Virus record (IMG/VR): IMGVR_UViG_3300021368_001307
Coordinates: 1 to 39,885 of that record
Strand: one strand, 5' to 3'
Length of the DNA stretch: 39,885 bases
From: a virus
The notes beneath the pieces are model-generated. The model did not search any database. It was not told where the DNA came from and saw nothing but the letters and a program-made list of their open reading frames with translations. The position numbers and the translations under genes are program-made. The stretch's first letter is position 1. Each line of letters begins with the position of its first letter. Below are positions 1 to 39,885 of the stretch, piece after piece.

Positions 1-1
1 T

Positions 2-2998
2 GGACAAGCAGAATTTACTACAGCAGGAACTTATACATGGACTGCTCCTGAAGGAGTAACATCAGTTTCTGTTGTTTGTATTGGTGGTGGAGGACATGGA
101 TATGATCAGAATGAAGGGGGATCTGGAGGATCTAATGTTCCTGGCGGTGGCGGAGGATTAGGTTGGAAGAATAATATTACAGTAGTTCCTGGTCAAACAT
201 ATACTGTTAAGGTTGGTGGTCAAAGTTTTGATAATTTAGGAATTTTTGATGTTGTTGGTGGTCCCACTGGAAATGGTGGTGGTGATTCATATTTTAAAAA
301 CGTTTCAACTGTCTATGGTGGCGGCGGTGGCGTACTTAATTATAAAGGTGGTGGTTATGTAGGAGATGGTGGTGGTAATGGCGGTGGTGTAACTGCTGCT
401 CAACCTGCTGGATTCTGGGGCGGCGGTGGCGCTGGTGGATATTCTGGAATTGGTGGTAGAGGTGGTTTTAGTAGTGATGGTGAAGATGGATCTGGAGGCG
501 GCGGAGGAGGCGGCGGTGCTTCAGGATTCCCTGCTGCTGGTGGCGGTGGTGTAGGAATTTATGGTGAAGGATCTAATGGTGCAGGTGGTAGTGGACTTTC
601 TGGTGGTGGCGGTGGTTCTGGTGGTAATGCTGGTACTGCTGGAACTGGTGGTAATGGTAATGACAGAGGTAATGGTGGACTCTACGGTGGTGGTGGAGGA
701 TGCGGAGGTTCAGGAACCCTCGGTGCTGGTGGCATTGGAGCAGGTGGTGCTGTAAGAATTATTTGGGGTCAAGGAAGAGCATTCCCAAATACATTAACTA
801 CCAATCAAACTACTACAACTGGATCTGGTCTTCCTGAAATGAGTAGTCCTTTAGATATCTACATTAGATATGCAGATACTGCAAATTATACGTATGAAGT
901 AAATGGTTCATCTGTCAGTCCAACTGTAACTGGAGCAGGTGAATCTGGTGGTTGGGTTAATATTTCTTCTACGGGAGATGTTTCGCAATTTAGAGTTACA
1001 GCTCCTTCTTCTGCTGCTAATGTTCAAATTAGTGCTGTTAGATCTAATGGAGTAGTATTGACTTCATATGCTGGCACTATTGGTGGCGCTGGTGGAGATT
1101 ATGTTGGAGATGGTGGAGGTAATGGCGGTGACGGCGGATCTGGTGGACCATCATACGAAGGTGGCGGCGGTGGCGCTGGCGGATATTCAGGTGATGGTGG
1201 TAACGGTGGAAGTGGAGATGGAACAACTGGTCCTGCTGCTACTGGTTCTATTAGAAAAGGTGGTGACGGCACTGGAGGTTCTGGTGGTGGCGGAGGATAT
1301 GGCGGAACCTATACTGGTGGTGGTGTAGGTATTCTAGGTTCTGGGACCAGTGGTCTTGGCGGAGAGTATCTTGGAAATCCATTTGGATCTGGAACTGCTG
1401 GATCGGATGGATTAGGTGTTGAATATGGAGGAGGTAGTTCTGGAGCTACTAGTCCTGGATTAGGAACTAGTGGACAGGGTGGTCATGGAGCTATAAGAAT
1501 TATTTGGGGTGATGGAAGAACATATCCATCCACCAATACAAACAATCATGATTCAATAGGTACTCCACCGCCTCAACCAGATAATTGGATGTTGTTCGTT
1601 GGAGATAATTATACAACCGATGCTTCTCCAGCAAATCCTGGATATTTCTATGGAAGTGCTAGTTATATGGCCATGGATATGGATAATCAAAATAATTATC
1701 TATTAGGTGGAATTAGGTACGTAGATGCTGGAGTTTCAAATACAATATTCATTACTAAAGTTAATAGATATGGAAATTTAGTATGGGAAAGATCTCTTAC
1801 TGGTACTCGTACAGGTGCTACAAATACCAGAACTTATATTGAAGATATTAAAGTAGACATTAATGATAATATCTACGTTACTGGTTCAATTGTTACTGAT
1901 GGTGCTTTGAATGGATTTTTAGAAAAATTAAATTCTGACGGTAACACCCAATGGCAAAATCATTGGGCATATCCAAATACAAGTTACACAAATACTGGAC
2001 ATTCAATCCAATTTAATGATAGTAGTGCAGATGATAGCGGAAACCCTGTTGTATTTGGAACATATAATTATACAAGACCATATGAAAATGGTGGTCACTT
2101 ACAACATGGTATTTGTTACACCTTTGATGCAGGTACTGGTGCAAGACAGACAGATAGAATGTTTAGTGGTAGTTCTGGTGGATTAGGATCTTGCTATTTC
2201 TATGACTCTATAAAATTATCAAATCACTTCTTCATTCGTATGGCTGGATATTACACGGGAAGTCCATATGTTGGTGGAAGTCATCAGTCTGCAATTATTA
2301 AAACTAATTTGGCTTGCGATTCTTTAGTAGCAATTCAAAATACATATCTTGGACAGAACACTAATGTATACACTTACGAAGGTATTCAAACTGATGGATC
2401 GGATGTCATAGTTGCAACAAGATTAATTGATGGTACTTCAAACCCAGAAGGTCATTTCCATAAATTTAATACAGATTTGACATGGCAACTTGGATGGAAG
2501 TTAACTAATGCGGCAGCTACAGTTCGTGGAAGTTACAATCGTAATTGGTGTGTTGATGGAAACTTTGTTTATGCAGCAATTTCAACCAATGATGAAACAA
2601 TACACTTCGTTAAATTCAACATGACTGATGGTACTATAGTATGGCAGAATAAGATGGTTGGTGATGTCAATAACAAACTTTCTAGTTCAGAATATAATGA
2701 AGGTTATTTACAGAAGGATGCACAGGGTTACTTGGTGTATCTAAACACAACCAATAAAACTCAACTTTATGCTAATGCTCATATTCTAATATCCTTCCGT
2801 TTAGCAGAAGATGGTAGTGGAACTGGAACATTTGGAAATTATACTTATTCTACATCAACCGATATATCTTTAACTTCTACAACTGCACCAACAGGATCTA
2901 ACCCAGCAGTAGCTGCTGGAGCTGCTGCTCCTACAGATTATGGTAATCCAAATGTAACGGTGGTAGATCCAAATATTCCTCAACTAAGAACTTCCTAA
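2..2998 (+). CDS. Glycine-rich tail-fibre-like protein, 5' truncated
   Basis: The reading frame is already open at base 2 and runs 998 codons without a stop, so the N-terminus lies outside the window. The ATG at 839 is internal, not the start. Residues 1-270 and about 280-515 are two glycine-rich domains. The first opens with TAGTYTWTAPEGVTSVSV, typical of Gly_rich_2-type phage domains, and the two end in matching motifs (AVRIIWGQGRAFPNT and AIRIIWGDGRTYPSTNT). Residues about 530-965 contain spaced W-containing strands (NLVWERSL, NTQWQNHW, LTWQLGWK, TIVWQNKM), suggesting a beta-propeller. Glycine-rich domains in phage adhesins can form sheets of polyglycine-II helices, so a distal fibre or host-recognition role is inferred. 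The stop overlaps the next ATG (TAATG), implying translational coupling. I see no known T4 counterpart. Confidence 0.85.
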   Translation, partial: GQAEFTTAGTYTWTAPEGVTSVSVVCIGGGGHGYDQNEGGSGGSNVPGGGGGLGWKNNITVVPGQTYTVKVGGQSFDNLGIFDVVGGPTGNGGGDSYFKNVSTVYGGGGGVLNYKGGGYVGDGGGNGGGVTAAQPAGFWGGGGAGGYSGIGGRGGFSSDGEDGSGGGGGGGGASGFPAAGGGGVGIYGEGSNGAGGSGLSGGGGGSGGNAGTAGTGGNGNDRGNGGLYGGGGGCGGSGTLGAGGIGAGGAVRIIWGQGRAFPNTLTTNQTTTTGSGLPEMSSPLDIYIRYADTANYTYEVNGSSVSPTVTGAGESGGWVNISSTGDVSQFRVTAPSSAANVQISAVRSNGVVLTSYAGTIGGAGGDYVGDGGGNGGDGGSGGPSYEGGGGGAGGYSGDGGNGGSGDGTTGPAATGSIRKGGDGTGGSGGGGGYGGTYTGGGVGILGSGTSGLGGEYLGNPFGSGTAGSDGLGVEYGGGSSGATSPGLGTSGQGGHGAIRIIWGDGRTYPSTNTNNHDSIGTPPPQPDNWMLFVGDNYTTDASPANPGYFYGSASYMAMDMDNQNNYLLGGIRYVDAGVSNTIFITKVNRYGNLVWERSLTGTRTGATNTRTYIEDIKVDINDNIYVTGSIVTDGALNGFLEKLNSDGNTQWQNHWAYPNTSYTNTGHSIQFNDSSADDSGNPVVFGTYNYTRPYENGGHLQHGICYTFDAGTGARQTDRMFSGSSGGLGSCYFYDSIKLSNHFFIRMAGYYTGSPYVGGSHQSAIIKTNLACDSLVAIQNTYLGQNTNVYTYEGIQTDGSDVIVATRLIDGTSNPEGHFHKFNTDLTWQLGWKLTNAAATVRGSYNRNWCVDGNFVYAAISTNDETIHFVKFNMTDGTIVWQNKMVGDVNNKLSSSEYNEGYLQKDAQGYLVYLNTTNKTQLYANAHILISFRLAEDGSGTGTFGNYTYSTSTDISLTSTTAPTGSNPAVAAGAAAPTDYGNPNVTVVDPNIPQLRTS
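60..1540 (+). repeat. Duplicated glycine-rich coding domain
   Basis: Two in-frame glycine-rich blocks, about 60-820 and 1060-1540, share subsegments. Examples are the YVGDGGGNGG and GGGGAGGYSG phrases near 358-460 and 1103-1190, and the RIIWG terminal motif near 755 and 1495. The blocks are built from GGT/GGC/GGA codons and create long spurious reading frames in other phases. They look like duplicated domains within one gene. Confidence 0.7.
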
Positions 2999-3171
2999 TG
3001 TTAATACCAGTCCCAGATGAAATTTTAAAAAAAGTAGATGAGATATGTGCTGAACATCAGTACAAACCTGGATTAATTGATGGATTTCATGCTGCAGAAA
3101 TTTATGCTGCTAATCCAGATTTTGATACCTGCGTTGCTTTGTTAGTAGAAGAAGCAAAACTAGCTGAATAA
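2998..3171 (+). CDS. Small helical hypothetical protein, 57 aa
   Basis: This 57-codon gene starts at an ATG that overlaps the stop of the fibre gene (TAATG) and ends at a TAA embedded in a late-promoter-like AATAAATA. The product begins MLIPVPDEILKKVDEICAEH and is acidic and helical, with two cysteines and no membrane segment or signal peptide. Its coupling to a fibre gene suggests a structural accessory or chaperone, but that is inference. I do not recognise a family. Confidence 0.6.
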   Translation: MLIPVPDEILKKVDEICAEHQYKPGLIDGFHAAEIYAANPDFDTCVALLVEEAKLAE

Positions 3172-3174
3172 ATA
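3167..3174 (+). promoter_or_regulatory. Late promoter, AATAAATA
   Basis: AATAAATA matches the T4-type late promoter core TATAAATA at seven of eight positions. It contains the TAA stop (3169-3171) of the preceding gene and lies 24 bases before the ATG at 3199. Confidence 0.5.
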
Positions 3175-3198
3175 ATATTATAATTATGTTTAATCATT

Positions 3199-3369
3199 AT
3201 GGATCCCGCTACTCTTAAGTCTGAATTTGAAGGTCAGCTCAAAGATGCAGAAGCAAAGATTGCTGCAGCAGAAGAGCAACTTACTAAATTGAAAGAATAT
3301 AAAACTAAACTAGTTGGTGGTTTAGAGACTTTAGATCTACTTTCAAAAGAAGAACCAAAAGAAGAATGA
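3199..3369 (+). CDS. Small coiled-coil protein, 56 aa
   Basis: This short acidic protein begins MDPATLKSEFEGQLKDAEAK and continues with heptad-like spacing of A, I and L (KIAAAEEQLTKLKEY), so a single coiled coil is likely. It has no cysteines, signal peptide or membrane segment. It follows a late promoter and sits seven bases before the next structural gene. A minor virion or assembly-factor role is inferred from location only. Confidence 0.6.
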   Translation: MDPATLKSEFEGQLKDAEAKIAAAEEQLTKLKEYKTKLVGGLETLDLLSKEEPKEE

Positions 3370-3376
3370 TTCCATC

Positions 3377-3712
3377 ATGGCAGCAATCCCACTAAATCTA
3401 TTACTGGAAAAAGGAACGGACTTTGATGCCACCTTTAATATCCAGAATGAAGATAACACAACTCCTCTTAACCTGACTGGTTATACAGCAGAAGCTAAGA
3501 TGCGTCGTAGTTATTATTCTTCAGCTGCAACAGATTTTACTGTTGGGTTTGTTGATCGTTATAATGGAATATTAAAGATCTCAATGACTAATAACACAAC
3601 TTCTGGATTAGATCCAAGACGTTATGTTTATGATATTGTTTTAACATCTCCACAAGGAATTAAAACTAGAGTTATTGAAGGTATTTTGGAAGTAACACCT
3701 GGAGTGGTATAA
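3377..3712 (+). CDS. Virion structural protein, beta-rich, 111 aa
   Basis: This 111-residue protein has alternating beta-strand patterns: FDATFNIQNED, LTGYTAEAKMRR, GILKISMTNN and YVYDIVLTSPQG. The strand layout (hydrophobic strand, LTGYTAEAKMR, then an edge strand ending in a turn) resembles the BppU N-terminal-type domains of phage baseplate and fibre proteins, a weak fold-level similarity. Its last base is the first base of the next ATG (TAATG), so the two are probably translated together. No signal peptide or membrane segment is visible. Confidence 0.65.
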   Translation: MAAIPLNLLLEKGTDFDATFNIQNEDNTTPLNLTGYTAEAKMRRSYYSSAATDFTVGFVDRYNGILKISMTNNTTSGLDPRRYVYDIVLTSPQGIKTRVIEGILEVTPGVV

Positions 3713-4437
3713 TGCCAAATTATAACGTCTCAGTTAAATCATCAAATTATAACGTACTTTCTGATCCTCAGAAAAAATATAATGTAGGTGTTAACTATGA
3801 GATTCCCAGTAAGTACTTACAATATGGTAATGAAATTCTCAATACTACTAACTGGGTATTTGACGGTACGACAACTGGTTATCCTTTAATTGATCAATCA
3901 GGAGATCCATACACTCCTATTAATGACCAACAACTTATTGTTGCTATTAATGGGTTGGTTCAAGTTCCTGGCATTGACTATACTACAAGTGGTACGGATA
4001 TTGTTTTTGTAACAGCACCTAATTCAGGTGACAATGTGTATGTTGTTGGTCTTTCAACAACAGCTGATTTAACTAGAACAATTAATTTTGTTATTGATGC
4101 TGGATCTGCTCCAATGTCTTCTGGAATTAAAGGAGAGATGACATTAGATGTTACAGGAGAGATACAGTCTTGGACTATCATTGGTGATCAAGATGGTCAG
4201 ATTCAACTTGATATTGGAAAGGTTGACTATGCAAACTTTCCAAATTTTGCATCTATATGCGGCACTGAAAGACCGCAGTTAGGAGATATTACAACTAATT
4301 CTCTACAAAGAAAGAACACAAATACGACAATTTCATCTTGGAACAAAGCATTAAATGCTGGAGACCTACTACAGTTTGAAGTTGTCTATGCTATAAATAT
4401 ACAGAGGTGTATGGTTTCCTTGAAACTGGCACTCTAA
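3712..4437 (+). CDS. Virion structural protein, fibre-type modules, 241 aa
   Basis: The N-terminus carries three YNV motifs (residues 4-6, 13-15, 23-25). Residues about 60-105 form a fibre module of the kind QQLIVAINGLVQVPGIDY followed by VFVTAPNSGDNVYVVGLS, common in phage tail-fibre proteins. The C-terminal half (DLTRTINFVIDAG onward, ending in WNKALNAGDLLQFEVV) resembles a beta-sandwich domain found at the ends of phage structural proteins. The start overlaps the preceding stop. A tail or fibre location is likely, but the exact position in the particle cannot be told. Confidence 0.65.
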   Translation: MPNYNVSVKSSNYNVLSDPQKKYNVGVNYEIPSKYLQYGNEILNTTNWVFDGTTTGYPLIDQSGDPYTPINDQQLIVAINGLVQVPGIDYTTSGTDIVFVTAPNSGDNVYVVGLSTTADLTRTINFVIDAGSAPMSSGIKGEMTLDVTGEIQSWTIIGDQDGQIQLDIGKVDYANFPNFASICGTERPQLGDITTNSLQRKNTNTTISSWNKALNAGDLLQFEVVYAINIQRCMVSLKLAL

Positions 4438-4443
4438 GCTTTG

Positions 4444-4451
4444 TATAAATA
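4444..4451 (+). promoter_or_regulatory. Late promoter, TATAAATA
   Basis: An exact match to the T4-type late core TATAAATA, 40 bases upstream of ATG 4492. It is followed by a strong Shine-Dalgarno AAGGAGA at 4477-4483. Confidence 0.75.
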
Positions 4452-4491
4452 ACAATATCATAGGTAAGAAACTCATAAGGAGATCGTTTAG

Positions 4492-5904
4492 ATGGCACTT
4501 CTAGTCACAGACCAGGGTGAAATTGATTCGCTACGTACACTACTGAATGCGACTCATAAGATTCCCAGGAACTTAGTTCTAAAACTATACACCAGTAATA
4601 CAACTCCTGCTGAATCGGACGTTCCATCGGCAGCGAATTATTACGAACCATATAACGCAAGTAATGCGTCTGGATATGGTACTGCACCTTCAACTGGTTA
4701 TCCAGAAGTGAAGAATAATCGTACCGAAGAAGATCAAGACTTTACTGAGCAGTATGGTATTTTACTTAACGGTAACCGTTGGGCAGTTAGCACTACAGTA
4801 AATGCTGTTGCTACTACAACGGCAACTGGAACCGCTGGAACTTATGCAATTGCTGTTGCAGATGCATCCGACGTTAAAAAAGGAGACTATGCCGAAGGCG
4901 CTGGTATTCCTACAAATACTTATGTTGTAGATATTCAAGGAACTGACTTTGAATTGAGTCAGCAACTTTCTGCAGATATGAATACAACTGCAGTATCATT
5001 CGGTCGTGGTAGAACCACTGCTTCTTACCCTGAGCAAGTTTTCACATTCTCCTCCGCTGCTGGTAGCGTTTACGGATATTACCTATCTCGTGCAAACAAT
5101 ATGCCTGTAACTGTACAGGGTGTTGTTGATGGTGGATCAGTTGCTGCTGGTGCTCAAATCACTAAGTCTGGTTGTAAAGGTGTTATCGGTAATAACTACA
5201 TCAACCTTCTTGATGTTGATGTAACTCCAAGCATTACTTCAGGTGTTTCTGGAACATACGAAATTGCAGTTGACTCTGCAACTAACGTTGCAATTGGTCA
5301 AAGAGTTTCTGGTACTGGTATTGCACCACAGACTCGTGTTGTTGGTATCTCTGGAACAAACATCTATCTAGATAAAGCACTTACTGGTGCTGCTTCTGGT
5401 ACTGCAACTTTCAAAGTTAATGTTGCTGAGAATCTAACTGTTGGAATGACAGTTTCTCAGACTGCATCTCCAAATGGTATTGCAGCATCTACAACTATTG
5501 TTGGTATTGACTTTGAAACTAAGACTGGTGAAATCGGTCCTCGTGTATATCTAAGCGAACTACTAGTTGACAACATTCAGGTATCTAACGGTAACGACGC
5601 AGTTCTATTTGACTTCTCTATCGTTACTTCAGATCCAGGCGGTTCTGCTGTTGATCACAACCTAAATCCTGGTGATGTCATCTACATCGCACAAGGTTCT
5701 AGCAGCTCTATTCCTGCTGCACACTACACCGTATTTGAGACTCCAACGTCTTCAACCTTCACCACAACTCCTGCTCTACAGGGCACTGGTGATGCAACTC
5801 TCTATAGCAGCATCTTCTTTGCTGAGAGATTTACGAATGGTCCATACGCTATTCAAAACAACGGTGACCAAATCAAAGTTACTCTAAATGTCAGCCTAGA
5901 CTGA
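4492..5904 (+). CDS. Virion structural protein with repeated beta modules, 470 aa
   Basis: The start is set by AAGGAGA at 4477-4483, eight bases before the ATG. The N-terminal 90 residues (MALLVTDQGEIDSLRTLL, LVLKLYTSNTTPAESDV) form a conserved-looking head domain. Two related beta modules follow at about 105-165 and 250-310. Both use a pattern of TYAIAV or TYEIAV, then V-x-x-G, then GAGIPTNT or GTGIAPQT, then an I-x-G-T strand. A more diverged third module lies at about 310-375. The same module appears near the end of the fibre gene at 12606. An exact late promoter, a strong ribosome site and two downstream terminators make this an isolated, highly expressed late unit. It is probably an abundant virion protein of unknown location. 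Confidence 0.7.
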   Translation: MALLVTDQGEIDSLRTLLNATHKIPRNLVLKLYTSNTTPAESDVPSAANYYEPYNASNASGYGTAPSTGYPEVKNNRTEEDQDFTEQYGILLNGNRWAVSTTVNAVATTTATGTAGTYAIAVADASDVKKGDYAEGAGIPTNTYVVDIQGTDFELSQQLSADMNTTAVSFGRGRTTASYPEQVFTFSSAAGSVYGYYLSRANNMPVTVQGVVDGGSVAAGAQITKSGCKGVIGNNYINLLDVDVTPSITSGVSGTYEIAVDSATNVAIGQRVSGTGIAPQTRVVGISGTNIYLDKALTGAASGTATFKVNVAENLTVGMTVSQTASPNGIAASTTIVGIDFETKTGEIGPRVYLSELLVDNIQVSNGNDAVLFDFSIVTSDPGGSAVDHNLNPGDVIYIAQGSSSSIPAAHYTVFETPTSSTFTTTPALQGTGDATLYSSIFFAERFTNGPYAIQNNGDQIKVTLNVSLD

Positions 5905-5912
5905 CCCTATAT

Positions 5913-5940
5913 ACTAAAGACCCAATCTTTAGTTATCTTT
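5913..5940 (+). terminator. Intrinsic terminator 1
   Basis: An 8-bp perfect stem (ACTAAAGA at 5913-5920 with TCTTTAGT at 5926-5933) has a CCCAA loop and is followed by TATCTTT. It begins eight bases after the stop of the 470-aa gene. Confidence 0.7.
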
Positions 5941-5944
5941 TTGT

Positions 5945-5973
5945 GGGGGTTGCAATTTGCAATCCCCATTTTT
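5945..5973 (+). terminator. Intrinsic terminator 2, GC-rich
   Basis: GGGGGTTGC (5945-5953) pairs with GCAATCCCC (5959-5967), nine pairs including one G-U, around loop AATTT. ATTTTT follows. It is the stronger of two tandem terminators and ends 11 bases before the next ATG. Confidence 0.85.
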
Positions 5974-5984
5974 AATGCTGCGTT

Positions 5985-8900
5985 ATGGCCGTTTATTCCT
6001 ATAGTACAACAGGAATATTTCCATCAATCATTCGTTTTAACACGAATGTTGGATTAGGCAGCTTTTCTTATGTTTATGAACCAAGTATTATAGATCTCTA
6101 TTCAGAGATAGACTATGGTACGTTATCATTTAATCCAACTCCAGTAACTACAACCGAAACTGTTGATGTTGATAGTTTAAATGCCACTTTATCAAATACT
6201 GTCCTGTCGGATACTGGAACAGGAACAGGAACTACTGGTGGATTTAATATTGGTAGACATATTAGATTTAACAGCACAAATTCCCCTAGAACGGTAGAGT
6301 TCAGTTTACCAAACGATATCAATTCTTCACTAACCTTTGAAGTAATTAGAGGTAATGATACTAACGGTGGAGAAGATCCAGATACTGGAACAGAAAGTTT
6401 AAACCTAGAGTATTATGATGGAAGTTCGTGGATTTCTATTGATATTGTAGTAGAATACAATGATGCTTCATTCAATACTTTAAAATCTGTAGAGATAACA
6501 ATTCCTTCTGTAGCGAGAACAGCGGGAACACAATTCAGGTTAATTCAACCAGCTCATAGTGGTAACAACTGGGATCATTATGGTTTCAAGTCTCTTACAT
6601 ATACTTACACATATACACCAACACTATCAACAATAAATCTTGGTAGTATTACAGATCTCAACGCTACGATAGAAGATCGCGGTAGAGTTGTTTATGTAAC
6701 TAATGTAGAATCCTTCGGATTTGTTAAGGTTGTTAGCGAAGCGTCTTGGAAGGCGACTAACACATACGAAGGTACAGGTATTGCGTTTACCTTTGGTAGA
6801 CAGACTTCACCAGCAGTATACGGTTATATCGTTGACGGAAAAGTCAAAGGTCTTGGCGGTACAAGTCTGGGGGTATTTTCTGGCAAGCACGATGGTGCGG
6901 GAACTACCTCCATACTTGGACAATCGCCTATCGGTATTGGTGTTGGTATCTTTGGTTCAGGTAATCTATTTACGATTGCAAGTGCAGACGATGCATTCTT
7001 GCCAACATGGACCAGTCGCGGATATATTAGTAAGATTACAGGTGCTGCAAGAGATATTACTCTTGTACACGAAACAGGATTTGGAAATCTATTCACCTTC
7101 TCTGGCGGACAGCAACGCGCTACAAATGCGTTCGCTGGATCAGGTGGACTCAAACTAGTTAGTAGAAAACCAGAACTTTCAGAACTTTCTGATGAGAAAC
7201 ATACTGAAAGATATATCAATGACAGTATTGTTGAATTCTCCAAGGCTGATTATGGTTATCTAACCATATGTCATCCAAGTGATATTGAAGATGTATCAGG
7301 AACATTAGATGGTGAATCTTCTGGATGTATTGTACGTGTAGGATCAACTGCGAGTGTTGATCTTGGAACAACTTATAGTGTATCTCAAGGTGCTAATTCT
7401 CCTAGCAACTTTATTGATTACGGTCTGGTCTCAGAACCTGCAGCTCCTCAGATAGACTTCGGTCATATCTTAACGACAAGCAATCTTATTCCATTCGGAT
7501 TATTCACGTTTGATCCACATAATGGTGCAGCATATGCATTCAATCCAACGTGGACCAGTCGTGGATATATCAGTAAGCTTACTGGTGAAGCAAGTGTTCC
7601 TCTGGATGTATCCGTATTTGGTACAGGAACCATCAGGAAACTTGGTGGAGACTCCATCACCAACTTCGCACTGCTGCAACCAGGAGATGGTCTATTTGGA
7701 TTCCACAGTGAATCTCAGATTGGAATCGGTGTTGGTATCTTTGGTGATGGATCTATTCCAACTCTCAGTGGTGCTGCAGATTCTGTTACCTATAACCCAG
7801 AAGAAAAAGATCTCCTATTCTCTTTCAATGGAGAAGCAACGTCTGCATTCAATCCTAATTGGGTTGGTAGTGGTGTTCTATTCACACTTCAGTCTGCAGT
7901 TGAAAGAACTGTATATGACTATGTTGGATCTGGAAGAATCTTCGGATTTAATAATCTTGAAGAGAAGAAAGTATACGATTACAACTGCAGTTCTATCGTT
8001 CCTTTCCCAGAAAACGATTATGGATTCATCATCAATACATCAGCAATTACATGTGTTGATGTTGATGGTGTCATTTCATCTAATGAGACACCAACTTCTG
8101 GATGTATTAAGGTACTCAATTCATTAACAATTGATCAAGGTGTTACTTATTCAGTAAGACCTCAGAATACTATTGCAGCAAATACTATAGATTATGGATT
8201 AGTACCAGAGAATGCATCTCCTCTTGCAGACTTTGGACATATTCTTGGTACTCCACGTCTTGGATTACCAGGATGTATTTACGGTCAGATTGATGTATTT
8301 GGTGAAGCTCAAGTTGCATTCACACCAAATTATATCACTCGTGGATTTATTCATCTCAGTGGAGAAGGAAGAGTTCCATTATTTGCAAGTGAAATTGGTG
8401 GTGGTACTATCAAAATTGGAGGAGAAAGTAAGACTAACTTCAGTCTTCTCTCTCCTGGTGATGGTCTATTCAGACTTGTTAGTGATATCACTGTTGGTAT
8501 TACAATTGGTATTAAAGGATCTGGAAATCTATTTGCATACTCTGGCGGTGCAGAGTCTACTACTTCAGTTCCTCCAACCGAAGAACCAATCTTCACATTC
8601 GTTGGTACATCTGGAGATCCAGGAATTCGTCTTGCACATGAAGGATCTGGTTCTCTATTCGCAATTAGCGGTGGAGATCTTAGAGTTCAGTATGCATACG
8701 AGACTACTGGATCTATTAGTCTCTGTTCCAAGAAACCAGAACTTAGTGAGCTATCGGAAGAGAAGCATACTGAAGTCTACAGTATGGATCTCTGCATTGA
8801 TCAACCAGAACTTGATTATGGCAGAATTGTTGATCTTAGTGCAACTGTTGTTTGTGTTGATGTTGACGGAAATATCAGCACAAGTACTTCAGCAGGAACT

Positions 8901-11732
8901 GGATGTACAAGAGTTACACAAGGATCAACCTTATCAATTGATCCTAATGTAACGTATACTTTACCTGCATTTGCAACTGTACCAACATTATTTGAAGATT
9001 ACGAAGATGTATCAGATCCACAAGATGGATTTGCTGACTACGGACATATTCTTGATACTACTGGTCTTGTCTGTCCATTCGGTCAACTTGATTCACTCAA
9101 GGGTACATTGGTTGAGAAGTATGTACGTAATACTTCTATCTTCACTGAAAGTACAGTTATCAAGATTGTTGGAGAAGCATTCATTGTTGTTCCACCTCAA
9201 TGGAACAATATCTCTCCGCCAATCCCAGTCAGAGGTTCTGCAGAGACTCCATTTGCTCTACGTACATTTGGTGGTGGATCACTATTCGGATTCTCTAGTG
9301 CTACCGAGAGTGTCAGATACTCACCAGACGAAGTACAACTTCTATTCAAAGTATCTCCTGGTCCTTTCAGCAGATTTGTTACCTACGACTGGCAACCTTC
9401 TTGGGTATCCGAAGGTACAATTCCAGTTACTGGAACTGCAGAACCAATTATCAGAACCAGAGCATTCAATGGATCTGGTTCACTATTTGCAATCAACGGT
9501 GCAGCGGAATCAGTATCGTTCAACCCACCAGATATCACTACGGATATCAAACTATCTGGTGTTGTCGCAGAGAGCTTTACTATTCCTTATGCAGGAACAG
9601 GTAGTCTATTCACACTCAATAATCTGGTTGAGCGTGTACTTGTTCATCACTTCACTACAGGAACAATTCAAGTTTCTGGTGTTGCAGATACTGATAGAAC
9701 CAGAGCATTTGTTGGTACTGGTACACTCAGGAAGTTTGCTGGTGCTTCTGAATCTCTTACTGTTAATCCAGAAGAGAAGCAGATGCTCTTCTCCTTTACT
9801 GGAGAACTCAAAGAAGCATTCATTGCAAATCCACCAGAAGAAGGAACAGAGATTAAACTTTCTGGAACTACAGAACCAGAAATTCTCACATTTGCAGAGC
9901 AACCATTCGGTACAATCTCTGTATTTGGAGTTGCCAAAACTCATTATGTTCCAAGTGTTGTTGGTACTGGTACATTCAGGAAGTTCTCTGGTGCATCCGA
10001 ATCTCTCACTGTCAACCCAGACGAGAAGCAGATGCTCTTCTCCTTTACTGGAGAAGGAAGCGAGACTCATACCGAGAACTATGTCGGTATTGAGAAGGCA
10101 ATCAGAATTCGCAGAGGTGCGCTATCTGACTTTGAGACCTTTGACTGGCAACCATCTTGGGTTACTTCTGGTACTATCCCAGTCAGTGGAGAAGCAAAGA
10201 CAAACTTCAGTCTACTACACAATGGTTCTGGTTCACTCAGAAAACTATCTGGAGCAGCAGAATCTCTTACTGTCAATCCAGAAGAAAGACAGATACTCTT
10301 CTCGTTCACTGGAACAAGAATTGCAGAGACTACATCTGTTGTTGAATTTAGTTCTGGTACTCTATTCGGAATCGGTGGTCTATCCGAATCCTTCGCTGCA
10401 TCGCCAGAATCACTTGTTAACCTGAAAGTTTCTGGTGAAGTATTCATCAGATTCGTTCCTAACAATGTTGGATTTGGTAATATCTTTGCTATCAGTGGTG
10501 CTGCTGAATCCATCACCTTTAATCCTGATGAGAAACAGATGCTCTTCTCCTTCACTGGAGAAGCATCCGAATCCTTCAGTGTTGCTGAAGTTAAACAGGT
10601 TGAGATTGATATCACTGGTGATGGTGAAGAAGTCTTCTCCGCAATTTACACAGGTTCTGGATCCGCTAAGGTATCTGGTGATGTATTTGAAAGATTTGTA
10701 CCAAACTACGTTGGTTTTGGTACACTCAGAAAGATTTCTGGTGCATCGGAATCTCTTACTGTCAATCCAGAAGAGAAGCAAATGCTATTCTCCTTTACAG
10801 GAGAAGGTACAGAAAGAGTTCTCGTCAGAGAAATCAGCAAGGGTGGAACATTTACTTTCTCTGGTACATCTGGAGATCCTTTACTATCATTTGCGGAACA
10901 ACCATTTGTTCAAACAAAGATCAGTGGCAAGGTATTCTTTACCACTCACCGCAGTATCTTTGGTACTGGTTCACTCTTTGGATTTGGTGGAGCAGCAGAA
11001 TCTCTTGGAGTTACACCACCTACAGAACAAGTTCTGTTCAAGGTGTCTGGAGATTCTATCAACAAAATCTCCGTATTGCATGTTGGTTCTGGTTCATTCA
11101 GAAAACTATCTGGTGCAGCAGAATCTGCTACCTTCAACCCCGACGAGAAGCAAATGCTCTTCTCGTTCACTGGAGAAGGAACAGAAAATACTACTGCAAG
11201 AGAAGTCAGTCAAGGCGGACTATTCAAGGCATCTGGAGAAGCAGGTGTTCTCGTCAGATTTGCACACACTGGAGAAGGAACTATCTCTGTCAGTGGGGAT
11301 GCACACACTACAAGAGCGAGAGACTTTGTTGGATTCGGTACTATTCCAACTCTGTCTGGTTCAGCAGAATCTCTTACTGTCAATCCAGACGAAACTCAGA
11401 TGCTCTTCTCCTTCCACGGAGAAAGAATTTCCGAGAAAATTACTGCAAGAGAACTTGGAGTTCCTGGCAAGTTTACAATTCAAGGAACTTCAGGAGATCC
11501 ATTACTCACATTTGCGGAACAACCATTTGTTAAGATTGACGTTTCTGGTATTAGTACAATTACCAGAGTCCGCGCATATGATGGATATGGTGTTCTATTC
11601 GGATTCCTTAATGGAGATGAAGCATTCGCTCCTGCTCCACATGTTTCTTCTGGAACAATTAGTATTTCTGGACGCGCACTTGTACAAGTCCAGTTGTTCC
11701 AACCACCACGCACTTATGTCTGGATGATTTAA
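5985..11732 (+). CDS. Giant repetitive virion structural protein, 1915 aa
   Basis: This is the largest gene here. Residues about 55-210 look like an inserted beta-sandwich, lectin-like domain (LNLEYYDGSSWISIDI). The rest is built from two nested repeat types. The long type (DYG..., CVDVDG, SGCI, then DYG/DFGHIL) occurs at about residues 420-490, 678-755 and 945-1025. The short type ends in an LFSFTGE-like phrase and occurs at least eight times: once near nt 7810 and seven times between 9780 and 11400, at a period near 82 residues. No signal peptide, membrane segment or catalytic motif is visible. Fibrous or surface virion repeat protein is inferred. The ATG follows the terminator closely with no clear Shine-Dalgarno, so expression may depend on read-through. 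Frames on both strands inside it are shadows. Confidence 0.75.
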   Translation: MAVYSYSTTGIFPSIIRFNTNVGLGSFSYVYEPSIIDLYSEIDYGTLSFNPTPVTTTETVDVDSLNATLSNTVLSDTGTGTGTTGGFNIGRHIRFNSTNSPRTVEFSLPNDINSSLTFEVIRGNDTNGGEDPDTGTESLNLEYYDGSSWISIDIVVEYNDASFNTLKSVEITIPSVARTAGTQFRLIQPAHSGNNWDHYGFKSLTYTYTYTPTLSTINLGSITDLNATIEDRGRVVYVTNVESFGFVKVVSEASWKATNTYEGTGIAFTFGRQTSPAVYGYIVDGKVKGLGGTSLGVFSGKHDGAGTTSILGQSPIGIGVGIFGSGNLFTIASADDAFLPTWTSRGYISKITGAARDITLVHETGFGNLFTFSGGQQRATNAFAGSGGLKLVSRKPELSELSDEKHTERYINDSIVEFSKADYGYLTICHPSDIEDVSGTLDGESSGCIVRVGSTASVDLGTTYSVSQGANSPSNFIDYGLVSEPAAPQIDFGHILTTSNLIPFGLFTFDPHNGAAYAFNPTWTSRGYISKLTGEASVPLDVSVFGTGTIRKLGGDSITNFALLQPGDGLFGFHSESQIGIGVGIFGDGSIPTLSGAADSVTYNPEEKDLLFSFNGEATSAFNPNWVGSGVLFTLQSAVERTVYDYVGSGRIFGFNNLEEKKVYDYNCSSIVPFPENDYGFIINTSAITCVDVDGVISSNETPTSGCIKVLNSLTIDQGVTYSVRPQNTIAANTIDYGLVPENASPLADFGHILGTPRLGLPGCIYGQIDVFGEAQVAFTPNYITRGFIHLSGEGRVPLFASEIGGGTIKIGGESKTNFSLLSPGDGLFRLVSDITVGITIGIKGSGNLFAYSGGAESTTSVPPTEEPIFTFVGTSGDPGIRLAHEGSGSLFAISGGDLRVQYAYETTGSISLCSKKPELSELSEEKHTEVYSMDLCIDQPELDYGRIVDLSATVVCVDVDGNISTSTSAGTGCTRVTQGSTLSIDPNVTYTLPAFATVPTLFEDYEDVSDPQDGFADYGHILDTTGLVCPFGQLDSLKGTLVEKYVRNTSIFTESTVIKIVGEAFIVVPPQWNNISPPIPVRGSAETPFALRTFGGGSLFGFSSATESVRYSPDEVQLLFKVSPGPFSRFVTYDWQPSWVSEGTIPVTGTAEPIIRTRAFNGSGSLFAINGAAESVSFNPPDITTDIKLSGVVAESFTIPYAGTGSLFTLNNLVERVLVHHFTTGTIQVSGVADTDRTRAFVGTGTLRKFAGASESLTVNPEEKQMLFSFTGELKEAFIANPPEEGTEIKLSGTTEPEILTFAEQPFGTISVFGVAKTHYVPSVVGTGTFRKFSGASESLTVNPDEKQMLFSFTGEGSETHTENYVGIEKAIRIRRGALSDFETFDWQPSWVTSGTIPVSGEAKTNFSLLHNGSGSLRKLSGAAESLTVNPEERQILFSFTGTRIAETTSVVEFSSGTLFGIGGLSESFAASPESLVNLKVSGEVFIRFVPNNVGFGNIFAISGAAESITFNPDEKQMLFSFTGEASESFSVAEVKQVEIDITGDGEEVFSAIYTGSGSAKVSGDVFERFVPNYVGFGTLRKISGASESLTVNPEEKQMLFSFTGEGTERVLVREISKGGTFTFSGTSGDPLLSFAEQPFVQTKISGKVFFTTHRSIFGTGSLFGFGGAAESLGVTPPTEQVLFKVSGDSINKISVLHVGSGSFRKLSGAAESATFNPDEKQMLFSFTGEGTENTTAREVSQGGLFKASGEAGVLVRFAHTGEGTISVSGDAHTTRARDFVGFGTIPTLSGSAESLTVNPDETQMLFSFHGERISEKITARELGVPGKFTIQGTSGDPLLTFAEQPFVKIDVSGISTITRVRAYDGYGVLFGFLNGDEAFAPAPHVSSGTISISGRALVQVQLFQPPRTYVWMI
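9720..11425 (+). repeat. Tandem coding repeats, LFSFTGE modules
   Basis: Seven near-identical segments end in an ATGCTCTTCTCC-like core (or ATACTCTTCTC). The cores start at 9783, 10032, 10293, 10539, 10782, 11154 and 11400, a spacing of 243-261 bases with one 372-base interval. All are in frame. Upstream of each core is an S/A-E-S then N-P-(E/D) coding block. Confidence 0.85.
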
Positions 11733-11735
11733 TTA

Positions 11736-11743
11736 GATAAATA
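11736..11743 (+). promoter_or_regulatory. Late promoter, GATAAATA
   Basis: GATAAATA matches the T4-type late core except for the first base. It lies three bases after the stop of the giant gene and 27 bases before ATG 11771. Confidence 0.55.
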
Positions 11744-11770
11744 CATTTTAGAAAAACTGTGCGTTAAATA

Positions 11771-12229
11771 ATGACCACTCAGGTACAATTTAGAAAAGGC
11801 ACGACTTCCGAACACGCTCTGTTTACTGGAGCGAATGCTGAAATTACAGTTGATACTAAAAAGAAGACAGCTGTTGTACATGATGGTAGTGATATTGGAG
11901 GTTTTGAACTCCAAAGAGCAAGGTGGGAAGTCATCAATACAGATCAACAATTAGTCTGTGGTATTAGATATCTTCTTGATACTTCGTCAGCTCCACTTGC
12001 TTTGACCATGCCATATGAGTCTGCAGGTGTTGTTCCTCATGTGGGAGATATGCTAGAAGTCGTTGACTTCAAAGCAAACTGGGCTATAAATAATGTTACG
12101 TTAACAGCTAGTAGTGGACAGCTATTCTTGAACAAGTTTGGAAATACGGATAGTGAATTTATTCTGGACGTTGCTGGTTTATATGTTCAGTTTATCTGGG
12201 ACGGAACTTACTGGAGGATCTTAGCATGA
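11771..12229 (+). CDS. Fibre protein with Mtd-like N-terminal domain, 152 aa
   Basis: The first 45 residues (VQFRKGTTSEHALFTGANAE, ITVDTKKKTAVVHDG) match the phage major-tropism-determinant N-terminal pattern: a RxGT motif, then E-x-T-V-D-T and a V-x-D-G. This domain attaches adhesins to the tail. The remaining 100 residues are beta-rich and end in YVQFIWDGTYWRILA, a tip pattern seen in cyanophage structural proteins. The gene sits behind a late promoter, and its stop overlaps the next ATG (ATGA), so the two are coupled. The assignment to this family is by motif only. Confidence 0.65.
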   Translation: MTTQVQFRKGTTSEHALFTGANAEITVDTKKKTAVVHDGSDIGGFELQRARWEVINTDQQLVCGIRYLLDTSSAPLALTMPYESAGVVPHVGDMLEVVDFKANWAINNVTLTASSGQLFLNKFGNTDSEFILDVAGLYVQFIWDGTYWRILA

Positions 12230-12594
12230 GTTTATATCTCAGCGCAAGTACTGCAACGCAAGAACAAGCAGTTGCAAATTCTAATGACTTTACCGTACAC
12301 GCTCTGCGAAGAGATAAAGACGGAATGCTTCATTATACAAAAGCAAGATCAACGGAGGATAACGTTGTTTTTGATTTCCATAGAACTGATGGAGAAGAAT
12401 ATGAAGATTTTCTCCAAGGAAAAGAGTATGTCCTTGCTGATGCAGGTGACAAAAAATACACAAACGACCCTGATGATAAATACCAGCAGTTCAGGTTTGA
12501 CTTCAGACGTATCACCTATTTTATAGATGGTGACGGTTACTTAGTCGCAAGGCTAAATAAAGAATATGATCATAACACTCAAGGACCTAAGTAA
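12226..12594 (+). CDS. Virion structural protein, 122 aa
   Basis: The ATG overlaps the preceding stop by four bases. The product is charged and soluble (NDFTVHALRRDKDGMLHYTK, YQQFRFDFRRITYFIDGDGY). Its position between two fibre-type genes suggests a small tail or fibre connector. I do not recognise a family, and no catalytic motif or membrane segment is visible. The next gene follows after a short gap holding AAGGA. Confidence 0.6.
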   Translation: MSLYLSASTATQEQAVANSNDFTVHALRRDKDGMLHYTKARSTEDNVVFDFHRTDGEEYEDFLQGKEYVLADAGDKKYTNDPDDKYQQFRFDFRRITYFIDGDGYLVARLNKEYDHNTQGPK

Positions 12595-12605
12595 GGATTT
12601 AAAAA

Positions 12606-15600
12606 ATGGCAGATTTTAGACTCGGCAGACTGAAGTTTAAGTGGCGCGGTGATTGGGCGGCGTCTACTGCATATGTCATTGACGATATTGTCAAGTACGG
12701 TGCAAATGCGTACGTCTGTACCACCAATCACACTTCCGCAACTTCGGAGAATTCTTTTTATTCTTCCGACTTAGGGAATTGGGATCTTCATACAGAAGGT
12801 CTTAGAAATCGTGGTGACTATCAAACCACTGGTGTTTGGTACGCTCTAAACGATCTTGTCAAGTATGGCAATACCGTATATCGTGCTACTACGGCACATG
12901 TCGGTCCTGCTACCTTTGACTTCACTAAGTGGGCAGTATATTCTGAAGGTCTGAACTTTGAAGATACTTGGTCCTCCGCAACTGTTTACCAGAAAGGTGA
13001 CATTGTAACATTTGGTGGTTACACCTACGTAGCTCAGCAAAACTCTACGAACGTAGCACCAAATACGGACGAACTATATTGGAAGGTTCTTACGACTGGT
13101 TTCTCACCACAAGGTGACTTCGTTGATTCTGAAGTATACGAGCCAGGTAACCTTGTTAAGTATGGTGGTAATACTTACTCTTGTAAAGTAACCACTACTC
13201 CCGAGTCATACGCAATTGATAGCATCAGCGGCGACGGTAGCGAAGTAACCGTTGTATTTGATGTTGCTCAACCTACCGCACCATTTGGTGTTGGTGATCT
13301 AGTAACCCTTGCTGGTACATCTGCTGCTCAGTATAACACTTCTTTCCGTGTTAAGGCATGTACAACTACTGGGTTTACAATTGAAAGCACTGAAACTGCT
13401 GGCGCTACTGGTGGTACTATTGCTTATATCCCTTATCCAACTAACACAAGATTCTGGGATCTAGTTCTTGAAGGTCTGAACTGGAACGCTGCATGGAACA
13501 ATGCTAGCGTTTATCAACTAGGTGATGTCGTTAACAGAAACGGTAACTCCTACGTTTGTATTAGATCCAATACTACTGGTGCAGCAACTGCTCCAGAACT
13601 TGATACCAACGCAGTCTATTGGAACTATGTCTCCCAAGGTGGTGACGCTGCTCAGGTACTACAAGAAACTGGTGACCTACTTTATCAATCTGCTTCAGGT
13701 ATTAACAGAATTGCACTACCTGCAAACCCAAATACTGCAACTGCAGCGGAACTCCGCGAAGCAAGTGGTCAAATCCTAACTGTTGGTGGTTCCCCAATTC
13801 TACCAAGATGGGAAAGCAACAACGTATCTAATGCTGTTTATTACGTAACCAAAGAAGGTTCTGATTCAAACAGTGGTAGATCAATCTCCAGAGCATTTGG
13901 TTCACTAAAATATGCTTGCGATCACATTGCAGGACTAACTGGTGCTGATGCTGCTTCTGCATCAAACCCAATTGCAATCTATATTAAAGCAGGTGTCTAT
14001 GAAGAGACACTTCCTATTGTAGTTCCTGAGTTTGTATCTCTTGTAGGTGACAACCTAAGAACTTCAATGATTAAGCCTAAGTCAGGCTTTAATTCTGAAA
14101 CTCAAAATATTACACTAGCAACCGCTGCTGATAATTTCCAGTATGGTGATATTGTTTTCAACGGTGCTAGAACTAAGAGTGCTAAGGTCCTTGAGTCCGA
14201 ATCAAATGTAATCACAATCCAACAGGTTACTGGTGGTGCGTGGAATAGTGCAGATACGTGGACAAATACTCTTTCCAACTCATCTGCTGATGCTGCAAAT
14301 TTACTTGTAAGCAACAAAGATTTCCTTGCACATTATGCATACTATAAGTTTGTTCTTGATCAATCTGCTAATCCAACTGGTGCTGGTGCAGACATCAGAG
14401 CAAGACTTGCAGAATTTGTCGTAGAACTTGCTGCTCAAGTAAGATCTGGTGGTAACGATAGAGTTCATGCATTTGCTGTAGATGTAATTGCTGGCGGTGC
14501 TAATGCTATTACTACTGTTGGTTCGGAAGATAAGACATTACTTGATACTCTCCGTGATGCTGCTGTTAAAGTAGTTAAAAATGAAACTGTAGGAGCTGTT
14601 GCTGGTAATACAGAAAACCAAGTTATTGACAATACAATTACTCAAGATCCTGCTTTCTGTGCAACTCAAACTGCCGCAGTTGCAACTTTATGTGACTTAG
14701 CTGCAGGTTCAATCCTTGCTGGATCTCCTACTACAACAGTTAATCAAAATGCTTATATTGCAATAACAACTGCTGCTGGTATTCCTAACCAGGAATCCAC
14801 AATGTTCTTCCTGTCTTCACACAATACCGTTAAGGATATGGTATTTGAAGGCATGTCTGGATTCGTTCCTTATGGTCCAGATGATAAGAACACTGATCAT
14901 GGAACTCTCAAAGGTGTCTACTTCAGACTTAATCCAAATTCCCCAATTACCAAGTCACCTTATGTACAGAACTGTGCCGCTATCGGTGGTGCTGCTGTAG
15001 GTGTCGTTCTTGATGGTGGTACTCACGAGAAGTATGACAATGATACAGTCAAGTCAAACAAATCAATGGTGTTTGACTCCTACACCCAGATCCTTGATGG
15101 TGGTATTGGTTTCTATGTAACCAGAGGTGCTGCAACTGAAATTGTTTCTTCCTTCACATACTATTGTCACATTTCTTACACCTCTACACGAGGCGGTAGA
15201 ATTCGTGCTGTTTCTGGTAACTCTTCTTACGGTAAGTATGGTTGCGTATCTAGAGGATTTGACGCTAATGAAGTTACCGTTGATGGTAAGGTCAAGGGTG
15301 GTCGCTTAGAACTCAACCCTGCTGCTGCTAAAGATGGCGGATTTACTCCTGGTGAGAGAATCATCGGTGGTACTTCAGGTGCAGTTGGTGAGTTGATCAG
15401 TGATCAATCTCCTTCCAACTACCTCTATTACTTCCCAGTTAAGGGAACCTTCGTACAGAATGAAGTTGTCACTGGACAAACTTCATCTGCATATGTAACT
15501 CTCGTTAATAACACTGATGCAGTCACTGGACAGAAAGGTTTCGTACTTACTGTTGTTGATCTTGCTGCTGGTCCTGACCAAGGTGGTTCTGTTGAATTGC

Positions 15601-17297
15601 AGGACAACGGAGTTAATGATGACGCTGGTTCATACGTTATCTCCAACTCCAGCTACACTGCTCCAGATGGTAGAGGTTCTCTAACCGTCAACAGAGGTGC
15701 TCTAGGATCTACTGCAGCAGCTCATGATGGTACTACATCTATTACACACTATCCAGAGAACGCAACTGCTGTAACAACTACATTGAGTGGTGCTATCAAC
15801 TCAACCTCAACAGGTACTGAAGCAGCACCATACATCATGGGTGTTGATAGTGTTACTGGAATGATTGCAAATGGTTACGTTGTTGTTAATCAGGAACTCT
15901 TTAAGGTTGTAGCAATTATCGCTGCAGACCAGATTGAGGTTGCTAGAGCACAAGACGGAACGATTGCACAAAACCACGCACAAGGCGATGCGGTAACAAT
16001 TTATCAGACAAAGGTTACTTCTCAGGATGAACTGATTGAAGATACAACTGATGCTCAATTGGCCCTTCGTGTTAAGCGTGCAGACCTCAACTTTGAGGCA
16101 AATGATTATGTCAAGATTGACAATGAATTCTTCCTTATCTCTGCAGTAACTCCTGATACTACTGGTATTACTACACTTCTCTTCTCTGATGAGAAAGTAA
16201 TTGCTGCAGGCGATGGACAAGACTTTAAGATTCGCTATCGTTATTCACAGGTCAGACTAACTGCTCACGACTTCCTAGACGTTGGTACTGGAAGCAAAGC
16301 AAATACTAATTGGCCTGGTCTACCTCTATCACCAAACGTTCCTTCATACGAGACTGATGAATCCCGTCCAGGTCGTGTTTACTACGTATCCACGGACCAA
16401 GCTGGTAACTTCGCAGTTGGTAAGTACTTCAGAGTTGAACAGGCAACTGGTAAAGCAACTCTAGACGCTTCCGCGTTTGACCTATCTGGTCTATCAAGTT
16501 TGAGACTTGGTTCTATCGGTGCTCAGTTGGGTGCTGCTATTAACGAGTTCTCAACTGACGGCACGATGGCGCAGAACAGTAACGAGAAAGTTCCTACTCA
16601 GGCAGCAGTCGTTACTTACATCAGCAATCTAAGCGGTGTTGATTCTGACTTTAGCATTGGTGGTAACCTCACTGTTAAGGGAACTACAACAACAGTTTCT
16701 TCTGTTACTGTTACTTCAAAAGACCGTAACATTGAACTTGGTACTGTTGCTTCTGGATCTTTCACTGGTGATATTGCTGCTGGTTCAACTGATATTACAA
16801 ACGTTAGTGACACCACAAACCTCGCACCAGGAGTTGCTATTTCACTAACCAGTGGTGGTGGCACAGTTACCATGTCTGGTTCTTATACAGTATCTTCTAT
16901 CTCAGGAACTACAGTTACTCTAAGTGCTGTATTCCAAGGTAGTGGTAGTGCAACTGGTGCATCATTCACTGCTGGTGGACCTTCAGATGTCACTGGCGAC
17001 GGTGGTGGTATTACTGTAAAAGCTGGTAACGACAAGTCTATTTCTTGGTCTGCATCTGGTGATAAGTGGGTGCTTTCCGAGCACGTTGATATTCCTGCTT
17101 CTAAGGAATACCACATTGATGGAACCTCTGTTCTATCTGCAACTGCTGTACTAGGTAAGTCATTTGACAATGATACAACCCTTGGCGCTGGATCTGCGGA
17201 TGATGCATCTGTTCCTACTCAATTAGCAGTTAAGACATACGTTGACAGTCAAACTCAAGAAGTAACTGCTATCGGTTATTTCATTGCAGCAATGTGA
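12606..17297 (+). CDS. Multi-domain tail fibre: carbohydrate-binding-like repeats plus beta-helix, 1563 aa
   Basis: The first 350 residues hold five repeats of the W-x-x-x-x-x-Y-x-x-x-D-x-V-x-Y-x-x-x-x-Y-x-C pattern (about 14-68, 69-117, 118-166, 167-291, 292-347), like chitin/carbohydrate-binding type-3 modules. Repeat four is interrupted by an extra beta domain (about 200-275). From about 410 (VYYVTKEGSDSNSG) begins a pectin-lyase-like parallel beta-helix, a fold typical of phage fibres and depolymerases. No catalytic residues can be assigned. Near the end, two related motifs, KVPTQAAVVTYIS and SVPTQLAVKTYVD, flank a GSFTGDIAAGSTDITNVS-type module also found in the gene at 4492. The start follows AAGGA. 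Host-surface binding is inferred. Confidence 0.75.
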   Translation: MADFRLGRLKFKWRGDWAASTAYVIDDIVKYGANAYVCTTNHTSATSENSFYSSDLGNWDLHTEGLRNRGDYQTTGVWYALNDLVKYGNTVYRATTAHVGPATFDFTKWAVYSEGLNFEDTWSSATVYQKGDIVTFGGYTYVAQQNSTNVAPNTDELYWKVLTTGFSPQGDFVDSEVYEPGNLVKYGGNTYSCKVTTTPESYAIDSISGDGSEVTVVFDVAQPTAPFGVGDLVTLAGTSAAQYNTSFRVKACTTTGFTIESTETAGATGGTIAYIPYPTNTRFWDLVLEGLNWNAAWNNASVYQLGDVVNRNGNSYVCIRSNTTGAATAPELDTNAVYWNYVSQGGDAAQVLQETGDLLYQSASGINRIALPANPNTATAAELREASGQILTVGGSPILPRWESNNVSNAVYYVTKEGSDSNSGRSISRAFGSLKYACDHIAGLTGADAASASNPIAIYIKAGVYEETLPIVVPEFVSLVGDNLRTSMIKPKSGFNSETQNITLATAADNFQYGDIVFNGARTKSAKVLESESNVITIQQVTGGAWNSADTWTNTLSNSSADAANLLVSNKDFLAHYAYYKFVLDQSANPTGAGADIRARLAEFVVELAAQVRSGGNDRVHAFAVDVIAGGANAITTVGSEDKTLLDTLRDAAVKVVKNETVGAVAGNTENQVIDNTITQDPAFCATQTAAVATLCDLAAGSILAGSPTTTVNQNAYIAITTAAGIPNQESTMFFLSSHNTVKDMVFEGMSGFVPYGPDDKNTDHGTLKGVYFRLNPNSPITKSPYVQNCAAIGGAAVGVVLDGGTHEKYDNDTVKSNKSMVFDSYTQILDGGIGFYVTRGAATEIVSSFTYYCHISYTSTRGGRIRAVSGNSSYGKYGCVSRGFDANEVTVDGKVKGGRLELNPAAAKDGGFTPGERIIGGTSGAVGELISDQSPSNYLYYFPVKGTFVQNEVVTGQTSSAYVTLVNNTDAVTGQKGFVLTVVDLAAGPDQGGSVELQDNGVNDDAGSYVISNSSYTAPDGRGSLTVNRGALGSTAAAHDGTTSITHYPENATAVTTTLSGAINSTSTGTEAAPYIMGVDSVTGMIANGYVVVNQELFKVVAIIAADQIEVARAQDGTIAQNHAQGDAVTIYQTKVTSQDELIEDTTDAQLALRVKRADLNFEANDYVKIDNEFFLISAVTPDTTGITTLLFSDEKVIAAGDGQDFKIRYRYSQVRLTAHDFLDVGTGSKANTNWPGLPLSPNVPSYETDESRPGRVYYVSTDQAGNFAVGKYFRVEQATGKATLDASAFDLSGLSSLRLGSIGAQLGAAINEFSTDGTMAQNSNEKVPTQAAVVTYISNLSGVDSDFSIGGNLTVKGTTTTVSSVTVTSKDRNIELGTVASGSFTGDIAAGSTDITNVSDTTNLAPGVAISLTSGGGTVTMSGSYTVSSISGTTVTLSAVFQGSGSATGASFTAGGPSDVTGDGGGITVKAGNDKSISWSASGDKWVLSEHVDIPASKEYHIDGTSVLSATAVLGKSFDNDTTLGAGSADDASVPTQLAVKTYVDSQTQEVTAIGYFIAAM

Positions 17298-17298
17298 T

Positions 17299-17306
17299 TA
17301 TAAATA
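17299..17306 (+). promoter_or_regulatory. Late promoter, TATAAATA
   Basis: An exact TATAAATA one base after the TGA of the long fibre gene. AAGGAG at 17336-17341 follows and ATG 17351 comes next, 44 bases after the motif. Confidence 0.75.
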
Positions 17307-17350
17307 ATCAAAACACTCTAAAGTCCGATCATAACAAGGAGAATTAACCA

Positions 17351-17665
17351 ATGGCATCAGGAGTATATGGAAAGGCGGACTTAACCGCCTCTACTTGGAC
17401 GACACTAGTCGCCGCACCTACATCTGGAACTAAAGTTTGTACTGTTAACCTATCTAACAGAACAGGATCTAACATTACCGTAAGAATTGCACTCGCATCA
17501 ACTACTACTGTAACTGATGCTGATTATATTGAATATGAAGTAACTCTTCCAGCAAATGGTGTTTTAGAAAGAACGGGTATTGTTCTAGATACCTCAAACG
17601 GTATTCAAGTATATGCAGGTGGAACTGGCATTAGTGCAGTTTCATACGGTATTGATGGTAATTGA
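17351..17665 (+). CDS. Small virion structural protein, 104 aa
   Basis: A compact beta-rich protein (VCTVNLSNRTGSNITVRIAL, EYEVTLPANGVLERTGIVL, GIQVYAGGTGISAVSYGI). It has strong start signals: an exact late promoter and AAGGAG ten bases before the ATG. The strand pattern looks like a single beta-sandwich, compatible with a head-decoration or fibre-attachment domain. No signal peptide, cysteine pair or catalytic motif is apparent beyond a single Cys. It opens the transcription unit that contains the duplicated adhesin cassette. I do not know its function. Confidence 0.65.
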   Translation: MASGVYGKADLTASTWTTLVAAPTSGTKVCTVNLSNRTGSNITVRIALASTTTVTDADYIEYEVTLPANGVLERTGIVLDTSNGIQVYAGGTGISAVSYGIDGN

Positions 17666-17703
17666 TTCATCATATTGATAACGAACTATAATAGGAAAAA
17701 CTA

Positions 17704-19251
17704 ATGGCTCGCAGATTAACAACAGCTGGAACTGCACTTCAACAGAAAACAATTAATCCATTTTCTCAACCGTGTTTTACAGCATACACCATGAACCACT
17801 CTCATGGTGGTGGGTACTATCAGTACGATCACAATTTTAACCTAATTGCTGCGGACCATGGTACTGGCGACGGTAGTGGATATGGTACGTTTAGAACGTA
17901 TACTACTTCTGCTACTGAATTCTTTGAGAGTTCATCTAGTTATAGTAGTACTCAAACAAACGAAACTTCTAGTACTAACGGTGGTTGGTATGTATCTCAT
18001 ACTCCTATGGTCGGATATTTGGGGCATATGAGTCATACTCAAAGTGGCGGATCTTCAGGAAATATGGGTGGTTGGATTGCTGCTGGACGTGATAATGGTA
18101 CTTCCTATAGAGCATATGCTTTCAGAGAATGTGTTCCCATTGTAGGTGAAACTTCCCAAGACTACGCACTGTTTTTCCCTAACGGTCATAATCAATCAAA
18201 ACAAGAATTAATCTTAGGTCAAAGATCTGCTACAAATTATTATTCATTAAGACGTAACGGTAGATATACTGGAAGAACTTATATCCCAAACACTTGGGAA
18301 GACCGTGATGGAAACAGTACAAATTTCTACACCACATATGGCGGTGGTTGCTATAACAAGAAACAGAATAAGTTTCTTATTATGTACACGACTACTGATG
18401 GACGTTTCAAACCAGTAGTTTATAATAACGTTCCTGATCTTAGAGAATTCTCCCATAACGCTCAAGCGTTATACAATAATAATTTCACTTCCAGTCAGGA
18501 TGAGGATAGTAATGCAAACAAATTATACGAGTATTTCCACAATACTGCTAATGCTACTGAATATCAGCAGATAACTGGTTGGACTCCTTATAACAATCTT
18601 TCTAGTACTAATGAATCTAGATATAGACCTGTTCCTTTTCTATGTGACAATGGAGACATTCTACTCTTCTCAATGAATCCTAGTTATGGATATAGTATTT
18701 GGAAATGGGATGGAACTACAAAAGAGCAAGTAAGAATAAGTAGTAACGAAAATAATCTTAATCAAAACGGCGAATATTATCATGCATATAATTGGACTAC
18801 TAACTATGGTCATGAGCAAGCTCATCAATGGGGTTCAAGATGGCAAGTAAGTACTGATGGTAAATATGCTTGGGCATACTGTGCTTCATACTATTATGGT
18901 GCTGGTGCATACTTTATGGTAGTTAGAATATCTGACGGTAAAATTCTTAAATTTGAAAATACTGATAGTACTTATGGAAGACAACCATGTCCCGTAGGTA
19001 CTAGTTCTATGGGATGGTTAGAATGTTATAACACAGATGGTGGAGCAGGACTTTATTTCTCATGTCATGATTTAGAATATGAATTTGAGAGAAGAGGTAA
19101 TGGACAGAACCTTTCTTTAGATGGTAACTACATTCATACCCATTTTGAAGCTGGTACTTACAGCACTTCATATCCATGTATTATTCCAGCACATTATGAT
19201 ACTTCACTATTCAATAGTGAACCACACATGCCCAACTTAGATAACGTATAA
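17704..19251 (+). CDS. Adhesin/fibre-like protein, cassette copy A, 515 aa
   Basis: This 515-residue protein is a clear paralogue of the 493-residue protein at 19791. They share a QPCF start region, FRTYT, GYLGHM, a GSRWQVS block and WAYC-x-SYYYGAG, and both end in IIPA-x-Y-x-TSLF. It is rich in Y, W, G, N and H, as receptor-binding proteins are, with no signal peptide or enzyme motif. AGGAA lies just upstream of the ATG. It is followed after two bases by a small partner gene (19254). A host-recognition role is inferred from composition, duplication and context; no named family is certain. Confidence 0.65.
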   Translation: MARRLTTAGTALQQKTINPFSQPCFTAYTMNHSHGGGYYQYDHNFNLIAADHGTGDGSGYGTFRTYTTSATEFFESSSSYSSTQTNETSSTNGGWYVSHTPMVGYLGHMSHTQSGGSSGNMGGWIAAGRDNGTSYRAYAFRECVPIVGETSQDYALFFPNGHNQSKQELILGQRSATNYYSLRRNGRYTGRTYIPNTWEDRDGNSTNFYTTYGGGCYNKKQNKFLIMYTTTDGRFKPVVYNNVPDLREFSHNAQALYNNNFTSSQDEDSNANKLYEYFHNTANATEYQQITGWTPYNNLSSTNESRYRPVPFLCDNGDILLFSMNPSYGYSIWKWDGTTKEQVRISSNENNLNQNGEYYHAYNWTTNYGHEQAHQWGSRWQVSTDGKYAWAYCASYYYGAGAYFMVVRISDGKILKFENTDSTYGRQPCPVGTSSMGWLECYNTDGGAGLYFSCHDLEYEFERRGNGQNLSLDGNYIHTHFEAGTYSTSYPCIIPAHYDTSLFNSEPHMPNLDNV

Positions 19252-19253
19252 CC

Positions 19254-19751
19254 ATGGCTTTCGTAGGATATAATAAAGAATTTGGCAATGCCACAGGTGT
19301 TTATGACACCGAAGCAGAAGCCCTTAAACGTGGGGGAGCTCGCCCAGAAGATTATATTGTAGTAGAATATGATTGGCAGGAAACCGATTACCTACCGTCA
19401 ATGACGGTATCAGATGCTGGTGTCATGTCAAATAGATTTCCTGGTAAAACAATTGATGAGCAACGTGCTTTAATTGAAGCAGAATCTGAACAAAGACAAA
19501 TTGACACTGAAATCAAATTCAAAACTGAAGCAATTAAACTGCATGCCAGAGTATTACTAGAAGAAATGCAATGGATGGAAACACGAGCTCGTGATACCGA
19601 TTTAGTTAATGGTAATAATGATGCGATGAATGCTTATCGTGCAAAAAGAAATTTAGTTAGAACTGAATCAAACGAAGCAGAAGTGAAATTGAATGCATTA
19701 ACGACTATTGAAGAACTAAGAGCATTTCAAGCTAAAGACCAATTCAGCTAA
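19254..19751 (+). CDS. Adhesin-partner protein with NRFPGKT motif, copy A, 165 aa
   Basis: The ATG lies two bases after the adhesin stop. An N-terminal beta part (DYIVVEYDWQETDYLPSMTV) leads to SNRFPGKTIDEQRALIEAE, then a long charged helical region likely to coil. The same order, including VNRFPGKTLAEQKALLAEE, occurs in the 177-aa protein at 21303, which follows the second adhesin. One small partner per adhesin, directly downstream, is how phage fibre chaperones and tip proteins (T4 gp38, Tfa) are placed. I see no sequence match to those, so chaperone or tip subunit is a hypothesis. Confidence 0.65.
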   Translation: MAFVGYNKEFGNATGVYDTEAEALKRGGARPEDYIVVEYDWQETDYLPSMTVSDAGVMSNRFPGKTIDEQRALIEAESEQRQIDTEIKFKTEAIKLHARVLLEEMQWMETRARDTDLVNGNNDAMNAYRAKRNLVRTESNEAEVKLNALTTIEELRAFQAKDQFS

Positions 19752-19754
19752 ATA
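19747..19754 (+). promoter_or_regulatory. Weak late promoter, GCTAAATA
   Basis: GCTAAATA overlaps the stop of cassette-A partner gene and lies 36 bases before ATG 19791. It differs from TATAAATA at two positions, so it is only possible. Confidence 0.25.
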
Positions 19755-19790
19755 TAGTTGATTGATATCCCAAGATACTGAGTATTCCCA

Positions 19791-21272
19791 ATGGCAAGAA
19801 GTATTAGCACAAAACCCGCAACGGTTAAATCAAAAACTCAAAATCCATATACACAACCATGTTTTGCTACGTATGCATGCGAACATAGTGTATATGGATG
19901 TGGGTATATTTTATTTGATCATAACCTTGAAGCAATTGGAAAATACGTTGGTGATGGAAACTATCACCAAAATCAATTCAGAACTTATACTTCGTATTCT
20001 CCAGAATTTTGGAATAACTATGCAGGTTCTGCTTACATGGAGACGCAAGGTCATGCAGGTAGTAGCGAGAATTATGGTTCTAATACCTGTAATAATGGTT
20101 ACTTAGGACATATGGGTCATTATAGCGTGACTGAATTTGCTAAAACTGCAGGATATAACCGTGGTTGGCCATCAGCACACAATTATAATGCATATGGATT
20201 TAGAGATGTTAATTCTATTGTAGGTGATATCAATCAAGATTGGGCATGGTTTACTGACAGAGATGGAAGTGGACACAGAATGTTGTTTGGTCAAAGAAGT
20301 GCTGCTAAGTATTATCAGAATAGGGTTAGAGAAGGGATGAACATGGTTAATGTCCCAATTCAATCTCAAGAAGGTCCTACTAGTAGTACTGGAACTACGG
20401 ATAATAGATTCTATGGTGGTTCCTGCATCAATACCAGAGCTAATAGAGTTTGCTTGATGCAAACAGATGGCAGTGGTTATAAGCAACCCATTGTTTATAA
20501 CAATGTAAAAATGGATTGGAGAGCATACGCTCTTCATAATAATCATTTTGCAGGAACAACAGAAGCAAGTGCTGCTAAATCAGATAGTGATTCAAAGATC
20601 TATCAGTTCTTTAACAACAGTGCAAACTATACTGCATATGATAGAGCAAATCATTCTAATGCAGCATCTTACTCAGGTTCAGGAGAATCTTATTGGAGAA
20701 CTCAATCTTGTATCTGTGATAATGGAATGGTATATACCTTCTCAATGACACCTGGCAACGGTTGTTCATTTGAAAAGTGGAATACGGACGGAACATACGC
20801 TGGTGTACAATGGAACGGAACTTGGACCACATCATATGGTTATGAGCAAGGTCATCGCTTTGGTTCTAGATGGCAAGTAAGTAGCGATGGTGAGTATTGG
20901 TGGGCATACTGTCCTTCATACTATTATGGTGCTGGTATTTACTTTGCAGTGGTTAGAGTCAGTGATGGTAAGTGGTTGTATTTCCAATCAAATGATAGTA
21001 CTCATGGAAGATCTTTGGCACCATTAGGTAAACATAAAATGGTGTATACATATTCCACCAACAAAGATAATCCTGGTACTTACTACAGAATTATGGATTT
21101 TGATTATGAATTCAGAAGAAGACCTAATGGAGACAATATCGGTGACTGGGATAGTAACTATTCCGCTTACTTACTTGATACTGCAGGAAACAGTACTGGA
21201 TATCCATTCATTATTCCAGCGATGTACAACACTTCCCTGTTTACTTCTCAGTTAGAGAGTAACGTAGAGTAA
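19791..21272 (+). CDS. Adhesin/fibre-like protein, cassette copy B, 493 aa
   Basis: Paralogue of the 515-aa protein at 17704. It shares QPCF near residue 25, FRTYTSYSPEFW, a GYEQGHRFGSRWQVSSDGEY block, WAYCPSYYYGAG and the IIPAMYNTSLF ending. Differences cluster in the middle third, where glycine-, serine- and asparagine-rich loops vary, as expected for receptor-contact regions. No signal peptide, membrane segment or catalytic motif is visible. No convincing Shine-Dalgarno precedes the ATG. The next gene, 30 bases downstream, is its small partner. A host-binding role is inferred. Confidence 0.65.
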   Translation: MARSISTKPATVKSKTQNPYTQPCFATYACEHSVYGCGYILFDHNLEAIGKYVGDGNYHQNQFRTYTSYSPEFWNNYAGSAYMETQGHAGSSENYGSNTCNNGYLGHMGHYSVTEFAKTAGYNRGWPSAHNYNAYGFRDVNSIVGDINQDWAWFTDRDGSGHRMLFGQRSAAKYYQNRVREGMNMVNVPIQSQEGPTSSTGTTDNRFYGGSCINTRANRVCLMQTDGSGYKQPIVYNNVKMDWRAYALHNNHFAGTTEASAAKSDSDSKIYQFFNNSANYTAYDRANHSNAASYSGSGESYWRTQSCICDNGMVYTFSMTPGNGCSFEKWNTDGTYAGVQWNGTWTTSYGYEQGHRFGSRWQVSSDGEYWWAYCPSYYYGAGIYFAVVRVSDGKWLYFQSNDSTHGRSLAPLGKHKMVYTYSTNKDNPGTYYRIMDFDYEFRRRPNGDNIGDWDSNYSAYLLDTAGNSTGYPFIIPAMYNTSLFTSQLESNVE

Positions 21273-21278
21273 TAAATA
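21271..21278 (+). promoter_or_regulatory. Late promoter, AATAAATA
   Basis: AATAAATA shares its first two bases with the stop of adhesin B. It lies 24 bases before ATG 21303, with AAGAGGAAA between them. Confidence 0.5.
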
Positions 21279-21302
21279 ATAAGAGGAAACTAGAGTAATC
21301 AC

Positions 21303-21836
21303 ATGGCACACATCTTTTTTACCACAGAAGCAGGGGTGATTAAACCAAAAAATATTTGGGATTTAAAACCATTTGAGGACGAGACACTAGAATCTGGTGA
21401 TTATCTTGTTGAGTATGATTTTGATCCTACTGTTGAGGAATTTCTATCTTTATCATTGAATGATGCCAAAGATACTGTTGTTAATCGTTTCCCTGGTAAA
21501 ACATTAGCAGAACAGAAAGCGTTGCTGGCAGAAGAAACTAAAGCAGAAAGAATTGCATTAGTTAAGGATGTTAAAACTAGAAGAATTAAATCTTTAGTTG
21601 CGGATGCTATTGAACCAGTTGAGTGGAGAGCAGAAAGAGCAATAGAACTAGATGCTATAGAAGGTGATGGTGTTACTACCAGACAAGCAAAAGTTGCTGC
21701 ATATAGAAAAGCAGCACGTGATGCTAATAATGCACACGAAGCGGCTTTACTAGCTCTTACTGAAGAAGAAGATATAGTAGCATTTGATCCTAATTGGGTT
21801 CCTGCATTTCAGGCAGCAAATCCAATTGATTTCTGA
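21303..21836 (+). CDS. Adhesin-partner protein with NRFPGKT motif, copy B, 177 aa
   Basis: Paralogue of the 165-aa gene at 19254. It has a beta N-terminus (GDYLVEYDFDPTVEEFLSL), VNRFPGKTLAEQKALLAEE, then a charged helical stretch rich in A, E, K and R. The C-terminus (DPNWVPAFQAANPIDF) differs from copy A. AGAGGAAA upstream is a usable ribosome site. It closes the fibre region; the next gene is gp13. Chaperone or fibre-tip subunit is a hypothesis from its pairing with the adhesin. Confidence 0.65.
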   Translation: MAHIFFTTEAGVIKPKNIWDLKPFEDETLESGDYLVEYDFDPTVEEFLSLSLNDAKDTVVNRFPGKTLAEQKALLAEETKAERIALVKDVKTRRIKSLVADAIEPVEWRAERAIELDAIEGDGVTTRQAKVAAYRKAARDANNAHEAALLALTEEEDIVAFDPNWVPAFQAANPIDF

Positions 21837-21850
21837 TCATCATTAGCAAT

Positions 21851-21858
21851 TATAAATA
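21851..21858 (+). promoter_or_regulatory. Late promoter, TATAAATA, for gp13
   Basis: An exact late core 26 bases before ATG 21885. Its last three bases are the first three bases of the hairpin left arm, so a transcript starting about six bases downstream would lack most of that arm. Confidence 0.75.
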
Positions 21859-21884
21859 CCCTTAGGAAACTAGGGGTATTTTTT
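21856..21884 (+). terminator. Hairpin overlapping late promoter and gp13 ribosome site
   Basis: ATACCCTTAG (21856-21865) pairs with CTAGGGGTAT (21870-21879), ten pairs including one U-G, with a GAAA tetraloop. The T-run is 21879-21884 and the ATG is 21885. As read-through RNA it resembles an intrinsic terminator. The only Shine-Dalgarno-like bases (AGGGG, 21872-21876) are in the right arm, eight bases before the ATG. Confidence 0.75.
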
Positions 21885-22688
21885 ATGGCTCAACCTTCTA
21901 GCAGGTCCGAGCTAAGGGACTACTGTTTAAGACAATTAGGGTTCCCAGTTCTGGAAATCAACATAGATGACGATCAAATTGACGATGCAATTGATGATGC
22001 ATTGCAATATTATCGTGAGCGTCATTATGATGGTGTAGAACGTATGTACCTAAAGCATCTGTTTACTGCTGCAGATGAAACTAAATTTGAAACTTCAAAT
22101 ACCACTACAACAGTTAATGGAGATACATGGGAAGAAAGAAATAGATACATTTCTATCCCTCCTCACGTCATGGGTATTTCCAGAGTTTTTGGACTTGCAA
22201 GTAATGCGATTAGAAATAACCTGTTTGGCATTGAGTATCAGATTTTTCTAAATGATCTTTATGCTGTTGGTTCACTTGATATGCTTAACTACTTCATGGT
22301 TAAGCAGTGGATGGAAACCATTGATATGGTTTTAAATAATGGTTCTTTTGTTGAGTATAGATTTAATTTACGTCAGGATAGATTATACCTAGATGTAGGT
22401 AAAGACATGCTTGATGAAGATGTATATGTGATTATTGATTGCTTTAGAGCTCTTGATCCAGATACATTTACTCAAGTTTATAACGATACTTTTGTTAAAA
22501 AGTATACAACCGCATTGATTAAAAGGCAATGGGGTCAGAATCTTATTAAGTTTAATGGTATTCAACTTCCTGGTGGAGTAAGTATGAATGGCAGACAGTT
22601 ATATGATGATGCAGAAAAAGAAATTGCTGCACTAATGGAAAAATCTAGCAGCACATTTGAACTTCCCCCAATGGATATGATCGGATGA
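21885..22688 (+). CDS. 13: Neck protein gp13
   Basis: Recognised as the cyanophage form of the T4 gp13 neck (head completion) protein, from its start (RSELRDYCLRQLGFPVLEIN), an acidic helix (DDDQIDDAIDDALQYYRERH) and its position directly before gp14. In T4, gp13 and gp14 seal the filled head and join it to the tail. Its 267 residues are somewhat short of T4's about 309. Its stop overlaps the gp14 ATG by four bases (ATGA). Translation probably depends on the hairpin described at 21856. Confidence 0.85.
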   Translation: MAQPSSRSELRDYCLRQLGFPVLEINIDDDQIDDAIDDALQYYRERHYDGVERMYLKHLFTAADETKFETSNTTTTVNGDTWEERNRYISIPPHVMGISRVFGLASNAIRNNLFGIEYQIFLNDLYAVGSLDMLNYFMVKQWMETIDMVLNNGSFVEYRFNLRQDRLYLDVGKDMLDEDVYVIIDCFRALDPDTFTQVYNDTFVKKYTTALIKRQWGQNLIKFNGIQLPGGVSMNGRQLYDDAEKEIAALMEKSSSTFELPPMDMIG

Positions 22689-24094
22689 AAAAGGTATACT
22701 TTCCTCAGTACGGTGGTAATAAGACTGAACAAAATCTTGTACAAGATTTAGTAGACGAACAGATTAAACTGTTTGGTCAGGATGTCTATTATATTCCTAG
22801 AGTTCAAATTAAAGATAGAACGTTAGGAGAAGTTATTCAATCTGAATTCAATCAAAGTTATATGATTGAAATGATGATGGTTAACGTAGAAGGTTTTGGA
22901 GCAGGCAATGAATTTATCAGTAAATTTGGTCTTAGGATTACTGATGAAATTACATTTGTTGTTTCAAGAAGAAGATGGGAACAGTCTGCAAATCCTGCTT
23001 TAAATTTAGCAGTAGATGGTAGACCCAATGAAGGAGATTTAGTTTACTTTCCATTAACTGAAGATACATATGAAATAAAGTATGTTGAAAGAGAACAACC
23101 TTTCTTCCAGTTGGGGAAACAGTATTTTTATGTTCTTACTGCTGAGCTCTACGAGCAAGGAGCAGACAAATTTGACACGGGAATTGACGAAATTGACGGT
23201 ATTGAAAGAGATTTCAGTAACATCACAACCCTTAATCTTGGTCTTACTACCAGACAGCAAGCAACTGGAACAGTTACCGTTGATTCTAGCGGCAGTATAT
23301 CTGGAGCAACTGTAACACTAGCAGGCACTGGATATAACACTGCTCCAAATGTAACGATAACTAATGCTGGAAATGCATCTGGTGGAATTATTGAATCAAC
23401 TATTTCTGATGGAGGTGTAGTATCTTTATCGGTTGTAAATGGTGGTATTAATTTTGATCCATCTAATCCACCAACAATTGTGATTGATGCCCCACCAGAA
23501 GGAATTCAATTTATTGCAGATGAGCATGTTGTTATTGGTGGGATGGTACAGCAGAGTGGTAGTAGAACATGGACATCATCTAATGGTGTCATTGAAGTAA
23601 CTGCACTTGGTGGATTTGATCCTAACTATGCAACTACCACACAGAAAAAATATTACTATTGGAAATTTGAAGATAGTAGAATTTCTTATGTGTACACATT
23701 TAATGGTACAGATGCAACAACTGTACCAGGACATTTTTATTATGATTCAACAAATTTAAAGTATGTAATCAATGCATACACTGAGACTGTTACTAGCGGT
23801 CAAAGAGCGCAGATGTTTGACCTAGACAGTGCAACTATTGCTGAGGTTGCAGATTGGAATGGTTCTACTTACACATTAGAAGTTATGAACCGTACTGGAA
23901 ACTTTATTGATGGTGATTTGGTTCGTGGTGTAGAATCAAATGCGATATATACAGTTGGATCGTTCTCTACGATTGACAACACAAGCACCGAGTTTGATCA
24001 AAATCAATCAATAGAAAGTGGTGCGGATGACATTATTGATTGGGGTGAGAAAAACCCATTCGGTGAATTTGGTAATTTTACAGGTAGCTTCTGA
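22685..24094 (+). CDS. 14: Neck protein gp14 with inserted beta modules
   Basis: The N-terminal part (MKKVYFPQYGGNKTEQNLVQ, FGQDVYYIPRVQI) and the C-terminal IIDWGEKNPFGEFGNF are typical of gp14, which completes the head neck with gp13. At 469 residues it is much longer than T4's about 256. Extra material at about residues 190-275 includes GTGYNTAPNVTITNAG and IVIDAPPEG strands, a small beta module also seen in gp18 here. More beta-rich sequence follows to about 440. Its stop overlaps the gp15 ATG by one base. Confidence 0.85.
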   Translation: MKKVYFPQYGGNKTEQNLVQDLVDEQIKLFGQDVYYIPRVQIKDRTLGEVIQSEFNQSYMIEMMMVNVEGFGAGNEFISKFGLRITDEITFVVSRRRWEQSANPALNLAVDGRPNEGDLVYFPLTEDTYEIKYVEREQPFFQLGKQYFYVLTAELYEQGADKFDTGIDEIDGIERDFSNITTLNLGLTTRQQATGTVTVDSSGSISGATVTLAGTGYNTAPNVTITNAGNASGGIIESTISDGGVVSLSVVNGGINFDPSNPPTIVIDAPPEGIQFIADEHVVIGGMVQQSGSRTWTSSNGVIEVTALGGFDPNYATTTQKKYYYWKFEDSRISYVYTFNGTDATTVPGHFYYDSTNLKYVINAYTETVTSGQRAQMFDLDSATIAEVADWNGSTYTLEVMNRTGNFIDGDLVRGVESNAIYTVGSFSTIDNTSTEFDQNQSIESGADDIIDWGEKNPFGEFGNFTGSF

Positions 24095-24891
24095 TGTTAG
24101 GAACACAATTTTATAACGAGGCAGTTAGAAAAACTGTCATATCATTTGGAACATTATTCAATAATATTGAATTGAAAAAAACTGTTGATGGTCAAGTACT
24201 TGAGACAGAAAAAGTTCCTTTAGCTTATGGACCTAAACAAAAATTTCTTTATAGACTTCAAGGCAATCCAACTGACGGAAGAAAAGTAGCAATTACTTTG
24301 CCAAGACTTTACTTTGAAATGTCTAGTATTGAATATGATGGGTCTAGAAAAACAACAGCATTACAAAAATATAGAACCGTAATTGATGATAACGGCACAG
24401 AAGTTAAGACACAGTATGTTCCAGTTCCATACAATATCGGATTTGAATTAGGAGTTATTGCAAAGTCTCAAGATGATGGACTTCAGATTCTAGAACAAAT
24501 TTTACCATTCTTCCAACCATCATTGAACGTAAGTATTAAATTCATTCCTGATATGGATGAGATTAGGGATGTTTCTATTGTACTAAACAATATAAATTTT
24601 GAAGATGATTGGGAAGATGATTTTACTACAAGAAGATCTATAACTTATACATTATCATTTACTGCAAAGTCTTACATCTATGGTCCTTACACCAAGGCAG
24701 ATGTCATTCGTAAGTCACGAGTTATTGAGACTATTGGTGATCTTAATGTTAATAAGAGGCATGTTGAATTAAACTATACTCCTAAGGCAACTGTTGATTA
24801 TAATCAAGATGGACAAGTTGATGCTGCAGACGATGCATTTGTAACTGCAGATGATGATTTTGGATTTAACGAAGGAGTTGAATTCTTATGA
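24094..24891 (+). CDS. 15: Tail sheath stabiliser gp15
   Basis: The start MLGTQFYNEAVRKTVISFGT and the 265-residue length (T4 gp15 is about 272) fit the tail terminator/sheath stabiliser gp15. In T4 it caps the tail tube and sheath and connects to the neck. Place and overlaps with gp14 and gp16 support this. The C-terminus carries an EF-hand-like loop with D235, N237, D239, Q241, D243 and D246 in the canonical 1-3-5-7-9-12 spacing, so calcium may bind here. The stop overlaps the gp16 ATG. Confidence 0.85.
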   Translation: MLGTQFYNEAVRKTVISFGTLFNNIELKKTVDGQVLETEKVPLAYGPKQKFLYRLQGNPTDGRKVAITLPRLYFEMSSIEYDGSRKTTALQKYRTVIDDNGTEVKTQYVPVPYNIGFELGVIAKSQDDGLQILEQILPFFQPSLNVSIKFIPDMDEIRDVSIVLNNINFEDDWEDDFTTRRSITYTLSFTAKSYIYGPYTKADVIRKSRVIETIGDLNVNKRHVELNYTPKATVDYNQDGQVDAADDAFVTADDDFGFNEGVEFL

Positions 24892-25301
24892 GTAGTCTAG
24901 AAGAAAATATGGAAGACATCCTCAACATAGATGCTGAGGTAGTAGAAAGTAAACCAAGTAAACCAGTTCCACCTAAAGTGGACAAGGACGACCGCACAAA
25001 AGACTATGAGTATACTCGTGGAGAATTGTACTCACTCATAGATCAGGGTCAGGAGGCGGTCAGAGGTGCCTTAGAGGTTGCTCAGGAAAGTGGGCACCCA
25101 AGAGCATACGAGGTTGCTGTAGCGGCAATGAAGCACGTTGCAGACATGACTGAGAAACTACAAGACCTTCATAAGAAGATGAAAGATTTAGATGCTGAAG
25201 CAAAGAAAGGTCCAAACAGCGTCACTAATAATGCTATGTTCGTTGGCAGTACAGCAGAACTACAAAAAATGCTAAAGGAAATGGGCGGTGGTAAACGGTA
25301 A
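24888..25301 (+). CDS. 16: Small terminase subunit gp16
   Basis: The 137-residue product directly follows gp15 (ATGA overlap), as gp16 does in T4-like phages. It is helical throughout, starts with an acidic tail and has a central long helix (AYEVAVAAMKHVADMTEKLQ) then a charged region, matching the coiled-coil core of small terminases. It would form a ring that recognises DNA ends and stimulates gp17. Unlike T4, gp17 is not next to it: about 5.2 kb of accessory genes intervene. Confidence 0.85.
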   Translation: MSSLEENMEDILNIDAEVVESKPSKPVPPKVDKDDRTKDYEYTRGELYSLIDQGQEAVRGALEVAQESGHPRAYEVAVAAMKHVADMTEKLQDLHKKMKDLDAEAKKGPNSVTNNAMFVGSTAELQKMLKEMGGGKR

Positions 25302-25308
25302 ATAAATA
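25301..25308 (+). promoter_or_regulatory. Late promoter, AATAAATA
   Basis: AATAAATA begins at the last base of the gp16 stop codon and precedes ATG 25329 by 20 bases. It opens the accessory block. Confidence 0.5.
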
Positions 25309-25328
25309 TCATTGTGAGCAACTAAATT

Positions 25329-26042
25329 ATGGAATTTCAATATCCAAATGAATTTGATTTTATGGAAGGCATAGATGCCTTTCCTGCATATGTCTATAAA
25401 ACAAAATTTGATTTTAATTTTAAATCATTTCAATCTAAAGTGGATGAATACTTAAAAGCATCAAAAGAACTTTCTACAGAAAGAGGTTGGAAAGATCCTG
25501 AGCATGGTGATGCTATTACTGGGGTTCATTTCAATAACACTGAAGAATTTAAAGTAGAAACAGATTGGGATGTTCCACATAATTGGAAAGAATTTAAAGA
25601 ATTTTTTGACTTTGTTGAGTACGTAACTCCATTCTTAATGAATACATGGTTCAAAGCTCCGCCATGCCATATGCATGTTTCGGAATCTTGGATTAATGTA
25701 CATAGAAAAGGAGGGTGGACAGAACCACACCATCATCAAAATGCATGTATTGCTATTGCAGCTTATCTAGAAGTTCCAGAAAAAAGTGGGAACCTTCTAA
25801 TTGAAAATCCACTAAGACCATATAAATGTTCAGAACCTCTAGCTCAAAATAGTACTGATCTTATCTGGGGACCTATTGAAGTAGAGACAAATGATGTTTT
25901 ATTTTTTCCTGGTTGGTTAACTCACAAAACTGAATCAAATCCTATTGACAATCCTCGCTATGTTCTTTCAACTAATCTAGCAGTATTGAATGGTTTGAAG
26001 AGCAAACCTACTTGGCATTACGAAGGTAGGAGAGATAAATAA
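25329..26042 (+). CDS. 2-oxoglutarate/Fe(II) dioxygenase-like protein
   Basis: This 237-aa protein has the double-stranded beta-helix ligand pattern of the 2OG-FeII_Oxy_5 group: GGWTEPHHHQN with H134/H136 as iron ligand candidates, then AYLEVPEKSGNLLIENPL, then FPGWLTH with H199, and NPRYVLSTN with R210 in place to bind 2-oxoglutarate. Such phage enzymes hydroxylate protein or nucleic-acid substrates; the substrate here is unknown. It opens the metabolic insertion after gp16. No signal peptide, so it is cytoplasmic. Confidence 0.75.
   Translation: MEFQYPNEFDFMEGIDAFPAYVYKTKFDFNFKSFQSKVDEYLKASKELSTERGWKDPEHGDAITGVHFNNTEEFKVETDWDVPHNWKEFKEFFDFVEYVTPFLMNTWFKAPPCHMHVSESWINVHRKGGWTEPHHHQNACIAIAAYLEVPEKSGNLLIENPLRPYKCSEPLAQNSTDLIWGPIEVETNDVLFFPGWLTHKTESNPIDNPRYVLSTNLAVLNGLKSKPTWHYEGRRDK
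26034..26041 (+). promoter_or_regulatory. Late promoter, GATAAATA
   Basis: GATAAATA holds the first two bases of the oxygenase TAA stop (26040-26042) and precedes ATG 26057 by 15 bases. It differs from the canonical core at one base. Confidence 0.45.
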
Positions 26043-26056
26043 TTAACGGTGCGGTT

Positions 26057-26233
26057 ATGGAAATGAGATTAAATACTTGCGACATTTATCGTCTTAAGCA
26101 AGCATGTAAATTGTATCAAGAGAAGACTGGATCTGAATGGATGTGGGAACAATATGATGATCTGATTCAAAAACTTCATGTATATCATGAGGAATATTGC
26201 GCGGATCAGGAGTGTATGAGGAAAATCTGTTAA
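26057..26233 (+). CDS. Small hypothetical protein, 58 aa
   Basis: The 58-residue frame starts MEMRLNTCDIYRLKQACKLY and is helical, with four cysteines (residues 8, 17, 48, 53) and the final one at 58, and aromatic residues (EWMWEQYDDL). A second ATG lies two codons in. It overlaps the following gene by 37 bases in another frame. Without recognisable homology its function is unknown; it resembles many small helical phage proteins of unknown role. Confidence 0.5.
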   Translation: MEMRLNTCDIYRLKQACKLYQEKTGSEWMWEQYDDLIQKLHVYHEEYCADQECMRKIC

Positions 26234-26457
26234 ATCAATTAAACGCAGAGTGTACTAAACTTTGGTGGAAGTGGCATGAATTGTATTCAAACCCAGAAAC
26301 CAGAAGATCTTCTGATGAAAAAGAAGCACGAAAAAACTGGTGTAAATCAGTTGACATACTGAGCGAAGCACTTAGTCTTGAATTCCTAACAAATCCACGG
26401 TACGATAATATAAAAGAACAAGAAAGTAGGGTAAATAGAGATAGATATAATAGTTGA
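26197..26457 (+). CDS. Small hypothetical protein, up to 86 aa, non-ATG start
   Basis: This frame has no internal ATG. The longest form starts with TTG at 26197; a GTG at 26212 gives 81 residues and is equally possible. The body is helical and charged (NLLNQLNAECTKLWWKWHEL, KNWCKSVDILSEALSLEFL). Its aromatic, helical character is like that of the preceding small protein, which it overlaps. It ends seven bases before the petE candidate starts. Function unknown. Confidence 0.45.
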   Translation: MRGSGVYEENLLNQLNAECTKLWWKWHELYSNPETRRSSDEKEARKNWCKSVDILSEALSLEFLTNPRYDNIKEQESRVNRDRYNS

Positions 26458-26466
26458 ATAATTTTG

Positions 26467-26790
26467 ATGAAATTTATTATTACTTTTCTAGCTACACTAT
26501 TGTTTGCTGTTCCTGCATGGGCAGTAGATGTAACCATGGGTTCAAATGGTAATCTAGTTTTTGAACCTAGCGACATTTCAATTAAAGCGGGAGATACTAT
26601 TCACTTTGTAAATGGTATGCTTCCACCACACAATATTATTGTTGAAGGAAGAGAAGACCTTTCTAGGGAGTCACTTATGTTTTCACCTGGAGAATCACAA
26701 GATATTACTTTTGCAGATGCTGGCGACTACGAATTCTATTGTGCCCCACATAAGGGTGCTGGAATGGTAGGCACCATTCATGTAGATTAA
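26467..26790 (+). CDS. petE: Plastocyanin
   Basis: A signal peptide (MKFIITFLATLLFAVPAWA, cut after residue 19) precedes a mature protein of 88 residues. The copper ligands of plastocyanin are all present: H55, C92, H95 and M100, the last three in YCAPHKGAGMVGTI. In cyanobacteria plastocyanin moves electrons in the thylakoid lumen from cytochrome b6f to photosystem I or a terminal oxidase, and phage copies are known in cyanomyoviruses. A TTG directly upstream is less likely than this ATG. The mature part is slightly shorter than the host's usual 97-105. It is followed by two small membrane proteins and then gnd and zwf. Confidence 0.9.
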   Translation: MKFIITFLATLLFAVPAWAVDVTMGSNGNLVFEPSDISIKAGDTIHFVNGMLPPHNIIVEGREDLSRESLMFSPGESQDITFADAGDYEFYCAPHKGAGMVGTIHVD

Positions 26791-26794
26791 AGTC

Positions 26795-27019
26795 ATGGCT
26801 ATAGGTCATCGTTTCAAGAAATTACCACCACCACCAAATTATGTAACTCGCGAAGAGGTACAGGAGATGATAGATGATGCAATACGACAACATAATCGTA
26901 ACGCTTCAATTATCAGTTTTTGTGTTGGTTGGGTTGTTCTTGCACTTTTTGCTGAGGGTCTTCTTAGACTTATTGGAGTGATACCTCCCTTACTTCCATG
27001 GCTGAAAATCACACTATAG
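26795..27019 (+). CDS. Small single-span membrane protein, 74 aa
   Basis: The N-terminal half is polar and basic/proline rich (MAIGHRFKKLPPPPNYVTRE, then a helix EEVQEMIDDAIRQHNRN). The C-terminal half is one hydrophobic segment (about residues 38-60, ISFCVGWVVLALFAEGLLRL). Likely an inner- or thylakoid-membrane protein with its N-terminus in the cytoplasm. It starts four bases after petE and overlaps the next gene by 22 bases. No family recognised; no histidine or chlorophyll-binding motif typical of Hli proteins is seen. Confidence 0.6.
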   Translation: MAIGHRFKKLPPPPNYVTREEVQEMIDDAIRQHNRNASIISFCVGWVVLALFAEGLLRLIGVIPPLLPWLKITL

Positions 27020-27180
27020 AATGGATATGGGTTATAACCCTATTCATTATTGGTATAAGTTTATTATGCCAAGGATATTTTATTATGACTGGTAAACATG
27101 GATACATCCATCACGAGCGTGAAAAACAAAAAATGTATAATGCTCGTAAACAAATTGAAAATTTATTAAAAAACAAATGA
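26998..27180 (+). CDS. Small single-span membrane protein, 60 aa
   Basis: It begins MAENHTIEWIWVITLFIIGI, with one hydrophobic helix (about residues 8-32), then a basic tail (HHEREKQKMYNARKQIENLL) predicted helical and cytoplasmic. It overlaps both neighbours (22 bases with the 74-aa gene, four with gnd), so it is part of a tightly coupled petE-gnd-zwf unit. Function is unknown. Confidence 0.6.
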   Translation: MAENHTIEWIWVITLFIIGISLLCQGYFIMTGKHGYIHHEREKQKMYNARKQIENLLKNK

Positions 27181-28226
27181 AAGTAGGATTAATTGGGTTA
27201 GGTCGCATGGGCGAGGGAATGTCTCGTCGTATGATTAAGAAAGGGATTGAAGTACATGGGTATCGCAACAACTATACAAAAGCTCAAGAACAATATGAGA
27301 AGGGTTATATCAGTGGATGTACCACTTCTTTGGAAAACCTTGTTCAAGTAGTACACACTGCAACAGGTGTATTTACTGATACAGCGAAAGTACCAGGAAT
27401 CTTCATGATGGTTGTTCCTGCAGAAACCGTAGAGGAAACACTCAATGAGTTATTACAATTTTGTGTGGAAGGCGATATTATTATTGATCATGGCAATTCC
27501 AATTTTAAAGACTCTAGACGCAGGGCAGAAAGGCTTGCTAAACTTGGCATCCAATATCTTGACTGTGGTACTAGTGGTGGTGTTTACGGTCTGGAGCGTG
27601 GATACTGTCTTATGGTTGGTGGTGCAAATCATGCAGTACAAACCTGTGCTCCAATCTTTAGGGCACTCGCACCAGGCATTGGATCTGCCCCTCGCACAGA
27701 CCCGCTTAGTCATGAGACATCTTCCGAGTATGGTTGGTTACATTGCGGACCACCTGGTGCTGGTCACTTTGTAAAGATGGTTCATAACGGAGTAGAGTAT
27801 GGAATTATGCAAGCGTATGCAGAAGGTTTCAACATACTTCATGAGGCTAATGCAGGAAGAGCTTATGTGGCTGAGGGTGATGCCGAAGTGGCTCCCATGG
27901 AACACCCCGAAGATTATTGTTACGACATTGATACTGTTGAGGTTGCTGAGTTATGGAGGCGTGGTTCTGTTGTTGGCAGTTGGTTACTTGATCTTACCGC
28001 TGATGTACTACGGCATGATCATGACGATCTCAACAAATTTGACGGCGGTGTTAGCGATAGTGGTGAGGGTCGTTGGACTCTTCACAGTGCTGTGGATCTC
28101 GGTGTTCCCACTCCTGTTATCTCTGCCGCCTTATTTGAGAGATTTAATTCTAGGAGACTTGGAAAATATGCCAACAAAATATTGAATGGAATGCGTTATA
28201 TGTTTGGGGGGCATCATGTTAGGTGA
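27177..28226 (+). CDS. gnd: 6-phosphogluconate dehydrogenase
   Basis: A 349-residue NAD(P)-dependent decarboxylating enzyme that makes ribulose-5-phosphate and NADPH. The Rossmann motif is at the start (VGLIGLGRMGEGMSRRM). DHGNSNFKDSRRRA and CGTSGGVYGLERG (substrate loop) follow, and GPPGAGHFVKMVHNGVEYG supplies K200, N204 and E207, matching the K-N-E spacing of known 6PGDH active sites. The length fits the short 6PGDH type rather than the 470-residue form. It overlaps a membrane gene upstream and a small frame downstream (28216), then zwf. Cytoplasmic, no leader. Confidence 0.9.
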   Translation: MKVGLIGLGRMGEGMSRRMIKKGIEVHGYRNNYTKAQEQYEKGYISGCTTSLENLVQVVHTATGVFTDTAKVPGIFMMVVPAETVEETLNELLQFCVEGDIIIDHGNSNFKDSRRRAERLAKLGIQYLDCGTSGGVYGLERGYCLMVGGANHAVQTCAPIFRALAPGIGSAPRTDPLSHETSSEYGWLHCGPPGAGHFVKMVHNGVEYGIMQAYAEGFNILHEANAGRAYVAEGDAEVAPMEHPEDYCYDIDTVEVAELWRRGSVVGSWLLDLTADVLRHDHDDLNKFDGGVSDSGEGRWTLHSAVDLGVPTPVISAALFERFNSRRLGKYANKILNGMRYMFGGHHVR

Positions 28227-28344
28227 ATTTCTATTATGGATTGCAGCGCCCTTTGTATGTGCCACCCTCGCATTTGGACGACTTAAAGGTGAAAATAACT
28301 ACTACGAGACAGACAAATATGATGGAAACGGAACCGCTCACTAG
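28216..28344 (+). CDS. Small membrane peptide between gnd and zwf, 42 aa
   Basis: An ATG inside the 3' end of gnd opens a 42-codon frame whose product begins MLGEFLLWIAAPFVCATLAF and ends polar (NYYETDKYDGNGTAH). It has a single hydrophobic segment at residues 3-20, so it could be a membrane peptide. Its end overlaps the start of zwf. Too short for a sure call. Its position in a run of similar small membrane frames makes it more plausible. Confidence 0.4.
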   Translation: MLGEFLLWIAAPFVCATLAFGRLKGENNYYETDKYDGNGTAH

Positions 28345-29662
28345 ACGCATAGTTATATTTGGTGCTACTGGAGACCTATGTAAAAAGAAATTAATCCCCG
28401 CTCTCTACAAACTTTGGCAGAAAGATCTTTTACCAAAGGATATTTTAATAGTTGGTGCTTCTCGTAGAGAACACACTAGAGAATCGTGGTTAAATCATCT
28501 TGGTGATTATCCAATAGAATTTACTCATTGGTTAGACTTTAGATCTTGTGATTTGGATAACCAAGATAGTTTGCATATTCTTCATGATGGAAGTGTAGAT
28601 ACAACTTACTTTTTATCAGTTCCACCAGAAAGATATGAAAATGCAATTATCAATCTTAAAGAAGCTGGGTTCTTGGATGACCCAGATCACTCCCGCGTGG
28701 TTATTGAAAAACCCTTTGGGCGTGATTATAAATCTGCTGATCATCTACAGTCTGTGGTGGAGCGACATCTACGCGAAAAACAAGTTTATCGCATTGACCA
28801 TTATCTTGGCAAAGATACTGTTAATAGTATACTTGCTACTAGGTTTGGTAATATTCTTCTTGAACCACTTTGGAACAGGCAATACATAGAAGAGATTCAA
28901 ATTTATGCAACTGAGACTATCACATGCGATGGTCGTTCTCAATACTATGAGACTGCTGGTGCAGTTCGTGACATGCTACAGAACCACATTCTTCAGGTTC
29001 TTGCACTCATTGCAATGGAAGCACCCTGTCGTATGAATGCTAGGGAAATCAGACGTGAGAAGACAAAAGTTCTTGCTGCGACTAGACTAGGTACAAATAT
29101 TATTTTGGGGCAATATGATTCTTACCGTACTGAGCAGGGTGTTGATACTAAGTCTCACACTCCTACCTATTTTGCTGGTTCTCTGTTCGTTGATAACTGG
29201 CGTTGGGAAGGAGTACCTTTTAACGTCATGACAGGTAAAGCGATGCCTTATGGTTGCGTTGAAGTTGTTATTAAATTAAGAGAACCACCGCTAAAATTAT
29301 ATGAGGGAGAAGTCAAAGATCGTATCGTTATGCGTTTACAGCCTAATCCTCATCTTGACATCCGTATTGATATCAAATCTCCTGGCTTATCTGATAATCT
29401 TGAACGCGCTACACTCACTCACCCGTATCCAGAAGACAGAGCAATTGACGGATATGAAAAACTTCTCCACGATTCAATCAATGGAAACCAATCCCACTTT
29501 GTCCACTCCGAGGAAGTAATGGAATCTTGGAGAATTGTAGAGGATCTTTTATGTGTAGGTGATCATTGTCCTGTAAGGACGACTCCATACTTATACAAAG
29601 AAGGGGTTTGGGGACCATCGCATAAAACGCAATTCATAACAAAATGGGATTATCCAGCATAA
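28319..29662 (+). CDS. zwf: Glucose-6-phosphate dehydrogenase
   Basis: A 447-residue enzyme for the first oxidative pentose phosphate step, glucose-6-phosphate to 6-phosphogluconolactone with NADPH. The nucleotide motif GATGDLCKKKLIPALYKL is near residue 15. VVIEKPFGRD and RIDHYLGKD (R158, D160, H161, K165) form the substrate and catalytic site. YYETAGAVRDMLQNHILQVL is the usual conserved helix. A frame extended to GTG 28223 would add 32 residues, but the ATG pair at 28319/28322 gives the family N-terminus, so I chose it. It is adjacent to gnd, with which it works in one pathway. Confidence 0.88.
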   Translation: MMETEPLTRRIVIFGATGDLCKKKLIPALYKLWQKDLLPKDILIVGASRREHTRESWLNHLGDYPIEFTHWLDFRSCDLDNQDSLHILHDGSVDTTYFLSVPPERYENAIINLKEAGFLDDPDHSRVVIEKPFGRDYKSADHLQSVVERHLREKQVYRIDHYLGKDTVNSILATRFGNILLEPLWNRQYIEEIQIYATETITCDGRSQYYETAGAVRDMLQNHILQVLALIAMEAPCRMNAREIRREKTKVLAATRLGTNIILGQYDSYRTEQGVDTKSHTPTYFAGSLFVDNWRWEGVPFNVMTGKAMPYGCVEVVIKLREPPLKLYEGEVKDRIVMRLQPNPHLDIRIDIKSPGLSDNLERATLTHPYPEDRAIDGYEKLLHDSINGNQSHFVHSEEVMESWRIVEDLLCVGDHCPVRTTPYLYKEGVWGPSHKTQFITKWDYPA

Positions 29663-29823
29663 AATTTTTTGTTAGAACAGTAATGGAAACTCCTTGGTGC
29701 TTAGGTATCATGGGGTTTCTTCTTGTGTTTGTACCAATTATTGGTATCAGTTTGATACATAAATATGGTTGGGAACATTGGGAACCTTTTAGTAATGAAT
29801 CTCATTCTAAGACCCCTAAATGA
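29644..29823 (+). CDS. Small single-span membrane protein, up to 59 aa
   Basis: The frame opens at ATG 29644, inside the zwf end, or at ATG 29683 in the same frame (46 aa). The 46-residue form starts METPWCLGIMGFLLVFVPII, a signal-anchor-like hydrophobic segment, followed by KYGWEHWEPFSNESHSK, polar and aromatic. One membrane helix is likely. No clear ribosome site precedes either start. The gene overlaps the next small membrane frame. Function unknown. Confidence 0.5.
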   Translation: MGLSSIKFFVRTVMETPWCLGIMGFLLVFVPIIGISLIHKYGWEHWEPFSNESHSKTPK

Positions 29824-29941
29824 TGTCAACGATGTAACATGGAGCATTGTTCTGTGTTTGTTGATACTGTTAGCAGGGGTTACGTTTTACATATATACCA
29901 TCATGCAATACGCTTTCAAGGAATTAGAAGATGATACCTGA
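29795..29941 (+). CDS. Small single-span membrane protein, 48 aa
   Basis: The product is MNLILRPLNDVNDVTWSIVL then a hydrophobic helix (about residues 15-37) and an acidic end ELEDDT. It overlaps the 59-aa gene and the 67-aa gene (which starts at 29931), so it belongs to the compact run of small membrane proteins. It has one predicted span with the N-terminus likely inside. Function unknown. Confidence 0.5.
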   Translation: MNLILRPLNDVNDVTWSIVLCLLILLAGVTFYIYTIMQYAFKELEDDT

Positions 29942-30134
29942 AGATCAAGAATGGAGTTGTCATCTGGATTTAGGAATTCATGACATTCGCGCATTGTATC
30001 AGGTGATTGATTACGCTCTTCAAACATGGCCAGGATCTCCTGCAAGACCTCCTGAGGAACAGGAATATCTTCATTACATGAAAAAGCAATTGTTTGCCAT
30101 GATTGCAGACTACACGTTTACAAACGTAAAATAA
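29931..30134 (+). CDS. Small soluble hypothetical protein, 67 aa
   Basis: Product starts MIPEDQEWSCHLDLGIHDIR and has two predicted helices, with no membrane segment. AAGGA lies eight bases before the ATG at the end of the previous gene, a good ribosome site. It is the last gene before the promoter-like region preceding the packaging cluster. I do not recognise a family and can assign no function. Confidence 0.6.
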   Translation: MIPEDQEWSCHLDLGIHDIRALYQVIDYALQTWPGSPARPPEEQEYLHYMKKQLFAMIADYTFTNVK

Positions 30135-30173
30135 TTCTTATACTTTTGTTACACTTTTTTTACCTACATACGG

Positions 30174-30179
30174 TATAAT
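30174..30179 (+). promoter_or_regulatory. Possible sigma-70-type -10 element
   Basis: TATAAT at 30174-30179 lies in an AT-rich gap 22 bases before ATG 30202. The best -35 candidate (TTGTTA, 30147-30152) is 21 bases upstream, longer than the usual 17. This is the only sigma-70-like site I found in an intergenic gap, and could be an early promoter for the 97-aa gene. Confidence 0.35.
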
Positions 30180-30201
30180 ATGGTTACCAAGAGTTTTATA
30201 C

Positions 30202-30495
30202 ATGGATAACGAATTCTCAGATTTTAAGTTAGAGAGGAAGGAGTGTGAGAAGTGTGGTGCCACATGGATTAATGGCAAACATGTTTTTCGTGGCACTGGA
30301 GCTTCATCTGAAAATAGTGAGCTTGATCTTGCTGGTCTTGTATGCAATAAGTATGGTAATGAACAATGTATAAATCCCAAGAAAGGGCAAGAGGGTGGTC
30401 AGACTTGGGAATACCGTGCTGGATACATTGATGGTGTCTTTGCAGAAAAGAAAAAGCAAATGGAAGATATGCGTGATAAATTTGGAGACCTCTAA
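30202..30495 (+). CDS. Zinc-ribbon-like small protein, 97 aa
   Basis: Four cysteines are spaced as C15-x2-C18 and C48-x7-C56, a plausible zinc ribbon. The C-terminal half has W/Y aromatics and ends in a charged helix (FAEKKKQMEDMRDKFGDL). No signal peptide or membrane segment. It lies between the accessory block and gp17, whose GTG start is 25 bases downstream of its stop, so a role connected with packaging is possible but unproven. Confidence 0.6.
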   Translation: MDNEFSDFKLERKECEKCGATWINGKHVFRGTGASSENSELDLAGLVCNKYGNEQCINPKKGQEGGQTWEYRAGYIDGVFAEKKKQMEDMRDKFGDL

Positions 30496-30498
30496 ATA
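30491..30498 (+). promoter_or_regulatory. Possible late promoter, TCTAAATA, before gp17
   Basis: TCTAAATA overlaps the TAA stop (30493-30495) of the 97-aa gene and lies 22 bases before the GTG of gp17. It differs from TATAAATA at one position (A to C). Its last base is the first base of the hairpin at 30498. Confidence 0.4.
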
Positions 30499-30514
30499 CT
30501 AGTAGTGAACTAGT
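30498..30514 (+). promoter_or_regulatory. Hairpin upstream of gp17 start
   Basis: ACTAGT (30498-30503), loop AGTGA, ACTAGT (30509-30514), then TTTTGTTG before the GTG at 30521. The stem is a perfect six pairs. A transcript starting from the overlapping late-promoter-like motif would begin near the loop and not form the stem. It echoes the gp13 arrangement but is weaker. Confidence 0.4.
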
Positions 30515-30520
30515 TTTGTT

Positions 30521-32170
30521 GTGTCATCCAACGATATTTACTTGGGGAACCCGAACCTAAAGAAAGCGGGAACCCCAATACAATTTACACAAAAGCAAAT
30601 TAACGAGTGGATCAAGTGTAAGAATGATCCCATTTATTTTGCAATGAATTATATTAAGATCATCTCGCTGGACGAAGGTTTGGTTCCCTTCAGCATGTAT
30701 GATTTTCAAAAGGACATCCTTAGAGATTTTCACAACAACAGATTTAACATTGCAAAACTCCCAAGACAGACAGGAAAGTCAACCACCGTTGTTGCTTATC
30801 TACTTTATTACGCTATCTTTTACGACAGTGTTAACATTGGCATTCTGGCTAACAAGGCTTCAACAGCTCGTGAACTCCTAGGAAGATTACAACTTGCCTA
30901 TGAGAACTTGCCTAAGTGGATGCAACATGGTATCCTAGTATGGAATAAAGGTAATGTTGAACTTGAAAACGGATCAAAGATTCTGGCTGCTTCTACGTCT
31001 GCAAGTGCTGTCCGAGGTATGTCCTTTAATATCCTCTTTCTTGACGAATTCGCATTCGTCCCGAATCACGTTGCTGAGCAATTCTTTGCCTCTGTTTATC
31101 CTACTATTACTTCTGGTAAATCAACGAAAGTAATTATTATTTCTACGCCAAATGGCATGAACCACTTCTATAAGATGTGGGAAGATGCTAGACGTGGTAA
31201 GAATGACTATGTTACAAATGAAGTACATTGGTCTCAAGTTCCTGGTAGGGATGCTAAATGGAAAGAGGAGACAATCAAGAACACGTCACCGCGACAGTTT
31301 GCTCAAGAATTTGAGTGTGACTTCCTTGGTTCTGCTGACACATTAATTAGTCCAGCAAAGCTCCAAACTATTCCATTCCATGATCCCATAGCGAGTAATG
31401 CAGGACTTGATGTTTATACGAGAGCAGAAAAAGATCACGAATATATTATTACTGTTGACGTTGCCAGAGGTATCGGTGGTGACTACAGTGCTTTCATCGT
31501 GTTTGATATCACCAGTATGCCGTATCAGATCGTTGCGAAGTACAGAAATAATGAGATTAAACCTGTACTGTTTCCCTCGGTCATCTTCCAAGTAGCAAAG
31601 GAATACAACAACCCGTATATTTTAGTTGAGGTAAATGACATTGGAGACTCTATTGCTGCTACTCTTAATTACGATCTTGAGTATCCCAATGTCCTCATGT
31701 GTGCGATGCGTGGACGTGCTGGTCAAGTTGTTGGTCAGGGATTCTCAGGAAACAAAACACAATTAGGTGTTAAGATGAGTGTAACCGTAAAGAAAATTGG
31801 TTGCGCTAACCTCAAAGCAATTATTGAGGAAGATAAGTTATTGTTTAATGACTTCCAAATCTTCCAAGAGCTAACTACATTTGTACAGAAGAAACAAGCG
31901 TGGGAAGCAGACGAGGGATATCATGATGACCTCGTAATGTGTATGGTTCTCTTTGCATGGTTAGTCATGCAAGAATACTTTAAAGAAATGACAGACCAAG
32001 ATATAAGGAGAAGAATTTATGATGAACAACGTAATCAAATTGAGCAAGATATGGCTCCCTTTGGTTTTATTGATGACGGCATGGGTGATGATACCTTCGT
32101 GGATGGAGACGGAACCGTTTGGGAGTATGGAACGACACAGGAAGAAGTATCATACATGTGGAACTACTGA
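30521..32170 (+). CDS. 17: Large terminase subunit gp17
   Basis: A 549-residue packaging motor. Walker A is P81-R-Q-T-G-K86-S-T. Walker B is ILFLDE with D175 and E176. The coupling motif is STPNGMNHFY. In the nuclease domain D313 (TVDVARGIGGDYSAF) and D469/D470 (YHDDL) occupy metal-ligand positions. It translocates DNA into the prohead and cuts concatemers. Start: GTG, with no Shine-Dalgarno visible. T4 gp17 is about 610 residues. Its stop overlaps the ATG of the following small zinc-finger gene. Confidence 0.95.
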   Translation: MSSNDIYLGNPNLKKAGTPIQFTQKQINEWIKCKNDPIYFAMNYIKIISLDEGLVPFSMYDFQKDILRDFHNNRFNIAKLPRQTGKSTTVVAYLLYYAIFYDSVNIGILANKASTARELLGRLQLAYENLPKWMQHGILVWNKGNVELENGSKILAASTSASAVRGMSFNILFLDEFAFVPNHVAEQFFASVYPTITSGKSTKVIIISTPNGMNHFYKMWEDARRGKNDYVTNEVHWSQVPGRDAKWKEETIKNTSPRQFAQEFECDFLGSADTLISPAKLQTIPFHDPIASNAGLDVYTRAEKDHEYIITVDVARGIGGDYSAFIVFDITSMPYQIVAKYRNNEIKPVLFPSVIFQVAKEYNNPYILVEVNDIGDSIAATLNYDLEYPNVLMCAMRGRAGQVVGQGFSGNKTQLGVKMSVTVKKIGCANLKAIIEEDKLLFNDFQIFQELTTFVQKKQAWEADEGYHDDLVMCMVLFAWLVMQEYFKEMTDQDIRRRIYDEQRNQIEQDMAPFGFIDDGMGDDTFVDGDGTVWEYGTTQEEVSYMWNY

Positions 32171-32391
32171 TGAATATAGAGGATCAGTTCTCACTAGACC
32201 ATCTGATATTTACCGAAAGGAAATGTAGAACCTGTGGTGTAACTAAAGAATTGATAAACGATTTCTATAAGATAAGAAAAAATAGAACTACTCCGTCAGC
32301 ATATTCATATGAATGTAAAGAATGCACCAAGAAAAGAGTTCTAAAACGTAGAAAAACTGACAGTCAAAGATGGGAGTATCCAGACTGGTAG
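32170..32391 (+). CDS. Small zinc-finger protein, 73 aa
   Basis: Two CxxC pairs (C19/C22 and C49/C52) flank a basic aromatic loop, and the C-terminus is strongly basic (TKKRVLKRRKTDSQRW). This is the build of a small zinc-binding nucleic-acid protein; an HNH-like treble-clef origin is possible, but no HNH catalytic motif can be seen. Its ATG overlaps the terminase stop (ATGA), so the two are translationally coupled. A DNA-contacting accessory of packaging is a plausible guess only. Confidence 0.6.
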   Translation: MNIEDQFSLDHLIFTERKCRTCGVTKELINDFYKIRKNRTTPSAYSYECKECTKKRVLKRRKTDSQRWEYPDW

Positions 32392-32431
32392 TGAGTTCAT
32401 GCATCGTTTCCCCTCTGAAGAAACCCTTTTG

Positions 32432-32439
32432 GATAAATA
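32432..32439 (+). promoter_or_regulatory. Late promoter, GATAAATA, before gp18
   Basis: GATAAATA lies 37 bases before ATG 32477. A strong Shine-Dalgarno AAGGAGA (32464-32470) follows, six bases before the ATG. Confidence 0.6.
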
Positions 32440-32476
32440 ATTTCAGGTAAAATCGGAATTTCTAAGGAGATAAAAG

Positions 32477-34699
32477 ATGGCAAGTCAAGTCTCGCCTGGT
32501 GTTGTTTTAAGGGAACGCGACCTCACAAATACTACCATTGTGGGCAATTCAGCTCTAACAGCAGCTTTTGCATCATCTTTCCAGAAAGGACCAATCGGAG
32601 AAATCACATCTGTTTCATCTTTGAAAGAGTTTGTTGGTATCTTTGGTACTCCTTCGGAAGCAAATGCAGAAGACTGGTTAGTTGCATCTGAGTTCCTAGG
32701 ATATGGTGGTAGACTAGCAGTAGTACGTGCTGAGTCCGCTGTCCTTAACGCAACTTCAGATGGTTCAGCAGTATTAATTAAAAACGAAGCAGACTACACT
32801 TCAGGTGTTGGTGGTGCTGAAGTATTTGCAGCAAGGACTGCAGGAACTTGGGGTAACTCCCTTAAAGTTGTAGCAGTTGACCGTGGAGCGGATCAAATCC
32901 TAACACTAGCATCTGCACCAGCTACTACTGCAATGAATACTGCATTCACTACCGTAAGTGGAAAGGCAGGAAGAATTTATTCTTGGGATGCTGCTACAAG
33001 TGAATTGGCAGTCATTCTTGACAACCCAGCATCACTCCTTACATCCGCAGAAGTTTTTGATGAACCAGGTGATGGTGTTGTTGCAGGAGTTACCCCAGCT
33101 GCATATGCAGGACAAGGTTCTCAAAATGGATCTCATGTCGTAGATCCAACTGGTGGAACTGGAACGGGTCTAAGACTACAAGTTATCATTGATGTTGGTG
33201 GAAGCGTCACCAGTGTTACCATTGTTAATGGTGGTACAGGTTATGCTCAGGGCGATTCAGTTACATGTCCTGCTGCAAACTTAGGTACAGGAGCTGTTGC
33301 TGATCTAACAGTTAGTGTTGACTCCGTATCTAACGATAACATCGCTATCACTTCAGTAAAAGATTGGTACACCAATACAACTATTGCAGGAACAACTTTA
33401 AAACTTTCTGCTATTGGTCCACGTCCTGGTACATCACAATTTGCTTCTGATAGAGGTATTTCATATGATGAAATTCACCTAGCAGTTATTGATGTTACTG
33501 GTAATGTTTCTGGTGCTGCAGATACAGTTCTAGAAAGACTAACATATCTTTCTAAACTAACTGACGCTAAGAATCCAGAAGGAGCATCACTATACTTCAA
33601 AGATATTGTTAATCTAGAATCTGAGTATATCTTTACTAGTGGAGCACTTGCAAATCTAATTGAACCAACACAAGGTGGTGGAGGAGAAGCATTAGGACAA
33701 GCATCTACTGCAATTTCTTCTGGATCTAAGTTGCTTCTAACAGCAGATAACATCTCCAATCTTTCTGGTGGTGCTGATGATTATGCATATACTGCTGGCG
33801 AAGTAAATGGTGCATATGATCTATTCTTAGATACTGAAGCAACTACAATTGACTTCATTCTAATGGGTGGTTCAATGGGTAGTGAAGCAGATACTCTAGC
33901 AAAAGCACAAAAGGTTGTTGCTGTTGCAGCTGGTCGTAAAGATGCACTAGCATTTGTTTCACCACATAAAGGAAACCAAATTGGAACTGGCGGATCTGCA
34001 CTCACTGCTGCTGATCAAAGAACTAACACCGTTAACTTCTTTAACGCAATTTCATCTACTTCATTCGCTGTCTTAGACAGTGGTTATAAGTACATGTATG
34101 ACCGTTTCAATGACAAGTATCGTTATGTTCCTTGCAATGGTGACATTGCTGGTCTTTGTGTTAACACTTCAGAAACAGTCGCTGATTGGATTTCACCTGC
34201 TGGTATGAATCGTGGCGGTCTCCGCAATGTAATCAAACTTGCATTCAATCCAAACAAAGCAGATAGAGACGAACTTTATCAGAACAGAATTAACCCAGTC
34301 GTTACCTTCCCTGGTAGTGGAGCAGTTCTATTCGGTGATAAGACTGCACTTGCTGCACCTTCCGCATTTGATAGAATTAATGTTCGTCGTCTCTTCCTTA
34401 ATATTGAGAAGAGAGTTGAAGAACTTGCTAAGGGTGTTCTATTTGAAATTAATGATGAAACAACTCGTGGTGGATTCCTATCAACAATCACTTCATATCT
34501 TTCTAGCATTGAAGCGCAGCAAGGAATTACAGATTTCCTAGTTGTTTGTGATGGAACTAACAACACAGCTGATGTAATTGACCGCAACGAATTTGTTGCA
34601 GAACTATTCATCAAACCTGCTCGCTCCATCAACTATGTTTCAGTAACGTTTACTGCAACGAGAACTGGAGTTTCGTTCAGCGAAGTCGTTGGACGCTGA
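32477..34699 (+). CDS. 18: Tail sheath protein gp18
   Basis: Recognised by its N-terminus (MASQVSPGVVLRERDLTNTT, FQKGPIGEI) and by the C-terminal sheath domain (RINPVVTFPGSGAVLFGDKT, NVRRLFLNIEKRVEELAK, FVAELFIKPARSINYVSVTF). It forms the contractile outer sheath around the gp19 tube. Length 740 residues, longer than T4's about 659. An extra beta insertion at about residues 218-281 carries GGTGYAQGDSVT, like the module inserted in gp14 here. It has its own late promoter and a strong ribosome site, matching an abundant virion protein. Confidence 0.92.
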   Translation: MASQVSPGVVLRERDLTNTTIVGNSALTAAFASSFQKGPIGEITSVSSLKEFVGIFGTPSEANAEDWLVASEFLGYGGRLAVVRAESAVLNATSDGSAVLIKNEADYTSGVGGAEVFAARTAGTWGNSLKVVAVDRGADQILTLASAPATTAMNTAFTTVSGKAGRIYSWDAATSELAVILDNPASLLTSAEVFDEPGDGVVAGVTPAAYAGQGSQNGSHVVDPTGGTGTGLRLQVIIDVGGSVTSVTIVNGGTGYAQGDSVTCPAANLGTGAVADLTVSVDSVSNDNIAITSVKDWYTNTTIAGTTLKLSAIGPRPGTSQFASDRGISYDEIHLAVIDVTGNVSGAADTVLERLTYLSKLTDAKNPEGASLYFKDIVNLESEYIFTSGALANLIEPTQGGGGEALGQASTAISSGSKLLLTADNISNLSGGADDYAYTAGEVNGAYDLFLDTEATTIDFILMGGSMGSEADTLAKAQKVVAVAAGRKDALAFVSPHKGNQIGTGGSALTAADQRTNTVNFFNAISSTSFAVLDSGYKYMYDRFNDKYRYVPCNGDIAGLCVNTSETVADWISPAGMNRGGLRNVIKLAFNPNKADRDELYQNRINPVVTFPGSGAVLFGDKTALAAPSAFDRINVRRLFLNIEKRVEELAKGVLFEINDETTRGGFLSTITSYLSSIEAQQGITDFLVVCDGTNNTADVIDRNEFVAELFIKPARSINYVSVTFTATRTGVSFSEVVGR

Positions 34700-34705
34700 T
34701 TTTTC

Positions 34706-34713
34706 GTTAAATA
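34706..34713 (+). promoter_or_regulatory. Possible late promoter, GTTAAATA, before gp19
   Basis: GTTAAATA lies seven bases after the gp18 stop, two mismatches from TATAAATA. AAGGAG at 34721-34726 precedes ATG 34739 by 12 bases. Confidence 0.35.
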
Positions 34714-34738
34714 CTAATAGAAGGAGTAACTTAGAAAA

Positions 34739-35317
34739 ATGGCAATTACTAGCAACGTTTCAACTTTTTTAACACAGGTGAAGCAGGGTGTTAGACCTAA
34801 TATGTTTGAGGTGGACATTTCGTTCCCCTCTGAGATTGCAGGAGACACATCACTTACAGGACTACTTTGTAAGTCAGCTGCATTACCTGCTTCAAACGTA
34901 GGTGTTATTGAAGTTCCTTTCCGTGGTAGAACTGTAAAGATCGCTGGGGATAGAACCTTTGATAACTGGACTGCAACCTTTATCAACGATAAAGACATGG
35001 CAACCCGCGCACGTTTTGAAGAGTGGTTGAACCTAATCAATACACACAAAGCAAATACAACTGCAGAAGCAGATCCAACCGAATATTCAGCTTCAGTAAT
35101 CATCAAACAACTTGAAAAAGATTCTACCGATGGTGGTAAAATTCTAAGATCATATAAACTGTGGTATGCATTCCCAACTAGTGCATCTGCAATTGATCTT
35201 GCATATGATAGCAATGATCAGATTGAAGAATTTACAGTTGAATTCCAGTATTCATACTGGACTGTTGGAGATGATACTGAGACTACCGCTGGAGATAGCA
35301 ATGCTGCGATCCTATAA
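34739..35317 (+). CDS. 19: Tail tube protein gp19
   Basis: The 192-residue protein directly follows gp18 and has gp19 features: an N-terminal VSTFLTQVKQGVRPNMFEVD, IEVPFRGRTVKIAGDRTFDN, and FTVEFQYSYWTV near the end. It stacks as hexameric rings forming the inner tail tube through which DNA passes. T4 gp19 is 163 residues; this one has a slightly longer tail. The stop overlaps an exact late promoter for gp20. Confidence 0.92.
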   Translation: MAITSNVSTFLTQVKQGVRPNMFEVDISFPSEIAGDTSLTGLLCKSAALPASNVGVIEVPFRGRTVKIAGDRTFDNWTATFINDKDMATRARFEEWLNLINTHKANTTAEADPTEYSASVIIKQLEKDSTDGGKILRSYKLWYAFPTSASAIDLAYDSNDQIEEFTVEFQYSYWTVGDDTETTAGDSNAAIL

Positions 35318-35320
35318 ATA
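35313..35320 (+). promoter_or_regulatory. Late promoter, TATAAATA, before gp20
   Basis: An exact TATAAATA that contains the TAA stop of gp19 (35315-35317). ATG 35349 is 28 bases downstream of the motif. Confidence 0.75.
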
Positions 35321-35348
35321 ATAGGAAGCGTACAGTTGAAAAATTATC

Positions 35349-37052
35349 ATGAGTCAGTTATTTGGCTTTCAAATTAATCGTAAGGAGGGTCAGAAGGGTC
35401 AGTCCCCTGTCCCTCCTTCTGCTGACGAGCCAGTCTCTATTGCCGCAGGCGGTTATTTTGGAACATATGTAGACACAGACGCTACTGCAAGGAATGAGTT
35501 TGAACTCATTCGTAGGTATAGAGACATGTCTCTACACCCAGAAGTAGACTCTGCTGTAGATGAAATTGTGAATGAATTTGTGGTTAGCGATGCTAATGAC
35601 AGTTGTGTTGAGGTTGATCTTAACAACTTAGAAGTTGGAGCGGGAGTTAAGAAAAAAATTCGTGACGAGTTTGACAAGATCAAACAGATGTTGAATTTTG
35701 ACAATCGTGCTCATGAAATTATTCGTAGTTGGTATATTGACGGAAAGTTATTTTATCATAAAGTAATTGATTTAGATAATCCAAAGAAAGGTATTACTGA
35801 ACTTCGTTATATTGACCCACTAAAGATTCGTAAAGTAAGACAAAAACTCAGTAAGGGTTCTGATGACCCTAGAGTAAATAGAGCATTGAAAGGTACTGCA
35901 CTGGAGTATGAATGGGGGCAGTACATTGACTATTTCATATACAATCCCAAAGGATATCTAAGAGGCGGAGCACTCGGTCCTATTGGAGATATGTCCAACT
36001 CCCAAGGAATTAAGATTGCTGCAGATTCAATTGCATTCTGTTCCTCTGGAGTTCAAGATCTTAACAAGAGAATGCATTTGAGTTTCCTACACAAAGGAAT
36101 CAAGTCACTCAATCAACTTAGAATGATTGAGGATGCTCTGGTTATTTACAGATTGTCACGCGCACCTGAGCGTAGGATTTTCTATATTGATGTAGGTAAT
36201 TTACCTAAGGTAAAAGCGGAACAGTATCTCCGTGATGTTATGAGTCGCTATCGTAACAAGCTAGTGTATGACGCAAACACTGGTGAGATTCGTGATGACA
36301 AAAAACACATGAGTATGCTAGAGGATTTTTGGTTGCCTCGTAGAGAGGGTGGTCGCGGAACTGAGATCACTACACTGCCAGGTGGACAAAACCTAGGCGA
36401 ACTCAAAGATGTTGAGTATTTTAAGAAGAAGCTTTATAACAGCCTCAATCTTCCTCCTTCCCGTCTCACCGACGATAATAAAGGATTCAACCTCGGTAAA
36501 ACCACTGAAGTCCTTAGAGACGAACTTAAGTTCACAAAGTTCATCGGTAGACTACGTAAAAGATTTGGTGAACTCTTTCACGATATTCTTAAAACGCAAC
36601 TCATTCTTAAAGGAGTAATTTCTCCTGAAGATTGGGATGATATGAAGGAGCATATTCAATATGACTTCTTGTTTGATAACCATTTCAATGAGTTAAAAGA
36701 ACAAGAACTAATGACACAGCGCATTGCTCTTGCAACTCAGATGGATCCATTTGTTGGTAAGTATTTCTCAATTGAACATATTCGTAGACAAATTCTACAA
36801 CAGAATGAGAAGGAATATAAGGAAATTGAAAAACAAATGAAGAATGAAATTGATGCTGGTCTAGCAATGAATCCATCTGATGTTAATACATTTGACATGA
36901 TGGATCGCCAGAATGCTGCATTTGCTCCTGAAATTGCAGCGCAACAAGCTGATGACTCTCACGAACGAGAGCAAGAAAAAGCAGACGACGCGCATCAAAA
37001 ACAATTGCAAATGGCGAAAGCGCAACCTAAACCTTCTTCTAATACTAAATAA
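35349..37052 (+). CDS. 20: Portal protein gp20
   Basis: A 567-residue portal: N-terminal RYRDMSLHPEVDSAVDEIVN, central ALGPIGDMSNSQGIKIAADS, SRAPERRIFYIDVGNLPK, and the NSLNLPPSRLTDDNKGFNLG motif are all characteristic of T4-type gp20. It forms the dodecameric vertex ring on which the head assembles and through which gp17 packages DNA. The C-terminal 90 residues are charged and coiled-coil-like (HEREQEKADDAHQKQLQMAK), disordered beyond T4's end (about 524 residues). It follows an exact late promoter. Confidence 0.95.
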   Translation: MSQLFGFQINRKEGQKGQSPVPPSADEPVSIAAGGYFGTYVDTDATARNEFELIRRYRDMSLHPEVDSAVDEIVNEFVVSDANDSCVEVDLNNLEVGAGVKKKIRDEFDKIKQMLNFDNRAHEIIRSWYIDGKLFYHKVIDLDNPKKGITELRYIDPLKIRKVRQKLSKGSDDPRVNRALKGTALEYEWGQYIDYFIYNPKGYLRGGALGPIGDMSNSQGIKIAADSIAFCSSGVQDLNKRMHLSFLHKGIKSLNQLRMIEDALVIYRLSRAPERRIFYIDVGNLPKVKAEQYLRDVMSRYRNKLVYDANTGEIRDDKKHMSMLEDFWLPRREGGRGTEITTLPGGQNLGELKDVEYFKKKLYNSLNLPPSRLTDDNKGFNLGKTTEVLRDELKFTKFIGRLRKRFGELFHDILKTQLILKGVISPEDWDDMKEHIQYDFLFDNHFNELKEQELMTQRIALATQMDPFVGKYFSIEHIRRQILQQNEKEYKEIEKQMKNEIDAGLAMNPSDVNTFDMMDRQNAAFAPEIAAQQADDSHEREQEKADDAHQKQLQMAKAQPKPSSNTK

Positions 37053-37062
37053 AGAATAAGTC

Positions 37063-37284
37063 ATGGAAAACAAAATGGATCAGGCAAACCCTGAAGCGGA
37101 AGTGATGAATATTGTAACTGCTATTGCAGACAATGAAAGGTCTAAAGCAATTGATGCCATCCAAGATTTGCTTTATGCAAAGGCATCAGAAACTCTGTCT
37201 ACTTATAAACAGGGTGTAGCAAAGACTTACTTTGATGAACCAGTAGATACGGAAACTAATGAAACTGATAACGGAACAGATTGA
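37063..37284 (+). CDS. Prohead core protein, gp68-like
   Basis: A 73-residue helical acidic protein between gp20 and gp21, the site of gp67 and gp68 in T4. The pattern (NIVTAIADNERSKAIDAIQD, LLYAKASETLSTYKQGVA, KTYFDE) resembles the core-protein motif AI...AI-x-D-L-L...K-x-x-VA, and the acidic tail (ETNETDNGTD) is like T4 internal proteins. In T4 such proteins fill the prohead core and are cleaved by gp21. The last 26 bases overlap gp21. Assignment to gp68 rather than gp67 is by motif only. Confidence 0.65.
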   Translation: MENKMDQANPEAEVMNIVTAIADNERSKAIDAIQDLLYAKASETLSTYKQGVAKTYFDEPVDTETNETDNGTD

Positions 37285-37903
37285 AGATGTACATGTCATC
37301 ACCGAAGGAACTGGTGATGATAAAAAATTGTACATTGAAGGTGTCTTTCTTCAGTCCGAACTGAAGAATAGGAACGGTCGTGTATATCCATTTCAAGTTC
37401 TAGAACGTGAGGTTGGACGTTACAATGAAGAGTATGTTAAAACTAAGCGTGCTCTCGGTGAGTTGGGTCATCCTGATGGTCCTACTGTCAACCTTGATAG
37501 AGTTTCCCACAGAATTACCGAACTTAGAGCAGAAGGTAATAACTTTATGGGCAAAGCCCAAATCCTAGACACACCTATGGGAAAGATTGCAAAATCTCTC
37601 TTAGGTGAAGGTGTACAACTTGGTGTATCATCACGCGGAATGGGAAGTATTGACAAACGTGAAGACACCGCGTATGTCATGGACGACTTCATGCTAGCAA
37701 CAGCAGCAGATATCGTTGCAGATCCTTCTGCCCCAGACGCTTTCGTCAATGGAATTATGGAAGGTAAAGAGTGGGTTTGGGACAACGGAATCCTTAAGGA
37801 GTCCGAGGTTGCTAAATATCAACGTTACATGAGTGATTCTACTCGTAAAAACCTAGAGGAGAGAACGCTTCAAGTGTTCCAAAACTTCCTCGCAGGTTTG
37901 TAA
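37259..37903 (+). CDS. 21: Prohead protease gp21
   Basis: A 214-residue serine protease that matures the prohead by cleaving core and capsid proteins. The catalytic dyad fits the gp21/herpes-type protease: H71 in GELGHPDG and S124/S125 in GVSSRGMGS, 54 apart as in T4 (His85/Ser140). Near-family KNRNGRVYPFQVLEREV and WDNGILKESEV are conserved blocks. The start overlaps the preceding core gene. Confidence 0.93.
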   Translation: MKLITEQIEDVHVITEGTGDDKKLYIEGVFLQSELKNRNGRVYPFQVLEREVGRYNEEYVKTKRALGELGHPDGPTVNLDRVSHRITELRAEGNNFMGKAQILDTPMGKIAKSLLGEGVQLGVSSRGMGSIDKREDTAYVMDDFMLATAADIVADPSAPDAFVNGIMEGKEWVWDNGILKESEVAKYQRYMSDSTRKNLEERTLQVFQNFLAGL

Positions 37904-37906
37904 TTT

Positions 37907-37914
37907 AATAAATA
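37907..37914 (+). promoter_or_regulatory. Late promoter, AATAAATA, before gp22
   Basis: AATAAATA lies three bases after the gp21 stop. GGAAGGA (37940-37946) and ATG 37953 follow. Confidence 0.5.
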
Positions 37915-37952
37915 AACAATAGATAATCATAAGATTTACGGAAGGACTCAAA

Positions 37953-39125
37953 ATGTCAGACATGTTAAACGAAAAGTTTGAGGAGTTTCTGAGCGGACAG
38001 CAAGTCGTTATGGAAGCGGGAGCGGATCCCATGCCTCGTGTATCTGCTTCAGTAATTCCTGGTACAGGCTCAGATCCCTCGGCAGTTTCGGGTGATCCAC
38101 AACAACGTGGAAGTGGTAAAGATGAACCATCTGGTTCTTCACCAACTGTTCCACCTTCAGTTGCTAACGGACAGTCAGTAACAGATCTCGGTGGTTCACA
38201 GTCCGAACCTCTTCATTCTAATAAAGAAGAAGGCGAGGAGAATCCTGGCGCTAAAGCAGCAGCACCCGTCTCACAAGATGGTAGTGTTACTTCAACATCA
38301 GGCAAGCCTGGTGACGAAGCAGGTGCTAATTCCCTAGGCGCGGAAATCGCTTATGGAACTGGCAAAGGTCCTGATGTTTCTTATCCTATCAAACCAGCAT
38401 TTGAAGAGCTGGATATGTCCTCCGACATTAGTGCCCTATTAGAAGGCACTGAACTCTCCGAAGAATTTGCAGAGAAAGCAAAAACCATCTTTGAGGCAGC
38501 AGTCAAAGCAAAGATCTCCGAAGAGTATGACAAGCTTGTAGAGCATTTCGGTAAAGAATTAGAGAAGCAACTAACATCTGCTAAAGCAGATCTCTCTGAG
38601 GAAGTTAACGGAACTGTAAACTACGCAGTCACTCAATGGCTAGAAGAAAATCAAGTAGCTGTTGATCGTGGCATCAGAAATGAGATCACTACAGACTTCA
38701 TTGCAGGTCTTAAAGGTCTCTTTGAAGAGCACTACATCTCTATCCCCGACGACAAGGTTGACGTGGTAGAGGGTATGGCTGAATCTATTCGTGAGATGGA
38801 AGAGCGCCTAGACGAACAGGTCAAGGCAAATGTGAAACTACAAAATCGTCTTAATGAGTCTGCCAAACTCAATATTCTGTCCACTGTGTCAGAAGGACTC
38901 GCAGATACTCAGAAAGAAAAACTCGCAGCACTTGCTGAGGGTCTTGAGTATGTAACTGAAGAGGACTTTACCAAGAAGGTTAAAACCATCAAGGAGTCAT
39001 ACTTCAAAGAATCAGTTGCTACTCCCGCAGCAGAAGTTGCAGATGAAACTCCAGTTGAAGGATTAAGCGAAGAGGTAACACCAGCAATGGCACAATACCT
39101 CAGCGCACTCAATCGCTGGAAGTGA
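37953..39125 (+). CDS. 22: Prohead scaffold gp22
   Basis: A 390-residue scaffold in the standard place between gp21 and gp23. Residues about 20-140 are low-complexity, rich in G, S, P and acidic residues, likely disordered. Residues about 150-340 are helical and coiled-coil forming (FAEKAKTIFEAAVKAKISEE, ESIREMEERLDEQVKANVKL). It directs prohead assembly and is expected to be degraded by gp21. At 390 residues it exceeds T4's about 269, most of the difference being the disordered N-terminal region. GGAAGGA supports the start. Confidence 0.9.
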   Translation: MSDMLNEKFEEFLSGQQVVMEAGADPMPRVSASVIPGTGSDPSAVSGDPQQRGSGKDEPSGSSPTVPPSVANGQSVTDLGGSQSEPLHSNKEEGEENPGAKAAAPVSQDGSVTSTSGKPGDEAGANSLGAEIAYGTGKGPDVSYPIKPAFEELDMSSDISALLEGTELSEEFAEKAKTIFEAAVKAKISEEYDKLVEHFGKELEKQLTSAKADLSEEVNGTVNYAVTQWLEENQVAVDRGIRNEITTDFIAGLKGLFEEHYISIPDDKVDVVEGMAESIREMEERLDEQVKANVKLQNRLNESAKLNILSTVSEGLADTQKEKLAALAEGLEYVTEEDFTKKVKTIKESYFKESVATPAAEVADETPVEGLSEEVTPAMAQYLSALNRWK

Positions 39126-39162
39126 TTATTATCAAACCCTATTTTTCCAAACGGAGCTAAAA

Positions 39163-39885
39163 ATGTTTAATGCAGAAGCTCTAACAGAAAAGTGGAAACC
39201 TGTTCTAGGTCATGAGAGCGCAGGCGCTATCAAAGACAATTATAGAAAGGCTGTTACCGCTGTTCTGTTAGAAAACCAAGAAAGATTCATGCGCGAAGAG
39301 CGTGGCATGATCAACGAAGCAGGTGGTGCAGCAGGTAACTCTGTTGGCGCTATCGGCGGCAACGCTCTTTCAGGTTCAGGTCTAACCACCCAAACTGGTG
39401 GTCTTGCTGGATTTGACCCTGTAATGATCAGCCTCATCCGTCGTGCAATGCCTAACCTCATTGCTTATGACATCTGTGGCGTTCAACCAATGTCTGGTCC
39501 TACTGGACTAATCTTCGCAATGAAGTCTCACTACGAAGGTCGTGACGGTGCTGAAGCACTATACAACGAGCCTGACAGCGACTTCTCTGCAGGATACGAT
39601 GCAACTGCAAATGCATACGATACTGCTAATCCAGTTGCAGGCAGCAATCCTGGTCTTCTTAATGACTCTGGCACTTACGACCGTGGCGTTAAGCCAATGG
39701 CACGTGAGGACGCTGAGGCACTAGGAGAAAGCGGAAAGCTGTTCAGAGAAATGTCATTCAGCATTGAGAAGACTGCTGTGACTGCACAGTCCAGAGCTCT
39801 CAAAGCAGAATACACTCTAGAATTGGCACAAGACCTCAAGGCAATTCATGGTCTTGATGCTGAGCAAGAACTTGCTAACATTCTG
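39163..39885 (+). CDS. 23: Major capsid protein gp23, 3' truncated by window
   Basis: 241 codons to the window edge, 5' complete; GGAG lies nine bases before the ATG. The family signature RRAMPNLIAYDICGVQPMSG and the block AQSRALKAEYTLELAQDLKA match T4-like gp23. It forms the hexamers of the head shell. The gp21 cleavage site is predicted after E52 in I50-N51-E52, an (I/L)-x-E site, leaving a mature protein starting AGGAAG. No late promoter is visible in the 37-base gap after gp22, so transcription probably reads through from upstream. Confidence 0.95.
   Translation, partial: MFNAEALTEKWKPVLGHESAGAIKDNYRKAVTAVLLENQERFMREERGMINEAGGAAGNSVGAIGGNALSGSGLTTQTGGLAGFDPVMISLIRRAMPNLIAYDICGVQPMSGPTGLIFAMKSHYEGRDGAEALYNEPDSDFSAGYDATANAYDTANPVAGSNPGLLNDSGTYDRGVKPMAREDAEALGESGKLFREMSFSIEKTAVTAQSRALKAEYTLELAQDLKAIHGLDAEQELANIL

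Follow-up and report, generated by a model that had tools for sequence, protein, structure and literature searches.

A candidate T4-type late promoter nested in a terminator-like hairpin before the neck gene 13 of cyanophages

Introduction

In phage T4, each of the genes e, soc, 49, and I-TevI has a leader hairpin that occludes the ribosome site in long transcripts, and the left arm of this hairpin carries the late promoter, such that the late RNA is made without this arm (PMC3014915, PMC2988022). Further late leaders of the gene e kind belong to T4 I-TevII, I-TevIII, and segB, and to mobE of Aeh1; the T4 precedents work by sequestration of the ribosome site (PMC3014915, PMC2988022). The corresponding late promoter motif of cyanophages is NATAAATA (PMC2984593). 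An earlier sequence-only reading of the DNA described here had likened the leader of its gene 13 to those of e, soc, 49, and I-TevI, and its account of the T4 logic agrees with the published one (PMC3014915). Our literature search of open-licence papers recovered no relevant report of overlapping or embedded promoters and terminators. To our knowledge, cyanobacteria lack Rho, which would raise the importance of intrinsic terminators.

Here, we analyze this leader in a 39,885-base virus record (IMGVR_UViG_3300021368_001307; hereinafter the window), a 40-kb fragment of an oceanic cyanophage, and compare it with those of related phages.

Results

Organization of the gp13 locus

Gene 13 (21885..22688; 267 aa; phrog_211, E=1.6e-47), which like the other features of this locus lies on the plus strand, codes for a neck protein or head-tail adaptor (gp13). 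Its 3' end is overlapped by gene 14 (22685..24094; PF11649 and phrog_460), coding for the neck protein gp14, and profile matches identify the next gene as the tail sheath stabilizer. The ORF upstream of gene 13 (21303..21836; 177 aa) has a weak match to phrog_26358 and gave no match in a Pfam search, and TAAATA begins 16 bases past its end. As this ORF has its own late-promoter-like site, AATAAATA (21271..21278), its RNA would enter the hairpin that precedes gp13. Searches of the window against Rfam and for tRNAs returned zero families and no tRNA, respectively. Elsewhere in the window, a terminator-like hairpin with twelve pairs and a T-run (5943-5969) is found shortly 5' of a 1915-aa ORF beginning at 5985; an ORF with the Major tropism determinant N-terminal domain (PF18454; 11771-12229) has a late leader (from 11736) with a weak resemblance to the type B leaders described below; and a 2OG-Fe(II) oxygenase gene (25329-26042) adjoins the small terminase gene on its 3' side.

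The exact TATAAATA claimed by the sequence-only reading is indeed present at 21851..21858. We recognize a T4-type late promoter by an TATAAATA or NATAAATA on the sense strand 5' of a late gene, and this is what is found before gp13. By itself, TATAAATA occurs six times in the window against 2.6 expected. The late-promoter motif shows a strong strand bias, and it is kept close 5' of gp13 in most relatives. It overlaps, again as had been claimed, the left arm (21854..21865) of a hairpin with a GAAA loop (21866..21869) and a right arm at 21870..21881. The fold extends the stem to 12 pairs from the ten first proposed. The right arm contains a Shine-Dalgarno-like AGGGG (21872..21876), with the ATG 8 bases further on, and a TTTTTT run (21879..21884) abuts the ATG at 21885, both in line with the earlier description. 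That description had also made AGGGG the sole Shine-Dalgarno-like site; there is a further AGGA (21864..21867) spanning the top of the stem and the loop, but it lies 17 bases from the ATG.

The 81-nt fold of the site has an energy of -26.6 kcal/mol (z = -3.9), with 0/200 shuffles being as stable, and the stem-loop by itself accounts for -15.5 kcal/mol. The element thus combines a stable stem, a short loop, and a U-run that directly follows and ends at 21884, as in the sequence of an intrinsic terminator. A simple terminator scanner gave no call at this hairpin, probably because the stem runs on into the T-run.

Late transcription is predicted to start at the A at 21864, six bases past the promoter, yielding an RNA that begins AGGAAACUAGGGG. 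The start near this position proposed by the sequence-only reading would fit a purine peak (76% A/G, 4% C) that cyanophage promoters show six bases past ATAAATA. The possibility that AGGA at the RNA start is a general extension of late promoters was rejected, with the genome-wide preference being a merely mild one for purine. A 193-kb contig with a leader almost identical to that of the window codes for a gp55 homolog (E=1.4e-18) and has two Photo_RC (psbA/psbD-type) matches, which makes late initiation by gp55 reasonable in this cyanophage group.

Diversity of gp13 leaders

To place this leader among its relatives, we compared the bases before gp13 in 328 related loci taken from viral contigs and isolates. 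The form seen in the window, type A, with a perfect hairpin and T-run (e.g., TATAAATACCCCTAGGAAACTAGGGGTATTTTTTATG), is found in 55/328 loci with 16 distinct leaders. Type B (27/328 loci, 17 distinct; e.g., ATAAATACCTCTAGGAAAACTATAGGTATATCGTATG) has an imperfect, weaker hairpin that holds the Shine-Dalgarno, with its AGG kept, and is devoid of the T-run. In the most frequent form, family I (143/328 loci, 50 distinct leaders), TAAATA is instead the loop of a predicted intrinsic terminator, as in Syn1 (TCCCTGCCTG-ATAAATA-CAGGTAGGGACTTTTT); S-PM2, S-RSM4, and S-CAM4 have similar forms. The U-run is kept in all 16 distinct type A and all 50 distinct family I leaders. The remaining leaders in which a promoter is accompanied by a hairpin that is weak or of another kind were sorted by pattern into family II (85/328 loci, 57 distinct), which takes in S-SM2, S-BM3, and a few looser forms of family I; in S-BM3, the terminator and late promoter are adjacent rather than nested. 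Finally, a promoter is missing from the ~48 nt before gp13 in 18/328 loci (S-CAM1, P-RSM6, and S-SRM01 among them), and there gp13 closely trails the upstream gene, often with a free AGGAGG-like site. P-SSM2 likewise has no promoter in the 90 nt 5' of gp13. We accordingly reject the presence of the element at every gp13, with S-CAM1, P-RSM6, P-SSM2, and S-BM3 all lacking it; hence, it is no timer common to all gp13 genes.

The upstream genes vary widely from locus to locus, and the position of their stop codon differs with the leader: 16-31 bases 5' of the promoter in 15/16 type A leaders, and at most 5 bases from the promoter or within it in 14/16 of type B, in which the TAA that opens TAAATA often serves as the stop. 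The gp13 tree implies at least 5-6 switches between types A and B among close relatives, suggesting that the leader is swapped as a block, apparently together with the upstream gene. Among many of the relatives examined, the predicted late gp13 RNAs mostly start with a purine-rich stretch resembling a Shine-Dalgarno site (AGGAAA, AGGGA, GAGGAA, AAGGAA), whatever the type of hairpin.

Conservation and covariation of the pairing

The sequence-only reading had suggested looking for compensatory changes across related phages, and these are present along with G-U changes in a conserved pairing. In types A and B, 89.2% of the cells are paired, against 33-57% in slid versions, and one type A pair, seen as C-G, A-U, G-U, and U-G, has changed several times over the gp13 phylogeny. 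In family I, 95.2% of the cells are paired, and those changed on both sides number 71 against 23.9 in shuffles, which ignore relatedness, and 0-2 when slid; kinship is partly accounted for by the sliding and by the counts on the tree. The G-U pairs are common, occur at varying positions of the gp13 stems, and are evidently tolerated, which favors an RNA element over a DNA palindrome. Thus, the pairing is conserved and covarying, and to judge from these substitution patterns the hairpin acts as RNA. A conserved GNRA tetraloop was considered and rejected: the loop varies among relatives (GACA, GAAACA, GACATA, GTAAAA), whereas the AGGAAA at the predicted RNA start stays.

Predicted folding of long and short RNAs

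Both RNA forms were folded, as the sequence-only reading had suggested, with the start of the short RNA set six bases past TAAATA. In the window, the short form loses the pairing, and opening its ribosome site is predicted to cost 0.7 kcal/mol, compared to 15.6 kcal/mol in the long form. The predicted means for the long and short RNAs are 15.8 and 1.9 kcal/mol in type A, and 6.6 and 2.1 kcal/mol in type B; in family I, whose ribosome site is outside the stem, they are 4.7 and 3.8 kcal/mol. According to these models, sequestration of the ribosome site is open to types A and B and not to family I, while type A and family I share the predicted terminator. The earlier proposal that the hairpin either terminates transcription or hides the ribosome site would therefore hold on both counts for type A, but the hiding is not common to the relatives. 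As family I shares the terminator without such hiding, we rank termination first and sequestration second for the window.

Recurrence of nested promoters beyond gp13

Our survey of terminators covered 14 cyanophage sequences, namely the window plus 13 further genomes or contigs. Of the 353 terminator-like hairpins in these sequences, 16 have TAAATA in the loop or left arm, compared to a mean of 1.9 of 353 for twelve composition-matched control hexamers, though each of these hexamers is commoner genome-wide. An identical scan of T4 and RB49 found TAAATA in 0/74. In most of the 16, a start codon follows directly, and at least two (S-CAM1 157655, P-SSM2 143384) are followed by only a short reading frame. 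Several are just 3' of mazG or nearby genes (Syn1, S-BM3), a siting that hints at transcription-unit borders.

A second scan, without the requirement for a T-run, covered 470 cyanophage TAAATA sites 10-50 nt 5' of an ORF. Promoter-overlapping hairpins were found at 10/470 sites for a score >=27 (0.1 in shuffles) and at 17/470 for a score >=24 (0.5 in shuffles), placing the overlap far above chance. As positive controls, the same scan of T4 recovered four leaders that, recognizing the encoded N-termini, we take to be those of e, soc, 49, and I-TevI. Late promoters of gp20 (portal) overlap hairpins in Syn9, S-RSM4, Syn1, and S-CAM1, and the leader of the window's gp20, a gene that starts at 35349, is without a strong hairpin. 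Layouts like that of the window are also seen before other genes, namely AAATACCTCC-atat-GGAGGTTTTT then ATG in S-PM2 (115172) and AAATAGAGGG-gtaaa-CCCTCTTTTTTTC then ATG in P-RSM6 (28305).

Discussion

We consider it probable that the gp13 element is an intrinsic terminator in which a late promoter is nested, whereby read-through RNA would be stopped or have its ribosome site paired, and late RNA would be free. The 34 bases would then constitute a single composite control element, in which a polymerase arriving from upstream makes the full hairpin and U-run and is expected to stop just 5' of gp13, and any upstream transcript that escapes would keep the hairpin, which pairs with the Shine-Dalgarno. 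A polymerase with the late sigma factor gp55 would start at ~21864, inside the left arm, and its RNA, being unable to form the hairpin, would be neither terminated nor blocked. The neck genes 13-14 would be made from their own late transcript, which may bear on the timing of gp13. Several observations go against this nested-terminator reading, namely the A/B switching, the weak hairpin in family II, the 18 promoterless loci, the side-by-side arrangement in S-BM3, and type B, which keeps the hairpin without the T-run and suggests that termination is not essential at gp13.

The type B leaders, with hairpin, Shine-Dalgarno, and a higher opening cost in the long RNA, would be compatible with a switch that is translational alone, like that of T4 gene e, wherein the hairpin merely hides the ribosome site, the T-run does no more than provide spacing, and hardly any termination occurs; the T4 precedents are cases of sequestration (PMC3014915, PMC2988022). 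We regard this as unlikely given the invariant U-run of the distinct type A and family I leaders, the nearly unchanged opening cost of the family I ribosome site outside the stem, and the absence of TAAATA-bearing terminators from T4 and RB49 by the identical scan. Plain compaction, with the terminator of a variable upstream gene and the late promoter sharing bases for space and no effect on gp13 regulation, appears to us about as improbable: it would fit the varying upstream genes and the stop position that tracks the leader type, and S-BM3 indeed has both parts side by side. However, S-BM3 thereby also manages without overlap, promoter-overlapping hairpins are in clear excess over shuffles (17 against 0.5), and the Shine-Dalgarno is additionally placed in the right arm of types A and B.

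That the inverted repeat is a DNA-level palindrome, i.e., a protein operator or a recombination or packaging site, is far less plausible. It is present in the DNA at a cassette boundary, and the leader type switches among close relatives, but such a palindrome would be broken by the common G-U pairs at varying positions, the T-run invariably faces gp13, and the layout recurs before other genes with unrelated sequences. A chance overlap of two common motifs, for which the frequency of TATAAATA in the window might speak, is scarcely credible in the face of the conservation, covariation, and enrichment counts.

Beyond gp13, we tentatively entertain, as a real possibility that falls short of being probable, a general cyanomyovirus device: intrinsic terminators at transcription-unit borders would harbor a late promoter in their loop or left arm, and late initiation would itself disarm them. 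The conserved gp13 site would then be one of several, and the device would have two architectures or more. The nested-terminator reading of gp13 would carry the T4 late-leader trick beyond single genes of accessory or lysis function to a core virion gene in viruses that are abundant in the sea, with its output shifting from the hidden ribosome sites of T4 to the termination proposed for cyanophages. Such an element would let a compact genome close one transcription unit and open the next within ~34 bases, and it makes clear predictions for the positions of transcript starts and stops in cyanophage infection.

At the sequence level, the gp13 leader is a conserved composite element comparable to the T4 late-leader switch. 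It shares with T4 gene e a late promoter that overlaps the left arm of a leader hairpin, and this hairpin is predicted to pair the Shine-Dalgarno in the long RNA. For gp13, spacing and the purine peak would place the late start within the left arm. Unlike the T4 leaders, the gp13 element adds a U-run and lies 5' of a core virion gene, and in family I the promoter occupies the loop and the ribosome site stays free; the putative terminator output and the promoter-in-loop form would thus be new relative to T4. With ordinary intrinsic (Rho-independent) terminators it shares a G+C-bearing stem, a short loop, and a U-run. The gp13 leader of S-BM3 also has a terminator and late promoter directly 5' of the gene, but side by side, whereas in the nested element, unlike in ordinary terminators, the left arm or loop doubles as the late promoter, such that one class of transcripts would never hold the complete terminator.
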